DNA from: Providencia rettgeri
GTDB lineage: Bacteria > Pseudomonadota > Gammaproteobacteria > Enterobacterales > Enterobacteriaceae
Direction of reading: 5' to 3'
Assembly (NCBI RefSeq): GCF_041075285.1
Contig: NZ_CP163512.1
Span: 2,852,001 to 2,916,000 of the forward strand
Length of the DNA stretch: 64,000 nt
Below are positions 1-64,000 of this stretch, in pieces. The notes beneath the pieces are model-generated. The model was not told the origin of the DNA. It made no database searches and saw only the letters and a program-made list of their open reading frames with translations. Made by a program: the position numbers and the translations under genes. Each line of letters opens with the position of its first letter. Position 1 is the stretch's first letter.

Positions 1-861
1 TAAACCAAATGACACTACATCTTTATATTCGGTACTTAAATAAGCCGAAGTCATCGCTTCAGCAACCCCCAGGATCAAGCCACCCAGCATAGCACCAGGA
101 ATACTGCCGATCCCCCCTAATACCGCGGCAGTAAAGGCTTTCATACCAGCCATAAAACCAATATATGGATTGATCACACCATAAAATTGCCCCAATAAAA
201 CCCCTGCCACCGCAGCCATCGCTGCGCCTATCACAAAGGTTAACGAGATAACGCGATCAGTATTTATCCCTAATAAACTTGCCATTTTGAGGTCTTCTGC
301 GCACGCACGACATGCACGCCCCATTTTCGAATAACGGATAAATAAGGTTAATGCTAACATAGCTAGGAGTGTAACCCCCCAGATAGTCAGTTGCATTTTG
401 GTCACTGTCGCTTCAAAACCATCACTTCCCCCTAATACCCACTGACCTGTAATTAAACTAGGCAATGCGAGGTCGCGGGAACCTTGAGATAAACTGACGT
501 AGTTTTGTAAGAAAATGGACATCCCGATCGCTGAGATTAACGCGATCAGTCGCTTAGAGTGACGTACCGGCCGATACGCTACGCGCTCAATGCTCCAGCC
601 ATAAGCACTGGAAACGATGATCGCTGCAATAAAGGCTGCGGCAACAAGGATCCAACCGACATCGATCCCTAACATCATCAAGCCCGCGATCACAATAAAA
701 GAGACATAGCTTCCGATCATATACACTTCACCATGGGCGAAGTTAATCATCCCGATGATGCCATATACCATCGTATAGCCGATAGCAATTAGCGCATAGG
801 TGCTACCAAGGGTTAACCCATTAAGAAATTGCTGAATAAAATAAAGAATTTGATCTGACAT
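1..861 (-). CDS. livH: LivH, branched-chain amino acid ABC permease (3' end outside window)
   Basis: Inner-membrane permease of the high-affinity leucine/isoleucine/valine importer. The frame opens at an ATG at 861 (MSDQILYFIQQFLNG) and stays open for 287 codons to the window edge, so the last ~20 residues of a ~308-residue protein are missing. Hydrophobic segments and stretches recalled from E. coli LivH are visible, including NFAHGEVYMIGSYVSF near residue 40 and RACRACAEDLKMASLLG near residue 180. It follows livK on the same strand, matching the E. coli livKHMGF order. livM, livG and livF should lie beyond base 1. Confidence 0.96.
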   Translation of the reverse strand, partial: MSDQILYFIQQFLNGLTLGSTYALIAIGYTMVYGIIGMINFAHGEVYMIGSYVSFIVIAGLMMLGIDVGWILVAAAFIAAIIVSSAYGWSIERVAYRPVRHSKRLIALISAIGMSIFLQNYVSLSQGSRDLALPSLITGQWVLGGSDGFEATVTKMQLTIWGVTLLAMLALTLFIRYSKMGRACRACAEDLKMASLLGINTDRVISLTFVIGAAMAAVAGVLLGQFYGVINPYIGFMAGMKAFTAAVLGGIGSIPGAMLGGLILGVAEAMTSAYLSTEYKDVVSFGL

Positions 862-905
862 AAGACTTTCCTTTCGAACTGCTTGTCCTGTATAGAGAAC
901 AGAAG

Positions 906-931
906 CCGGAAGCGAGTCAGCTCACTTCCGG
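906..931 (-). terminator. livK-livH intercistronic hairpin
   Basis: An 11-bp stem (906-916 with 921-931, one G:T-type mismatch) with a 4-base loop lies between livK and livH. On the minus strand it is followed by a modestly T-rich stretch without a clean T-run. It probably acts as a partial terminator or 3' stabiliser giving more binding protein than permease, which is inference from position. Confidence 0.55.
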
Positions 932-964
932 TTATTGTTCACTATGTTGGAACACTACTGAGTA

Positions 965-2074
965 CTATTTTACAGAGGTGGAAGTCCCATCTTTGTGCCA
1001 TTCAAACACACCAAATTCGAAACCTTTCAGGTCGCCATTTGGCTGCCAGCTAAGTGTCCCCATCACAGTATCCACTGGATTTGCTTTCAGATCTTTGACT
1101 AAATCTTCGGGTTCAATGCTACCTGTGCGCTCCATTGCTGTGGTTAAACTCTGAATGGCTGCGTAAGTTGTCCACACAAATGGCCCCGTTGGATCTTCTT
1201 TTTTCGCTTTGATAGCATCAACAATCGGCTGGTTGGTCGCAACTTGGTCATAACGTTTTGGCAACGTCACTAACATCCCTTCAGATGCATCACCGGCAAT
1301 ATTCGACAGTGAGGAATTACCCACACCTTCAGGTCCCATAAAACGAATATTCAGACCAGCTTGTTTTGCTTGGCGTAAAATTTGCCCCATTTCAGGGTAA
1401 TACCCCCCGAAATACACAAAGTCCACATTCTCTTTTTTCAGTTTTGCCACTAATGCAGAGAAGTCTTTATCCCCAGCAGTGACGCCCTCAAACATCACTT
1501 CTTTTGTACCTGCTTTATTGAGGCTTTCACGGACTGAACGTGCTAAACCTTCACCATATTGCTGTTTATCGTGAACAACAGCGATACGTGATGGCTTAAT
1601 TTCTTCAAGAATATATTTCGCTGCGGTTGGGCCTTGGTCAGAGTCCAATCCCGTTGTGCGTAATACCATTTGGTAACCACGCGTAGTTAAATCCGCATTC
1701 GTTGCCGCAGGTGTGATCATGATAACGCCTTCATCTTCATAAATATCCGATGCAGGCTGGGTAGACGAGGAGCATAAATGACCAATAACATGACGAATTC
1801 CATCGTTGATGACTTTGTTTGCAACCGCAACCGCTTGTTTCGGATCACATGCATCATCATATTCAACTGCAACTAACGTGTTACCATTAATCCCACCCTT
1901 TGCATTAATATCTGCAATTGCCTGTCGAGCGCCCGTAAATTCCATATCGCCATATTGCGCTACAGGGCCAGACATCGCGCCTACAACCGCTATTTTTATT
2001 TCTTTCGCCCATCCTGCTGAGCTGAATGCCATTGCGATACAGCCCGCTAATAATGCTTTATTCATATTCTTCAT
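965..2074 (-). CDS. livK: LivK, leucine-specific periplasmic binding protein
   Basis: Periplasmic solute-binding subunit of the branched-chain amino acid importer. The start is placed at the ATG at 2074 ([11 protein letters not shown]), giving 369 residues, because an N-terminal signal peptide ending near [15 protein letters not shown] then sits at the very start; the frame extends 30 codons further upstream without signal-like character. The mature protein opens with the family sequence [19 protein letters not shown]. The paired cysteines in YDDACDPKQ and GHLCSSSTQ would form the disulfide known for the family. First gene of livKH here, facing panM divergently. A family sibling (LivJ) cannot be wholly excluded, but adjacency to livH favours LivK. 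Confidence 0.94.
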
Positions 2075-2453
2075 TATATCGTCCCCGTCTTCATGGTTCT
2101 GAGTGTTTGTGTTTGATTTATAATCGTTTATTATGGCTGACAGGTACAATGCCTGATATTTCAAAATATAGCGAATAAGGCTATATATTTCATGGTATTA
2201 AACAAGATAATTATGCTAAATAGCAAATGGATATGATAGGTTATTACGTTAGGTGCAGAATAAAAAACTGATGTGTTTAAGTAGGTTTTTTGTAAATACT
2301 AGTGTTATATTCTAGTTAAATTTAAATTAATCCGAGTGAAACTCGGAAAATGCACTCAGGCAAAATTTTTCTCTCTAAAATCAAAAAATCGGTTACAGAT
2401 CACTCTGGCAGGACGAGTATCTGCAAGCCTTACAGGGAAACAGATAAAACATT
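2075..2453. other. livK/panM divergent spacer
   Basis: A 379-bp AT-rich spacer that must hold the promoters for livK (leftward) and panM (rightward). The only clear structure is a perfect 7-bp hairpin with a 3-base loop at 2331-2347. No operator could be assigned by eye; Lrp control of liv genes is known from E. coli but no site is claimed here. Confidence 0.5.
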
Positions 2454-2879
2454 ATGAGACTCACTATTATTCATTTGGTCAATCCTACTGAGCAGCAACA
2501 ACAAGACTTAGATAAAATCTGGCCAGACCAGAAAGCCGATAAATGGCCGCAACCGCTTGATGAAACACAGTTAATTTATGCAGCCCGCTTTAATGACAGA
2601 TTACTCGCCGCAGCAAAAGTGTCCATCGCCGAAACACAAGGCATTATTAGCGATTTTTGTGTGCGGGAAGTGACCCGTCGGCGGGGAGTGGGGCTCTATT
2701 TATTACAAGAAATTCGCCGGGCACACCCACAAGTGACAGTGTGGCAATTTCAGTTTGCTCCGCTAGATGAAAAACCAAGGCAGATCATGCATGCATTTTT
2801 AACCGCTTGCGACTTTCATCCCACTTTACAGGCAGAGGTATGGGACTTTAAGGTAGGCCAATTAAATGAAATTAAATAA
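2454..2879 (+). CDS. panM: PanM/PanZ, PanD maturation factor (GNAT fold)
   Basis: Small acetyltransferase-fold protein that in E. coli promotes autocleavage of the aspartate decarboxylase zymogen PanD and tunes pantothenate synthesis. At 141 residues it is slightly longer than E. coli PanM. Recognisable pieces are MRLTIIHL at the start, IYAARFNDRLLAAAKV near residue 40 and the acetyl-CoA-binding stretch VREVTRRRGVGLYLLQE near residue 72, nearly identical to E. coli. It neighbours livK as in E. coli. The 3' end overlaps the next gene by 14 bases, suggesting coupled translation. Confidence 0.92.
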   Translation: MRLTIIHLVNPTEQQQQDLDKIWPDQKADKWPQPLDETQLIYAARFNDRLLAAAKVSIAETQGIISDFCVREVTRRRGVGLYLLQEIRRAHPQVTVWQFQFAPLDEKPRQIMHAFLTACDFHPTLQAEVWDFKVGQLNEIK

Positions 2880-3255
2880 AATTCATCATGTTGCAATTAT
2901 TGCTTCTAACTATGAAGTCAGTAAGGCGTTTTACTGCCGCATTTTAGGTTTGAACTTGCTCAGTGAACATTACCGTCCACATAATAACTCATGGAAAGCC
3001 GATTTAGCGTTTGGTGAAGATTATCAAATTGAATTGTTCAGCTTTGCCAACCCACCAGCAAGGCTAAGCTATCCAGAAGCGGCTGGACTTCGGCATTTAG
3101 CCTTTAGTGTCGATGACTTAGATACGTGGATTGATTATTTAGCACAGCAAGGTGTCCCATGTGAAGCCGTAAGAACGGATCCCTATACTGAAAAGCGGTT
3201 TACATTTTTTACTGACCCTGATGGCCTGCCTTTAGAGTTGTATAGCGAAGAATAG
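2866..3255 (+). CDS. VOC (glyoxalase/bleomycin-resistance fold) protein, YaeR-like
   Basis: A 129-residue single vicinal-oxygen-chelate domain protein, the same length as E. coli YaeR. Family features are the opening KIHHVAIIASNYEVSKAFYC with a metal-ligand-type His, the WKADLAFGEDYQIELFSF strand, GLRHLAFSVDDLD with a second His, and the C-terminal FFTDPDGLPLELY carrying the usual Glu ligand. The substrate is unknown for this subgroup. Its ATG lies inside the end of panM, so the two are probably cotranscribed. Confidence 0.85.
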   Translation: MKLNKIHHVAIIASNYEVSKAFYCRILGLNLLSEHYRPHNNSWKADLAFGEDYQIELFSFANPPARLSYPEAAGLRHLAFSVDDLDTWIDYLAQQGVPCEAVRTDPYTEKRFTFFTDPDGLPLELYSEE

Positions 3256-3362
3256 ATATAAAGTATGATTCAATCTGTAGCCTAAACAATTGAATCTGAT
3301 TATCTGCATCTATCCCCCTTTGATTAAAGGCAATAAATGCAGATCATCTACGGGGAAATAAA

Positions 3363-4238
3363 CTACATTTCGTCGTCGCTTTCTTCCATGGCCAGACGCA
3401 GTTTTTTCATCGCATTTTTTTCTAGTTGGCGAACACGCTCAGCAGAAACACCATATTTATCAGCCAGTTCCTGCAATGTAGTTTTGTTATCATCATCTAA
3501 CCAACGAGCACGAATAATATCTTGGCTACGCTCATCTAATGAGGCAAGTGCATCCGCCAAACGATCAGTTGCATGGTTTTCCCAGTTATCATCTTCGATT
3601 GAACCTGCAAAATCTGATGATTTATCTTGTAGATATAATACTGGCGCTACAGGACCACCAAAGTCTGCGCTATCATCATCATCTGACATATCAAATGCCA
3701 TATCTTGCGCCGCCATACGTGATTCCATTTCACGGACATCTTTGGTGCTTACCCCAAGTTCTTGAGCGACCATATCCACTTCATCTTGATTAAACCAACC
3801 AAGACGCTTCTTATTTTTTCTTAAATTAAAGAATAGCTTACGCTGTGATTTTGTAGTAGCGACTTTAACAATTCGCCAGTTACGCAGTACATATTCATGA
3901 ATTTCTGCTTTGATCCAATGCACAGCAAAGGAAACAAGACGCACACCCACTTCAGGATTAAAACGACGCACGGCTTTCATCAGGCCAATATTTCCTTCCT
4001 GAATTAAATCCGCTTGCGGTAATCCATAACCTGCATAACTACGAGCAATGTGAATAACAAAGCGTAAATGCGATAAGATCAGTTGCTTCGCAGCGTCCAG
4101 ATCGCCGTTATAATGCAGCCGTTCAGCAAGTTCCTTTTCTTCCTCAGCGGTCAGCATTGGGTAAGCATTAGCCGCCCTAACATAGGCTTCTATACTTCCT
4201 TGCGGAACAAGCGTTAATGATTGCATGTCTTTGGTCAT
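3363..4238 (-). CDS. rpoH: RpoH, heat-shock sigma factor sigma-32
   Basis: Directs RNA polymerase to heat-shock promoters, including the groES promoter at 44 kb in this window. The 291-residue protein carries region 2 ([26 protein letters not shown] split across residues 77-102), the RpoH box region around [17 protein letters not shown], and region 4 with the HTH ending [18 protein letters not shown]. It is slightly longer than the 284-residue E. coli protein because of a more acidic linker after residue 180 and a C-terminal tail EESDDEM. It follows ftsYEX on the same strand as in E. coli. RNA-thermometer control of its 5' region is known in E. coli and was not tested here. Confidence 0.98.
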
Positions 4239-4361
4239 TCAGATCCTCTATAAATATTAGGAGTGAAATTTATTCGATGTTGATAACCGCATAGGTTAAC
4301 AATGAAGAAACAATATGCAGCAAACCAGTAAATAGTTTACCATTTTTACCGCATTAAATAA

Positions 4362-4393
4362 ATTATATACGAGAATTGTTAACGGTAGGTCAA
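4362..4393 (-). promoter_or_regulatory. Candidate sigma-70 promoter for rpoH
   Basis: On the minus strand TTGACC (4393-4388) is followed after 18 bases by TATATA (4369-4364), which overlaps a TATAAT. It lies about 125 bp upstream of the rpoH start in the ftsX-rpoH spacer. Other rpoH promoters probably exist nearer the gene; they were not resolved. Confidence 0.5.
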
Positions 4394-4451
4394 TATAAGA
4401 CAAAACAATTCAGACTAAGTTCAGTTCTAAAACGATTTTCGAATAAAATCA

Positions 4452-4483
4452 AGGGCCACGGCGATACTACTGCCAATAGCCCT
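4452..4483 (-). terminator. Terminator-like hairpin after ftsX
   Basis: On the minus strand AGGGC...GGC pairs with GCC...GCCCT around a 9-base loop, with internal mismatches, followed by TGATTTTATT. It lies 27 bp past the ftsX stop and would separate ftsYEX from rpoH. Confidence 0.55.
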
Positions 4484-4509
4484 CACTAAAAATATCAGAA
4501 AATAAGCTG

Positions 4510-5487
4510 TTACTCAGGCGTAAAATGGCGTAAATGCTGAAGGGTGGCTAACCAAGCCGCTATCCAACCAACCATAGTTGATAGCAACAGGATTAATAGG
4601 GACTCCTCCCAAAGTAGCCCTTCAATGTGAAACTGTGTGCCAAATACATTAGCCACTTGTGCCACACCACTACTAAGCTGCCAAACTAATAAGAAGGTCA
4701 TGATCAGCGAAATAATCGCCCCCACACCACCGAGCACGATGCCGCCATTTAAAAATGGCCGCATGATAAAGCCATCTGTTGCACCGATCAGTTTCATGAC
4801 ATTAATGGTATCTCGACGAGCAAAAATGTTGAGCCGAACACTGTTACCTATCACTAAGAACAACGACACAATCATTAAAATACCAATAACTGAAGCCACT
4901 TTCCCTACTAAGCTGGTCAACGCAGCAAGTCGAGCAAACCAGCTATCGTCCATACGTACTTCTTCAATACCATCGACTTGACTGACCCGGTCTCTTAATG
5001 TGGTTAATACATCCGTCCCTTCAAAATCAATTTTTGGCGTAATAATAGCCACCGCAGGTAATGGATTTTCTTCTAACATATCCAATGCAGTACTAAAACC
5101 TGACCAACTGCGAAACTCGCTCATGGCTTGATCCCGTGATAAATAGTTCACATGATCCACACCTTCAAGAGATTGCAGTTGCGTCACGACATTCTGCCCG
5201 CCTTGTTCATCAAGGGATTTATCTAAATAAACAGTTAGCTGTGGTGTCGGATACCACTGTGCCGCCGCTTGGGAGACGTTCTTCCAAACCACATAACATA
5301 AGCTAGGTAATGTTAATGAAATCGCAATCACCATGATAGTCAAAAAGGTTGCTAAGGGCTGTCTCAGCATATCTGCCAGCGCATTCAACCAAGAATAACG
5401 CCATTGTTCGCGCCATCCCCCTTTGAGCGCCTTACTTTTTGACTGTATCGTACGTTCAGGCTTGGCTTTACGGGCATTTTTAGCCAT
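4510..5487 (-). CDS. ftsX: FtsX, divisome ABC-type membrane subunit
   Basis: Inner-membrane partner of FtsE; the pair controls septal peptidoglycan hydrolysis through EnvC in E. coli. The ATG at 5487 (MAKNARKAK) is chosen over one four codons upstream because GGAGG sits 5 bases before it, giving 325 residues. A basic cytoplasmic N-terminus precedes the first membrane segment ([14 protein letters not shown], near residue 50), then a periplasmic domain (about 75-210) and three C-terminal membrane segments. [19 protein letters not shown] and the terminal [12 protein letters not shown] match E. coli FtsX. The start overlaps the ftsE stop by 8 bases. Confidence 0.96.
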
Positions 5488-6145
5488 GTTGACCTCCAAG
5501 CATCCGACCTTCGCTTAATGTCAAAACGCGGTAGTTACGACGTTCAATCAATGCAACATCGTGCGTTGCCATCAAAACAGTCACCCCCACACGGTTAAAC
5601 TCTTCGAATAGGCGCATAATGCCTTCCGATAATTCGCCATCAAGGTTCCCTGTTGGCTCATCGGCTAATAACATCGTCGGCTTATTGACGACCGCGCGGG
5701 CAATTCCCACACGTTGCTGCTCCCCCCCCGATAGTTGGATCGGAAAGTTTTTAGCTTTGTCTAACAAGCCCACTTTATCCAATGCCGCAGAAACACGTCG
5801 GCGAATATCTTCTGTGCTCGCACCCGAGATAATCAACGGCATCGCTACGTTGTCATACACCGTTCGGTCAAACAGTAGATGATGATCTTGAAAAATCATG
5901 CCAATCTGCCGACGCAGAAAAGGGATCTCCCGATTTTTCAACCGACTAATATCATGACCATTAAACAAAATATGACCCGCACTTGGGCGTTCTATGCCAC
6001 AAATGAGTTTGAGTAACGTACTTTTACCTGCACCTGAGTGGCCCGTTAAAAATGCCATCTCCCCGGGTTGTAAATGAAAATCAACCCCTTGGAGAGCTTG
6101 GCGGCCACCGCGATAAGCTTTACTAACGTGTTCAAAGCGAATCAT
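5480..6145 (-). CDS. ftsE: FtsE, divisome ABC-type ATPase
   Basis: Cytoplasmic ATP-binding subunit paired with FtsX. The 221 residues carry a Walker A motif (GHSGAGKST, about residues 36-44), Q-loop (IFQDHHLLF), signature ([13 protein letters not shown]) and Walker B ([12 protein letters not shown]), then the H-loop ATHD. Length and sequence match the E. coli family (222 residues). It lies between ftsY (6-bp gap) and ftsX (overlap), so the three are one operon. Confidence 0.97.
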
Positions 6146-6151
6146 CGAAAA

Positions 6152-7930
6152 TTATTCCTCTCGGGCAAATAGGGCCTCGATAAAGTCATCGGCTTTAAAT
6201 GGACGTAAATCTTCAATCCCTTCACCAATCCCAATATAACGAATTGGGATACCAAATTGATCGGCAATAGAGAATATTACGCCACCTTTTGCTGTACCAT
6301 CGAGCTTAGTCAATGTTATACCAGTCAGACCTACTGCTTCATCAAAAAGTTTCGCCTGACTAACCGCATTTTGTCCTGTGCTCGCATCCAGCGTTAACAT
6401 AATTTCATGTGGTGCATTTTCATCCAGCTTTTTCATCACGCGGACGATTTTTTTCAATTCTTCCATCAAGTGCGATTTATTTTGTAAGCGACCCGCAGTA
6501 TCCGCTATCAACACATCGATACCTTTCGCTTGAGCTGATTGTATCGCATCAAAAATAACGGATGCCGGGTCTGCCCCTGTGTGCTGTGCAACAACAGGAA
6601 TTTTATTACGTTCGCCCCACACTTGTAATTGTTCAACCGCGGCGGCACGGAATGTATCCCCCGCCGCTAACATCACGCTTTTTCCTTCTGATTGATATTG
6701 GCGAGCTAATTTACCAATCGTCGTGGTTTTACCGACCCCATTAACCCCAACCATAAGAATAACATAGGGTTTTTTATCTTCGATCACGAGAGGTTTATCG
6801 ACTTTTGCTAAAATATCAGACATTTCCTCACGCAATTTACTATACAAAGCTTCAGCATCTTTCAGATCTTTACGACTTGCGTGAGCGGTGAGGTTGCCAA
6901 TAATCTTACGTGTTGTCTCGACACCGACATCCGCGATTAACAATTGTTCTTCTAATTCCTCGAATAGGTCATCGTCAATTTTTTTGCCTGTAAATAGGCT
7001 AAGAAAACCTGAGCCCAGATTTTGACGAGTTTTTAATAACCCTTTCTTCAGCCTAGCAAAGAAACCTTCTTTTTTCGGTTTTTCTTGCTCTTTCGATGAA
7101 TTATTTTTTTCTTCTTCCGTTAAACGTGCAGCTTCGGCTACTTGGCGCTCTTGCTCTGCTTGCTCTTCGGCTAAACGCGCGGCTTCGGCTGCTTGGCGTT
7201 CTTGTTCTGCTTGCTCCTCGGCTAAACGTGCAGCTTCGGCGGCTTGGCGTTCTTGCTCTGCTTGCTCTTCGGCTAAACGTGCAGCTTCGGCGGCTTGGCG
7301 TTCTTGTTCTGCTTGCTCTTCGGCTAAGCGTGCAGCTTCGGCGGCTTGGCGCTCTTGCTCTGCTTGCTCTTCGGCTAAACGTGCGGCTTCTTGCAGTTCA
7401 CGCTCTGCCTTGTCCTCTGCTTCTTTAATAGCGGCTAAATCCGCTTGGCGCTGTTGCTCTGCGGCCTCTTCCGCAGCCTTGATGGCTGCTAATTCCGCTT
7501 GGCGCTGACGTTCTAATGCCTCTTCGGCAAGTCGTTGAGCGACTTCCTCTTGGCGAATACGCTCTGCCTTTTCTTCAGCTAGACGAGCTTCTTCAACTTC
7601 AAAACGCTCACGTTCAGCTTGCTCTTGAGCAGCTTTAATCGCATCTAGCTGAGCCTGACGTTCAAGTTCCACCTGTTCCGTTGCCGCTTCTATTGCGGCT
7701 TGCTGCGCTTCATACTGACGCTTAGCTTCCTCTTCCGCAGCATTAATCGCAGCTTGCTCTGCTTGATACTGACGCTCCGCTTCTGCGGCAACAACATCTT
7801 CTACTGGTTGTTGATTTTCAACTTCTTTTGCAGTTTCTACCTGCTGAGCTTGTTGTTTTTGAGTCTCTTCTTCATCTTTACGACCAAAACCTAGCCATGA
7901 AAAAAAGCCTTTTTTCTTGTCTTTAGCCAT
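6152..7930 (-). CDS. ftsY: FtsY, signal recognition particle receptor
   Basis: GTPase that docks the SRP-ribosome complex at the inner membrane. The C-terminal NG domain (about residues 290-592) has G1 GVNGVGKTTTIGKLA, the DTAGRLQNK motif, TKLDGTAKGG and the ending ADDFIEALF. The N-terminal acidic A domain is unusually long: 592 residues in total against 497 in E. coli. The extra length is a Glu/Ala/Arg-rich coiled-coil-like stretch ending in tandem 17-residue repeats (about residues 180-275). The start is MAKDKKKGFFSWLGFG, a short basic-aromatic membrane-binding motif that recurs as EGFFARLKKGLL at the start of the NG domain. Confidence 0.97.
   Translation of the reverse strand: MAKDKKKGFFSWLGFGRKDEEETQKQQAQQVETAKEVENQQPVEDVVAAEAERQYQAEQAAINAAEEEAKRQYEAQQAAIEAATEQVELERQAQLDAIKAAQEQAERERFEVEEARLAEEKAERIRQEEVAQRLAEEALERQRQAELAAIKAAEEAAEQQRQADLAAIKEAEDKAERELQEAARLAEEQAEQERQAAEAARLAEEQAEQERQAAEAARLAEEQAEQERQAAEAARLAEEQAEQERQAAEAARLAEEQAEQERQVAEAARLTEEEKNNSSKEQEKPKKEGFFARLKKGLLKTRQNLGSGFLSLFTGKKIDDDLFEELEEQLLIADVGVETTRKIIGNLTAHASRKDLKDAEALYSKLREEMSDILAKVDKPLVIEDKKPYVILMVGVNGVGKTTTIGKLARQYQSEGKSVMLAAGDTFRAAAVEQLQVWGERNKIPVVAQHTGADPASVIFDAIQSAQAKGIDVLIADTAGRLQNKSHLMEELKKIVRVMKKLDENAPHEIMLTLDASTGQNAVSQAKLFDEAVGLTGITLTKLDGTAKGGVIFSIADQFGIPIRYIGIGEGIEDLRPFKADDFIEALFAREE
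7123..7388 (-). repeat. Tandem 51-bp repeats inside ftsY
   Basis: Five near-identical 51-bp units encode AARLAEEQAEQERQAAE, plus a partial sixth (AARLTEEE) at the 3' end. Units differ mainly by silent changes such as cgcgcggct versus cgtgcagct. They lie in the A domain, just before the NG GTPase domain. Copy number probably varies between strains by slippage or recombination, which is inference. Confidence 0.9.
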
Positions 7931-8205
7931 CTGCCACTACACTCCTCGCGGTAAAAATATGGCACTCGATAATCAAATCGCAATCAAATTACATGCAGTC
8001 TATCATTTCATTGCCCCGCAACACATATCTGAAAGAAAAATCCTAGTAATTTAATCGGCGTTTTTGTGTTAAACCTGTGAAAATGACGCGCTATAATTGA
8101 AATTCAATCAATTGGAGATAACAACACTGCAACTTATCGCCTGACAGGTATACAATGGTAACAATCATTTTTAAGTACACAATTAGCTAAATAGCAATAC
8201 ACATT

Positions 8206-8787
8206 ATGGCAAAAAAAACACAATCAGCACCTTTAGGGCAAATTCGGATCATTGGCGGGAAATGGCGCGGGAGAAAGCTACCTGTTCGTGATAGTGAGGG
8301 CTTACGTCCAACTACAGATCGCATCAAAGAAACGTTATTTAATTGGTTAATGCCTGTGATCCGTGACGCTCGCTGCCTTGATTGTTTTGCAGGAAGTGGC
8401 TCACTCGGTTTTGAGGCGCTTTCCCGTTTCGCACAGAATGTGACATTTATTGAGCTAGATAAGCAAAACTCACAGCTACTCATTGAAAATAAGGCCCGCT
8501 TACAAGCCGATGACGCAACTGTCATCACCAACAGTAGCCTAACCGTTTTAAGCCAACTTGGAACCCCTTTTGACGTGGTTTTTATTGATCCACCATTTCG
8601 TAAAGGCTTACTCAATGAAACAATTCAGTTGCTCGAAAAAAACCAATGGCTAGCAGATGAAAGCTGGATATATGTTGAATCAGAGGCGGAGTCATCACTT
8701 ACTGACATTCCCGCAAACTGGCAACTTCACCGTGAAAAAATTGCAGGCCAAGTTGCCTATCGCCTTTTTATTCGAACCTCACTTTAG
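8206..8787 (+). CDS. rsmD: RsmD, 16S rRNA m2G966 methyltransferase
   Basis: S-adenosylmethionine-dependent methylation of G966 in 16S rRNA. The 193 residues show the opening IRIIGGKWRGRKLPV, the RPTTDRIKETLFNWL segment, SAM motif I LDCFAGSGSLGFEALSR (about residues 59-75) and the catalytic-type VVFIDPPFRKG (about 125-135). It is divergent from ftsY as in E. coli. An 8-bp gap precedes the DUF1145 gene, so the two probably form an operon. Confidence 0.96.
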   Translation: MAKKTQSAPLGQIRIIGGKWRGRKLPVRDSEGLRPTTDRIKETLFNWLMPVIRDARCLDCFAGSGSLGFEALSRFAQNVTFIELDKQNSQLLIENKARLQADDATVITNSSLTVLSQLGTPFDVVFIDPPFRKGLLNETIQLLEKNQWLADESWIYVESEAESSLTDIPANWQLHREKIAGQVAYRLFIRTSL

Positions 8788-8795
8788 GAAAAAAC

Positions 8796-9083
8796 ATGTT
8801 AATTAACGTTGGTCGCCTGCTTATGATTTGTGTTTGGGGTTTTATGATCTTCAATCTGATCCACCCATTCCCTAAGCCATTGAAATACTTTATGGATATT
8901 GCAATGGTTTTTATGATTTTCATGCACGCATTACAAACTATTTTTCTAAAAGCCACATTACCTAAAGGGGAAAAAATTTCAGGTTTAGTGCAAACCCGTC
9001 TGTTTTTTTTCGGTGTATTCGAAATGTTAGCGATGCAGAAAAAAACCAAAACCGCCTTAGAAGAGAAAAAGAAAGAACAGTAA
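8796..9083 (+). CDS. yhhL: YhhL-like DUF1145 membrane protein
   Basis: A 95-residue protein with two or three predicted membrane segments (LLMICVWGFMIFNLI, FMDIAMVFMIFMHALQTIF) and a lysine-rich tail. Position directly after rsmD and the general sequence match E. coli YhhL (DUF1145), whose function is unknown. Probably translated from the rsmD transcript. Confidence 0.85.
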   Translation: MLINVGRLLMICVWGFMIFNLIHPFPKPLKYFMDIAMVFMIFMHALQTIFLKATLPKGEKISGLVQTRLFFFGVFEMLAMQKKTKTALEEKKKEQ

Positions 9084-9093
9084 TATCAATACG

Positions 9094-9444
9094 TTAATTC
9101 GATTCAAAACGGATAAAACGCGTTCCTTGTAGGGTAAGTTTGCCTTCGTGACCCAATTCAACATCACGGTATTGTTCTTCTGTAACAATGGTTTTAATGA
9201 CTTCGCCACTGGATAACGTTTTAAAATAAATTTCATAGCGAAAAGTTTCAGGTGAAACCACATCCCGTTCCCGGGAACGCATATTCGGATAAGGGTAATC
9301 TTTTTTGTTATCTACTTTTACTAAGTAACTAACGGGTAAAGAATTATCGTTGATTTCATTTTGCTTACGCTGGTCGAAAAAACGTTTAGTAGCGAGTACC
9401 GCGATAATTGCAATAACGACGATTAATAGTATTGGCTTATTCAT
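9094..9444 (-). CDS. yhhM: YhhM-like DUF2500 protein
   Basis: A 116-residue protein with one N-terminal membrane anchor (ILLIVVIAIIAVLATKRFF) and a soluble domain ending LTLQGTRFIRFESN. Matches the DUF2500 family of E. coli YhhM by context and sequence style. It is convergent with yhhL, whose stop lies 10 bp away. Function unknown. Confidence 0.82.
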   Translation of the reverse strand: MNKPILLIVVIAIIAVLATKRFFDQRKQNEINDNSLPVSYLVKVDNKKDYPYPNMRSRERDVVSPETFRYEIYFKTLSSGEVIKTIVTEEQYRDVELGHEGKLTLQGTRFIRFESN

Positions 9445-9566
9445 ATTTTGTGCGTTTCACTTAAAAAGAACCTAACTATAGTTTATCTTATTTGTAGAAA
9501 CAGAACACGTTATCTCAGCGAGCGGCTTTTTGTCGTTCCCTTCATTGAACCTATAAGGATATGTGT

Positions 9567-10196
9567 ATGATTAGTTGGCCATTTCTCGCAGTGCTTTTCT
9601 CCGGCTGGTTATATGTCGACGCCGCCTATCGCGGTCCAGGATGGCAACGCTGGTTATTCCGCCCTATTACGCTGTTATTATTACTCTTTTGGGGCTGGAG
9701 TTCTGATGATTTAAACCTACAGAACTACCTTATTCTAGGTGGATTATTCGTTTCTCTGGTTGCAGACCTTTCTAGGATGCTTTCAAGTGAACACTTACTA
9801 ACTTCTATCGCTTTAATGTTCCTCAGTTATTTGATTTATACTATTAGTTTTGGCATGCAATTAAACTTCGGTCTATTTTTACCTTGGCTGGTTGCCCCAC
9901 TGGTTATTGCTGCCATCACACTTGTCCTTATTTGGGGTAAGTTGGAAAATCTGCAAACAATTGTTTTTGCATCTTTAATCATGTGTATGATTATGGCTTG
10001 GGTTGCTGGCGATCAATATTTTGGTCTTGGGCGTGAATACAACTTCTCAATCATGGTGGGCGCAACATTACTCTTTTTATCTAATTGTGTGTGGTTAATT
10101 GCCCATTTCCGCTTTCCATTTAAAGCGTCAAAAGCCATTGTTGCTGCGCTCTATTTTCTAGGACAGTTCTTTATTGTTCGTGCAATTTATTTATAG
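9567..10196 (+). CDS. yhhN: YhhN, TMEM86-family membrane protein
   Basis: Polytopic inner-membrane protein of the YhhN/TMEM86 family; animal members are lysoplasmalogenases, while the bacterial activity is not established. The start at 9567 (MISWPFLAVL) is preferred to the ATG two codons upstream because AAGG lies 8 bases before it and the N-terminus then lines up with E. coli YhhN. VDAAYRGPGWQRWLFRP and the terminal FFIVRAIYL are strongly conserved. About seven or eight hydrophobic segments in 209 residues. Confidence 0.9.
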   Translation: MISWPFLAVLFSGWLYVDAAYRGPGWQRWLFRPITLLLLLFWGWSSDDLNLQNYLILGGLFVSLVADLSRMLSSEHLLTSIALMFLSYLIYTISFGMQLNFGLFLPWLVAPLVIAAITLVLIWGKLENLQTIVFASLIMCMIMAWVAGDQYFGLGREYNFSIMVGATLLFLSNCVWLIAHFRFPFKASKAIVAALYFLGQFFIVRAIYL

Positions 10197-10216
10197 TCCC
10201 CTTGTAAAGTGAAAAA

Positions 10217-10273
10217 TGCCAATTGATAAAAAATGCTATTTGAGAATTTTATCAGTTGGCACTCCCTTTTTTT
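10217..10273 (+). terminator. yhhN terminator
   Basis: A 15-bp stem (10217-10231 with 10247-10261, one G:T pair) is followed by CTCCC and a T7 run. It ends 3 bp before the -35 box of the zntA promoter, insulating the two. Confidence 0.85.
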
Positions 10274-10275
10274 AT

Positions 10276-10307
10276 TTGACTCTAGAGTGGACTCCAAAGT
10301 GTAAACT
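10276..10307 (+). promoter_or_regulatory. zntA promoter with ZntR-type operator
   Basis: TTGACT (10276-10281) and TAAACT (10302-10307) are separated by 20 bp, the overlong spacing typical of MerR-family activated promoters. Between them lies the dyad ACTCTAGAGT-GG-ACTCCAAAGT, very close to the E. coli ZntR operator at zntA. ZntR itself is not in this window. Confidence 0.9.
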
Positions 10308-10356
10308 TATCAGTAATCAATAATGGAACTCATTATAGTTAGATAAGGGGGCGCTT

Positions 10357-12729
10357 ATGCACTCACATTCTCATAAAGAAAATCATACACATACAAGCTC
10401 TTGCTGTTCAAGTACCAGCGCGTGTTCATCTACCGTGACACAAAATAGCACACACGTAAGTAATGACTCACATACTCATGAACATAGCCACCTAAATAAA
10501 CAATCTGATGAAGACGAGGAGTCTCATCGACACAGTTGTGATAGCCATTCAGATCATGATCATCAACATGGCGGAAGCTGTGGGTTAACGGCGAGCACAA
10601 TCAATGACGTTGAGCCTCTGCAAGCGGCAGGGAGACGTTTTAGCTGGGTTATCCGTGGAATGGACTGCCCAAGCTGTGCCAATAAAATTGAAACCGCTGT
10701 AAGCCAAATCGGTGATGTTAAACAAGCTAAAGTTTTGTTCGCAACTGAAAAGTTAGTTGTTGATGCCAATACGGATATCAGTGCCGCGGTACGCTCCACC
10801 GTAGAAGCTGCTGGCTATGAATTACTTGAGGTCGGTGGTAATAGTGCTGCGTCCATCGCACCACCACAAAGCTTACTCAGTGAAGCTAAACCTGTCATTA
10901 TCTTAGCAATATTGATGGCAATCAGTTGGGGAATTGAGGTATTTAGTCCAAAAATCGGCAATATCGCCTTTATTTTAACCACGTTATACGGGTTATACCC
11001 AATAGCCAGCAAATCATTACGCTTAATTCGTACTGGTTCCCCATTTGCTATCGAAACATTAATGACCGTTGCCGCTGTGGGCGCAATTTTTATTCAAGCC
11101 ACAGAAGAAGCAGCCATGGTTATCTTACTGTTTATGTTAGGAGAAATGCTAGAATCCTACTCGGCTGGTCGTGCTCGCCGAGGAGTCAGTGCATTAATGG
11201 CATTAGTCCCAGAAGATGCAGTTCTGATTAAAGATGGGCAAAAAACCACGGTTCCTGTGGCACAGTTACGTCCCGGAGACATTATCGAAGTTGCACCAGG
11301 TGGGCGTTTGCCAACGGATGCCGTATTAGTGTCAGGTTTTGCCAGCTTTGATGAAAGTGCTCTAACAGGGGAATCCGTTCCTGTTGAACGCAACGCTGGC
11401 GAAAAAGTAGCCGCAGGCTGTCTATCGGTTGACCGTGCTGTGCAAATGAAGGTGGTTTCTGAACAAGGGCAAAATGCCATCGACCGTATTTTGCAGTTGA
11501 TCGAGGAAGCCGAAGAACGCCGGGCGCCAATTGAGCGCTTTATCGACCGATTCAGTCGAGTATATACACCGATTATCATGTTGATTTCAGCGTTAGTGAT
11601 TATTATCCCACCTATTTTCTTTGCTGCATCTTGGGAAACATGGATCTACCGCGGTTTAACATTACTGTTGATTGGTTGCCCGTGTGCACTTGTCATATCA
11701 ACCCCTGCGGCGATAACTTCAGCCCTTGCAACAGCAACCCGTCGTGGTGCATTGATTAAAGGTGGTGCAGCACTTGAGCAGCTAGGCACCATTACGACTA
11801 TCGCATTAGATAAAACAGGTACGCTGACGGAAGGGAAACCCCACGTCACTGACTTAGTCCCTGTTGATGGAATGACCGAAAGTGAACTAATTCAAATTAC
11901 AGCGTCTGTTGAGGTCGGTTCCCATCACCCGTTAGCAAAAGCGGTCGTGAACAAGGCGCAAGAACTCTCTCTCACGGTAACCGAAGCACTGGATCGTAAG
12001 GCGCTTGCAGGGAAAGGGGTTGAAGGGTTCCTTAATAACAAGCACATACTGGTTAGTGCACCGAGTCGTTTAGACACGCCATTAGAACAGGGATGGCAAA
12101 GCAAAGTTGAAACACTAGAGGCTGAAGGAAAAACCGTAGTTGTCACACTAGAAGACAACCGTGTCATCGGCTTAACCGCGCTGCAAGATACACTACGCAG
12201 TGACGCAACGGACGCGATGAGTATGCTCAAAGCCCTTAAAGTCAATGCAGTCATGTTAACGGGGGATAACCCTCGCGCTGCGGGGGCAATTGCCGGTCAA
12301 TTAGGTATGGAATTCCGTGCAGGCTTATTACCGGAAGACAAAGTGACTGCTGTGATGGCGCTCAATCGCAACCATAGCACCATGATGGTGGGAGACGGTA
12401 TTAACGATGCCCCAGCAATGAAAGCGTCGAGTATCGGTGTAGCTATGGGCAGTGGGACTGATGTCGCGTTAGAAACAGCAGATGCAGCCCTAACCCATAA
12501 CCGCTTAACAGGCTTACCTGAAATTATAGCGCTATCCCGTGCTACTCGAAAAATTATCCGTGAAAACATAGCGATAGCCCTTGGGCTAAAAGGCGTGTTT
12601 TTAGTCACCAGTTTACTCGGGATCACTGGGCTTTGGGTTGCCGTGCTTGCAGATTCGGGTGCAACGGCACTTGTGACTGCAAATGCGGTACGGTTACTTC
12701 GAGTAAAATTACCTCAAGTGAAAAAGTAG
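10357..12729 (+). CDS. zntA: ZntA, Zn(II)/Cd(II)/Pb(II)-exporting P-type ATPase
   Basis: P1B-type ATPase exporting divalent soft metals across the inner membrane. Residues 1 to about 85 form a His/Cys-rich tail (many HSH and HTH pairs, SSCCSS) longer than in E. coli ZntA (732 residues; 790 here). A heavy-metal-associated domain follows with GMDCPSCANKIE (about 103-114). Then come the TGES loop, the CPC metal-binding motif in IGCPCALVIS, the phosphorylation site DKTGTLTEGKPH, the HP motif SHHPLAKAV, and the hinge GDGINDAPAMK. The C-terminal membrane segment holds the Asp in LADSG expected for the zinc subgroup. Regulated by the ZntR-type promoter just upstream. Confidence 0.97.
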   Translation: MHSHSHKENHTHTSSCCSSTSACSSTVTQNSTHVSNDSHTHEHSHLNKQSDEDEESHRHSCDSHSDHDHQHGGSCGLTASTINDVEPLQAAGRRFSWVIRGMDCPSCANKIETAVSQIGDVKQAKVLFATEKLVVDANTDISAAVRSTVEAAGYELLEVGGNSAASIAPPQSLLSEAKPVIILAILMAISWGIEVFSPKIGNIAFILTTLYGLYPIASKSLRLIRTGSPFAIETLMTVAAVGAIFIQATEEAAMVILLFMLGEMLESYSAGRARRGVSALMALVPEDAVLIKDGQKTTVPVAQLRPGDIIEVAPGGRLPTDAVLVSGFASFDESALTGESVPVERNAGEKVAAGCLSVDRAVQMKVVSEQGQNAIDRILQLIEEAEERRAPIERFIDRFSRVYTPIIMLISALVIIIPPIFFAASWETWIYRGLTLLLIGCPCALVISTPAAITSALATATRRGALIKGGAALEQLGTITTIALDKTGTLTEGKPHVTDLVPVDGMTESELIQITASVEVGSHHPLAKAVVNKAQELSLTVTEALDRKALAGKGVEGFLNNKHILVSAPSRLDTPLEQGWQSKVETLEAEGKTVVVTLEDNRVIGLTALQDTLRSDATDAMSMLKALKVNAVMLTGDNPRAAGAIAGQLGMEFRAGLLPEDKVTAVMALNRNHSTMMVGDGINDAPAMKASSIGVAMGSGTDVALETADAALTHNRLTGLPEIIALSRATRKIIRENIAIALGLKGVFLVTSLLGITGLWVAVLADSGATALVTANAVRLLRVKLPQVKK

Positions 12730-12748
12730 TATTTCATCACCTAAGCAA

Positions 12749-12772
12749 AGCGCCGCATGCGGCGCTTTTTTT
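12749..12772 (+). terminator. zntA terminator
   Basis: A perfect GC-rich palindrome AGCGCCGC-AT-GCGGCGCT (12749-12766) runs into a T7 tract, about 20 bp after the zntA stop. A canonical intrinsic terminator. Confidence 0.93.
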
Positions 12773-12914
12773 GAAACCGAAGGCAATAAAACAAGTTATT
12801 ACAAAAGGTTATTTGTTTTTAAAAGCAATTTTAGGACTAACTTTTTATCCACACGCACGAAATCTGAGTAAAATTACCCACGTCAGCGAGCTATCTGTTT
12901 GGTGGGAAGACAAC

Positions 12915-13841
12915 ATGGTAAAACAAACCAATTCAACACCCCATGACGCGGCCTTTAAAGGTTTTATGTCTAAAGTTGACAATGCGCGTGACTTTTTTGA
13001 TATTCACCTTCCTACCAGCATTAAGCAATTATGTCATTTCGATACATTATCAATAACAAACACATCCTTTATTGATAAACAGCTACGTTCTCGTTTTTCA
13101 GATATATTGTATACAGTCGAAACGCAGCAAGGTGATGGTTATATTTATATGTTAGTTGAACACCAATCAACTCCAGATAAATTGATGGGATGGCGGTTGA
13201 TGCACTACGCATTTTTAGCCATGAATCAGCACTTACAACAAGGAAATAAAGACTTACCGCTGGTCGTGCCCATTTTATTTTACCATGGGAAAATGAGCCC
13301 TTATCCTTATGCTCAACCTTGGACACATTGCTTTCATTGGCCTGATATTGCGTCAGATTTATATAACAAACCCTTTCCAATTGTTGATGTCACGGTCATT
13401 GATGACAACGAGCTAGTCAATCATCGCAAAGTCGCCATTATGGAGCTTGCAATGAAACATAAAGACTTACGTGATGAGTTTCAACAGGTTGTCCCCTTGT
13501 TGGCTCAAGCGCTAAATCAGCACTATAATAGTGACGATGATATCATCACTATTCTTAATTATCTCTTTATCACAGTGGACTCAATCCATTTTGAATATAT
13601 TGTTCAGCAACTGGGTGAAGCAACAGAAAAACATCAGGGGGTTATTATGAATATTGCTCTACGTTTACAAGAAAAAGGGCGTTTGGAAGGACGGTTGGAA
13701 GGTCATAAAGAAGCTCGTCAGCAAGCTTATCAACAACAACTTGCAACTGCTCAGTACCTATTAAAAAACGGCATCGACATAGAGTTAGTAATTAAAAGCA
13801 CAAACTTAAGCCGTGAAGAAGTTATGTCCTTACAATCATAA
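12915..13841 (+). CDS. Rpn-family recombination-promoting nuclease (RpnL)
   Basis: Member of the Rpn/transposase-31 family, PD-(D/E)XK nucleases described in E. coli as stimulating RecA-independent recombination and acting in phage defence. The start is the ATG at 12915 (MVKQTNSTPHDAAFKGFM), giving 308 residues, the usual family length; the open frame upstream of it lacks family sequence. Catalytic-core elements are RFSDILYTVE and MLVEHQSTPDKLMGWRL (about residues 58-95). The C-terminal 64 residues form a Gly/Glu/Gln-rich helical tail with an internal start of its own. The tail is repeated immediately downstream. Confidence 0.9.
   Translation: MVKQTNSTPHDAAFKGFMSKVDNARDFFDIHLPTSIKQLCHFDTLSITNTSFIDKQLRSRFSDILYTVETQQGDGYIYMLVEHQSTPDKLMGWRLMHYAFLAMNQHLQQGNKDLPLVVPILFYHGKMSPYPYAQPWTHCFHWPDIASDLYNKPFPIVDVTVIDDNELVNHRKVAIMELAMKHKDLRDEFQQVVPLLAQALNQHYNSDDDIITILNYLFITVDSIHFEYIVQQLGEATEKHQGVIMNIALRLQEKGRLEGRLEGHKEARQQAYQQQLATAQYLLKNGIDIELVIKSTNLSREEVMSLQS
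13647..13841 (+). CDS. Putative intragenic small protein RpnS in the rpn tail
   Basis: In frame inside rpn, AGGGGG followed after a short spacer by ATG (13647) would initiate a 64-residue protein starting MNIALRLQEKGRLEG and ending EEVMSLQS. In E. coli, rpn genes encode such a small C-terminal product from an internal start, and it blocks the toxicity of the full-length nuclease (established knowledge for that family). Here the claim rests on the strong Shine-Dalgarno placed within a coding sequence and on preservation of the same signal in the duplicate copy. Expression is not shown. Confidence 0.65.
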   Translation: MNIALRLQEKGRLEGRLEGHKEARQQAYQQQLATAQYLLKNGIDIELVIKSTNLSREEVMSLQS

Positions 13842-13943
13842 AGCAGCATACTTCATTGTAAGTTTATTACTCTGAACTCGATTCAGTTTGAATATATTGT
13901 TCAGCAACTGGGTGAAGCAACAGAAAAACATCAGGGGGTTATT

Positions 13944-14126
13944 ATGAATATTGCTCTACGTTTACAAGAAAAAGGGCGTTTGGAAGGTCATAAAGAAGCT
14001 CGTCAGCAAGCTTATCAACAACAACTTGCAACTGCTCTGTACCTATTAAAAAACGGCATCGGCTTAGAATTAGTAATTAAAAGCACAGGTATAAGCCACG
14101 AAGCACTGAGCTCATTGCCCAAATAG
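13944..14126 (+). CDS. Free-standing RpnS-like small protein (duplicate of rpn tail)
   Basis: A 60-residue frame (MNIALRLQEKGRLEGHKEA... ending ALSSLPK) preceded by the same AGGGGG-spacer-ATG as the internal start in rpn. It lacks the second RLEG unit and differs in its last 25 residues, for example GIGLELVIKSTGISHEALSS against GIDIELVIKSTNLSREEVMS. It could supply an antitoxin-like tail independently of the nuclease gene. Alternatively it is a non-functional 3' remnant. No promoter of its own is evident; it could be read from the rpn message since no terminator separates them. Confidence 0.6.
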   Translation: MNIALRLQEKGRLEGHKEARQQAYQQQLATALYLLKNGIGLELVIKSTGISHEALSSLPK

Positions 14127-14255
14127 CTTGACTCCCAGTAAAAATGACCAATTTGTATCTCGTTGAAAAGAACGTAACTTTTCGTCATTCATTATATGCA
14201 TAAAACAGCACATTTTCCTTATTGGCAATCATAGCGCTGTTTTACACAAAATCGC

Positions 14256-14510
14256 TTATAACCCGCTGGCCTTTTTACGCAACAAATAACGGTAAGGGGC
14301 ACTTTCAGCGTCAACTGCGAGCAAGTCATGTTCCATAAAACGACAAAAGCCGGGAATATCACGTGTCGTCGCTGGGTCATCCGCAATAACCAGTAACGTC
14401 TCGCCTTCTGCCATATTACGAACAGTCTTACGAACTAACATCACTGGCTCAGGGCAGCGTAAGCCTAGTGTATCAAGGGTTTTAGTTGCGTTAGCAAATA
14501 AATCAGACAT
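14256..14510 (-). CDS. tusA: TusA, sulfur-carrier protein
   Basis: Accepts persulfide sulfur from IscS and relays it to TusBCD for tRNA 2-thiouridine synthesis and to other sulfur pathways. The 84 residues show the family core [13 protein letters not shown] with the catalytic Cys near residue 19, then [23 protein letters not shown] (split by position 25-45) and PGFCRFM. It is divergent from yhhQ, as in the E. coli yhhP-yhhQ neighbourhood. Confidence 0.96.
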
Positions 14511-14619
14511 ATAAACAACTTCTAAAAGTGATCAATAATTTGATTATATAATAAAACGTGCCTTGATGAATGAACAGTTTTGCTTTTGTTGCGCAACAGG
14601 CGTATGATGCGCTACTCCC

Positions 14620-14676
14620 AAGTTAGGGATGTATTTCATGGGTTCCCTCACCCCATTGTGACTAAAAAGGTACAAT
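14620..14676 (+). other. Structured yhhQ leader with competing hairpins
   Basis: Just upstream of yhhQ, AGGGA (14625-14629) can pair with TCCCT (14644-14648), or ATGGG (14638-14642) with CCCAT (14652-14656); the two are mutually exclusive. The Shine-Dalgarno AAGG follows at about 14667. The second hairpin with loop TTCCCTCAC and trailing CTAAAAAGG superficially resembles a preQ1-I riboswitch, relevant because YhhQ imports queuosine precursors, but the A-rich tail is poor. Confidence 0.25.
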
Positions 14677-15345
14677 ATGTTTGATTTTACTCCGCAGCAA
14701 AAAGCCACTGCGTTAATTTGGCTATCCTTATTTCATATTTTAATTATTACCTCCAGTAACTACCTTGTGCAGTTGCCGATCACTGTTTTCGGTTTCCACA
14801 CCACATGGGGGGCATTTACTTTTCCTTTTATATTTCTGGCAACTGACTTAACTGTTCGTATTTATGGTGCCCCACTTGCTCGGCGAATTATCACCGCAGT
14901 CATGTTACCTGCACTGCTAATTTCTTATGTTATTTCCGCGCTATTTTTCCAAGGTGAGTGGCAAGGGTTTATTGCTCTGTCTGGGTTTAACGTATTTGTT
15001 GCTCGTATCGCCGCCGCAAGTTTTATGGCTTATGTCCTTGGGCAAATTTTAGATGTCAGCGTCTTCAATAAGTTACGTCAGAACGCACGTTGGTATGTTG
15101 CTCCCGCTTGTGCGATGTTTATTGGTAATTTAATTGATACCATTGCCTTCTTTTTTATTGCATTTTTCCGTAGCAGTGACCCATTTATGGCTGCAAACTG
15201 GGTGGAAATTGCGTTAGTTGATTACGCCTTTAAGCTACTTATTTGCATGTTATTCTTCTTGCCTGCTTACGGCGTTTTACTGAACTTGATTTTAAAATAT
15301 TTCTTTGCAAATTCAGGCAAAAAGCAATTTGCGAATCAACATTAA
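14677..15345 (+). CDS. yhhQ: YhhQ, queuosine-precursor (preQ0/preQ1) transporter
   Basis: Inner-membrane importer of 7-cyano-7-deazaguanine and related bases for tRNA queuosine synthesis. The 222-residue sequence has about six hydrophobic segments with signatures FPFIFLATDLTVRIYG (about residues 50-65), SFMAYVLGQILDVSVFNKLR and GNLIDTIAFFFIAFF. Length and sequence match E. coli YhhQ. A possible regulatory leader precedes it. Confidence 0.94.
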   Translation: MFDFTPQQKATALIWLSLFHILIITSSNYLVQLPITVFGFHTTWGAFTFPFIFLATDLTVRIYGAPLARRIITAVMLPALLISYVISALFFQGEWQGFIALSGFNVFVARIAAASFMAYVLGQILDVSVFNKLRQNARWYVAPACAMFIGNLIDTIAFFFIAFFRSSDPFMAANWVEIALVDYAFKLLICMLFFLPAYGVLLNLILKYFFANSGKKQFANQH

Positions 15346-15544
15346 GGGAAGGGAAGAGATATAGCGAATGACACTGGCATGCATATAGAGATAAAAAAAG
15401 AAATCTCTATCACTGAACTGTAAGGCACGTAGTTGGATATTGTTTTTCACATTATTGCTATTGTCTTGAAGTTTAATTCGCTAATTTACAAATTTCACTT
15501 TGAAAATACAGAAGTACTTCCTTTTATAGCACGGCAATCCACAT

Positions 15545-15578
15545 AACCAAAAAAAGGAGATAGCGAAATGCTATCTCC
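15545..15578 (-). terminator. glpACB terminator
   Basis: A 9-bp perfect stem GGAGATAGC/GCTATCTCC (15556-15578) followed on the minus strand by a T7 run, about 60 bp after the glpC stop. A second weaker hairpin at 15385-15410 (ATAGAGAT/ATCTCTAT) may serve yhhQ. Confidence 0.85.
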
Positions 15579-15638
15579 AAACGGGTTAAACTGAACTAAA
15601 ATAATCAATAACAACCCTACAATTCAATGAATAATAAA

Positions 15639-16832
15639 TTATAACGCCCTTGCTAAAAGGGAAATTGGGTGCTCACATTTTTTACTCGTGGACATCTCAA
15701 TTTGCCATTTACAGGTTTCACAGTCTGTAATCACCATATCCGCCCCACTTTCTTCTATTTGACGGAATAAGCCTGCACCAATACCTTGCGAAACCTCATA
15801 ATTTTCTTTCTTAAACCCATAGGTTCCTGCAATGCCACAGCACTGTGAATCAAGCACTATCAACTCAACACCGGGTACGCGCTTGATGAGTTCTAGCGTA
15901 TAGGATGTCCAGCCCATTTTTTCCATATGGCATGGTGTATGGTATGCCACTTTTAATGGGGTATGTTTCAGTTTAAGTTCACGCCCCTGCTCTAATAAAC
16001 GATAAATATAACGTGTTGCCAGTTCAATGCTATCGCGCATTTCTGAAGTATCTACATCTAGCACATGGGGATATTCATCGCGGATTGTAAACGTACAGGT
16101 TGATGAAGTGGCGACAACGGGAACATGTTTTTCTAAGATCGTTTCTTGAAGTGACTCTAAGTTAGCATTCGCTTGGCGTTTTGCTTGTTTCATAAAACCG
16201 TTAGCAATCAATGCAACACCGCAGCATTTTTCGCGTTTAAGTAATTGAACACCAATATTCATCCCATTAAAGACTTTGATTAAGTCTTTCCCTAACTGAG
16301 GGTGGTTATAATTGACATAGCAACCATGGAAAAATGCAACTTGTTCTTCAAATTTAGCTTGTTCCGCTGCTTGTTTAGAGTACCAGCGACGGAATGTGCC
16401 GAATGAATATTTAGGCAACTCACGACGATGGTCAATTTTTAATGCCTTATCAAGAATTTGGCGGACAGGTTTTAATCCAGTAATAGTATTCACCACTGGC
16501 GCAAAAGGCGTAGAGAGTGAGCCCATCAAGTCCGTATGGCTTAAGATAGCATCACGAATTTTGGGTTTTTGCTGGCTATACGTATTCCTTGCACGCGCAA
16601 TAATATCGCCGATTTTTACATCTGATGGGCAAGCGACTTCACAACGTTTACAGTTAGTACAATATTTCAGTGCCTCATCATAGAGCATCGGATCTTTTAA
16701 GCGCAAACGCTCACCATCTGGACCTGCTTGTTTGGGTCCAGGATATAATGGATTAACTTTCGCGACGGGGCAATATGTTGTACACACAGTGCATTTAATA
16801 CAACTTTCAAAGCTTGCATCTTGAATACTCAT
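15639..16832 (-). CDS. glpC: GlpC, anaerobic glycerol-3-phosphate dehydrogenase subunit C
   Basis: Iron-sulfur, membrane-associated subunit that passes electrons from GlpAB to menaquinone during anaerobic growth on glycerol-3-phosphate. The 397 residues carry two ferredoxin-type clusters near the N-terminus (CIKCTVCTTYCP and CTNCKRCEVACP) and two CCG domains (ending REKCCG and DSQCCG, about residues 205 and 325). Its ATG overlaps the glpB stop by 4 bases (translational coupling). Confidence 0.97.
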   Translation of the reverse strand: MSIQDASFESCIKCTVCTTYCPVAKVNPLYPGPKQAGPDGERLRLKDPMLYDEALKYCTNCKRCEVACPSDVKIGDIIARARNTYSQQKPKIRDAILSHTDLMGSLSTPFAPVVNTITGLKPVRQILDKALKIDHRRELPKYSFGTFRRWYSKQAAEQAKFEEQVAFFHGCYVNYNHPQLGKDLIKVFNGMNIGVQLLKREKCCGVALIANGFMKQAKRQANANLESLQETILEKHVPVVATSSTCTFTIRDEYPHVLDVDTSEMRDSIELATRYIYRLLEQGRELKLKHTPLKVAYHTPCHMEKMGWTSYTLELIKRVPGVELIVLDSQCCGIAGTYGFKKENYEVSQGIGAGLFRQIEESGADMVITDCETCKWQIEMSTSKKCEHPISLLARAL

Positions 16833-18124
16833 TGTGCCACCTCCGCCTGCATTGCTTTGTTTTTATTCACTTCATTAATGATTTCATTCGCTGCAAATAG
16901 TGCGCTAATCATCGAAACTCCGGCACCACAACCTTGAGTAAGTGGATCAAAACCACCAAGAACAGCACCGGCGACATACAGGTTTTCAATCGCCTTTCCT
17001 GCTTTTTGAGCGCGCAGTTTTTCATCCGTTTTCACGCCAAATGCCATATAAGGCTGGGAAGCAAAAAATGCTTGATTGGTCCACTTCGCTCGTTCTGAAA
17101 TCTCACACAAATCTAAATTCATCAGCGGTTCGTATACTCGGTCAAACGCTGCTACTAATCCATTATTAAAAAAGCTGCCTGTTGCCAAAACAAAGTGTTT
17201 GGCTTTGAGTGAAATATCCCCATGATTACGTGTCTGCACGGATGCAATGCGACCTTCAGTGTAGTTTACCGACGTCACTTTATCTCCTGGCATCACAATT
17301 CCACCTTGTCGACGAAACTGGCGTAACAGCATCTCATGCAAGCGAATACCTAATAATGAAGGGGGTAACGTTGGTAGCAAATACAGCTGTTTTCCTAAGC
17401 GCTTTTGTAGCTCTAACATGGGCTGCTCGCTGTCCAACCCTATGCAAGCCGGCATAAAAACAGCTTCTGCGTCCGAGACTAATGGCAAAATCTCCTCGGC
17501 GATTTGCTCCATATTTTCAAGTCTGTCTAGCCAACGTGCGACATTAATTGCTCTAAATTCGCTTGGATTTTCACGGAGGCGGTCAAGTAGTGGCAAATGT
17601 ACATAATGGGCACTTGCTTGTACGCCTTCACGCTGCAGCTCATCAGCAACCATTTGGGGCTGAAAATCCAAAAACCCTTCAATGCCCACTACGGCAATTT
17701 TACTCACATCCATTTTTTGATGTAAGCCAACGGTAGGGACTGATTCAGGGCTTAGCCACGTCATGCGTTTATGGCCTAACGGCGTGATACGATAATGATT
17801 TTCTTCGCAAGAACCTTTTAAACGAATGCCTATTTGCTGCAAAATTGACTCTGCCATTCGGGCTAATTCTGCAACATTATTTTCCCCGATCAAACTATAA
17901 GGATGAGCAGGTGCTTGAGATTTCAACTCACCAAGCATAGTCAGCGGTTTTTCTGCTATTTTCCCATCAGGTAAATGGGTTAATAAATCTAACGAACCTG
18001 ATGAAAAATGGAGTGCATTTTGCCCTGCACTCACTATTGCGCAAGACAAACCAGATTGTGTCAGGCGAATACCGCAAAGTAGCCCTGCAAGGCCGCCTCC
18101 CATTACAACAACATCATATTTCAT
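16829..18124 (-). CDS. glpB: GlpB, anaerobic glycerol-3-phosphate dehydrogenase subunit B
   Basis: FAD/FMN-binding flavoprotein subunit of the GlpABC complex. The start at 18124 (MKYDVVVMGGGLAGLLCG) places the dinucleotide-binding GGGLAG motif at the N-terminus; a frame extension 14 codons upstream lies wholly within glpA and is rejected. 431 residues, with a late NLYVAGAVLGGFDPLTQGCGAG flavin-binding stretch typical of the family. It overlaps the end of glpA by 11 bases. Confidence 0.95.
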   Translation of the reverse strand: MKYDVVVMGGGLAGLLCGIRLTQSGLSCAIVSAGQNALHFSSGSLDLLTHLPDGKIAEKPLTMLGELKSQAPAHPYSLIGENNVAELARMAESILQQIGIRLKGSCEENHYRITPLGHKRMTWLSPESVPTVGLHQKMDVSKIAVVGIEGFLDFQPQMVADELQREGVQASAHYVHLPLLDRLRENPSEFRAINVARWLDRLENMEQIAEEILPLVSDAEAVFMPACIGLDSEQPMLELQKRLGKQLYLLPTLPPSLLGIRLHEMLLRQFRRQGGIVMPGDKVTSVNYTEGRIASVQTRNHGDISLKAKHFVLATGSFFNNGLVAAFDRVYEPLMNLDLCEISERAKWTNQAFFASQPYMAFGVKTDEKLRAQKAGKAIENLYVAGAVLGGFDPLTQGCGAGVSMISALFAANEIINEVNKNKAMQAEVAQ

Positions 18125-19769
18125 TATCCGCCTCCTTCTGAGATGCACTACCCAGTGTGGCTTCATTCATCCCACACAACCCATGATAAACCCAGCTAGT
18201 AAATTCACTTTCACGCAATGCATCCCCCCAAGCAATTGGACGAACGCCTTTCCAACGTTCATTTAGGAAATGACTCAATTGCTGTTCAGTTTCATGTGGT
18301 GTGGCGACAATAAATCGATTAAGTAGCCCCGCAGCACGACAAGCACAAAGCTCTCCTTGGCAAGTCCCCATGCCTACACGGGTACGACGACGTAAATCCA
18401 ATAGATTGTTCACTGTGAGCGAATTGACGGCGTAACGCACCTCTCCCGCAGTGACAGCTTCACATTCGCAGACTAAACTTTTATCCAAGCGGTCGGCGCT
18501 TAAAATTGCAGAAGCGCGGTCACCGTGGCGATAGACCGCAGAACCACGAATTGGCGCAGGGATGGAGACGACGTTGCGCAACGCTTCTTCAGCGCTGTGT
18601 TGTGACCCAGGAAGAGGAGCTTCCGCGGTAGTACATTTCGCTGAGTGACCGAGTTTTTCACAGACTTTATCCGTTGCCCATTCAGCCATCAGTCGATATG
18701 TCATTAATTTACCACCCGTAATAGTGATAAAGCCTTCCATTCCATCACGTTTTGCATGGTCTAAAAGGACAATGCCACGGCTGACATTTCGCCCTGACGG
18801 GTCATCATCACTGGCGACTAAAGGGCGAACTCCTGCGTAAGCGCGTAAAATACGCGTTGTCGCCAATGCCGGTGATAACATCGAACCTTCACGAATGAGA
18901 ATATCCACCTCTTGCGGTGTGACATACATATTATCAATTTGGTCATATTCAATATGCGTAGAGGTGGTACCGATCAGGGAAATGGTATCACCAGGCACTA
19001 AAATGTCAGCATCCGCAGGCTTACGACAACGATTGATCACCATGTTGTTTAAGCGATGACCTAAAATCAATAGTGCCCCTTTAGCCGGAAACATTTTGAT
19101 TTTTAAGTCACCATATTCTGCAATTTTTTGTCCCCAAATACCGCCTGCATTGACGACAATTTCAGCATAAATATCGTACTGCTTTTTCGCCTGATGATCG
19201 TAGACCGTCACACCACGCACCGTATCACCGTCACGAATAAGGCCGATAACCTCATGGTAAGTCAGCACTTTTGCGCCATGTTCTCGCGCATCTAACATGT
19301 TTGCTGCTGTTAAGCGGAATGGATCAACTGTGCCGTCAGGTACTCGAACCGCACCAATTAAATGAGGGTTGACTGACGGCTCAAGGCGGATCGCCTCTGC
19401 GGGATCAATCGCATTCGCATCAATACCTGCACTTTGGCAAGCTGTAATAAATTTTTGCTGATATTCGAGGCTATCTTCAGGCAAAGTAATAAATAAGCCA
19501 TCTGTTCGCTCGATACAATGGTGAGCAATCCGCTTTAGGATCTTGTTCTCTTCAATACATTCCCTTGCAGATTCGCTATCGGTTACTGCGTAGCGAGCCC
19601 CACTATGGAGCAAACCGTGATTTCGCCCTGTTGCCCCGGTCGCAATATCGTGCCTTTCAAGTAAAACAGTTCTTAGACCTCGGCGAGCGCAGTCACGAGC
19701 GACCCCTGCGCCTGTTGCGCCACCACCAATAATGATGACATCCGTTTCAGTCACAGATGAGCCATTCAT
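18114..19769 (-). CDS. glpA: GlpA, anaerobic glycerol-3-phosphate dehydrogenase subunit A
   Basis: Catalytic FAD subunit oxidising sn-glycerol-3-phosphate to dihydroxyacetone phosphate. 551 residues: the N-terminal Rossmann motif VIIIGGGATGAGVARDCA, a DAO-type domain to about residue 370 with TGGKLMTYRLMAEWA, and a C-terminal BFD-like [2Fe-2S] region (CECEAVTAGEV and GTCQGELC). GAGG lies 8 bases before the ATG at 19769. First gene of glpACB, divergent from glpTQ, the same arrangement as in E. coli. Confidence 0.97.
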   Translation of the reverse strand: MNGSSVTETDVIIIGGGATGAGVARDCARRGLRTVLLERHDIATGATGRNHGLLHSGARYAVTDSESARECIEENKILKRIAHHCIERTDGLFITLPEDSLEYQQKFITACQSAGIDANAIDPAEAIRLEPSVNPHLIGAVRVPDGTVDPFRLTAANMLDAREHGAKVLTYHEVIGLIRDGDTVRGVTVYDHQAKKQYDIYAEIVVNAGGIWGQKIAEYGDLKIKMFPAKGALLILGHRLNNMVINRCRKPADADILVPGDTISLIGTTSTHIEYDQIDNMYVTPQEVDILIREGSMLSPALATTRILRAYAGVRPLVASDDDPSGRNVSRGIVLLDHAKRDGMEGFITITGGKLMTYRLMAEWATDKVCEKLGHSAKCTTAEAPLPGSQHSAEEALRNVVSIPAPIRGSAVYRHGDRASAILSADRLDKSLVCECEAVTAGEVRYAVNSLTVNNLLDLRRRTRVGMGTCQGELCACRAAGLLNRFIVATPHETEQQLSHFLNERWKGVRPIAWGDALRESEFTSWVYHGLCGMNEATLGSASQKEADNEI

Positions 19770-19863
19770 GTTGCATTCCTCACATTAATAAACATTTCTA
19801 TAATCGATAAGTACAGGTTCTATTTTTATAATCTATTATTAAATATAGACCAGAAACGTGCTC

Positions 19864-19883
19864 AATGTTTGATAAGGAACAAA
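19864..19883. promoter_or_regulatory. Candidate GlpR operator
   Basis: AATGTTTGATAAGGAACAAA differs little from the E. coli GlpR operator consensus WATGTTCGWTAWCGAACATW. It lies about 95 bp upstream of glpA in the divergent control region. GlpR repression relieved by glycerol-3-phosphate is known for both operons in E. coli. Other GlpR half-sites may be present and were not assigned. Confidence 0.65.
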
Positions 19884-20119
19884 AACGAAAGCGATTAGTA
19901 CATTTTTAGTAGTGAAAAGAACAATATCGTGACGAAAGTCACAAAATAATTAACATTTCTAGTTCCATTCCATTCACAAATGTCATTTACTATGCAACCT
20001 TATAAACAAAATCAATAATTGTGCGTTAGATTACAGATAAAATGTTTTCTAATAGATACAATTTAGAGCAATTAAGAAAATAAAAGATCTTAAATTACTC
20101 GATTGCTTTCGTTTTTGTT
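19878..20119. repeat. 15-bp inverted repeat flanking the glpA/glpT control region
   Basis: AACAAAAACGAAAGC at 19878-19892 recurs as its exact reverse complement at 20105-20119. The two arms are 212 bp apart and sit near the glpA and glpT ends of the spacer, about 85-125 bp from each start codon. The left arm overlaps the candidate GlpR operator. Confidence 0.9.
19928..19943. promoter_or_regulatory. CRP site between glpA and glpT
   Basis: CGTGA-CGAAAG-TCACA fits the CRP consensus TGTGA-N6-TCACA with one mismatch. Central position in the divergent glpA/glpT spacer suggests cAMP-CRP activation of one or both operons, as in E. coli. Confidence 0.75.
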
Positions 20120-20205
20120 ACTTCACCAATAATAAACACTCAATCCTTCTCTATTTCGAGGACGATGAAGTGTAAATAAATATTAGCATGCCATCGGAGG
20201 CGTAT

Positions 20206-21555
20206 ATGTTAAGCATTTTTAAACCAGCACCTCATATACAGAGGCTGCCAGCAGATAAGATAGATCCTGTCTATCGCAAGCTTCGCTGGCAGATCTTCAT
20301 GGGAATTTTCTTTGGTTACGCAGCGTATTACCTAGTTCGGAAGAACTTTGCCTTAGCAATGCCATACCTTGTTGAACAAGGGTTTTCTAAAGGTGACTTA
20401 GGTTTCGCCTTATCAGGAATTTCAATTGCTTACGGCTTTTCTAAATTTATCATGGGGTCATTCTCTGACCGCGCGAACCCTCGCTATTTCTTACCTGCTG
20501 GTTTGATACTAGCTTCTGCTGTGATGTTAATCATGGGCTTCGTACCGTGGGCAACATCAAGCATCATGATCATGTTCATATTACTGTTCCTTTGTGGTTG
20601 GTTCCAAGGTATGGGTTGGCCGCCTTGTGGACGTACCATGGTGCACTGGTGGTCACAAAAAGAACGTGGTGGTATCGTTTCGGTTTGGAACTGTGCCCAC
20701 AACGTTGGTGGTGGTATCCCGCCATTGCTATTCCTGCTCGGTATGGCATGGTTTAATGACTGGAAAGCAGCTCTGTATATGCCAGCATTCGCCGCTATCC
20801 TTGTTGCCCTTATCGCATTTGCGTTAATGCGCGATACGCCACAATCTTGTGGTCTTCCACCTATCGAAGAATACAAAAACGACTATCCGACAGACTATAA
20901 AGCGTCTGATGAAGAAGAGTTAACAGCAAAAGAAATCTTCATGAAGTACGTTTTCCCTAACAAACTGTTATGGATGATTGCGATTGCGAACGTATTCGTA
21001 TACTTACTGCGCTACGGTGTTCTTGACTGGTCACCAACTTACCTGCGTGAAGTGAAACACTTCGCAATGGATAAATCATCATGGGCTTATTTCTTATATG
21101 AATACGCTGGTATCCCAGGCACATTATTATGTGGTTGGATGTCGGATAAAGTCTTCCGCGGTAACCGTGGTGCTACAGGCGTATTCTTCATGGTTCTTGT
21201 TACTATTGCGACTATCGTATTCTGGATGAACCCAGCGGGTAATCCGAACGTTGACATGGCATGTATGCTGATCATTGGTTTCTTAATCTATGGTCCAGTG
21301 ATGCTGATTGGTTTACACGCCCTTGAGCTCGCACCGAAAAAAGCCGCTGGTACTGCCGCTGGCTTTACGGGTCTGTTCGGCTACCTCGGAGGTTCAGTCG
21401 CGGCAAGTGCTATCGTGGGTTATACCGTTGACTTCTTCGGATGGGACGGTGGCTTCGCGGTCATGATTGGCGGTTCAGCTCTTGCGGTTGCTTTACTGTT
21501 CATCGTGATGGTTAGCGAAAACAAACACAAACGTGAATTAGCGAACTCTCAATAA
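20206..21555 (+). CDS. glpT: GlpT, glycerol-3-phosphate:phosphate antiporter
   Basis: Major-facilitator transporter exchanging external glycerol-3-phosphate for internal phosphate; also the usual entry route for fosfomycin. The ATG at 20206 ([17 protein letters not shown]) is chosen because GGAGG precedes it by 6 bases; an ATG six codons upstream has no such signal. 449 residues, against 452 in E. coli. Signatures include [31 protein letters not shown] and [20 protein letters not shown]. Transcribed with glpQ across an internal hairpin. Confidence 0.97.
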
Positions 21556-21585
21556 ACATTTTGTTTATGAATAAGCGCTAACCTC

Positions 21586-21620
21586 AAGGGCTATATCACT
21601 ACGATATAGCCCTTTTTTTA
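21586..21620 (+). terminator. glpT-glpQ intergenic terminator
   Basis: A 12-bp perfect stem AAGGGCTATATC/GATATAGCCCTT (21586-21597, 21603-21614) with a T-run. glpQ starts only 28 bp later with no obvious promoter, so this probably acts as a partial terminator lowering glpQ expression relative to glpT. Confidence 0.85.
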
Positions 21621-21647
21621 TCAAAAAAGTGCCAAGGAGATATAATC

Positions 21648-22715
21648 ATGAACTTCCCATTAAAAACATTGGTGGCAAGTATGGTTTTAGTGATGTCAGT
21701 GTCTGCTGCCGCGCAAGCGACAAATAAAGTGGTCATTGCCCATCGTGGTGCAAGTGGTTACTTACCTGAACACACCTTACCAGCTAAAGCGATGGCTTAT
21801 GCACAAGGTGCCGATTTTCTAGAGCAAGACCTCGTGATGACGAAAGATAATGAGCTGGTTGTGTTACACGACCATTATCTTGACCGTGTGACGGATGTGG
21901 CTGAGCGTTTTCCTGACCGCGCTCGTAAAGATGGTCGTTATTACGCGATTGATTTCACTTTACCTGAGATAAAGTCTCTAAAATTCACGGAAGGATTCGA
22001 TATTGTTGATGGCAAGCGAGTGCAAAGCTACCCAAATCGTTTCCCGATGGGTAAATCAGATTTTCGCATCCATACCTTCCAAGAAGAAATTGAATTTGTT
22101 CAAGGATTAAACAAATCAACTGGTAAAAATATTGGTATCTACCCAGAAATTAAAGCCCCTTGGTTCCACCTGCAAGAAGGCAAAGATATCACCAAGAAAA
22201 CACTCGAAGTTCTTAAAGAATATGGCTACACCACCAAGGATTCCAACGTTTATCTACAGTCATTTGATCCAAATGACCTAAAACGTATCAAAAATACCTT
22301 GATGCCAGAAATGGGAATGGATATTAAATTAATTCAATTGATTGCTTATACCGATTGGAACGAGACTCAAGAGCAAAAACCTGACGGAACGTGGGTTAAT
22401 TACAATTATGATTGGATGATGAAGCCCGGTGCCATGAAAGAAATTGCCACCTATGCAGATGGTATTGGTCCTGATTATCATATGTTAATTAGTGAAGAGT
22501 CCACCCCAAACAATATCAAAGTGAATGGTATGGTAAAAGAAGCCCACGAAAACAAGATGGCGGTTCACCCATTTACCATCCGTGTCGACAAACTGCCGAA
22601 ATACGCGAAAGATGGGCAGCAGCTTTACGATATCATTTACAACCAAGCCGATGTTGATGGAGCCTTTACTGACTTCCCTGATTTAGGTGTGCAGTTCTTA
22701 CAGAAACAAAAATAG
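21648..22715 (+). CDS. glpQ: GlpQ, periplasmic glycerophosphodiester phosphodiesterase
   Basis: Hydrolyses glycerophosphodiesters to glycerol-3-phosphate and an alcohol in the periplasm, feeding GlpT. A signal peptide occupies about residues 1-24 (cleavage near AAAQA-TNKVV). The catalytic GDPD core shows VIAHRGASGYLPEHTLPAK, LEQDLVMTKDNELVVLHDHYLDRVTDV (split around residue 60-85) and YPEIKAPWFH. 355 residues, close to the 358 of E. coli. Confidence 0.96.
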   Translation: MNFPLKTLVASMVLVMSVSAAAQATNKVVIAHRGASGYLPEHTLPAKAMAYAQGADFLEQDLVMTKDNELVVLHDHYLDRVTDVAERFPDRARKDGRYYAIDFTLPEIKSLKFTEGFDIVDGKRVQSYPNRFPMGKSDFRIHTFQEEIEFVQGLNKSTGKNIGIYPEIKAPWFHLQEGKDITKKTLEVLKEYGYTTKDSNVYLQSFDPNDLKRIKNTLMPEMGMDIKLIQLIAYTDWNETQEQKPDGTWVNYNYDWMMKPGAMKEIATYADGIGPDYHMLISEESTPNNIKVNGMVKEAHENKMAVHPFTIRVDKLPKYAKDGQQLYDIIYNQADVDGAFTDFPDLGVQFLQKQK

Positions 22716-22734
22716 TTTTCTGTAAAAATAACCA

Positions 22735-22760
22735 ATAATGCAGCCATTTGGCTGCATTAT
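22735..22760. terminator. Shared glpQ/epmA terminator hairpin
   Basis: An 11-bp perfect stem ATAATGCAGCC/GGCTGCATTAT around ATTT lies between the convergent ends of glpQ and epmA. The T-run is better on the minus strand (TGGTTATTTTT), so it may mainly serve epmA. Confidence 0.75.
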
Positions 22761-22786
22761 ATAAAGGGAAATAAGCTTGATATGCG

Positions 22787-23764
22787 TTATGCAATTGTCA
22801 CTGGAAAAGCAATCACATCACTGATTTTTTCTGCATTTAGCGCAATCATAATCAAACGATCAACCCCCACTGCGACGCCTGAGCAATCTGGCAGTCCATG
22901 TTCTAATGCCGCCAATAAATGTTCATCAATCGGTTGAACAGGTAATCCCATCGCTGCACGTTTACGGTTATCTTGCTCGAAACGTTGGCGTTGTTCGCTA
23001 GCATCGGTCAATTCATGGAAACCATTTGCCAGCTCCATACCTTTATAGTAAACCTCAAAGCGTTCTGCGACACGGTGATCTTCAGTGCTAATTACCGCTA
23101 AAGAAGCCTGAGTTGCCGGAAAGTGATACACTACAACCGGTTTTTCTTTACCAATATGCGGCTCAACCCCCATAGTAAAAAGCAACTGTAACAGCGTATC
23201 TTTATCCTCTTCCTGCTCAGCAATATTACTCAAATCAAGACGTGCCGCCACTTCACGCAGCTCACTTTTCTCTGCGGATAATGGGTCAATATTTAAATGA
23301 CGTAAAAAGGCTTGTTGATAAGAAAGTAACTCTGCACTTTCACATTCCAGTACCTGTTGTAACAAGTCATCCACTTCATTAATTAAGCGGTACATATCGA
23401 AATGCGGGCGATACCATTCAAGCATGGTAAACTCAGGATTGTGATGTCTCCCCGCTTCTTCGTTACGAAAACTACGACCGAGCTGATAAATCGGTCCACT
23501 ACCTGCGGCTAGCAAGCGCTTCATGTGGTATTCAGGGCTGGTCATCAGATAAAGATTAATGCCTTGCGCAGCACCAGGGCCAACAAAACGTGTTTCAAAT
23601 GGCACAAGATGGAAGTCAGTCACAGTAGCCTGACTCATTGCCGGGGTTTCGACCTCTAGTACACAGCGATCAGTAAAAAAACGTCTGATTTCCGCAATAA
23701 TTTTTGCGCGCTGCAACAGGTTAGCGATGGGGGCAGTTGGCAGCCAGTTCGCTATATCACTCAT
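22787..23764 (-). CDS. epmA: EpmA (PoxA/GenX), EF-P lysine ligase
   Basis: Class-II lysyl-tRNA-synthetase paralogue that attaches (R)-beta-lysine to Lys34 of elongation factor P instead of to tRNA. 325 residues, the length of the paralogue without an anticodon-binding domain. Motif 2 is [20 protein letters not shown] (about residues 100-119), and motif 3 is [14 protein letters not shown] near the C-terminus. Its substrate (efp, 39.6 kb) and the beta-lysine-making mutase (epmB, 40.2 kb) are also in this window. It lies next to frd as in E. coli. Confidence 0.96.
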
Positions 23765-23991
23765 TAAGATGACTCCAAAATAAACTTAGTCGTGCAGTGT
23801 ACTCACCTCTCAAACAACGCACAATGCATTTTCAACGCTTCTACGCACATTTATCTGGCATAAAAAGGTCGTGAGAAAATAATCCGGGTTCTTCGCACTA
23901 GAAGTGAGTATAGATGGCATGATTATCCTCGGCTTTACTCGATTAAGCAAACCCTGGCAAATAACGGGGTCTTGCCGTTTAAGCTCAGCGA

Positions 23992-24263
23992 GGGGCTGTT
24001 TATCTTTGCTGCTGATTTTTACCGCTAAAAAAGGTTAAAAAACAGTCCAAAAAGTGAAAAATGTATCCGTCGTGGCTGACTGATGACGATTTAAATCAAC
24101 TATTGTCCCTAAACGCTGCCCTACGGGTTCGATTAAAGCACATTTCACTCATTTAATGCTGCGTTGAGAGGCTCCTGCCCGGTTCACTCGGCGGCGAACC
24201 TCTCGCCTTTCCTAAAATGGCTTTAATTCGAATAAAAATTGACCATCAAAGATAAACAGCCCC
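23992..24263 (-). mobile_element. MITE-like repeat, copy 1 (complete)
   Basis: A 272-bp non-coding element with terminal inverted repeats GGGGCTGTTTATCTTTGnTG (19 of 20 positions matching between ends). The right end abuts a TA dinucleotide; the left flank is GA. The interior holds nested inverted repeats, with GAGAGG...CCTCTC around GGTTCGCC...GAACC and TTCGAATTAAAGC against GCTTTAATCGAA. Copies 2 and 3 at 29118 and 32103 lie in the opposite orientation. No transposase is encoded, so it would need one in trans. Confidence 0.85.
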
Positions 24264-24874
24264 TAGTAAAATCGCACTAGCCGCCTTTGTTTAACACAAG
24301 GGGAAATATGATTATTTCTTATATTATGTGACGAAACTGTTAATAAAAAAGTGAAACGATTCGCTTTCTCAGCAAATAGAAAAGGAGAAATTAAAAAATA
24401 CAAAAAGCATTTAAATAAATAGTGAAGCAAATCCCAATTTAATATTCGGTATCAATTAAAATCTTCACGGCAAATAACCCTATTATTCACTTATCACAAA
24501 CCAATCCCGACCAATTTACTCGGTTTTTAATACTAGTTTTTAATGTAAAAATAATGATAATCATTTGAAATTTCTTTTTATTCACCCTTAACACACTAAA
24601 AATAACTTAATTGTAAAAACAATTTATAAAAAATCGACATAGCTCACACTTTACAGGTAAATTCACCCAAAACACCCCTCTATATCAAATTTATCGCTGG
24701 GACTATTCGTTATAATTCACAGCAAGATAAGTCATTATTAGCTATTATATTATTTACTATTAAAAAAGAGAGATTTGACAATTTAACATTAGATTGAATT
24801 GAAAATGACCTAGCTAATTATCAAAAGTATTTAAAAGAATTTATCAATTTACACTTGAACAATGGAGAAGCGCA
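24264..24874 (+). other. frd upstream region
   Basis: A 611-bp AT-rich spacer between the MITE copy and frdA. It carries a Fur-box-like sequence (24550-24568), and a TTGAAA/TTAACA pair with 17-bp spacing (24565-24593) that could form a promoter. No convincing FNR box (TTGAT-N4-ATCAA) was found, although anaerobic activation of frd is expected. No credible coding frame. Confidence 0.55.
24550..24568. promoter_or_regulatory. Fur-box-like site upstream of frdA
   Basis: AATAATGATAATCATTTGA matches 15 consecutive positions (ATAATGATAATCATT) of the 19-bp Fur consensus GATAATGATAATCATTATC. It lies 307 bp before the frdA start and overlaps a possible -35 (TTGAAA, 24565-24570). Iron regulation of frd or of an unannotated transcript is inference. 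Confidence 0.65.
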
Positions 24875-26671
24875 GTGCAAACCTTCAATGCCGATTTAGC
24901 GATTATCGGGGCCGGGGGCGCAGGCTTACGTGCAGCAATTGCTGCCGCTGAAGCAAATCCCAATATCAAGATTGCTCTGGTCTCAAAAGTATACCCAATG
25001 CGTAGTCACACCGTGGCCGCAGAGGGAGGATCAGCTGCAGTTACTCAGGCTCATGACTCCTATGACTATCATTTTAATGATACTGTCGCAGGTGGGGACT
25101 GGCTGTGTGAGCAAGATGTCGTCGATTATTTCGTTGAACATTGCCCTACAGAAATGACCCAACTTGAATTATGGGGCTGCCCGTGGAGCCGTAAACCAGA
25201 TGGTTCAGTTAACGTTCGCCGCTTTGGTGGAATGAAAATTGAGCGTACATGGTTTGCTGCCGATAAAACTGGCTTCCACATGCTCCATACTCTCTTCCAA
25301 ACATCATTAAAATACCCTCAAATTCAACGTTTTGATGAGCACTTTGTTCTCGACATTATTGTTGATGAAGGTCAAGCTCGTGGGCTGGTTGCCATCAACA
25401 TGATGGAAGGCACGAAAGTACAAATTCGTGCTAATGCTATCGTGATGGCAACTGGTGGTGCAGGTCGTGTTTATCGTTACAATACCAATGGGGGTATTGT
25501 TACAGGTGACGGTATGGGTATGGCATTCCGCCACGGTGTACCACTGCGCGATATGGAATTCGTTCAATATCACCCAACAGGGTTACCAGGCTCTGGTATC
25601 TTAATGACCGAAGGTTGTCGCGGTGAAGGTGGTATACTGGTTAATAAAGATGGCTACCGTTATTTGCAAGACTATGGAATGGGGCCTGAAACACCACTCG
25701 GTAAACCAGAAAACAAATATATGGAACTTGGTCCTCGAGACAAAGTTTCACAAGCTTTCTGGCATGAATGGCGTGCAGGTCGCACTATCAGCACTCACCG
25801 CGGTGATGTTGTACATCTCGATCTTCGCCACCTCGGCGCAGAAAAACTCCATGAGCGTTTACCGTTTATTTGCGAACTTGCAAAAGCCTATGTTGGTGTT
25901 GACCCTGTAACAGACCCAATTCCTGTTCGCCCTACCGCTCACTACACTATGGGTGGTATCGAAACAGATCAGCGTACTGAAACACGCATTAAAGGTCTGT
26001 TTGCTGTGGGTGAATGTTCTTCTGTAGGCTTACATGGTGCAAACCGTTTAGGTTCTAACTCACTGGCAGAGCTGGTGGTATTTGGTCGTTTAGCGGGTGA
26101 AGAAGCCGCACGCCATGCCGCTGAAGCAACACCTGCAAATGCGAGCGCCATTGAAGCACGTACCCGTGATATCGAAGATAACCTGAAAAAACTCATGAAC
26201 CAAAAAGGGAAAGAGAGCTGGTCGAAAATTCGTGATGAAATGGGGATGTCAATGGAAGAAGGCTGCGGTATCTACCGCACACCTGAATTAATGCAAAAAA
26301 CCGTTGATAAGATTGCTGAACTGAAAGAGCGCTTCAAACACGTCGAAATTACTGACCATAGTAGCGTCTTTAACACTGACCTACTGTACACCATTGAATT
26401 AGGCTTTGGTCTTGATGTGGCAGAATGTATGGCTCACTCTGCAATCAATCGTAAAGAATCACGCGGTGCGCACCAACGTCTCGACGAAGGCTGTACAGAA
26501 CGTGATGATGTGAATTTCCTTAAACATACTTTGGCATTCTATAACCCTGAGGGCTCCCCTCGTTTAGAATACAGTGATGTGAAAATCACGAAATCTCAGC
26601 CAGCTAAACGTGTTTACGGTGCCGAAGCTGAAGCTCAAGATAAGGCGAAGAAGGAGCAAGCTAATGGATGA
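24875..26671 (+). CDS. frdA: FrdA, fumarate reductase flavoprotein
   Basis: Catalytic subunit reducing fumarate to succinate in anaerobic respiration, with covalently bound FAD. 598 residues starting at a GTG ([20 protein letters not shown]) with GGAG 8 bases upstream. The FAD motif is [27 protein letters not shown] contains the flavin-attachment His; active-site stretches include [17 protein letters not shown] and [13 protein letters not shown]. The C-terminus ends AKKEQANG and overlaps the frdB start by 8 bases. Confidence 0.98.
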
Positions 26672-27398
26672 TATGAAACACCTAAAAATGGAGATCATGC
26701 GTTACAATCCGGAAACGGATAGTGAGCCCCATTTGGTGACGTATGATGTCCCTTACGATGAGCAAACTTCTTTGTTAGATGCGTTAGGCTACATCAAAGA
26801 TAACCTCGCTCCTGACCTATCTTATCGTTGGTCTTGTCGTATGGCGATTTGTGGTTCTTGCGGCATGATGGTCGATAAAGTACCTAAACTGGCTTGTAAA
26901 ACATTCCTGCGTGAATATCCGCAAGGCATGAGGGTTGAGCCATTAGGTAATTTCCCAATCGAGCGCGACCTTATTGTTGATATGACACACTTTATTGAAC
27001 GTTTAGAAGCAATCAAACCGTACATTATCGGTAATGATCGTAAACCTTCTGAAGGTCCAAATAAACAAACGCCTGCACAGATGGCTAAATACCATCAGTT
27101 CTCAGGCTGTATCAACTGTGGTCTGTGCTATGCAGCATGCCCACAATTTGGGCTAAACCCTGAGTTTATCGGCCCAGCGGCAATTACATTGGCAGAGCGC
27201 TACAATCAAGATAGCCGTGACCATGGTGCGAAAGAGCGTATGCCTCTGTTAAATGGGGATAACGGTGTCTGGAGCTGTACATTTGTGGGCTACTGCTCTG
27301 AAGTCTGTCCTAAGCATGTCGACCCTGCGGCCGCTATCCAACAAGGTAAAGCAGCCAGCGCGCAAGACTTTGTTATCGCCATGCTGAAGCCACGATAA
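26664..27398 (+). CDS. frdB: FrdB, fumarate reductase iron-sulfur subunit
   Basis: Carries the three Fe-S clusters passing electrons from menaquinol to FrdA. The start at 26664 ([17 protein letters not shown]) has AAGGAG upstream and matches the E. coli N-terminus; the frame extension before it lies in frdA. 244 residues with the [2Fe-2S] motif [12 protein letters not shown] (about residues 57-68), then [12 protein letters not shown] and [12 protein letters not shown] for the other clusters. Confidence 0.97.
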
Positions 27399-27412
27399 GG
27401 AGAATTGAAGTC

Positions 27413-27808
27413 ATGACAACAAAACGTAAACCCTATATCAGGGAAATGAAGGGCGATTGGTGGCAAAAGCTGGGTTTTTATCGCTTTTATATCATGCGTG
27501 AAAGTACCTCGGTTCTTCAGGTTTGGTTTAGCCTTTTAGTATTATATGGCGTATTTGCACTAAAAAGCGGACCAGAATCATGGGCCGGCTTTGTTGGCTT
27601 TCTCAGCAACCCTATCGTGCTTATCATTAATATCATTACTTTGGCTGCAACGCTGTTACATACCACAACGTGGTTTAAACTGGCACCGAAAGCAGTCAAT
27701 ATTGTTGTTAAAGATAAAAAAATGTCGGAAGAACCTATTGTTAAAGGTTTTTGGGCATTAACGATCTTGGTAACTGCCGCTATCTTAGCTATCGCACTGT
27801 TATTTTAA
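27413..27808 (+). CDS. frdC: FrdC, fumarate reductase membrane anchor
   Basis: One of two hydrophobic subunits that anchor FrdAB and form the menaquinol site. 131 residues with three membrane segments (about 30-50, 60-82, 108-130). [27 protein letters not shown] (split by position 4-30) is typical of the family N-terminus. It lies 14 bp after frdB. Confidence 0.96.
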
Positions 27809-27823
27809 TCAACGGAGGATCTG

Positions 27824-28177
27824 ATGAATCTAACGCCTAAACGTTCCGATGAACCAGTTTTCTGGGGATTATTTGGTGCCGGCGGTATGTGGAGTGCTAT
27901 TGTTGGCCCGGCCATCATCATTCTACTTGGGATTTTAATCCCACTGGGGATCGCACCTGAAATGTTGAGCTACGAACGTATTCTCACATTTTGCCAAAGC
28001 TTTATCGGTCGTATTTTCTTGTTACTGATGATTATTCTGCCAGTTTGGTGTGGGATGCACCGTATCCACCACACGCTGCACGATTTTAAAATCCATGTTC
28101 CAGCAACAAAATGGGTTTTCTACGGCGGTTCTGCAATCATTAGTGTTATTGCTCTGATTGGTGTATTTACACTGTAA
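27824..28177 (+). CDS. frdD: FrdD, fumarate reductase membrane anchor
   Basis: Second membrane anchor of fumarate reductase. 117 residues with three membrane segments; the characteristic N-terminus [20 protein letters not shown] and the [14 protein letters not shown] loop agree with E. coli FrdD. Last gene of frdABCD, followed by a cluster of strong hairpins. Confidence 0.96.
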
Positions 28178-28198
28178 TCACGCAATAATTTGTATACT

Positions 28199-28410
28199 CA
28201 TCAATACCCCATACTTATTCAAGTATGGGGTATTGATGTTGTTGACAAAGTGGGATAAAAGCGTGGTTTTCCCACTTTGTGTTATCAGGCGAAAATCAAT
28301 ATATTGATTTTCCTTGTTTATTTTCAAAACCTATCCAACCTGCTGCCAAACATGTTATGTTTGGCAGCAGTCTGAATATCCCATACTTATTCAAGTATGG
28401 GATATTTTTT
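28199..28410 (+). repeat. Five-hairpin cluster after frdD (includes terminator)
   Basis: Five inverted repeats in about 210 bp: an 18-bp perfect stem at 28199-28238, one at about 28245-28279 (ACAAAGTGGGA/TCCCACTTTGT), a 22-bp perfect palindrome at 28291-28312, a 14-bp perfect stem at 28340-28370, and a 14-bp stem at 28375-28406 ending in a T-run. The first and last share the same core CCCATACTT-ATTC-AAGTATGGG. The last is the most terminator-like. No credible protein is encoded here. Confidence 0.9.
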
Positions 28411-28665
28411 ATCGCTGAAAATGAACGTCATTGCGAAATTAAACCAAAAGCACTAAAGACACGTCCAAACAGATATGGAGCATTATTAAATAGTATTTAT
28501 TTACAATGAGCCATATTCAGATTAACCCCAGTTACCATAAAAAATTGGCTTGCTATGATAAATTTAAGATAAAAATAAATTCTTTATCTAAATTAAATCA
28601 ATGCATTAGTTAAAATTACGTAATTTTCTACTCTTTTTATATCACTCATGGTAAGGGAAAATAAA

Positions 28666-29064
28666 ATGAAATTTAAAGGATTATTCGTTTCACTGCTTCT
28701 TTCTGGAATAATGACATTACCAGCTCACGCTAAGTCGTTTTCTGTTGAAGATAAAAACGCAAATGAGATGCCAACTGAAACTGATTTCTATAATGAATGC
28801 GTCAGCACAAACACCTATAATTATCTACCCATGGCAGGGGAAGCCCAATCTTCAGTAGATAAAAAACGTGCAAAGCAAAAAGCGGCGGTTGAGAAAAAAT
28901 GCAAATGCTCTGCTCCACTTGAATATAAATTATTCAATGAGTTAATTGGCAATAACCCTCAGGCATTCACAGAAAGGATGCAATCAGACCAACAATTAGC
29001 GATGCAAACGGCGCAACAAGCGCTTGAAAGAAAACGGCAAATTGATACGCAATGCGCCAAATAG
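28666..29064 (+). CDS. Small secreted cysteine-containing protein, function unknown
   Basis: Not recognised. The ATG at 28666 (MKFKGLFVSLLLSGIMTLPAHA) has AAGGG 8 bases upstream and gives 132 residues; an in-frame ATG six codons earlier is less likely. A signal peptide with cleavage near AHA-KS is clear, so the mature protein of about 110 residues is probably periplasmic. It has four cysteines (NECVST, KKCKCSA, TQCAK), compatible with two disulfides, and a Gln/Lys-rich C-terminal helix. It stands alone between the frd hairpins and a MITE copy. Confidence 0.75.
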   Translation: MKFKGLFVSLLLSGIMTLPAHAKSFSVEDKNANEMPTETDFYNECVSTNTYNYLPMAGEAQSSVDKKRAKQKAAVEKKCKCSAPLEYKLFNELIGNNPQAFTERMQSDQQLAMQTAQQALERKRQIDTQCAK

Positions 29065-29117
29065 TTTCCCACCGTTTAAGGTATGACTGCGTGCTAATTG
29101 TCGTACCTTAAAACCTA

Positions 29118-29387
29118 GGACTGTTTATCTTTGATGGTCAACTTTTATTCGAGTTAAAGCCATTTTAGGCAAGGCGAGAGGTTCGCCGCCGAGTGAACCG
29201 GGCCGGAGCCTCCCAACGCAACATTAAATACGTGAAACGTGCTTTAATCGAACCCATAGGGCAGGTGTTTAGGGACAATTGTTGATTCAAATCGTCGTCA
29301 GTCAGCACGACAGATACATTTATTCATTTTTTGGTCGTTTATTTACCCTTTTTAGCGGTAAAAATCAGTAGCAAAGATCAACAGCCC

Positions 29388-29388
<1 letters not shown>
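29118..29388 (+). mobile_element. MITE-like repeat, copy 2 (complete)
   Basis: A 271-bp copy of the element at 23992, inverted relative to it. The left end reads GGACTGTTTATCTTTG, slightly diverged; the right end is CAAAGATCAACAGCCCC. TA dinucleotides flank both ends (29116-29117 and 29389-29390), consistent with a 2-bp TA target duplication. The right end lies in the tetR stop codon. Confidence 0.88.
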
Positions 29389-29996
<608 letters not shown>

Positions 29997-30008
29997 TTAT
30001 TTTTACTC

Positions 30009-30060
30009 TTGACACTCTATCATTGATAGGGATACATTCCAACTCTATCAGTGATAGAGA
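30009..30060. promoter_or_regulatory. tetO1/tetO2 operators and tetA promoter
   Basis: Two 19-bp palindromes, ACTCTATCATTGATAGGGA (30014-30032) and ACTCTATCAGTGATAGAGA (30042-30060), match the tet operator. TTGACA (30009-30014) and TACATT (30033-30038), spaced 18 bp, form the tetA promoter around the first operator. Tetracycline-bound TetR would release both. Confidence 0.95.
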
Positions 30061-30068
30061 AGCTAATT

Positions 30069-31271
30069 ATGAATAAATCCGCAATTATCGCCTTAACCAT
30101 TACGACCCTTGATGCCATAGGTATTGGGTTGATCATGCCTGTACTCCCCGCATTGTTGCGCGAATATGTATCGGTTGAAAATTTAGCAAATCATTATGGT
30201 ATTCTGCTGGCACTGTACGCTGTCATGCAGGTATTTTTCGCTCCGGTATTAGGAAAATGGTCAGATAAGTTTGGTCGTCGTCCGATATTATTGCTCTCCT
30301 TAGCTGGTGCGGTGATCGATTACACCTTGCTCGCTTTTTCCAGCACATTATGGATGCTTTATTTAGGGCGATTAATTTCAGGGATCACTGGCGCAACGGG
30401 AGCAGTTGCCGCCTCTGTTATCGCAGATAATACCGAGCCCAATGAGCGTACCTTGTGGTTTGGTCGTCTTGGTGCAGCGTTTGGTCTCGGCCTTATCGCC
30501 GGACCGATGATCGGTGGCTTTGCAGGTGAGTATTCCCCGCATATGCCGTTTATCATTGCTGCCATCTTAAACGCAGGGACTTTTATTGGCGTCTTTTTGA
30601 TTTTTAAGGATCAGCAACTTCAAAGTAAACATGAAAATACGCATGATGCACCTTCGATATCCACCTCTTTTTTACAAGTGGCAAAGCCTATCGCACTGCT
30701 AATATTTGTCTTTTTTATGGCTCAACTGATAGGCCAAATCCCCGCAACAACTTGGGTACTATTTACCGAAAGCCGTTTTCAATGGGGTAGCATGGAGGTC
30801 GGGCTCTCTTTAGCAGGACTCGGTGTGATGCATGCGTTATTTCAAGCATTCGTTACTGGAGTAATTACCAAAAAGTTCAGCGAAAAGACCACCATTATTG
30901 TCGGTTTCATTGCAGATGGCAGCGCATTTTTAATTTTATCGCTACTCACTCAAGGATGGATGATTTACCCAACCCTTATCTTACTGGCAGGAGGTAGCAT
31001 TGCCCTGCCTGCACTTCAAGGATTAATGTCAGCTCAAGTAAGTCATGAAAATCAGGGGAAATTGCAGGGCGTTCTCGTCAGTTTAACCAATGCGACAGGG
31101 GTTATTGGTCCATTATTATTTAGCTTTATTTTTGGCCAAACATTGGCGATTTGGGATGGCTGGGTGTGGATAATAGGTGCACTGATGTATGTTTTATTAA
31201 CGGTTATTTATTTAACTTTTTATAGAGATGCTAAACGAGTAGAAAAGAAAGCAAAATTATTGACGAGCTAA
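30069..31271 (+). CDS. tetA: TetA-type tetracycline/H+ antiporter
   Basis: Inner-membrane major-facilitator pump exporting tetracycline-Mg complexes. The start is ATG 30069 (MNKSAIIALTITTLDAIG); a GTG six codons upstream lies in the operator. 400 residues, 12 membrane segments, with motif A GKWSDKFGRRP, motif C near GLGLIAGPMIGG and VLFTESRFQW in the second half. It resembles Tet(B) strongly but with many differences by eye, so it is a distinct class or a Providencia chromosomal version; the class letter is not assigned. Confidence 0.95.
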   Translation: MNKSAIIALTITTLDAIGIGLIMPVLPALLREYVSVENLANHYGILLALYAVMQVFFAPVLGKWSDKFGRRPILLLSLAGAVIDYTLLAFSSTLWMLYLGRLISGITGATGAVAASVIADNTEPNERTLWFGRLGAAFGLGLIAGPMIGGFAGEYSPHMPFIIAAILNAGTFIGVFLIFKDQQLQSKHENTHDAPSISTSFLQVAKPIALLIFVFFMAQLIGQIPATTWVLFTESRFQWGSMEVGLSLAGLGVMHALFQAFVTGVITKKFSEKTTIIVGFIADGSAFLILSLLTQGWMIYPTLILLAGGSIALPALQGLMSAQVSHENQGKLQGVLVSLTNATGVIGPLLFSFIFGQTLAIWDGWVWIIGALMYVLLTVIYLTFYRDAKRVEKKAKLLTS

Positions 31272-31349
31272 ATTTTAGACTATGGTATTTAAATGCTATG
31301 ATATCCCCATCAGATTTGCTTTTGGAACATGATGTTAAGAGACATTTCA

Positions 31350-31931
31350 ATGACAAAACAACCTAAAAAGCCAAGAACCAAGCCTGCAGAAGAAAGACTT
31401 GATGACTTGATGAATGCGGCGGAAAAACTCTTTCTTTCTAAAGGCTTTGTAAATACCACCGTCAGTGAAATTGTTCAATTTGCTGATGTGGCAAAAGGAA
31501 CCTTTTATCATTATTTTCAATCTAAAAATGATATTATGGAAGCCCTACGTACTCGCTATATGGATTGGTATTTAGGTTATATTCAAACTGCTTTAGATAG
31601 CCAAGCAAGTGCCTGTGAGAAATTAAAAGCATGGTGCGAAAATAGCGTCAAATACTATGTTGAAAAGCAAAATATTCACGACATGTTATTTCACGATGAA
31701 TACCATGGGCGTGTCAATGACCATGAAATCAGGGCCATCGAACAAATCAAATCCATCTTAATGCTTGGTGAAAAAAACCAAGAGTGGCCGGTTTTACCGC
31801 CTGAACTGATGGCAACAATGATTTATCATTCGATGCATGCCGCGGTTGATAACTTAGCGAATAGCACGGAATACAATCAACATAATCTAGGCGAAATTCT
31901 TTACCAACGCTTTAGCCAACTTCTAAAATAA
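31350..31931 (+). CDS. TetR/AcrR-family transcriptional regulator
   Basis: A regulator unrelated in sequence to the tetracycline TetR beyond the fold. The ATG at 31350 (MTKQPKKPRTKPAEERL) gives 193 residues; an ATG seven codons earlier is possible. The HTH is FVNTTVSEIVQFADVAKGTFYHYFQSK split over about 37-63; the ligand domain follows with HDEYHGRVNDHEIRAIEQIKS near residue 130. It is co-oriented with tetA, 78 bp away. Its targets are unknown. Confidence 0.88.
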   Translation: MTKQPKKPRTKPAEERLDDLMNAAEKLFLSKGFVNTTVSEIVQFADVAKGTFYHYFQSKNDIMEALRTRYMDWYLGYIQTALDSQASACEKLKAWCENSVKYYVEKQNIHDMLFHDEYHGRVNDHEIRAIEQIKSILMLGEKNQEWPVLPPELMATMIYHSMHAAVDNLANSTEYNQHNLGEILYQRFSQLLK

Positions 31932-32102
31932 GTTTGCCATCCATGCAGCGATACCTCGCTGCATTTCTAATATTATGTTCTTCGCTTATCTATTTTTATC
32001 TTTAAAGATCAAATTGTTATTTAATTCTTTTTGATAAACTCAATATCCCCCCTTAAATAAAAATGATTATATTGGTCGACGGCTGGTTTACTATCTGTGC
32101 TA

Positions 32103-32260
32103 GGGGCTGTTTATCTTTGATGATTAATTTTTCTTCGAATTAAAGCCATTTTAGGCAAGGCGAGAGGTTCGCCGCGAGTGAACTCGGCAAAAGCCTCTCA
32201 ACGCAGCATTAAATGAGTGAGACATGCTTTAATCAAACACTGCGAGCACAGCTGTCTAAA
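32103..32260 (+). mobile_element. MITE-like repeat, copy 3 (3' truncated)
   Basis: The left ~158 bp of the same element, same direction as copy 2, beginning TA-GGGGCTGTTTATCTTTGATG. Similarity fades after GCTTTAATCAAACACTGCG near 32260, so the right end is deleted or overwritten. Together with copy 2 it brackets tetR, tetA and the second TetR-family gene. Confidence 0.82.
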
Positions 32261-32606
32261 CGGATGTATTGACCGTCACTTCCAACGAAAATAATGATGA
32301 TTGGCCCAGAAGATATACCAATAAAAGCCTATCTACCTCAACAAAATGCTCAGCCACCTTATAAGAATCGCCGCACGTTGTTTCGCTAATTAAACGCTAA
32401 CAGATGGATACCTTACCTTCTGAATCAACCAAGCCTTATGCTATAGCGCAGATGTAGATGCCTTTTGCCTTAACCATACTAGATTGCACAAAAGCACCAC
32501 CGTCGGCGGTCGAACAACATAGATTTTGTAGCGGACCTTATTACTCTAAAAATAATCCACATCCCCTCATTCAATTAATTGAGCGAGGGGATAAATGGAA
32601 AAAAGA
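32261..32606. other. Decayed region after MITE copy 3
   Basis: 346 bp without a credible gene. A 31-codon frame from 32294 (MIGPEDIPIKAYLPQQ... ending RRTLFR) reads like a gene fragment but has no recognisable family. The rest looks like eroded sequence next to the truncated repeat. A weak inverted repeat near 32560-32590 (CCCCTCATTCAATTAATTGAGCGAGGGG-type) may terminate the MHS gene. Confidence 0.4.
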
Positions 32607-33791
32607 CTAAGTATGAGCAGGATTTGGTAAAAAATAAGAAATAAAATACGATAATCCACAAACAGCAATAAATGCCCCAACATAAACTAAGTGATATTGG
32701 CTGAGGTAGCTGACAATTAAAGGTGTTATCCCCCCAAGAGAAGCCGAAGCACCGTTGTAACCAATGCCTAAAATAGCTGCCTGACCATTTGACTTACTCA
32801 TAAGAACCGCTGATAAATTGCACAGTATCATTGCTGAATAAACGGACATTAGCAGTTGGGCTATTAACACAAGTAATAGGTTATTCATTTGTAATATGAA
32901 ATAAAGCGGTGCAGAGCAAAGAACCATTAACATGACGCCCATATTAAAAACCTGCTTAGCTGAACTATATTTATCCGTTAGCCAGCCACATATTAACATG
33001 AGCATTAACAGCAAACCTGACGATAAGATTGCATAAAAACTTTTTATTTCCTCAATCTTTAATTGCTCTGTAATCAATGAAGTAGATAAATTCTGCGAAT
33101 AAAATGTGACTGTTCCTGGGATAGTAAACACAAATACCCAGAAAATACTCTGCCAGATTATTGTTTTTTTAACGGTATGAGTTACTTGATGATTTGGTAG
33201 TTTAATCCTAAACCAAAAACTGATTAATATATTCCCAACACCGATAAGTAAGGGGATACGCCACCCTATTGATTGCATCATTTCTTCACTCATGGTGTTT
33301 TTTAGTAAAAGGACAACGCCAAGAGAGACAACAACACCAAATAAAGAACTGGCAACGATAATAGAGGAAACCTTAGCTTGCTCTCTCGTATGTGCATCTT
33401 TAAATAAGTAGGTAATTAATGATGGAAACTCCCCTGCAAAACTAAATGATAATGCGAGTTGTAAAATTAATATTGCAAATGGCGTATAGTTACCTAATAA
33501 TTCAATAGGTAATAATGCCATCATTAGAGTTGCTATCCCTGTAATAAAGCTAGTTAAGATTAAAGCTGATTTTTTCCCCGAAATATCAGCATAGCGACCT
33601 ATAATATAACCACCTATTGGACGTATTAAAAAACGTAATGCAAAAATTCCCCAAACCATTTCTGTTGCTTGTGTATAACCCAACTTTGTTAATTCAGCAC
33701 TTAAATAGGTCGATATCGCTGCAAAAACTGCAATATCATAATACTCCAGCGCATTCCCAGCGACTGCGCCAAATCTGAATTTCCATTTCAT
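32607..33791 (-). CDS. MHS-family metabolite:H+ symporter
   Basis: Major-facilitator transporter of the metabolite:H+ symporter branch (ProP/KgtP/ShiA relatives). The start at 33791 (MKWKFRFGAVAGNALEYYD) has AAGGA 9 bases upstream and gives 394 residues. GNALEYYDIAVFA, RPIGGYIIGRYADISGKKSALI and FSFAGEFPSL are family signatures; 12 membrane segments. The substrate cannot be told from sequence. It lies 40 bp after the LuxR-like gene on the same strand, probably one operon. Confidence 0.85.
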   Translation of the reverse strand: MKWKFRFGAVAGNALEYYDIAVFAAISTYLSAELTKLGYTQATEMVWGIFALRFLIRPIGGYIIGRYADISGKKSALILTSFITGIATLMMALLPIELLGNYTPFAILILQLALSFSFAGEFPSLITYLFKDAHTREQAKVSSIIVASSLFGVVVSLGVVLLLKNTMSEEMMQSIGWRIPLLIGVGNILISFWFRIKLPNHQVTHTVKKTIIWQSIFWVFVFTIPGTVTFYSQNLSTSLITEQLKIEEIKSFYAILSSGLLLMLMLICGWLTDKYSSAKQVFNMGVMLMVLCSAPLYFILQMNNLLLVLIAQLLMSVYSAMILCNLSAVLMSKSNGQAAILGIGYNGASASLGGITPLIVSYLSQYHLVYVGAFIAVCGLSYFISYFLPNPAHT

Positions 33792-33831
33792 GTTATTTCC
33801 TTTATCTATCCCTGAAACTAACCGATTTAAA

Positions 33832-34608
33832 TTAAGGATAACTAACAAGAGTTTCTAAGCATGCCAAGGTAATACCGTTTTCCTTTAATGCACTAAACAA
33901 CCCGCTAGAAGATGTATGAGGACACGCGAGTTTCTCTTTAATTCGTTGAATTCTTTTATGCTCACAAGCTTCTGAACAACCTTGAATATAACTAATTTCT
34001 TTAACTTTACAATGAGATAACAACAACCGTATAGTAATAATTTCCTTTCGAGTAAAGCGAATATTCCCAAAACGCATATATTGATGTATATCCAAAATTT
34101 CCGTTTCTTGATTGCTTATAATAGGGCTATTTACTTTTGAAATTTCAATATTTTCCCGTAATGGCAAGTAATTATCGTCACTTTGTTTCCATACCCCATG
34201 CGTATAATCAGCAATTATAGGACGACATTTACATATAGCCATCATATCTTTTATCGATATTTTTCTTTTTGAGTTAATTGAAGTAATTTCATATACACTG
34301 CCATACTTTGCACAGAAATCTACTTTAACTTCGCTTTTGTTCGTTTTTGTCAATGTATCCATATATACTTTTGAATAATTACTCCAATATTGGATACCAG
34401 AAGATAATCTTTCACTAATTAATTTATCCAAATCCGCATCCCAATAAACTAACAACCATTCATAGTTACTTGATGAAATACTAATTTGCTTATTTAAAAT
34501 ATCAATTCTAGAAAAAGATAAATCAATATCATTCCAATCAAAATAGTTAGAAAATGTATTATTCAGCCCTGAACACATATCTTCTAAATATTTACTCTCA
34601 ACATTCAT
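33832..34608 (-). CDS. LuxR-type HTH regulator, function unknown
   Basis: 258 residues from the ATG at 34608 (MNVESKYLEDMCSGLNN, AAAGGA upstream); a 52-codon upstream extension is very hydrophobic AT-rich read-through and is rejected. The C-terminus has a LuxR-like HTH (RFTRKEIITIRLLLSHCKVKEISYIQG split about 185-212, then KRIQRIKEKLACPHTSSSGLF). The N-terminal half (WLLVYWDADLDKLISERL) is an unassigned, possibly PAS-like sensory domain. No autoinducer synthase is nearby. Its codon use is very AT-rich compared with neighbours, suggesting acquisition. Confidence 0.8.
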   Translation of the reverse strand: MNVESKYLEDMCSGLNNTFSNYFDWNDIDLSFSRIDILNKQISISSSNYEWLLVYWDADLDKLISERLSSGIQYWSNYSKVYMDTLTKTNKSEVKVDFCAKYGSVYEITSINSKRKISIKDMMAICKCRPIIADYTHGVWKQSDDNYLPLRENIEISKVNSPIISNQETEILDIHQYMRFGNIRFTRKEIITIRLLLSHCKVKEISYIQGCSEACEHKRIQRIKEKLACPHTSSSGLFSALKENGITLACLETLVSYP

Positions 34609-34796
34609 AATAATTCCTTTTAATTTAATTAAATATTTAACCAAAAACACAAACAAAGAGGAAACATATTTAACACAAGATAAAAAACAATAAAAGTATA
34701 ATTTAATAGGAGTATTAAAATTAAGAAATAAAAAATAGAATAAAAATAACTCGATGCAGAACATAAATAATTTAATAAATAACTATTGGAGATAAA

Positions 34797-35018
34797 ATGA
34801 AAAAAGATTGGCACCCTGCGGATATTATTGCGGCAATAAAGAAAAAAGGATCTTCCCTTTCAGAATTATCACGACAAGCAGGCTTAAATTCATCGACACT
34901 CAATAATGCACTTTCAAGGCGATGGCCAAAAGGAGAAAGGATTATTGCTGAATTTTTAGGCGTCGCCCCTACAGAAATCTGGCCCTCTCGTTATCACAGA
35001 CACAAACAAGAGGACTAA
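34797..35018 (+). CDS. Ner/Nlp-family winged HTH protein
   Basis: A 73-residue DNA-binding protein related to phage Mu Ner and chromosomal Nlp/SfsB. It opens MKKDWHPADIIAAIKKKGSSLSELSRQ... (split at residue 20) and ends with WPKGERIIAEFLGVAPTEIWPSRY, the Ner signature. GGAG lies 6 bases before the ATG. Divergent from the LuxR-like gene with a 188-bp AT-rich spacer. It could be a phage remnant or a resident regulator of the Nlp type. Confidence 0.9.
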   Translation: MKKDWHPADIIAAIKKKGSSLSELSRQAGLNSSTLNNALSRRWPKGERIIAEFLGVAPTEIWPSRYHRHKQED

Positions 35019-35057
35019 GCTTTCATATGCCTATCGCTGTTCAGCATAAAGCCATAA

Positions 35058-35090
35058 AGGCGGATAGCTATTGAACTTATCCGCCTATTT
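35058..35090. terminator. Bidirectional terminator between ner-like gene and gdx
   Basis: AGGCGGATA (35058-35066) pairs with TATCCGCCT (35078-35086), followed by ATTTTAT. It separates the convergent ends of the Ner-like gene and gdx. Confidence 0.8.
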
Positions 35091-35102
35091 TATATTGAAT
35101 GA

Positions 35103-35417
35103 CTAACTCGATACTTTAAGGCCAATTAACCCTGTAATAATCAAGGCAAGGCTTAATAAGCGGAACATATTGGCAGATTCACCGAGGAAAATAATCCCAA
35201 CAATTGCTGTGCCGACAGCGCCAATGCCTGTCCAAATTGCGTAAGCCGTTCCCACAGGTAAGTCACGCATCGCGTAAGCAAGTAACCCCATGCTGGCAAT
35301 AATCGCGATAATCGTAATAATGCTGGGTGTTAAACGTGTAAAACCATGGGTATATTTTAACCCTACAGCCCAAACAACTTCGAGTAAACCTGCAAATAAA
35401 AGGACGATCCATGCCAT
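35103..35417 (-). CDS. gdx: Gdx/SugE, guanidinium exporter (SMR family)
   Basis: Four-helix small-multidrug-resistance protein that, in the SugE/Gdx branch, exports guanidinium by proton exchange as a dual-topology dimer. The start at 35417 ([19 protein letters not shown]) has GGGAG upstream and gives 104 residues; the longer frame would run through the riboswitch. The membrane-embedded Glu is in [16 protein letters not shown], followed by [17 protein letters not shown]. The guanidine-II riboswitch directly upstream supports the substrate assignment. Confidence 0.96.
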
Positions 35418-35439
35418 GGTCGTAGCTCCCGTTACTAAC

Positions 35440-35486
35440 TCGGGGTCGTCCCCATAATTGAATGACGTGATCCAGGTCGTCCTGAA
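35440..35486 (-). ncRNA. Guanidine-II (mini-ykkC) riboswitch
   Basis: On the minus strand two short hairpins with ACGA loops, CAGG-ACGA-CCTG (35484-35473 region) and GGGG-ACGA-CCCC (35454-35443 region), are separated by about 17 bases and lie 25 bp before the gdx start. This is the defining architecture of the guanidine-II class, with one ACGR loop per hairpin binding guanidine and exposing the ribosome-binding site. Confidence 0.95.
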
Positions 35487-35684
35487 TACGTGTGATGAGA
35501 ACCTCATTATAAACATTCGCTAGCACGGACTCAAGCAACAAAAAATAACAAATAAGCGTAAATTAGCGATCTTATTTAACCTATTTATGCTGTTTTTTGC
35601 TAATAAGCATCATTACCATCGCACTAAACAGTATGCAGAGGTAAAGTAGGAAATCCTATCAGGCCTATTCATCGAGAAAATAGC

Positions 35685-36593
35685 ATGAGTTTCAAAGATA
35701 TATTACTTGCCCTTTGCGTAGTGATTATTTGGGGCGTTAATTTCGTGATTATTAAGCTCGGTGTGACCGCGCTTCCCCCATTACTCCTCGGAGCGTTACG
35801 CTTTGTTTTTGTTGCCTTCCCTGCCATTTTTATTTTTAAGCGGCCTAAAATTCCGTTCAAATTATTATTATTGTATGGGTTAACCATCAGCTTTGGTCAA
35901 TTTGCTTTTTTATTCTGTGCTATCCGCGTTGGTATGCCTGCGGGGATCACATCGGTGATCTTACAATCTCAAGCCTTTTTCACGTTATTACTAGGCGCTA
36001 TGATTTTAAAAGAAACACTACAACCGACCCACTTTATTGGTATGTTTATTGCCATTGCAGGGTTAACAGTATTAGCAAATGGAGCCACTAGCGGAGGATT
36101 GGATGACATCCCATTACTTGGCTTAGCCTTTACATTAATAGCAGGCTTATCTTGGGCTTGTGGAAATATTACCAATAGAATCATCATGCAAAATCAAGGT
36201 GTTGAAAAGTGTAGTGCGCTATCTTTAGTCAGTTGGAGCGCTCTGATCCCCATCATCCCTTTCTTGATCAGTTCTTGGCTTCTAGAAGGTGAAGATGCAA
36301 TTGTGGGTGGGTTATCTGGTTTCAATTGGTCTGTGCTTGGTGTGATTTTATACTTGGCTTATTTATCCACTTTTGTTGGTTACGGCCTGTGGGGTATATT
36401 GCTCGGCCGCTATGAAGCATGGCGTGTTGCGCCCTTTTCATTATTAGTCCCAGTGTTCGGCCTAAGCAGTAGTGCATTATTCCTTGGAGAACACATTAAC
36501 GGAATACAAATTGCTGGTTTAATTTTAATCATGTTTGGTCTCATTACGACGCTTTTTGGTAAAAAAATTATTCAACGCCTAAGACATATTTAA
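35685..36593 (+). CDS. eamA: EamA, DMT-family exporter (O-acetylserine/cysteine type)
   Basis: Ten-helix drug/metabolite transporter. 302 residues with two EamA repeats. Sequence follows E. coli EamA closely: CVVIIWGVNFVIIKLGVTALPP, LTISFGQFAFLFCAI, GLSWACGNITNRIIM and GRYEAWRVAPFSLLVPVFGL (split at position 20). E. coli EamA exports O-acetylserine and cysteine; the same role here is inference from similarity. Faces gdx divergently. Confidence 0.88.
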   Translation: MSFKDILLALCVVIIWGVNFVIIKLGVTALPPLLLGALRFVFVAFPAIFIFKRPKIPFKLLLLYGLTISFGQFAFLFCAIRVGMPAGITSVILQSQAFFTLLLGAMILKETLQPTHFIGMFIAIAGLTVLANGATSGGLDDIPLLGLAFTLIAGLSWACGNITNRIIMQNQGVEKCSALSLVSWSALIPIIPFLISSWLLEGEDAIVGGLSGFNWSVLGVILYLAYLSTFVGYGLWGILLGRYEAWRVAPFSLLVPVFGLSSSALFLGEHINGIQIAGLILIMFGLITTLFGKKIIQRLRHI

Positions 36594-36922
36594 GATAATT
36601 CATTTGATTACCGAAGGTTTTCAACTTTCGGTATTCACAACTACCGTTATCCCTTTCTCTATTATCCATTATTTCCCATCAGAGATTTATGCCATGCAAA
36701 TGCCAAAATAAAGATAATTAACCAACTTAACAACTATTTGTTAGCTTAAAACCAAATAAAATCCAATAAATGATATTGAATTAGTGATATTCGCAGCAAT
36801 TATTGAATTTATCTCAAATTTCAATTGGGTGTCTCGTTTTAGCTACTTTTTCTTTAGCCTAACTATGGCTATATCTTCCTCAGTTTTATTTAAATAAATA
36901 ACGGATATCATTCATTGAACAG
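36594..36922 (+). other. eamA-cstA spacer
   Basis: 329 bp, AT-rich. A hairpin at 36609-36633 (TACCGAA/TTCGGTA with partial extension) is a likely eamA terminator. The rest should contain the cstA promoter; E. coli cstA is cAMP-CRP dependent, but no convincing CRP site was found by eye. Confidence 0.5.
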
Positions 36923-39028
36923 ATGGGGATGGCTATGGGTAAACAATTTATTTGGATTGTGCTCGCTCTGCTCGGTGCTTTTTCACTCGGTTATATCGCC
37001 TTATATCGTGGGGAGCAGATCAATGCACTGTGGATTGTGGTTGCAGCGGTGTGTATCTACCTGATTGCGTATCGCTATTACGGGCTATTTATTGCCAAAA
37101 AAGTTCTACAGGTTGACGAAACACGTATGACACCCGCAATTCGTCATAATGATGGATTGGATTACGTTCCAACCGATAAAAAGATATTATTTGGTCATCA
37201 CTTTGCGGCCATTGCAGGTGCTGGTCCTTTAGTTGGTCCTGTTCTTGCAGCACAAATGGGTTATCTCCCTGGTATGCTATGGCTCCTTGCTGGGGTGGTA
37301 TTAGCGGGTGCCGTACAAGACTTTATGGTGCTGTTTGTTTCTACCCGCCGTGATGGTCGATCACTTGGCGAGTTAGTGAAAGAAGAAATGGGCAACACTG
37401 CGGGTGTGATAGCATTAATTGCCTGCTTTATGATTATGGTGATCATCTTAGCCGTACTTGCGATGATTGTCGTCAAAGCCTTAACTCATAGTCCTTGGGG
37501 GACTTATACCGTCGCTTTCACTATCCCATTGGCGATTTTTATGGGGCTTTATACCCGTTATATACGCCCAGGTCGCATTGGTGAGGTCTCTATTATCGGG
37601 CTAATATTCCTTGTTTTTGCCATTATTTCCGGTGGATGGGTTGCCGAAAGCGAAACATGGGCACCCTATTTTGATTACACGGGTGTGCAATTAACGTGGA
37701 TGCTTGTAGGCTATGGCTTTATTGCGGCTGTACTCCCTGTTTGGCTGTTACTCGCGCCACGTGACTACCTCTCCACCTTCTTAAAAATCGGGACAATTAT
37801 TGGTCTTGCAATTGGTATTTTAATTTTAAATCCTAACCTGCAAATGCCATCACTGACGAAATATATTGATGGTACAGGCCCTGTTTGGGCTGGCGATTTG
37901 TTCCCATTCTTATTTATTACTATTGCCTGTGGTGCCGTTTCGGGTTTCCACGCACTGATTTCTTCAGGTACGACGCCGAAAATGTTAGCGAATGAAAACC
38001 AAGCTTGCTTTATCGGTTATGGCGGTATGTTAATGGAATCATTTGTTGCCATCATGGCATTAGTCGCCGCTTGTGTGATTGATCCTGGTGTATATTTCGC
38101 CATGAACAGTCCAATGGCAATGCTAGCCCCCGCAGGCACACAAGATGTCGTCGCATCTGCTGCACAAGTGGTGAGTAGTTGGGGCTTCCAAATCACTCCT
38201 GAGGTGCTCAACACCATTGCCAATGAGGTAGGGGAAACCAGTATTATCTCCCGTGCTGGTGGTGCACCAACACTTGCGGTTGGAATGGCTTATATTCTCC
38301 ATGGCGCCCTTGGCGGCCTGATGAATGTTGCTTTCTGGTATCACTTTGCCATTTTATTTGAAGCCTTGTTTATCTTAACCGCCGTTGATGCAGGAACGCG
38401 TGCCGCGCGCTTTATGTTACAAGACTTACTCGGTGTCGTATCACCTTCATTAAAACGTACCGATTCACTTCCAGCAAACCTAATTGCAACGGCGCTGTGT
38501 GTGCTCGCATGGGGATATTTCCTTCACCAAGGTGTTGTGGATCCACTCGGCGGTATTAATACTTTATGGCCACTGTTTGGTATCGCAAACCAAATGCTGG
38601 CAGGTATGGCATTGATGCTGTGTGCTGTGGTACTGTTCAAAATGAAGCGTCAAAAGTATGCATGGGTTGCACTCGTCCCAACGGCTTGGTTATTGATTTG
38701 TACCATGACCGCTGGCTGGGAAAAGACCTTCAGTGAAGATGCCCGCGTTGGTTTCTTAGCTGTCGCGAATAAATTCCAAGCGATGATTGATAGTGGCAAT
38801 ATTCCAGCACAATATACGGAATCTCAGCTCACGCAGCTGATTTTCAATAACCGTTTAGATGCTGGCTTAACGATTTTCTTTATGATTGTCGTGGTGTTAC
38901 TGGCTCTATTCTCCATCCGCACTGCGTTGAAAGCATTAAAATCTGACCAACCAACGGCGAGTGAAGTGCCTTACGAACCAATGCCAGCTAACTATGAAGA
39001 GATTGTGGCGAACACCCGCCATCATTGA
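36923..39028 (+). CDS. cstA: CstA, carbon-starvation peptide/pyruvate transporter
   Basis: Large inner-membrane transporter (701 residues, the same length as E. coli CstA) induced on carbon starvation and implicated in peptide and pyruvate uptake. YRGEQINALWIVVAAVCIYL, ILFGHHFAAIAGAGPLVGPV, VSGFHALISSGTTPKMLANE and the C-terminal YEPMPANYEEIV match CstA rather than BtsT. The start is uncertain among ATGs at 36923, 36929 and 36935. It is followed by ybdD as in E. coli. Confidence 0.96.
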   Translation: MGMAMGKQFIWIVLALLGAFSLGYIALYRGEQINALWIVVAAVCIYLIAYRYYGLFIAKKVLQVDETRMTPAIRHNDGLDYVPTDKKILFGHHFAAIAGAGPLVGPVLAAQMGYLPGMLWLLAGVVLAGAVQDFMVLFVSTRRDGRSLGELVKEEMGNTAGVIALIACFMIMVIILAVLAMIVVKALTHSPWGTYTVAFTIPLAIFMGLYTRYIRPGRIGEVSIIGLIFLVFAIISGGWVAESETWAPYFDYTGVQLTWMLVGYGFIAAVLPVWLLLAPRDYLSTFLKIGTIIGLAIGILILNPNLQMPSLTKYIDGTGPVWAGDLFPFLFITIACGAVSGFHALISSGTTPKMLANENQACFIGYGGMLMESFVAIMALVAACVIDPGVYFAMNSPMAMLAPAGTQDVVASAAQVVSSWGFQITPEVLNTIANEVGETSIISRAGGAPTLAVGMAYILHGALGGLMNVAFWYHFAILFEALFILTAVDAGTRAARFMLQDLLGVVSPSLKRTDSLPANLIATALCVLAWGYFLHQGVVDPLGGINTLWPLFGIANQMLAGMALMLCAVVLFKMKRQKYAWVALVPTAWLLICTMTAGWEKTFSEDARVGFLAVANKFQAMIDSGNIPAQYTESQLTQLIFNNRLDAGLTIFFMIVVVLLALFSIRTALKALKSDQPTASEVPYEPMPANYEEIVANTRHH

Positions 39029-39115
39029 TTTCAGCGGAAAAGCTTTTCATTGTTTTGGGTACATGTTCTTTTTCCAAAATAATTCACGTTGGAGCAAGGC
39101 GGCAAAGAAGAGAAT

Positions 39116-39275
39116 CCCTAGTAGCATACACCTGTATGTGACTAGGGTTAGCGAATGAAGCCAACGCAGCAACCGCGTGGAGTATGAAGGAGAAACTAGG
39201 AGCATACATAAGTATGTAACTTGGGTAGCCGAGAGCAGTCAATAACGCTGTAGCGCGAAATAAGAAGGAGAAAAA
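39116..39275 (+). repeat. Tandem 80-bp ERIC-like repeats between cstA and ybdD
   Basis: Two adjacent 80-bp units (39116-39195 and 39196-39275). Each opens with a hairpin around CATACA..TGTATG (CCCTAGT/ACTAGGG arms in unit 1) and ends TATGAAGGAGAAA or AAGAAGGAGAAA. A degenerate third unit may precede at about 39085. The end of unit 2 is the ribosome-binding site of ybdD. The hairpin-plus-AGCGAATGAAGCCAACGCA arrangement resembles intergenic repeats of enteric bacteria; the exact family is not named. Confidence 0.8.
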
Positions 39276-39276
39276 A

Positions 39277-39474
39277 ATGTTTGGGAACTTAGGGAAAGCG
39301 GCGAAGTATCTAGGCCAAGCGGCTAAAATGATGGTCGGCGTCCCTGACTATGACAATTACGTCGCCCATATGCAGCGGACTCACCCTGATCAACCCCCCA
39401 TGACTTACGAGGAGTTTTTTAAAGAACGCCAAGATGCGCGTTATGGAGGAAAAGGTGGGTTTAAGTGCTGTTAG
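39277..39474 (+). CDS. ybdD: YbdD, small CstA-associated protein
   Basis: A 65-residue protein of the YbdD/YjiX (DUF466) family, typically encoded after cstA or btsT and needed for full transporter function in E. coli. [40 protein letters not shown] (split at 20) and [19 protein letters not shown] are characteristic. AGGAG from the upstream repeat serves as Shine-Dalgarno. Confidence 0.95.
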
Positions 39475-39492
39475 TCCTTAAAAATATGCAAA

Positions 39493-39529
39493 AAAAAGCC
39501 GTGGCACTCGACCACGGCTTTTTATTTTT
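39493..39529. terminator. Bidirectional ybdD/efp terminator
   Basis: A 12-bp perfect stem AAAAAGCCGTGG/CCACGGCTTTTT (39493-39504, 39512-39523) around a 7-base loop, with T-runs readable on both strands, between convergent ybdD and efp. Confidence 0.93.
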
Positions 39530-39553
39530 AACCATTCAGTATAGGATACGCCG

Positions 39554-40120
39554 TTATTTTACACGTGCGACATATTCCCCTGAACGAGTATCAACACGGA
39601 TAACTTCACCGATCTGAACAAACAGAGGAACCTTAACGACTGCGCCAGTGCTCAGTGTTGCAGGTTTTCCGCCGGTACCTGCGGTATCACCTTTCAGACC
39701 TGGATCCGTATCGGTGATTTCTAACTCAACAAAGTTAGGTGGAGTTACCGCGATAGGACGACCGTCCCACAGTGTTAAGATACATTCTGCTTGGTCAACT
39801 AACCATTTCGCGTTATCGCCAACGGTTTTTTCATCCGCTGCTAACTGTTCGAAAGTTTCGTTGTTCATGAAATGCCAGAACTCACCGTCGTTGTACAGGT
39901 AAGTTAAGTTCATATCCATGACATCTGCACCTTCAACAGAATCAGTAGATTTAAAGGTTTTTTCCAACAGTTTGTTAGAAATCAGTTTGCGAATACGCAC
40001 ACGTGCGAACGCTTGACCTTTACCTGGTTTTACGAATTCGCTTTCTAAAACGACACAAGGCTCGCCATCTAACATGATTTTAAGACCTGAGCGGAATTCA
40101 TTGGTACTATAAGTAGCCAT
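39554..40120 (-). CDS. efp: EF-P, translation elongation factor P
   Basis: Relieves ribosome stalling at polyproline stretches. 188 residues; the loop [10 protein letters not shown] places Lys34 at the tip, the residue modified by EpmA/EpmB. KOW-like N-domain ([19 protein letters not shown]) and two OB domains ending EYVARVK are complete. Divergent from epmB, with 43 bp between start codons, which permits coordinated control. Confidence 0.98.
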
Positions 40121-40163
40121 GGTGATCCTCTAATTTATAAACTAAAAATGGCATAGCCAAAAA

Positions 40164-41192
40164 ATGGTCGATATTGTAACTCAAAATACCTCATCCAGAG
40201 AAGTCTGGATACAACAACTTGCTGAAGCAATCACTAATCCAGATGAATTGCTGCAAATACTTAACTTGGAAAATCATCTTGATTCGCAAGAAGGTCGTGA
40301 AGCACGTAAATTATTTCCATTACGTGTCCCAATGCCATTTATCTCACGAATGAAAAAAGGCGATCCACTAGACCCGCTGTTATTGCAAGTATTAACCGCA
40401 AAAGCCGAGTTTGATGTACATCCTGGTTTTTCTACTGACCCGCTGGAAGAGCAGGATAATGAGATCCCAAGCTTACTGCATAAATACCACAACCGCGCAT
40501 TACTGCTCGTTAAAGGTGGCTGTGCAGTAAACTGTCGCTACTGTTTTCGCCGGCATTTTCCTTATGAAGATAACAAAGGAAATAAAAATAACTGGTTGAT
40601 GGCTGTGGATTATATAAAAAACCACACCGAACTCAATGAAATCATCTTCTCAGGTGGTGATCCGTTAATGGCAAAAGACCATGAACTCGATTGGTTGATA
40701 AGCCAACTGGAAGCTATTCCCCATATCCACCGCTTGAGAATTCATACTCGTTTGCCTGTTGTGATCCCTGAGCGGATCACCGATGCATTGTGCGAAAGAT
40801 TAGCACGCTCACGCTTGCAAGTCGTTATGGTAACGCATATCAACCACGCTAATGAAATTGATGAAGCATTAACGAAATCAATGCAAAAGCTCAAAAAAGC
40901 GGGTGTCACATTATTAAATCAAAGCGTTTTACTACGACAAGTGAATGATAACGTGACTGCGCTGATGAATTTGAGTAATGCCTTGTTTGATGCGGGTATT
41001 CTGCCCTACTACTTACATGTTTTAGACAAAGTGCAAGGCGCTGCCCACTTTTTAGTCAGCGACATGGAAGCAAGGCAATTGATACAACAATTATTAAGCA
41101 AGGTATCCGGATATCTCGTACCTAAGCTTGCACGGGAAATTGGTGGAGAACCCAGCAAAACATTGCTCGATCTCAACTTAAGGCAGAGCTAA
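40164..41192 (+). CDS. epmB: EpmB, lysine 2,3-aminomutase for EF-P modification
   Basis: Radical-SAM, PLP-dependent enzyme converting (S)-lysine to (R)-beta-lysine, which EpmA attaches to EF-P. 342 residues with the cluster motif CAVNCRYCFRRHFPYED (CxxxCxxC, about residues 115-123), FSGGDPLMAKDHEL near 170 and a PLP-lysine region around HVLDKVQGAAHF. Length and sequence match E. coli EpmB. Confidence 0.97.
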   Translation: MVDIVTQNTSSREVWIQQLAEAITNPDELLQILNLENHLDSQEGREARKLFPLRVPMPFISRMKKGDPLDPLLLQVLTAKAEFDVHPGFSTDPLEEQDNEIPSLLHKYHNRALLLVKGGCAVNCRYCFRRHFPYEDNKGNKNNWLMAVDYIKNHTELNEIIFSGGDPLMAKDHELDWLISQLEAIPHIHRLRIHTRLPVVIPERITDALCERLARSRLQVVMVTHINHANEIDEALTKSMQKLKKAGVTLLNQSVLLRQVNDNVTALMNLSNALFDAGILPYYLHVLDKVQGAAHFLVSDMEARQLIQQLLSKVSGYLVPKLAREIGGEPSKTLLDLNLRQS

Positions 41193-41199
41193 TCAGCAA

Positions 41200-41228
41200 A
41201 ATGCCCAAATAAAGATTATTTGGGCATT
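41200..41228. terminator. Shared epmB/yjeI hairpin
   Basis: A 13-bp perfect stem AATGCCCAAATAA/TTATTTGGGCATT with a 3-base loop between the convergent ends of epmB and yjeI. No strong T-run outside the stem itself, though the arms are T-rich. Confidence 0.75.
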
Positions 41229-41239
41229 GCTAATTCATT

Positions 41240-41584
41240 TTAGGGGCACTTATAGACTTGACCAACCATTTTACTATCTAGCGGGATAAAGCTAGAGAGC
41301 ACGGTTTCACTCGGGCTGGTTGCACCAAAAATCACATTTCCGCCCATGTCAGCCGCTTTATTACGCAAATCATTCGCTGCACTGCGCATAGAACTGGATT
41401 CATTGTTTACACCGCTCAACCAGTTGCTTTGTGTCCCTACAACCTGACCGAGAAGTTGACAATCACTTCCAGGTTGATTCTCAACAAAACGAACTTGTGA
41501 GCCTGCCGCAGTCAAGTTAGTTGACGTTGAACAACCCGCTAAAAGCAGTAATGCAGCAGCACCAAGCAAGACTTTAATTCGCAT
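41240..41584 (-). CDS. yjeI: YjeI-like DUF4156 lipoprotein
   Basis: A 114-residue lipoprotein from the ATG at 41584 (MRIKVLLGAAALLLLAGCS, GAGGG upstream). The lipobox LLAGC places the lipidated Cys near residue 18. The mature part has a single further Cys pair (SDCQLLG and VYKCP) and the GGNVIFG motif. E. coli yjeI sits in the same place between groL and epmB; function unknown. Confidence 0.88.
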   Translation of the reverse strand: MRIKVLLGAAALLLLAGCSTSTNLTAAGSQVRFVENQPGSDCQLLGQVVGTQSNWLSGVNNESSSMRSAANDLRNKAADMGGNVIFGATSPSETVLSSFIPLDSKMVGQVYKCP

Positions 41585-41875
41585 GTTTTCCCTCATTTTT
41601 CATTGTGTTTTTGCAGCTGGTTTGAAATTCATTAGCCCTAATACGGTATATCACAAATAGCTAAGAGGTGATCCACACACTGCGTCACAATTGCCGCACA
41701 TCACCAGTCGCATAGAGTCTATCACAAATTAACCGAGAACCTGCTTTATTCTTTGCTAATTCAAACCATTTTACCTTACGTTAAATATAACCCGCTAAGC
41801 AATGCTGACGCAAAAATAAATCATATATCGCATCAATTGTATATTGATTTGGTTCACTAAATATTGATTGAAGCC
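41585..41875. other. yjeI-groEL spacer
   Basis: About 290 bp of AT-rich sequence holding the yjeI promoter; apart from the groEL terminator at its far end no feature could be assigned. Confidence 0.5.
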
Positions 41876-41916
41876 GAAAAAAAACCGACACGATAAGATA
41901 AACTCACCGTGCCGGT
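41876..41916 (-). terminator. groEL terminator
   Basis: On the minus strand ACCGGCACG pairs with CGTGTCGGT (one mismatch) around a 15-base AT-rich loop that may extend the stem, followed by a T8 run. It lies about 55 bp after the groEL stop. Confidence 0.85.
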
Positions 41917-41971
41917 CTTATTCAGGCTAAGTCACGAGTTATCGTGATTAAGCGTGATGTCGCCAAATGGC

Positions 41972-43627
<1,656 letters not shown>

Positions 43628-43666
43628 TCAAATTCTTTTCGTTCGTTGAGAAGTTTTAAGTGAAAA

Positions 43667-44017
<351 letters not shown>

Positions 44018-44044
44018 TTAAATAAACTAGTACCATGTTTGAGC

Positions 44045-44073
44045 AGATTGGGGCTAGGCGAAAGGACTTCAAG
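44045..44073 (-). promoter_or_regulatory. Sigma-32 promoter of groESL
   Basis: On the minus strand CTTGAA (44073-44068) is followed after 14 bases by CCCCAATCT (44053-44045), a near-perfect heat-shock promoter (CTTGAA-N13/14-CCCCATnT). It lies about 85 bp upstream of groES. RpoH from this same window would use it. Confidence 0.95.
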
Positions 44074-44076
44074 GGG

Positions 44077-44108
44077 GGGAGATAAAAATTTTTTCATTTT
44101 TATCTCCC
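44077..44108 (-). terminator. fxsA hairpin before the groES promoter
   Basis: A 13-bp perfect stem GGGAGATAAAAAT/ATTTTTATCTCCC with a 6-base loop lies 16 bp after the fxsA stop and only 3 bp from the sigma-32 -35 box. No T-run follows on the minus strand, so it is a weak terminator or a 3'-end stabiliser. Confidence 0.6.
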
Positions 44109-44124
44109 TGCAAATAAAAGGGAT

Positions 44125-44640
44125 TTACGGTTTTGAGCGATCGTCTTTATCTGATATATCTGATTTCTCTGTGTTATCAATGGTAAAAGACGGATCATCC
44201 TGCTTACGTTGGAATTCGCCTTCAAATGTATTACCGTTTTGATATCCACCATTTCTCGACTGATTAAAACCCGCACCTGGTTGGTAAAAACGAATATGCG
44301 GAATTAATCGCATAACGATAAGTTTTTGTACTGGAGGAAGTAGTAATAATAAACCAATAAAATCAGTGAAAAATCCGGGGACGATTAATAAAAAACCGGC
44401 TAAAACGAGTGCAACACTTTTGATCATTTCTGCCGCAGGGCTCTCACCAGACGCTAATTTTTGTTGAATTTGCAAAACGTTTTTCATGCCTTGGTTTTTC
44501 ACCAAAGACACACCTAAACAGGATGTTAGCACCACCAAAATCAGTGTCATCAAAACACCCACTTCGGAAGCCACCCTCACGAAAATGACGGACTCAATGT
44601 AAACAAGAATACCTATCAGAATTAGTGGTAACCAGCGCAC
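44125..44640 (-). CDS. fxsA: FxsA, cytoplasmic-membrane protein
   Basis: Inner-membrane protein whose overproduction suppresses F exclusion of phage T7 in E. coli. 171 residues from a GTG start (AAGGAG 5 bases upstream). Hydrophobic segments at about 5-20, 27-45 and 75-100 with family stretches GVSLVKNQGMKNVLQIQQ and LLIVPGFFTDFIGLLLLLPP. The C-terminal 45 residues are polar. It neighbours groES as in E. coli. Confidence 0.93.
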   Translation of the reverse strand: MRWLPLILIGILVYIESVIFVRVASEVGVLMTLILVVLTSCLGVSLVKNQGMKNVLQIQQKLASGESPAAEMIKSVALVLAGFLLIVPGFFTDFIGLLLLLPPVQKLIVMRLIPHIRFYQPGAGFNQSRNGGYQNGNTFEGEFQRKQDDPSFTIDNTEKSDISDKDDRSKP

Positions 44641-45083
44641 AAGTTCTCCTTTATTTCAATAAGCTATCGACTATTTTACGCCCCTCGGAAAACCTTTGTG
44701 AACTGCATCTAAGAGACAACTATCAATATTCGCTTTTTTCTTTAGTATAGCCATAATAATTGGGGCAAAGATATCGCTTTTCAACTCACGGATTTTTTTG
44801 ATTAATCCGACTTAACTGTGATGAATATCACACAACGCGAAATCTGTTGCATAAATCAAACTATATAGTGATCTAGATTCAAGGCATTGTTTCATTAAAA
44901 GCATATCATCTACCCATAAATCAGTAGATCATAATGCTGATAACGTAGTAAAAGGTGTTAATTGCTTGTAAAGTTTTATTTTACAATATTAATCTCCTGT
45001 GAAGTTTTGTTTTTACGATATATGGATTTTTATAAGCGCATACATAAACGGACAGTAACTGTAATCTAATTAAGAAGGTTCTC
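44641..45083 (+). other. fxsA/aspA divergent spacer
   Basis: 443 bp, AT-rich. Contains the CRP site at 44817-44832 and must hold the promoters of aspA and fxsA. No other site was assigned; FNR control of aspA is not visible as a clear box. Confidence 0.55.
44817..44832. promoter_or_regulatory. CRP site upstream of aspA
   Basis: TGTGA-TGAATA-TCACA is a perfect match to the CRP half-site consensus, about 250 bp before aspA. Catabolite control of aspA is known in E. coli. Confidence 0.88.
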
Positions 45084-46508
45084 ATGTCAAACAATACTCG
45101 TATCGAAGAAGACCTGTTAGGTAAAAAAGAAGTTCCAGCTGATGCCTATTATGGTGTTCATACTCTGCGTGCGATTGAAAACTTTTATATCAGTGACCGC
45201 ACTATTAACGATGTCCCAGAATTTATTCGTGGCATGGTTATGGTTAAAAAAGCGGCTGCTTTAGCCAACAAAGAACTAAAAACGATCCCACGCAATATTG
45301 CAGAAACCATTATTAAAGCCTGTGATATTGTGTTGAATGAAGGCAAGTGCATGGATCAGTTCCCTGTTGACGTATTCCAAGGTGGTGCGGGCACATCACT
45401 GAATATGAATACCAACGAGGTCCTTGCAAACATCGGTCTTGAACTGATGGGCCATAAAAAGGGTGAGTATGAATTCTTAAATCCTAATGACCACCTAAAT
45501 AAAAGCCAATCCACTAACGATGCATACCCTACAGGGTTCCGTATCGCAGTGTACAACTCTGTACTGAAGTTAATTGAATCTGTTGAATACCTGAAAAAAG
45601 GCTTTGAAGCTAAAGCTGAAGAATACAAAGACATTCTGAAAATGGGACGTACCCAATTACAGGATGCCGTCCCAATGACCGTCGGCCAAGAATTCCATGC
45701 TTTCGCTACCCTTCTGAAAGAAGAAGAGAAAAACCTGAAACGCAGCATTGAATTACTGCTCGAAGTTAACTTAGGTGCAACTGCTATCGGTACTGGTCTC
45801 AACACAGCGCCTGGTTATTCTGAGCTAGCCGTTAAGAAATTAGCAGAAGTGACTGGCTTACCATGCGTTCCCGCTGAAGACTTAATCGAAGCAACCTCTG
45901 ACTGTGGGGCTTACATCACTGTTCACGCGGGCTTAAAACGTCTGGCGATGAAACTGTCTAAAATCTGTAACGACTTACGCCTGTTATCTTCTGGTCCTCG
46001 TGCAGGTCTTAAAGAAATCAACTTACCTGAGTTACAAGCCGGTTCTTCTATCATGCCAGCGAAAGTTAACCCTGTTATTCCAGAAGTGGTTAATCAAGCT
46101 TGTTTCAAAGTTATCGGTAACGATATCTGCGTCACAATGGCAGCAGAAGCGGGTCAATTACAGTTAAACGTAATGGAGCCTGCAATTGGTCAAGCGATGT
46201 TCGAATCTATCTCACTGATGAACAACGCATGTCGCAACCTGCAAGAAAAATGCATTAGCGGCATTACCGTGAATAAAGAAATCTGCGAAGCGTTTGTATT
46301 TAACTCAATCGGTATCGTCACTTACTTGAACCCATTCATTGGTCACCACAACGGCGACATCGTAGGTAAAATTTGCGCAGAAACAGGTAAGAGCGTACGT
46401 GAAGTTGTTCTTGAACGCGGTTTACTGACCGAAGCAGAGCTGGACGATATTTTCTCTGTTGAGAACTTAAAACACCCAGCTTATAAAGCAAAACGTTTTG
46501 ATGACTAA
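45084..46508 (+). CDS. aspA: AspA, aspartate ammonia-lyase
   Basis: Deaminates aspartate to fumarate and ammonia, supplying fumarate for FrdABCD under anaerobiosis. 474 residues of the fumarase/aspartase superfamily; the signature loop [11 protein letters not shown] (about residues 317-327) contains the catalytic Ser region, with [17 protein letters not shown] and [13 protein letters not shown] also present. Followed by a terminator and dcuA, as in E. coli. Confidence 0.97.
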
Positions 46509-46542
46509 AATTTTATGTTTATCATAAATAATACTTAAAAAT

Positions 46543-46578
46543 AAAGGCACGCCTCTCATCAGAAAGCGTGCCTTTTTT
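46543..46578 (+). terminator. aspA terminator
   Basis: A 10-bp stem AAAGGCACGC/GCGTGCCTTT (46543-46552, 46566-46575) followed by TTT, 35 bp after aspA. dcuA starts 75 bp later, so it may be partly read through. Confidence 0.9.
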
Positions 46579-46652
46579 GATTCATGCACACACAAATAAT
46601 TAACATAACAGTTTCATAATTTTAATTTTCATTTTGTCGAGGAGTAAACACT

Positions 46653-47975
46653 ATGTTAGCCGTAGAATTTATTATTGTTCTGCTGGCCATTTTTTTGGGG
46701 GCCCGTCTTGGTGGGATAGGTATCGGTTTTGCCGGTGGCCTTGGTGTACTGGTACTCGCTGCAATTGGCGTGAAACCAGGGACTATTCCATTTGACGTTA
46801 TCTCCATTATCATGGCTGTTATCGCCGCTATCTCTGCAATGCAAATTGCTGGCGGTTTAGATTATTTAGTTGCTCAAACAGAAAAATTACTGCGCCGCAA
46901 TCCTAAATACATCACCATCCTTGCACCTATCGTGACCTATTTCCTGACGCTATTTGCAGGTACAGGTAATATCTCATTAGCAACGCTACCCGTTATTGCA
47001 GAAGTGGCAAAAGAACAAGGTGTGAAACCTTGTCGTCCACTGTCTACAGCGGTCGTTGCAGCTCAGATAGGTATCACTGCCTCGCCAATTTCCGCTGCGG
47101 TTGTGTATATGGCATCAGTCATGGAAAACCCTGCGATGGTTGGTGCTGGAAACACAGTTAGCTATATCACGCTGTTAGGTATTTTATTACCCGCTACCTT
47201 CTTAGCTATCATTCTGATGTCTTTCATTATCTCTTGGACATTCAATTCAAAACTGTCTGATGACCCAATCTACCAGAAACGTTTAGCTGAAGGCCTTGTT
47301 GAATTGCGCGGTAGCCAAGCAAAAGAGATCAAGGCAGGTGCTAAATCGTCTGTACTGTTGTTCCTACTCGGCGTTATTGGCGTCGTTTGTTACGCAATTA
47401 TCAACAGCCCAAGTTTAGGCATTGTTGAAACACCGCTGATGAACACCACCAACGCAATTTTGATTATCATGTTAACCGTAGCAACGTTAATCACTATTCT
47501 GTGCCGTGTAAACACTGATGCTATCTTGAATTCAAGTACCTTTAAAGCAGGTATGAGCGCATGTATTTGTATCTTAGGTGTCGCTTGGTTAGGTGATACT
47601 TTCGTACAGCATAACATCGACTGGATTAAAGAAACTGCGGGTGACCTGATCCACGAGCATTCATGGATGTTAGCCGTTATTTTCTTCTTCTGTTCTGCGC
47701 TGTTATATTCTCAAGCAGCAACAGCCAAAGCACTGATGCCAATGGCTTTAGCACTCAATGTTAGCCCATTAACCGCTATCGCTTCATTCTCAGCCGTATC
47801 TGGTCTGTTCATTCTGCCTACTTACCCAACTCTGGTTGCGGCAGTACAAATGGATGACACAGGGACTACGCGCATTGGTAAATTTGTCTTTAACCACCCA
47901 TTCTTTATTCCGGGAACCATTGCCGTTGCACTAGCAGTTACATTTGGCTTCCTATTCGGTGGAATGATCCTCTAG
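46653..47975 (+). CDS. dcuA: DcuA, C4-dicarboxylate transporter
   Basis: Inner-membrane aspartate/fumarate/succinate exchanger. 440 residues, slightly longer than the 433 of E. coli DcuA, with a small insertion near VMENPAMVGAGNTVSYITLL. The N-terminus IIVLLAIFLGARLGGIGIGF and KALMPMALALNVSPLTA are nearly identical to E. coli. Works with AspA and Frd: aspartate in, succinate out. Confidence 0.97.
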   Translation: MLAVEFIIVLLAIFLGARLGGIGIGFAGGLGVLVLAAIGVKPGTIPFDVISIIMAVIAAISAMQIAGGLDYLVAQTEKLLRRNPKYITILAPIVTYFLTLFAGTGNISLATLPVIAEVAKEQGVKPCRPLSTAVVAAQIGITASPISAAVVYMASVMENPAMVGAGNTVSYITLLGILLPATFLAIILMSFIISWTFNSKLSDDPIYQKRLAEGLVELRGSQAKEIKAGAKSSVLLFLLGVIGVVCYAIINSPSLGIVETPLMNTTNAILIIMLTVATLITILCRVNTDAILNSSTFKAGMSACICILGVAWLGDTFVQHNIDWIKETAGDLIHEHSWMLAVIFFFCSALLYSQAATAKALMPMALALNVSPLTAIASFSAVSGLFILPTYPTLVAAVQMDDTGTTRIGKFVFNHPFFIPGTIAVALAVTFGFLFGGMIL

Positions 47976-48003
47976 TACTGTGTAAAGCCTGATTTATAGC
48001 TTG

Positions 48004-48034
48004 AAAACCCGTGGCATGGTTCACGGGTTTTTAT
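48004..48034 (+). terminator. dcuA terminator
   Basis: AAAACCCGTG (48004-48013) pairs with CACGGGTTTT (48022-48031) with T-run, 28 bp after dcuA. Confidence 0.92.
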
Positions 48035-48650
48035 GTTTAAATGTCATTTTTAATTATCACTACTATCATGATAATTAATATTAAGCCTAAAAAATAAACT
48101 GCCTATATTATTTCTTTTCACACATTCAATTTAATAATTTTCGTAAAATATATTAATTATAGCCTTCCAATATCTATTCAATATCCACATTTCACGCTAT
48201 ATAAGAAGAATAAAAAAACCAAATTTGTCCAATGAAACATTTATATTAATAATGTCTATATAAGTGTAACAAGCAATGAATATATTGATTAAAAACCAGC
48301 TAAATAACACGAGCTTTTCCTAAAAAAAACAAAAGAAATATATCTTCAAAGAACCGCAATACTTAGAATATAACACCAAGTTAAATAGTCAAAAGCAATA
48401 GCTTTGCAATAAAAACCCAAAATAGAGGCACTTAAAACTCTTTTTATGAGTACAACGAATAGGTGTTATCTATTGATCAACTAAAATCAATCCGCAATAA
48501 ATATTGGTAATAACGCGCTCATCCTTGTTTAATAAATATCAAAAATGCCGTCATGGCTTTTTTGCCATCTTTAAATCGATACTTAAGATATAAAATAAAG
48601 CCATTAGTTTAATAACTAACCTTAAAAACATCAATTTATTTGGAGGAGGA
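48035..48650. other. AT-rich spacer in place of cutA-dsbD
   Basis: About 615 bp of strongly AT-rich DNA with no credible coding frame. A small hairpin ATGGC-TTTTTT-GCCAT lies near 48553-48571. In E. coli cutA and dsbD occupy the corresponding position between dcuA and yjdC. It presumably holds the promoter of the MrpJ-like gene. Confidence 0.5.
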
Positions 48651-48944
48651 ATGTTAAATACTCAGAGAAATAACAGTACCGATATTTCTAGTTATATTGG
48701 AACCTATTTAAAACAGCGTAGAAAAGCGGTTGGTTTAACCGGAGCGCAGCTTGCTTCACGATTAAGTATTAGTCAACAGCAAGTGTCGCGTTATGAAAGA
48801 GGCAAAAACGCCATTACCATACAGGGGCTATTGGAGATTTTACAAGCTCTTGAACTCAGAAAACATGATGTCGATGACTTTATGAAAAAAATATTTCAGT
48901 TCTACTATATCGATGTTGCGTTAGAAGCGAAGTTGATTAATTAA
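48651..48944 (+). CDS. MrpJ-like XRE-family HTH regulator
   Basis: A 97-residue DNA-binding protein. The HTH spans about residues 20-62, with LKQRRKAVGLTGAQLASRLS and ISQQQVSRYERGKNAIT; the SQQQxSRYERG motif is the hallmark recalled for Proteus MrpJ and its paralogues, which repress motility when fimbriae are made. GGAGGAGG directly precedes the ATG. No fimbrial genes are nearby, so it is an orphan. Function inferred only from the family. Confidence 0.82.
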   Translation: MLNTQRNNSTDISSYIGTYLKQRRKAVGLTGAQLASRLSISQQQVSRYERGKNAITIQGLLEILQALELRKHDVDDFMKKIFQFYYIDVALEAKLIN

Positions 48945-49170
48945 GGTTCTAATCTAAATTTGAAGTAATCCATTCATTTAGATTCAGGGGGGATTATTCC
49001 CCCTCCTGTTTTTTTCATTTTTAAGATCATTATGTTACATAAAAAAAATAGTAATTTTGCGAGCTACGTACCTTCCCGGCAAATCCCTTGCTTACATAGT
49101 AAAGCGCTATAATTCAGCATTGATCATTGCTATGATGGAAAAAATAGACCTCATGGTGATGGAGTTGATT

Positions 49171-49749
49171 ATGCCTATTCAGCGCGAAACGATTTTAAAT
49201 CATGCTTTAAACCAATTGGAAATTCAGGGTTTATCCGCATCTACAGAAAATTTACTCAGTGAAATTGAGTCTGATTTTTCGGCTATTCGCCAATTTTGGC
49301 CTGATGATGAAGCTCTCATTTATGATTGCTTACGTTTCCATGGGCAGCAAATTGAAATATGGCAGCGCCAAACTCTGCTAGATGAGTCTTTAAGCCCACA
49401 ACAAAAATTAATGGCACGCTACCAACAATTATCAGAGAAAGTGAGCGAAGGTCGATTCCCGGGTTGCTTATTTATCTCCGCATGTAATTATTACCCAGAT
49501 CCCGAGCATCCAATCCACCAGCTTAGCCGTTTGCAAAAAGATAACTCGTTTAACTTCACGAAAGATCTACTGGATGAACTAGATATTGAGGATTCTGAGC
49601 TTGTTGCCAACCAAATGGAACTCGTTCTTGAAGGGTGTTTAAATCGATTATTGATCCAACGTGATATAAAGGATGTCGAAACAGCTCAACACCTTTCTGA
49701 AGATATTTTGACGATTGCGTTATGCCGTAAAAAAGGGGCATTAAGCTAA
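49171..49749 (+). CDS. yjdC: YjdC, TetR-like transcriptional regulator
   Basis: 192 residues from the ATG at 49171 (MPIQRETILNHALNQLEIQG), with GGAG 7 bases upstream; the longer upstream frame lacks family sequence. E. coli YjdC similarity is strong across GRFPGCLFISACNYYPDPEHPIHQL (split at residue ~105) and NQMELVLEGCLNRLL. A TetR-type N-terminal HTH region precedes. Targets unknown. It adjoins tRNA-Phe, comparable with the pheU neighbourhood of E. coli. Confidence 0.9.
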   Translation: MPIQRETILNHALNQLEIQGLSASTENLLSEIESDFSAIRQFWPDDEALIYDCLRFHGQQIEIWQRQTLLDESLSPQQKLMARYQQLSEKVSEGRFPGCLFISACNYYPDPEHPIHQLSRLQKDNSFNFTKDLLDELDIEDSELVANQMELVLEGCLNRLLIQRDIKDVETAQHLSEDILTIALCRKKGALS

Positions 49750-49875
49750 AAAAGCCCCATTCGTGCGTTAAACAGCCATCTTTTGTTGAAAAAGAAAACA
49801 CTCAGCAAAAAAAAGCGTTTTTTTATTAAAAACTCATTGACGCAAACAGCTATATACGGTTTAATGCGCCCCGTT

Positions 49876-49951
49876 GCCCGGATAGCTCAGTCGGTAGAGC
49901 AGGGGATTGAAAATCCCCGTGTCCTTGGTTCGATTCCGAGTCCGGGCACCA
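49876..49951 (+). tRNA. pheU: tRNA-Phe (GAA)
   Basis: A complete 76-nt cloverleaf: acceptor GCCCGGA pairs with TCCGGGC, D-arm GCTCAGTCGGTAGAGC, anticodon stem GGGGA/TCCCC with loop TTGAAAA (anticodon GAA), T-arm with GGTTCGATTCC, and an encoded 3' CCA. No integrase or attachment-site duplication is seen beside it. Confidence 0.98.
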
Positions 49952-49960
49952 CGCATTTAT

Positions 49961-49986
49961 AACCCTCGCTTCGGCGGGGGTTTTTG
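49961..49986 (+). terminator. tRNA-Phe terminator
   Basis: AACCCTCGC/GCGGGGGTT stem (49961-49969, 49974-49982, one G:T) with a TTCG loop and T5 run, 10 bp after the tRNA. Confidence 0.92.
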
Positions 49987-50149
49987 CTTTTTAACGCTTT
50001 AAAACCCTTTCATTTTGTTCTTATCGCTTTATTACTTTATTAAGAAAAATCCATAACTTAACACTTTGAGACTATTTGCCCTATTTTCGCATCTATTTAC
50101 AAGTATTATCGCTCCACGACTTTATATCGATATAATTAATGGATGAAAA

Positions 50150-50557
50150 ATGGAACAGAAACCATACTCTAATAAATGGCAAAAGCGCTTTGAATTTTTT
50201 GATACCCATGGAGCCCCCGATACCCCTGCGTATAAAGACGCATTAAAAGCAGAATCATTCGGCGGACGGATCCTGATTAGTATGAACTTTTTTGCTTTTT
50301 TCTTTGGCATTATTTATTTTTTAATTCTCGGGTTATGGAAAAAAGGTTTAGTGTTATTGGGGATATCTATTGGTTTGGGTATCGTTCTTAATATCATTGA
50401 TTTTATGATTGGTGGAACCATTCCTAACGGGGTTTATTCTGGGCTATCTATCGGTATCTCAGCACTTTGGGCGATGATTGCCAACTATGCATACTATCTA
50501 AAAGAAACCAAAGGGCTTGATGGCTGGAACCCGTTTGAAGGGATCCGTATGGTGTAA
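50150..50557 (+). CDS. DUF2628-family membrane protein
   Basis: A 135-residue protein with a polar N-terminal third and three hydrophobic segments (about 46-62, 65-88, 98-118). ISMNFFAFFFGIIYFLILGLWKKG is the typical DUF2628 stretch (around residue 45). Function unknown. It follows the tRNA-Phe terminator and is convergent with the AbgT gene. Confidence 0.78.
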   Translation: MEQKPYSNKWQKRFEFFDTHGAPDTPAYKDALKAESFGGRILISMNFFAFFFGIIYFLILGLWKKGLVLLGISIGLGIVLNIIDFMIGGTIPNGVYSGLSIGISALWAMIANYAYYLKETKGLDGWNPFEGIRMV

Positions 50558-50662
50558 CGCTAAAACATCACTACAAAATGGTTAATAAAAACCCCCAGTA
50601 ATTGTTTTCCAACTATTGGGGGCCACTGTGGATTAAACCACTTTTTCTATATCAAGTAATCT

Positions 50663-52234
50663 TTAACTTCCTGGCGTAAAATATATTGGTGAGCCTGGAC
50701 CAACAGGAATACCTAAAACAAATACCCAAACAATAAAGAATAATGACCAACCGATCAGGAAAATGATCGAATATGGTAGCATCATCGAAACTAACGTTCC
50801 GATACCTGCATCTTTTTTATATTTCACCACTATTGCCATAATCAAACCAAAATAGCTCATCATTGGCGTTATGATATTGGTAACGGAATCCCCAATTCGA
50901 TATGCCGCCTGAATAGTTTCTGGGGCATAACCTGCGAGCATCAACATTGGGACAAAAATAGGCGCGGTCACCGCCCATTGTGCCGATGCAGAACCAATCA
51001 TTAAATTAATAAATGCACAAATCAGAATAAAGCCAATAAACAATACACCACCATGCAGATCGATACTGTTTAAAAAATTGGCACCTTTTACAGCAATAAC
51101 TTGACCAATGTTTGTCCAGTTAAAAAATGCAACAAATTGAGCTGCAAAGAAAATAATAACCAGATATAAGCCTAACGTGCTCATCGATGCAGCCATCGCA
51201 TCAACGATGTCTTTATCGGAACGCATGCTTTTGGCAATAAACCCATAAACAATACCGGGGATCGCAAAAAAGATAAAAATAAAGACAACAATCCCTTTTA
51301 AGAATGGCGAATTACTGACTAATCCCGTTTCTTGATTACGCAAAATACCATTTTCAGGTATCACCATCAGCGCTAAAATCGCGGCTAATCCCCAGAATGT
51401 CACTGATGCCCAAAATAACGCTTTTTTCTCTAATGACGTTAACTCTGCGGAAGCCCGCAAGTTATCTTCGTCAGCATCGACACCTCCACCGGTGTATGGC
51501 CCTAGCTGTGGTTCTACGATTTTTTCAGTAATAAAATAACCTAAAATGGTAATTAAAAAGGTACTGGCGAACATAAAGTACCAGTTCGCTTCTGCGCCAA
51601 CGATATAAGTTGGGTCAATAATTTGAGCCGCTTGTTGTGTGATCCCTGAAAGTAATGGGTCGACAGTACCTAATAATAAGTTTGCAGAATACCCCCCGGA
51701 TACCCCAGCAAATGCAGCTGCAAGGCCTGCTAATGGATGACGACCTAAAGAATGAAAGATAATCGCCGCTAAGGGAATTAATACAACGTAACCAAGCTCT
51801 GAGGCAGTATTTGACATAATACCTGCAAATACAATTGCTGCTGTGGTTAATTTACGTGGCGCTTTAATCACCACTAAACGCATTGCCGCGGAAAGTAGTC
51901 CAGCGCGTTCTGCAATCCCTACCCCAAGTAAAGCGACCAACACGGTACCCAGAGGCGCAAAGCCAGTAAAGTTGGTCACGATATTGGCAAGAATTTTACG
52001 GATACCTTCGGCATCTAGTAAGCTAACTATATGAATAATACCGTCTTCTGCCCGTCCTTTAGCCCCTTCTGGACGAGGATCAACAACACTAACCCCAAAG
52101 TACTGACCAATTGCTGAGGAAACTAATAAAATAGCAATCAAAATAATAAACAAAATAACAGGATGTGGCAGAGCATTTCCTAACCACTCAACCGTTCGCA
52201 AAAAACGGCTTCCTTCTTGTTTCTTTAATTCCAT
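50663..52234 (-). CDS. AbgT-family transporter
   Basis: 523-residue inner-membrane transporter of the AbgT family, whose members take up p-aminobenzoyl-glutamate or export sulfonamides. LPHPVILFIILIAILLVSSA near residue 23, AGIMSNTASELGYVVLIPLAA near 140 and ITPMMSYFGLIMAIVVKYKK near 465 are characteristic. The abg hydrolase genes are not adjacent, so the true substrate is open. GGAG lies 8 bases before the ATG. Confidence 0.88.
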   Translation of the reverse strand: MELKKQEGSRFLRTVEWLGNALPHPVILFIILIAILLVSSAIGQYFGVSVVDPRPEGAKGRAEDGIIHIVSLLDAEGIRKILANIVTNFTGFAPLGTVLVALLGVGIAERAGLLSAAMRLVVIKAPRKLTTAAIVFAGIMSNTASELGYVVLIPLAAIIFHSLGRHPLAGLAAAFAGVSGGYSANLLLGTVDPLLSGITQQAAQIIDPTYIVGAEANWYFMFASTFLITILGYFITEKIVEPQLGPYTGGGVDADEDNLRASAELTSLEKKALFWASVTFWGLAAILALMVIPENGILRNQETGLVSNSPFLKGIVVFIFIFFAIPGIVYGFIAKSMRSDKDIVDAMAASMSTLGLYLVIIFFAAQFVAFFNWTNIGQVIAVKGANFLNSIDLHGGVLFIGFILICAFINLMIGSASAQWAVTAPIFVPMLMLAGYAPETIQAAYRIGDSVTNIITPMMSYFGLIMAIVVKYKKDAGIGTLVSMMLPYSIIFLIGWSLFFIVWVFVLGIPVGPGSPIYFTPGS

Positions 52235-52691
52235 ATTTTCTCCTTATAAACAAGAAAAATGGACATTACACAATGTTTTTATTTTTTGCTATTTACAAAT
52301 AGATAACTAGAAAACAACAAAATTCATGCAAACTGGACATAAAATTCAGCACAATAATAAATAAAACAATCTATTTAGATATTAATTTCATATATTTAAT
52401 TAAAGACAAGCATTAAATCCAGATTTAAAACTAAAAATTATTTTCCATAAATGTGCTCAATATAACAATTTTCACATTATTTAGAGTAGGTTTTCACTAT
52501 TTATCACTAAAAAAACTTCAACTTTTAGCCACTTCACCCTACAAAAATAGTTAACCCTCTATTTGTTAATGCTCGATAAAACCTTGGTAATTATTCGAAA
52601 TAAATATCTATAACAAGCATAATATCGCGCATTTTGATCAGTACATAGGCAAGGTTATAATAGGTTAAAATGCGTTTTTGGAGTCACAATT
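52235..52691. other. AbgT/YhdN divergent spacer
   Basis: 457 bp, strongly AT-rich, holding the divergent promoters. No operator, RNA or coding frame could be supported. Confidence 0.5.
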
Positions 52692-53066
52692 ATGTCTGTT
52701 ATCGATCTCTGGGCGGAACGCCATATCCAAGAGGCTTTAAATAAAGGCGAATTGTCACAGCTTAATGGTGAAGGCAAACCGCTACATCTTGAGGATGATA
52801 GCTTAGTTCCCCCTGAGCTCAGGGCGGGATATCGTCTATTAAAAAATTCAGGGTATTTGCCCGCAGAATTACAGCAAAGAAAAGATGCGTTAACGCTTAG
52901 TCATCTACTTCAGGGGCTTTCGGTTGAAGACCCGAATTATGCCAATGTGAGTAAGCAGCTAGCATTACTCGAATTAAAATTAAGGCAAGCTGGTATCAGT
53001 ACCGATTTTTTACGGGGTGAGTACTCTCAAGCCATTTCAACACAGATCACAAAGCAGACAAAATAG
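52692..53066 (+). CDS. yhdN: YhdN-like DUF1992 (DnaJ-related C-terminal domain) protein
   Basis: A 124-residue protein close to E. coli YhdN: SVIDLWAERHIQEALNKGE, GEGKPLHLEDDSLVPPELRA and LRQAGISTDFLRGEYS. The DUF1992 domain also occurs in proteins annotated as DnaJ homologue subfamily C member 28; its role in bacteria is unknown. It is not in the E. coli neighbourhood here. Confidence 0.88.
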   Translation: MSVIDLWAERHIQEALNKGELSQLNGEGKPLHLEDDSLVPPELRAGYRLLKNSGYLPAELQQRKDALTLSHLLQGLSVEDPNYANVSKQLALLELKLRQAGISTDFLRGEYSQAISTQITKQTK

Positions 53067-53068
53067 CA

Positions 53069-53788
53069 TTAACGAGGTAGTGTAGCTTGCGTTCGATATT
53101 CCAGAGGGGTTTTGCCATAGTATTTTTTAAATGCATGGCTAAATGCAGAATGAGAATCATAACCCACGCAAAGGGCTATGGTTTCGATACTGCTATTGGT
53201 GAGTAATAAACTCCCTGCGGCTTCCATTCGTTTTTGTTGAATGAATTGCATTGCAGTTAAGTGTGTTTCTCCCTTAATTTTTCGTTGTAGCGTGCTGACT
53301 GACATACAAAAAGCAAATGCCATATCTTCACAACTAATTGGCAAGTGTAGCCGGGTCTCAATCCACTGAGAAACCGCATCTATCCACTTACTTTCTGGTT
53401 TTAATTGCGCGAGTAATAAACGCGCCACCGCAAAATTATTTTCTGGCGCTTGCGGAAAGCTTTGCAACCAATGGAGTAGACCAATGGCAGAAGGCGTTAA
53501 CGCAAACTGCGTCATTTTTTCGTCCAATGCCCACTGTGCCGTGTCTGGCATCTCTAATACATAGTTTTGATTACCCTCTTTCCCACTAAACGCATGGCTC
53601 ACACTGGGTGGGATCACGATCCCCTTCCCTGCATTTAATTGGAAATGCTGCCGATGCATGTTGATTTCCATTTGCCCAGATAACGACAATACGACTTGCC
53701 ACTGCCCATCATGTTGATGAGAAATCACTTCGTCAGAATATTGTCGAAAATGCAATTCAGGTAAGCGCAAAGGGTAACTCCTATTCAC
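53069..53788 (-). CDS. AraC-family transcriptional regulator
   Basis: 239 residues: an N-terminal cupin-type sensing domain (residues ~1-100, HQHDGQWQVVLSLSGQMEI, GIVIPPSVSHAFSG) and a C-terminal AraC DNA-binding domain with two HTHs (MSVSTLQRKIKGETHLTAM and ALCVGYDSHSAFSHAFKKYYGKTPLEYR split at position 20). It ends 3 bp from the yhdN stop, convergent. Possible targets include a neighbouring transporter, but nothing in sequence shows this. Confidence 0.87.
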   Translation of the reverse strand: MNRSYPLRLPELHFRQYSDEVISHQHDGQWQVVLSLSGQMEINMHRQHFQLNAGKGIVIPPSVSHAFSGKEGNQNYVLEMPDTAQWALDEKMTQFALTPSAIGLLHWLQSFPQAPENNFAVARLLLAQLKPESKWIDAVSQWIETRLHLPISCEDMAFAFCMSVSTLQRKIKGETHLTAMQFIQQKRMEAAGSLLLTNSSIETIALCVGYDSHSAFSHAFKKYYGKTPLEYRTQATLPR

Positions 53789-54001
53789 TGATTGAATAAA
53801 AGTATACCACTTTTTGAAGGGGCGATCTTAATCGCTGTATTTAACCGTTTAACAAGTTGATTTAGCTTATTTTCATACTGGAATAAGGCTAAATATCACG
53901 TGATAAATTAGTCATGTTATCGTTAGGTGTAACCCTCAAAGAACAGACAATTATGTCGGTGAGCACAGCCAACATCGCGATAACATGAATTATGACAAGT
54001 A

Positions 54002-54337
54002 TTAAGCTAAACGCGCACCATTAGGGAGAGGTAAATTGAATTCAGCAAGCACAATCGCCCCTTTCTCGTCTGGTGCCCCCGTAATTAGCACCTCGGATTT
54101 AATCCCTGCGATACGTTTGGCTGCAAAATTACACACACACAAAATACGTTTACCAATTAAACTTTCAGGCGTGTAGTTTACTGTAATTTGTGCACTGGAG
54201 CATTTGATGCCTAATTCACCAAGGTCAACCTCCATCACATACGCAGGCTTCTTGGCTTTGCTGTTCAATTCCGCACTAATAATGGTACCAACACGCATTT
54301 CAACACGAGTAAAATCATCCCATTCAATAATTTGCAT
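54002..54337 (-). CDS. csaA: CsaA-like tRNA-binding-domain protein
   Basis: A 111-residue single EMAP-II/tRNA-binding OB-fold protein. MQIIEWDDFTRVEMRVGTI, IKCSSAQITVNYTPESLIGK and RRI-type AAKRIAGIKSEVLITGA agree better with Bacillus CsaA than with E. coli YgjH. The start at 54337 has AGGA upstream; an ATG eight codons earlier is less likely. CsaA has been described as an export-related chaperone, but tRNA binding is the better supported property. Confidence 0.8.
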   Translation of the reverse strand: MQIIEWDDFTRVEMRVGTIISAELNSKAKKPAYVMEVDLGELGIKCSSAQITVNYTPESLIGKRILCVCNFAAKRIAGIKSEVLITGAPDEKGAIVLAEFNLPLPNGARLA

Positions 54338-54523
54338 ATTTTCATTCCTAAACTCATTCACTATTGAGCATTAAACTAGCATAGGACAGACAAAAGCCAT
54401 TATCGCCAAGCAATCATTTTATATTGAGAAAAAATCAATCGACTTAGGTAACCTGCAAAAAATAGCCCTCAATAAAAAACAATTGAAGGCCAACAATGAA
54501 CGAGATAAAGAAGCAAATAAAAC

Positions 54524-54850
54524 TTACATGGTTGAGAATGTATTCATAATAATCCCACCTGAGATAATTAACCCCATGGCAAATACAGCTGGGAAGTCAG
54601 GTTTTTGTTTATATAAAATCATGGAAACTAACGTCACACCAACAATACCAAATCCACACCATAATGAATAAGCAACACCTACAGGAATATACCCCATTGC
54701 ACGGGTAAGTGCGAAATAACATAAACAATAGGCAATAATGACTAAGATGGATGGTCCTAATTTACTAAAGCTATTGGTTTTTTTTATCATTGAAGTTCCG
54801 GTTATTTCAGAACCAATAGAAAGTGCTAACCATAAAAATCCAGTAAACAT
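54524..54850 (-). CDS. SMR-family transporter, second of pair
   Basis: A 108-residue four-helix small-multidrug-resistance subunit; the conserved Glu is in SIGSEITGTSMIKKT (residue ~14). IPVGVAYSLWCGFGIVGV matches the family. It follows a longer SMR gene by 22 bp, so the two probably form a heterodimer. Pairs of SMR genes accompany choline-TMA-lyase microcompartment loci in Proteus and Klebsiella, suggesting export of an amine such as trimethylamine or a related quaternary amine; that role is inference. Confidence 0.88.
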   Translation of the reverse strand: MFTGFLWLALSIGSEITGTSMIKKTNSFSKLGPSILVIIAYCLCYFALTRAMGYIPVGVAYSLWCGFGIVGVTLVSMILYKQKPDFPAVFAMGLIISGGIIMNTFSTM

Positions 54851-54872
54851 GATGTTTCCCCTTAAATTTTAA

Positions 54873-55298
54873 TTAATGAACGGCTTTATTATTGGCGGAT
54901 AACAGTGACTCTTTTGTTTCTTGTTTTGGTTTATCGCTCTCTTCTTCATCTGCCCCCATTTTGGAGAACAGATTCATGATCACAATACCACTTGCAATCA
55001 CAACCATACCAATTATGGCCGCTGTATCAGGATGTTGCCCATAAAATAACATCCCAAGGGTAGATACCATGAGGATCCCGGTTCCTGACCATGTGGCATA
55101 CGCTAAGCCAACAGGGATATATTTAACTGCTCGTGAAAGTGAGTAATAGCAAATAACATACAATACGACAATTAATGCCAATAGTAAGGATTTTGTAATT
55201 CCTTCACTATTATCAAACATTTTCAATGTAGAGGTTGCTGAGGTTTCTGAAATAATAACCGCCAGCATCCAAAGCCATGATTTTGCTTTAGGGGACAT
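54873..55298 (-). CDS. SMR-family transporter, first of pair
   Basis: A 141-residue SMR subunit with the conserved Glu in VIISETSATSTLKMF (about residue 18) and IPVGLAYATWSGTGILMV. It carries an unusual ~30-residue charged C-terminal tail (GADEEESDKPKQETKES) absent from its partner. Co-directional with the cut operon, 54 bp after the flavoprotein gene, and without a guanidine riboswitch, unlike gdx at 35 kb. Confidence 0.88.
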   Translation of the reverse strand: MSPKAKSWLWMLAVIISETSATSTLKMFDNSEGITKSLLLALIVVLYVICYYSLSRAVKYIPVGLAYATWSGTGILMVSTLGMLFYGQHPDTAAIIGMVVIASGIVIMNLFSKMGADEEESDKPKQETKESLLSANNKAVH

Positions 55299-55351
55299 AG
55301 ATAATACTCCTACAATAAATAGATAAATTAAAATTAATTAATTTTGATATT

Positions 55352-56041
55352 TTATTTCTTTAAAGACTTTAAATAATCGATAGCTGAATCTGTTAATTTA
55401 TTATCATTCGCAATATACCCTCCAGGGTTTTTCATTACTTCATTTAAAGTAATGTAGCGACTTTCATGATGGTTATTTTTAGGTTCCATTTTTTGACTAA
55501 ATTTATTTTTTAATAACTTATCTTCTATTTCATTTAATGTATTAAATTGCACACCCAATGAAATTAATTTCGTCATATTTTCTTTAATAAGATTGTTATA
55601 TTGGTTATTTTTATCTAAACCTAGAATTTGGTTGAGTTCACTTTCAGGGCAACAATGGTTTTTTAGTGCGAATACAGGTATATCTTTCGCAAGAGCATGC
55701 AAAATAAGTTGGCTTTCTTCCCTGGTAAATAAACCGTTGGCGACCTCCCCAACTACCTTAGCATCAATAAATGGCAAAAATACGCAGTGATAGTTTCCTA
55801 ACGCACTTAATTGCAACGTGTCTTTATTTAAAATGGTTCCCAATGTTGACCACTGTGCGAAATAAGGGGTCGTTGACATTGATTGGGTGGCATAGAACGA
55901 AAAAGATACCAATGAAAATTGCGTTAGCCTTTGATAAATCGCCTGTTGGTAACCTTCTACAGGGGATAACACCACAAGAACCCGTTGGTTTAACTGCCGT
56001 AGAACTTGTTCAATTATCTGCTCAATCTGTTTTTCGTTCAC
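55352..56041 (-). CDS. Flavoprotein-like microcompartment-associated protein
   Basis: 229 residues. The N-terminus MNEKQIEQIIEQVLRQLNQ is an amphipathic helix resembling a microcompartment encapsulation peptide, followed by a Rossmann-like domain (VLVVLSPVEGYQQAIYQRL, LGNYHCVFLPFIDAKVVGEVANG split at 20) of the flavoprotein type seen in glycyl-radical microcompartment loci. The last 45 residues are Lys/Asn-rich. Specific reaction unknown. It lies 14 bp after pduL. Confidence 0.7.
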   Translation of the reverse strand: MNEKQIEQIIEQVLRQLNQRVLVVLSPVEGYQQAIYQRLTQFSLVSFSFYATQSMSTTPYFAQWSTLGTILNKDTLQLSALGNYHCVFLPFIDAKVVGEVANGLFTREESQLILHALAKDIPVFALKNHCCPESELNQILGLDKNNQYNNLIKENMTKLISLGVQFNTLNEIEDKLLKNKFSQKMEPKNNHHESRYITLNEVMKNPGGYIANDNKLTDSAIDYLKSLKK

Positions 56042-56055
56042 CTTGCCACCATCCC

Positions 56056-56700
56056 TTAACCGACAATAAATACGCTGTCATTATTGCGCAGACCCGCTGC
56101 ATTGGCTTCGTCCGTATCAATATGAAATTCAAGGGAAAACCGTTCATCCACACGAATAACAACTTCATCAAATACTAAACGGCGTTCACCTTCAGTACGA
56201 ATATTGACCGTCTGACCATTCACCACATTTAATGCTCTGGCATCTATCGTGTTCATATGAATATGTCTTTGCGCGCAAATAACTTGAGATACAAGATTGA
56301 CATGCCCCGCAGGACCTATCAGTAATGCACTGCCTGAATTGGTTAAATCCCCAGATTCTCTTACAGGCGCTTTAATGCCTAAGGCAAAACAATCGGCTTT
56401 TGACACTTCTAGCTGGCTTTTGGGGCGTACAGGGCCTAAAACTCTCACTTTATTGATTGAGCCTTTTGGCCCAACGACCATCACGCATTCTTTCGCGGCA
56501 AATTGCCCAGGTTGCTTGAGATCTTTAAACGGTGTGAGCTGATAGCCTTGACCAAATAGGGCTTCGACATCCTGCTGCGAAAGGTGCACATGGCGATTAG
56601 AAACCCCTACAGGGATCGCAATCGCTGATTGCATTTCGTTTACTGGGTTGTATGTTGAAAGGCGAGACAGTATTTTGCCCATCAGTTGCTCATTGATCAT
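56056..56700 (-). CDS. pduL: PduL-type phosphate propanoyl/acetyltransferase
   Basis: Converts acetyl-CoA plus phosphate to acetyl-phosphate inside the microcompartment, recycling CoA. 214 residues with the duplicated PduL fold and zinc-binding His clusters (VSNRHVHLSQQDVEALFG and AQRHIHMN). The N-terminal MINEQLMGKILSRLSTYN is a likely encapsulation helix. It overlaps the BMC-H gene by 4 bases. Confidence 0.93.
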   Translation of the reverse strand: MINEQLMGKILSRLSTYNPVNEMQSAIAIPVGVSNRHVHLSQQDVEALFGQGYQLTPFKDLKQPGQFAAKECVMVVGPKGSINKVRVLGPVRPKSQLEVSKADCFALGIKAPVRESGDLTNSGSALLIGPAGHVNLVSQVICAQRHIHMNTIDARALNVVNGQTVNIRTEGERRLVFDEVVIRVDERFSLEFHIDTDEANAAGLRNNDSVFIVG

Positions 56701-57113
56701 GACTTTTTACCTTTTCGCAGATCGTTTTTCGACTCTTTAACGCTATTTTCCGTCACTGCTGGCTCAGCTTTTGTCTCAGCCATTGGCTTTTGTTGTGGCA
56801 CTTCAACATGTTCAATGCTTTTTGCTAACTCGCCCTTTTGGCTTTTCACCGTTAGCAATTTTGTAATTACACTTTCTTCAGGGCGTGCAATCACTAATGA
56901 GCCGACCAATAATGAGTTGTTGGCGATGACAGCAATACCGTGATCGACGGCAGTACGCACTGCACTGATCTCGCCTTGAAAACAAACGGATACCAAACCT
57001 GAACCAATTTTCCGATAACCGACAATTTCTACACTAGCCGCTTTACACGCTGCATCAGCAGCCTGTATAGCGGATGTCAGTCCCCGAGTTTCAATCACAC
57101 CTAAACTTTTCAT
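56697..57113 (-). CDS. BMC-H shell protein with C-terminal extension
   Basis: Hexameric bacterial-microcompartment shell protein. A single BMC domain (MKSLGVIETRGLTSAIQAAD to about residue 88, ending LVIARPEESVITKLL) is followed by a ~50-residue Lys/Glu/Pro-rich tail that is absent from minimal PduA or EutM. The tail may bind cargo or the enzymes encoded beside it; this is inference. Confidence 0.94.
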   Translation of the reverse strand: MKSLGVIETRGLTSAIQAADAACKAASVEIVGYRKIGSGLVSVCFQGEISAVRTAVDHGIAVIANNSLLVGSLVIARPEESVITKLLTVKSQKGELAKSIEHVEVPQQKPMAETKAEPAVTENSVKESKNDLRKGKKS

Positions 57114-57126
57114 CTGTCTCTCCTAC

Positions 57127-58077
57127 TTAGTGACGGACCAGTCGAATATCAAAATCAAACTGTTTAAAAAACGCTTCCAATTGGTCTAGCTCTTGGGCGC
57201 TATAGGTTGGGTCTTGTTTCACTGGGTAAATCATGTCTAATTTGTCATATTTACCTCGCCCCAACTGGTGATAAGGTAGAATATCAATCCGTTTTACGTT
57301 ACCGCGTTTGGATAGCGCCATTGCGTATTCAATAGCCCCCGTGATCGCATCGTACGAATCGTTATAACCGCGAACCAAAGGCATCCGCACGACCACATTT
57401 GCACCTAGCTCAATGAGCCTTTCAAGGTTTCGGCGTACATTTTCGTTACCAATGCCAAAAATATTTTTATGCTGCGCACTATCAATGTGTTTGATGTCAT
57501 ACAAAAATAAGTCGACGACTTCAGCGAGCTTTTCATAATTTGCTAATGATGTTGTACCTTGGGTTTCGACTGCGGTATTGATCATCATTTTTTTACATTC
57601 ACGTAGCAGTTCAACGGCGAAATCGGTTTGCAGGCTCATTTCCCCGCCCCCAATCGTGACACCTCCACCAGAAGAAATATAAAAATCATAATCCTGCATA
57701 ATGATTTCCATCATTTCAGCGACCGTGACATCTTTGCCCATAATGTCTAGCGCTCCACCAATACACACCTCTTCACACTTACGGCAACCAATACAATCAA
57801 TGCTGCGATTAACACGGTGAATTTGTTCACCATGATCATGGGTTGTCATGTAATGGATACCCGTTGGACAAACATCAACACACTTACCACAATTGACGCA
57901 TTTATCATGGGAGAACATCACTTGAAACTGGCTGCTTAACCCTTCAGGGTTTGCACACCAAGGACAGCGAATATTGCACCCTTTAAGAAAGATCAGCGTG
58001 CGGATACCATCGCCGTCATAAATGGAATATTTTTGGATATTAAATATCCGACCTTTAATATCTGCCGCGCTCATCAT
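57127..58077 (-). CDS. cutD: CutD, glycyl-radical activating enzyme for CutC
   Basis: Radical-SAM enzyme that installs the glycyl radical on CutC. 316 residues with CNIRCPWCANPEG (CxxxCxxC) and an inserted 2x[4Fe-4S] ferredoxin domain (CVNCGKCVDVCP, CIGCRKCEEVC, about residues 60-110). SSGGGVTIGGGEMSLQ is the family GGE motif region. It follows cutC by 78 bp. Confidence 0.96.
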   Translation of the reverse strand: MMSAADIKGRIFNIQKYSIYDGDGIRTLIFLKGCNIRCPWCANPEGLSSQFQVMFSHDKCVNCGKCVDVCPTGIHYMTTHDHGEQIHRVNRSIDCIGCRKCEEVCIGGALDIMGKDVTVAEMMEIIMQDYDFYISSGGGVTIGGGEMSLQTDFAVELLRECKKMMINTAVETQGTTSLANYEKLAEVVDLFLYDIKHIDSAQHKNIFGIGNENVRRNLERLIELGANVVVRMPLVRGYNDSYDAITGAIEYAMALSKRGNVKRIDILPYHQLGRGKYDKLDMIYPVKQDPTYSAQELDQLEAFFKQFDFDIRLVRH

Positions 58078-58155
58078 CGCACCTCAAAACCACGAAAAGA
58101 TGTATTGTTTTTATTTTGAAATGGCAGGTATGGCGTCATACCTGCCAATATCGGT

Positions 58156-61100
58156 TTAGAACTTCTCAATCACGGTACGGCTGATAATTTCGTCTTGAAC
58201 TTCTTTGCACAGTTCAACGAAGTAAGCACTGTAACCAGCAACCCTAACGATTAAATCACGATATTTTTCAGGCTCTTGCTGTGCTTTTTTCAGCATTTCA
58301 TTATCAACATAGCTAAATTGCATTTGCCCGTTACCTAAAATAGAGGCGGTTCTTAGCAATGTAATTAAGCCGTGGCGGCCTTCAGGGGTATCCAACAAGC
58401 CTTTTAAGAACTTGAAGTTATGCACCATACCGATGTTCATTGTTTCTACATTCATCTTACTGATGGATTTAATGATGGCGGTTGGCCCTTGTTTATCCGC
58501 ACCTTGCGTTGGGCTGATACCATCAGATAATGGCATCCATGCTAAACGCCCGTTGGCACTCGCTGCGGTTAGTTCACCGATTGGTGTATTATTCGAAATC
58601 GATAAAGTTCCGTGACTGAATGTGGAATACAACATCTTGTATTTACGGCATTCACGCTCTGTCCACTCAGTAATATCCAGCGCATATTGGTCAACATAGT
58701 TGTCATCGTTACCAAATTTTGGTGCATTCAAGCAGTCGCGACGTAGTTCGTCATAACCTTCAAAGTTAGCTAACAGACCGTCACGCACTTGCTCAAGGGT
58801 GTAGCGCTTATCTTCATAAACCAGTTTGCGAATTGCTGCCATAGAGTCGACGTAAGTCGCAAGACCAGAGAAAATCAATCCTGGACCGTGGTTAACCATC
58901 GCCCCACCTGCCGCAACGTCCTTCCCTTTTTCCATACAGCCTTCCACCAGCAAGGACATTAATGGTTTTGGCGCAACGTCACGGTGTACGCGTTGGCTGA
59001 TCACCGTACCCACGGCGGATAAGCGGATAATATGAGCAATTTGCTCTTTTACTGCCCGATCAAAATCTTCAAATGTTCTCAGTTCACGAAGATCCCCCGT
59101 ATCTAAGCCTTGGTAGCTATCGAATAGCACCATACGACCACGGTTTAATACAAACTCAATGGCAATTGGCCATTGTGTGTAACCTGTTGATGTCCATTGA
59201 TAAATTCGGCCTGATTTTTGTGGTTCAACACAGCCCATCAAGCAGTAGTCCCGTGCATCTTCAAAATCAAAACCTTTGCGTAGCATCATTTTGATATGGG
59301 AATCATCGAAGTGGCAGGCAGGGAACCCCATACCGGCTTTTACAACATCGACAATTTTTTCCATGTATTTTTGTGGTGATTGGTTATGAATACGGCAAGC
59401 CAGTGATGGCTGGTACACTTTAACGAAGCGCACAGCGTCCATAATTAAATAGGTCAGGTCATTACAAGCATCGCCGCCTGAACGTTTTTGCCCGCCGACC
59501 GTTAAGTTGATAAACGGCTGATAACCTGCGAAATATTTCGCACCTAACTCACTGGACATCCACATTAACTCAGCACATTTGATGATAAACGCCTGCATCA
59601 TTTCTAAAGCTTGGTCTTGCGTTAAGCGACCTGTTTTGATGTCATTTTCATACATTGGCAAGCAGTATTGGTCGAGACGACCTAAAGATAGTCCCGTTTG
59701 GTTTTCTTCAATTTCAAACAAGGATTCTACTGTCCAAATGCTTTGCAGTGCTTCTTGCAAGGTTACTGGCGGGTTGGCAGGCACATTTTGGTTTACTTGT
59801 GCAATAGTCAGTAACTCTTCACGGCGTTTATGATCCGTTTCTTTTGCTGCCAATTCACGCGCATGTTCTGCAATGCGGTGTGCGTAAGCCACAACACCTT
59901 CACATGTTTCAATGGAGGCTTTATAGAAATAGATACGGTCGATATCATCCGGGTTTTCCATGCTGAGCTCAGCCAGTTTCGCCTGAGCATCTGCTTTAAT
60001 GCCATTCATACCTTTGGTAAATAGCAAGACGTCATAACCTGGGCAAGTGTCACCACCACCGTTAATTTGGTGATACGACAAGTCACTGACAAATGTTTCA
60101 CCGCTAAACTCCCACACACCTGCTTCACGGTATTGGGCTTCACAGATTTCATCTAATGAGCGACCTTTCCAGAATGGTGCTATCTCTTCACGGATCACTT
60201 TTTTGTCTTCTTCAGAGATAACAAATGGGTCTTGTGGACGAGTGCTCATGGTGTCAAGTTCATCGACTACCCAACGCCATGCGATATCAGGGGAGAACGC
60301 ACCTGCACGTGGTTTACCACATGGATGTCCAACAATTAACTCTTCTGGTTGAATTAAGATAGGTGCCGTTTCACATGCGCGGCGAAATGCTTTTGCACGT
60401 AATAAAATAGGCGGTAAACCAGGATTATTTTTAACAACTTCCGTAAACGCTAATGCGCGGTAAATAGAGACGCTTGGGCGCGCTTCCAAATAACGGTTAC
60501 GCAGGCGTTGTAAACGAGGCGTCAGCCCTTCCATAACGTTGAATTCAGCCTCAGCGTGTGCAGATGGTGCAACATAACTGGCATTCGGCGCAGAATATTG
60601 CGGCTGGGTACTGACTTGGCCACAATATAAGCGTACTTTTAAGCTATTATTAACGGCCATGATATTTTCATGCGCCGATAACATCATGGCGGATAATTCG
60701 TTAATGCAGACTCGAGGGTCGGTTAAATACACGCCACCTTTTAATGCATCAAACATTGGGTAACCATCCACCATTTTTGTCGAGCGCACTTCGGAAAGTT
60801 CAGCCAATTTCAGCCATAAACTTTCAACCACTTCATACGCTTGTGCAGGGGTTAAACGACCTTGTTCAATATCCCGTTGGTAGAATGGATAAACCGCTTT
60901 GTCAAAGCCCATTGGATTAACTGCGTAGCTGCCATTTTCTAGATGTAAAATAAGCTGTAATAAGTAAAACGCTTGGCAAGCTTCTTTAAAGGTTTGTGCA
61001 GGTTTAGCGGGTACATTACGTAAAATCGCCGCACTTTCTTGCAGTTCTAACCGACGATACTGGTTTGATTCAACCGCGGCCATACTTTCGGCTTTAGAGG

Positions 61101-61587
61101 CAAGGGATTGCGCAAAGTGAATAGCAGCATCACATGCATAAATTGCAGCTCGGCAATTATTTGCCTCATCAATACTATTGCGACTGACTGCGCTGCCGAT
61201 GTTTCTGACTCGGTTTTCCAGTTGAGATTTAATTTCTAAAAAACCGATATTCAGCACCGCTAAATAGTCAGGGGAATCCACTGTACTGTCCCCGGCTAAG
61301 AATGTGTAAATGCTGTTACTGTGAATTTCGTTTTCAGTGAAAAAAATTGCACCACGTGGTGTCGACGATTGGCTACCAATAATCAATTCATCTTGCGCAA
61401 TAAATACAGGAAAATGGCGAATAAATTCATAAAAACGTTGAGCTGGTTTAATTGCCTGCGGTGCACCTGAAAGCTGGCTTTCCAGTGCTTCTAAAATATT
61501 GGCGCGTTCAGTAATAATTGAGCTATTGCGGGCAGTTAAGCGTTCAGCCAGCATTTTTACGCGTGGGGTCAGAGCATATTTAGTCAT
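58156..61587 (-). CDS. cutC: CutC, choline trimethylamine-lyase (long, type II)
   Basis: Glycyl-radical enzyme cleaving choline to trimethylamine and acetaldehyde anaerobically. 1143 residues, the long form found in Proteus and Klebsiella. The catalytic Cys786 and Glu788 are in [10 protein letters not shown], and the radical glycine is Gly1118 in RVAGYSAYF. The main catalytic domain begins near residue 350 ([18 protein letters not shown]). The N-terminal ~340 residues repeat the start of that domain in diverged form, without catalytic residues. Confidence 0.97.
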
Positions 61588-61645
61588 GTTAGCTTATCCT
61601 GATGTTCGTTCTAGTTTGTTGTTCATCACCTAACAGCATTTGCTG

Positions 61646-62776
61646 TTAAAAAGATTGCCGATATAGCGTTTCAAGTTGCACTTGGTTCACATCCCGTGGA
61701 TTGGTCGGAGTGCAACTATCACGCAGTGCTTGCCCAACCATTTCCCCTAAACGGGCGTTAAAATCGGTTTCACAAATCCCTGTAGCTTGAATGCCTTTTG
61801 GCATATTCATTTCATCTTTCAACACGTTGATTGCCATAATTAGGCTTTCAACACCTTCTCGTACGTTAGAAGCAGGTAAATTCAAGCACTTCGCAAGGTG
61901 CGCATAACGCTTCGCCGCATCACTATCACAACGCCCCTCTAACTCGGCATTAAATGCCACTACGTGCGTCATCAATAGGGCATTGGCACGACCATGAGGA
62001 ATATGAAATACACCACCTAATGCATGGGCTAAGCTATGTGTGATCCCCAAAGACGCATTGGTAAATGCCATTCCTGCAATGCAAGAGGCGTTATGCATTT
62101 TTTCGCGAGCAAGTAAGTTGCCGCCTTCGCGGTAACAGTCAATCAAATGACCAAAAACCAGCTGCACGGCTTTTTCTGCTAGCGCATCAGAAAAATCAGA
62201 TGCAGTACGGGAAACGTAAGCTTCTAATGCATGGCAAAGCACATCCATGCCCGTATCCGCAGTAATTGAAGCAGGCACGGATTTCACTAAAACAGGGTCA
62301 AGGATCGCCACATCGGGCAACATAAACTCATCCACTAACACCAGCTTTTCAGAGTGAGATTTAATCACTGAAAAGCTGGTGACTTCAGAGCCTGTACCGC
62401 TAGTCGTTGGGATCGCAATAAACTGCGGTTTTGCCCGATTGGCGTCGTTTTTCGTGTGCCATAAGGAGTAAATAATGGCTTTCGCCGCATCAATCACTGA
62501 GCCACCACCCAAGGCAATCACCACATCGGGGTATTGCACATCCATGACTTTCATGCCTTTTACGATGGCTGAAATATCCGGATCAGGCAGAACATCGTCA
62601 TACATTGAAAAAGCAATGCCTGAACGAGTTAATCGACGAGTCACTTCATCGGCTAGGCCAAATTTCACCATGGCTTTATCGGTGACGATAAATACCTGCT
62701 GAGCCTGCATTTGTGAGATAAAATCCAGTGCGTTAGCACCGAATTGGACTCGCGGTTTAATGAGAAATTGATTCAT
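61646..62776 (-). CDS. cutO: CutO, iron-containing alcohol dehydrogenase
   Basis: Reduces acetaldehyde to ethanol, regenerating NAD+ within the microcompartment. 376 residues of the Fe-ADH family: nucleotide-binding ALGGGSVIDAAKAIIYS (about residues 88-104), and metal-ligand histidines in DVLCHALEAYVS and HSLAHALGGVFHIPHGRANA. It precedes cutC by 58 bp. Confidence 0.94.
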   Translation of the reverse strand: MNQFLIKPRVQFGANALDFISQMQAQQVFIVTDKAMVKFGLADEVTRRLTRSGIAFSMYDDVLPDPDISAIVKGMKVMDVQYPDVVIALGGGSVIDAAKAIIYSLWHTKNDANRAKPQFIAIPTTSGTGSEVTSFSVIKSHSEKLVLVDEFMLPDVAILDPVLVKSVPASITADTGMDVLCHALEAYVSRTASDFSDALAEKAVQLVFGHLIDCYREGGNLLAREKMHNASCIAGMAFTNASLGITHSLAHALGGVFHIPHGRANALLMTHVVAFNAELEGRCDSDAAKRYAHLAKCLNLPASNVREGVESLIMAINVLKDEMNMPKGIQATGICETDFNARLGEMVGQALRDSCTPTNPRDVNQVQLETLYRQSF

Positions 62777-62784
62777 GCTGTTCT

Positions 62785-63042
62785 TTACTCCTTGGTATAA
62801 ACCTTCTCGACAATAGCAACCACTGACATGGCCTTGTATTTGTCTTTGTTCAACGCAAAGTACGCTTCTGCTAACACAATGTCGTTGATACCGGCACCGA
62901 CGCTGTCTACCGCCACATACGTTCGGTCTTTCAACGGTTCAAGGTCATCCCCTAGCGCTGCAACCATCAGTAAGTTGCTTCCACTAAGCTCTTGGCATTT
63001 CTGCGTTGCGACAACATGTCCGATTACTTTTGCCAAAATCAT
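62785..63042 (-). CDS. EutN/CcmL-type microcompartment vertex protein
   Basis: An 85-residue pentameric vertex protein closing the shell. MILAKVIGHVVATQKCQEL, DSVGAGINDIVLAE and the terminal VVAIVEKVY are characteristic. It lies between the aldehyde dehydrogenase and alcohol dehydrogenase genes with short gaps. Confidence 0.94.
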   Translation of the reverse strand: MILAKVIGHVVATQKCQELSGSNLLMVAALGDDLEPLKDRTYVAVDSVGAGINDIVLAEAYFALNKDKYKAMSVVAIVEKVYTKE

Positions 63043-63068
63043 GGTTTATACCGCCTTATTTCAATGAG

Positions 63069-64000
63069 TTACTTATTTAGGCGACCGAGAACGGCCTTGA
63101 TAATTTGCTCAACGTTTTCCTCGGTGATATCACCTTGGGACACAAGGGCTTCCGTCATTGCCGCCGGACTAAAACGGTCATCTGCCGAGTTAGAAACCGG
63201 TGAAGATGCCGCGACAGGTTGGCGGAAACGATCATCATCTAAAATGCTGATTTGCGATTGATTCCCCCCTATTGATGCTGCCGGTTGAGCAACTGCACAC
63301 GCCTTCGCAGGTTGCCTTAAATCATCAATAGAACGCACGCCATAGCCCACTTTACGAATGTTTAGCAAGTTCATTGGCCCGACGTTATCTGAACTCGAGC
63401 CCCCCCCCACTGCACCGCAACCTAACGTTAATGCCGGTGTAATATTGGTTGTTGCCCCAATACCACCTAGTGCCGCAGGGGTATTTATCAAAATGCGGTT
63501 AACGGGTTTTTCAAGAGAGAATTGGCGGATCACATCTTCATTTTGCGTGTGGATCACCAAGGTGTGGCCTAACCCTTCGTTAGTCAGCAAATCCACAACA
63601 CGATGGCAGGCAGATTGCCAATCTTCTTCAATATACATCCCTAAAATTGGGCAGAGTTTTTCACGTGAATACGGGTTTTTAGGTGAGACGGTTTCCTGTA
63701 AGGCAATAAGAACGCGCGTATTGGCAGGTACCGAAAATCCTGCTCGCTGACTCAAAGTAATAGCATCTTTTCCAACCACTTCAGGGTTGATGGTGCCGTT
63801 TGCCCGCAGTAACATTGATGCCATGCGCGCCGCTTCGTCTTCATTCATAAAGTAAGCGCCTTGTGCGAGCAACTCGCGATGCACTTCGTTATAAATGCAA
63901 CGTTCAACAATAATCGATTGTTCAGACGCACAAATCACACCGTTATCAAACGTTTTGCTGGTGATAATGTCATTCACCGCTTGTTTGATATTGGCACTAC
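63069..64000 (-). CDS. cutF: CutF, CoA-acylating acetaldehyde dehydrogenase (5' end outside window)
   Basis: Oxidises acetaldehyde to acetyl-CoA. The frame is open to the window edge (SANIKQAVNDIITSKTF before the first visible in-frame GTG), so the N-terminus lies beyond 64000. The catalytic Cys is in FDNGVICASEQSI. The end carries a Ser/Asp-rich linker and a C-terminal amphipathic helix (ENVEQIIKAVLGRLNK) fitting an encapsulation peptide. Roughly 310 codons of a ~480-550-residue protein are visible. Confidence 0.93.
   Translation of the reverse strand, partial: SANIKQAVNDIITSKTFDNGVICASEQSIIVERCIYNEVHRELLAQGAYFMNEDEAARMASMLLRANGTINPEVVGKDAITLSQRAGFSVPANTRVLIALQETVSPKNPYSREKLCPILGMYIEEDWQSACHRVVDLLTNEGLGHTLVIHTQNEDVIRQFSLEKPVNRILINTPAALGGIGATTNITPALTLGCGAVGGGSSSDNVGPMNLLNIRKVGYGVRSIDDLRQPAKACAVAQPAASIGGNQSQISILDDDRFRQPVAASSPVSNSADDRFSPAAMTEALVSQGDITEENVEQIIKAVLGRLNK

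Follow-up and report, generated by a model that had tools for sequence, protein, structure and literature searches.

The 3' end of the rpn gene of Providencia rettgeri was found duplicated in tandem, and the second copy formed a free-standing frame of 60 codons whose number of four-residue repeats differed from that of the adjacent nuclease gene. The two copies made a mosaic with an identical middle and diverged ends, the frame of the second copy was intact, and such copies recurred in Providencia, E. coli, and further genera. The pattern suggested gene conversion within an older duplication, and the repeat difference suggested a role of the free tail other than silencing its neighbor. The window, which is the whole stretch of DNA analyzed, comprised 64,000 nucleotides (contig NZ_CP163512.1, positions 2,852,001 to 2,916,000); plain coordinates refer to it.

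The rpn Gene and Its Internal RpnS Frame

The rpn gene was located at 12915–13841 on the plus strand and encodes RpnL, a full-length Rpn nuclease/toxin of 308 amino acids. Residues 8–209, the N-terminal two thirds, matched PF04754 (Transposase_31) with an E-value of 2e-70; TIGR01784 was matched above its cut-off, and the RpnA/ISNCY models below theirs. No family of the PADLOC defense models (2023) was found at E ≤ 1 with either RpnL or the free copy. The neighbors of rpn are presumably zntA-like (10357–12729, plus strand) and tusA-like (14256–14510, minus strand), names that were read from the ORF translations. RpnL kept D11, D63, E82, Q84, and R94 (window numbering), and all five were invariant in alignment A1; the accessible text of Kingston et al. 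(2017, PMC5350276) gives these as the PD-(D/E)XK-type residues mutated in RpnA. By its sequence, the window gene is an rpn gene (YhgA-like, PF04754) of the phage-defense type with a predicted nuclease role.

Near the C-terminus of RpnL, an in-frame ATG at 13647 with the Shine-Dalgarno stretch AGGGGG (13636–13641, plus strand) opened an internal RpnS frame of 64 amino acids, a gene within the gene, at 13647–13841 (plus strand). Shortly after this start, helix 1 of the tail carried four-residue repeats, which vary in number and were present here as two units, RLEG RLEG, at 13680–13703 (plus strand). Internal RpnS matched the C-terminal part of TIGR01784 with an E-value of 2e-6, below the model cut-off. 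The intragenic toxin-antitoxin system RpnA_L/RpnA_S likewise combines a PF04754 nuclease, an internal start, and a tail with four-residue repeats in helix 1; the window differs in having an additional second, detached tail gene.

The Free-Standing Tail Gene

The free-standing rpnS-like gene was taken from the ORF list at 13944–14126, with the Shine-Dalgarno stretch AGGGGG at 13933–13938, the ATG at 13944, and a single RLEG unit at 13977–13988, all on the plus strand. Its 60-residue product was 82% identical to internal RpnS. As a preliminary description of this DNA had noticed, the two products differed in RLEG number (one versus two) and in the last third (IELVIKSTNLSREEVMSLQS versus LELVIKSTGISHEALSSLPK). 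The C-terminal part of TIGR01784 was matched with an E-value of 6e-4, below the model cut-off, and no Pfam family was found at E ≤ 10 for the 60-residue protein, including DUF4351 (PF14261), the name of some separate RpnS. Similarity to PDB 7th0, a 49-residue chain named RpnA that we take to be RpnA_S, was weak (sixth-ranked match, E 0.5), and a search with full-length RpnL did not find 7th0.

The frame is separate, lies behind rpn, and is homologous to the tail of that rpn, as in the ypaA type. The earlier suggestion of a possible detached antitoxin was right in kind, and the arrangement is known. According to the accessible text of Zhong et al. (2023, PMC10327210), separate downstream rpnS copies lie behind rpnE (ypaA) and rpnC in E. 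coli, these free-standing genes have an independent origin from the adjacent gene, and the ypaA RpnS was detected as protein. The window arrangement is therefore known in kind. A comparison of repeat number between free copy and neighbor was not found in the main text of the literature covered, which took in few subscription journals.

E. coli rpnE-ypaA and rpnC-rpnC_S share with the window a same-strand RpnS-type frame that lies directly behind rpn and is homologous to its tail. The homogenized first half is shared by rpnE-ypaA, and unequal repeat number by both rpnE and rpnC. The E. coli loci belong to a different genus and rpn lineage. The window unit takes in roughly 100 bp ahead of the start, whereas the start of the K-12 copy lies 12 bp after the rpnE stop. 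In Rhs/CDI polymorphic toxins, detached tail-type modules (orphan immunity/tail cassettes) lie behind the toxin gene and can recombine into it; unlike these, the window tail is an antitoxin and dimerization domain and not a toxic domain.

No second cognate nuclease was found in the genome of the window. This genome carries just one other full Rpn, whose tail shared 52% identity with the free protein and was of a different build, which spoke against the earlier proposal that the free protein neutralizes other Rpn nucleases in the cell. Elsewhere in the genome, a short rpn remnant with an internal stop was observed (G000:C1:804750-804857). Another free-standing relative of 60 residues (P0006) was 72% identical to that of the window, and in its end it closely resembled the single-copy rpn found in the sister genomes. 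Between the free copy and the rpn tail, Ka was 0.11 and Ks was 0.22 over 60 codons. In this dN/dS check, which had been proposed earlier, the frame was kept, yet the values pointed to only weak constraint on the window copy.

Duplication and Mosaic Structure

Self-alignment placed the first copy of the duplicated unit within rpn at 13551–13841 and the second at 13848–14126, both on the plus strand. The copies were spaced by 297 bp before and 285 bp after a 12-bp indel that corresponds to one RLEG. The duplication and its 297-bp spacing stood as first described, but the unit was nearer 290 bp than the last ~250 bp of rpn. Over 279 aligned sites, 35 differences and this one indel were found. There were 13 differences in the first 39 sites, 22 from site 191 onward, and none in between. 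Upstream of the identical block, the duplication extended for about 40 bp at 69% identity (13 of 42 sites differed).

The tract 13590–13752 (plus strand) was identical to 13887–14037 save for the 12-bp indel. With the indel passed over, the identical run comprised 151 aligned sites, a length that never arose when the differences were shuffled 20,000 times. Its ungapped stretch of 101 bp (13590–13690 = 13887–13987) included AGGGGG and the ATG in both copies, in agreement with the preliminary description. Simple decay of a duplicate and a chance repeat were rejected, since the differences were confined to both ends and the frame was intact. The pattern, already called unusual for simple decay, fits gene conversion: an identical middle with diverged ends points to conversion within an older tandem duplication.

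The two nearest genomes, G017 and G020, had one rpn copy at the same place and no free tail. The 3' end of the free copy and the following bases aligned with the end of this single-copy rpn in both, so the free copy lies at the old gene end. In the core, the two window copies differed at 0 of 87 sites, and each differed from L004, the rpn of G017 (the nearest genome found), at 8 of 87. The rpn copy differed in the 5' flank from L004 at 7 of 60 sites and from its own duplicate at 13 of 42; the duplicate differed from L004 at 11 of 42. Because the core was identical and the 5' flank of rpn was nearer to L004 than to its own duplicate, the homogenization appears younger than the duplication. The duplication is dated less securely than the homogenization, because the free copy has its 5' part outside the ORF, where evolution may be faster. 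At the 3' end, all three sequences were about equally distant, with 21 differences in 87 sites between the rpn copy and the free copy, 27 between the rpn copy and L004, and 24 between the free copy and L004.

These alignments are most simply read as an older tandem duplication with a middle that gene conversion homogenized recently. The one-repeat difference lies within the homogenized tract and therefore probably dates from the conversion or later. Measured between the same anchors, the repeat segment had 28 residues in the window free tail and in the RpnL of G017 (L004), 32 in the window RpnL, and 44 in that of G020 (L005).

Repeat Number of Free Tails and Neighboring Nucleases

The length of the repeat-bearing helix was unequal in 34 of 35 distinct intact pairs of free tail and neighboring nuclease, and equal in one (L225, first copy). 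Outside E. coli, the length differences were multiples of four residues in 19 of 20 pairs, the equal pair included; the free copy was shorter than the tail of its neighbor in 10 pairs and longer in 9. The difference at L017 (−8) was set by eye. The E. coli two-copy loci read were mismatched in 16 of 16 cases for rpnE and 9 of 9 for rpnC, which gave 9 and 6 distinct length pairs. For E. coli rpnC, where the end alignment was weaker, two of the six differences were multiples of four and four were not.

Several loci were set aside before the count of 35. L022, L024, L025, and L045 were too diverged to align; the copies at L190, L192, L218, L220, L245, and L259 were broken or fragmentary; L076, L099, L102, L114, and L162 were genomes shown again, and E. 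coli strains with a length pair already counted were dropped likewise. At L123, rpn runs off the end of the record, and the part read was likewise mismatched.

Shuffling of the 9 distinct E. coli rpnE pairs gave 0.77 expected matches against 0 observed (P(0) = 0.44), so a statistical depletion of matched pairs was not established in this set. Fast repeat slippage would also yield mostly unequal pairs. In the accessible text of Zhong et al. (2023, PMC10327210), one repeat added to RpnC_S or RpnC_L abolishes neutralization, and its addition to both restores it; the evidence for this rule comes from a single protein, RpnC, lengthened by one repeat. If it is general, free tails do not silence their neighbor. 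The mismatch in 34 of 35 pairs, taken together with the RpnC rule, indicates that free tails are probably not back-up antitoxins of the adjacent nuclease. By this analogy, the 60-residue protein of the window probably does not inhibit its present neighbor RpnL.

Recurrence in Providencia and Other Genera

The genus survey covered 24 Providencia genomes, one per species; 23 of them carried Rpn, with 55 near-full-length loci. A tail copy was sought up to 1.5–2 kb behind each rpn. A clear adjacent copy was found at 6 of the 55 loci (the window, L013, L017, L020, L037, and L040), and a diverged one at four (L022, L024, L025, and L045). The frame, a Shine-Dalgarno-like stretch, and an ATG or GTG start were intact in all six clear copies, i.e., the window and five others. 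Common frameshifting or loss of the start signal, which would have told against the preliminary description, was thus not seen across species.

The named genome collection held 45 loci, including copies in Moellerella and two Xenorhabdus. In wider searches, which drew on part of each group, at least 157 of 392 genomes matched in the family and at least 30 of 394 in the order, with the best five or fewer candidates scored per genome. From these, 30 loci per search (some shared) and 100 places hand-picked from the top part of the family list were read. A tail-like copy was present at 6 of 47 Rpn frames of the wider set, with the window and Moellerella among the six, and at 11 of 97 further Rpn frames from the hand-picked top of the listed matches, some only as fragments. 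Outside E. coli, a total of 30 adjacent copies were found at 28 loci: 20 were intact and alignable, 6 were broken or fragments, and 4 were too diverged. Three of the 20 intact copies (L180, L181, and L184) stop some four residues short.

Some loci showed further forms. In Moellerella wisconsensis (L072:3443-3901), two RpnS frames, each with the same short leader, stood in tandem behind rpn, and exceeded the tail of their own nuclease by one and four repeats. In Providencia vermicola P8538 (L013:2549-2848), the free copy matched the rpn tail almost perfectly but carried eight extra four-residue repeats. Three Providencia genomes (G005, G006, and G013) carried intact orphan RpnS frames (L060:3500-4050; L061:3000-3500; L062, 3750-4300, reverse strand), and a search of the 8 kb around them found no Rpn frame. 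These orphans differed from each other by one repeat each.

Free-Standing Copies in E. coli

The mosaic was also observed in E. coli rpnE/ypaA, with 2–6 substitutions in the first half and 22–27 in the second at 9 of 9 loci compared. Between the free rpnE copies, 132 synonymous and 72 nonsynonymous differences were counted on 37 and 128 sites, respectively. The pairwise sum over 9 haplotypes (10 loci) from related strains gave a pN/pS of about 0.16, which suggests constraint on these free-standing copies. The K-12 ypaA (L068:3817-4002) is annotated as a pseudogene, with "missing N-terminus" in most strains read; its frame was intact and constrained.

Sixty E. coli records were sampled evenly down the ranking. 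In 25 of them, one short match place was found, and these were read as single-copy rpnE. Two of the 25 were read (L124 and L125); both were single-copy, with a nuclease ending in the free-copy type of C-terminus. Of the other 35 records, 15 were read, and all were two-copy, like K-12. Three relatives of rpnE with 87–92% DNA identity came from genomes taken as other Escherichia: the single-copy RpnE of L299 ended like the free-standing type, single-copy L300 was a hybrid, and L301 was broken. The single-copy ends of L299 and L300 imply that a single copy may be ancestral. These sequences suggest either a tail swap by deletion between the repeats or an ancestral single-copy state, and the direction of a swap is ambiguous. 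Loss of rpnS by deletion or fusion is already mentioned in the accessible text of Zhong et al. (2023, PMC10327210). In another pair of genomes, the C-terminal end on the G743 nuclease (L259) was that of the free-standing copy in G686 (L225).

Recombination between the two copies is well supported by these alignments. The earlier idea of the free tail as a donor for tail swapping was borne out to this extent, but a completed swap was only suggested, in other species and with ambiguous direction.

Promoter-Like Site and Probable Transcript

A consensus scan found an intragenic promoter-like site, TTGGCT-18-TATAAT, at 13500–13529 (plus strand) with its −10 element on Tyr-Asn codons. It was one of 8 sites found in the region, against 5.4 expected. 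Among 232 distinct Rpn proteins scanned, TATAAT was kept in 39 of the 41 genes with the Tyr-Asn motif, against 42% expected from codon use; because the sequences are related, the nominal P of 6e-13 overstates the significance. The site lies upstream of the duplicated unit, so the free-standing copy has no second one. The consensus scan found no own promoter in 13842–13943, although one that departs from the consensus may be present. No terminator-like site was found on the plus strand between the two frames. A transcript starting inside rpn is therefore the most likely source of the free copy. Internal and free RpnS would probably be read from one short transcript, and translation of the free frame is probable. 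The sequence between the frames folded in an ordinary way (z = −1.2; 25 of 200 shuffles folded equally well), and an RNA element there was rejected.

Proposed Origin and Role of the Free Copy

The best explanation starts from a tandem duplication of the rpn 3' end. The duplicated piece would have begun some 100 bp ahead of the internal RpnS start and run through the stop codon, and its second copy would have become a separate rpnS gene behind rpn. Gene conversion would later have homogenized the first half, which holds the start signal and helix 1, and during or after conversion one copy would have gained or lost one four-residue repeat. The free protein, probably produced from a transcript starting inside rpn, may be a maintained antitoxin of another register, matching a former or sibling tail, and the free tail may act as a recombination partner that helps to change the nuclease tail. 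As a whole, this explanation is considered moderately probable. The absence of a free tail from G017 and G020 counts against it, since close relatives manage without one.

A back-up role, in which the second copy raises the antitoxin dose for the adjacent RpnL, would agree with a copy that is adjacent, on the same strand, 82% identical to internal RpnS, and equipped with the same start signal, and with the lack of a terminator-like site on the plus strand between the frames. However, a selected back-up should be in register, and the copies were out of register in 34 of 35 pairs; one repeat difference abolished neutralization in RpnC (Zhong et al. 2023, PMC10327210, accessible text). This role is very unlikely. 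Broader immunity, i.e., neutralization of an Rpn of other repeat number arriving from plasmids or sibling strains, would agree with the lengths: each helix length of the free E. coli rpnE tails read (13, 17, 21, 29, and 37) was also found in the RpnE of another E. coli strain read, and the window free tail matches the helix length of the RpnL of G017. Rpn-like DNA also occurs on Providencia plasmids, and 67 of 97 matching plasmid records were from Providencia. Nevertheless, no cognate was found in the own genome, an incoming rpn would bring its own internal antitoxin, and RpnA and RpnB antitoxins gave no cross-protection (Zhong et al. 2023, PMC10327210, accessible text), so that broader immunity by itself is judged unlikely.

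The copy may instead be a neutral leftover of tandem duplication that is kept identical by recombination and is being lost. Its absence from the two nearest genomes, the 6 broken or fragmentary and 4 too diverged copies among the 30 adjacent ones outside E. coli, and the 25 of 60 E. coli records read as single-copy rpnE would fit such a course. A decaying remnant does not sit well with 20 of 30 copies intact, the start signal kept in 6 of 6 clear genus copies, a pN/pS of about 0.16 in E. coli rpnE copies, and intact orphan tails persisting in three Providencia genomes, and a neutral leftover is accordingly thought quite unlikely.

Beyond the best explanation given above, free RpnS genes might be kept out of register on purpose, as a small antitoxin repertoire of other repeat numbers against foreign or former Rpn alleles and as templates for new tails of the nuclease; the two tandem tails of Moellerella wisconsensis would be an example. 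This is put forward tentatively, as a possible but doubtful extension. If it is true, a single recombination would give the toxin a new antitoxin lock, and the cell would still keep the old key. If free RpnS proteins are antitoxins and yet almost never in register, their role would be other than silencing the neighbor. The rapid variation of tails in the widespread phage-defense Rpn family is likely to be fed by recombination between the two copies.
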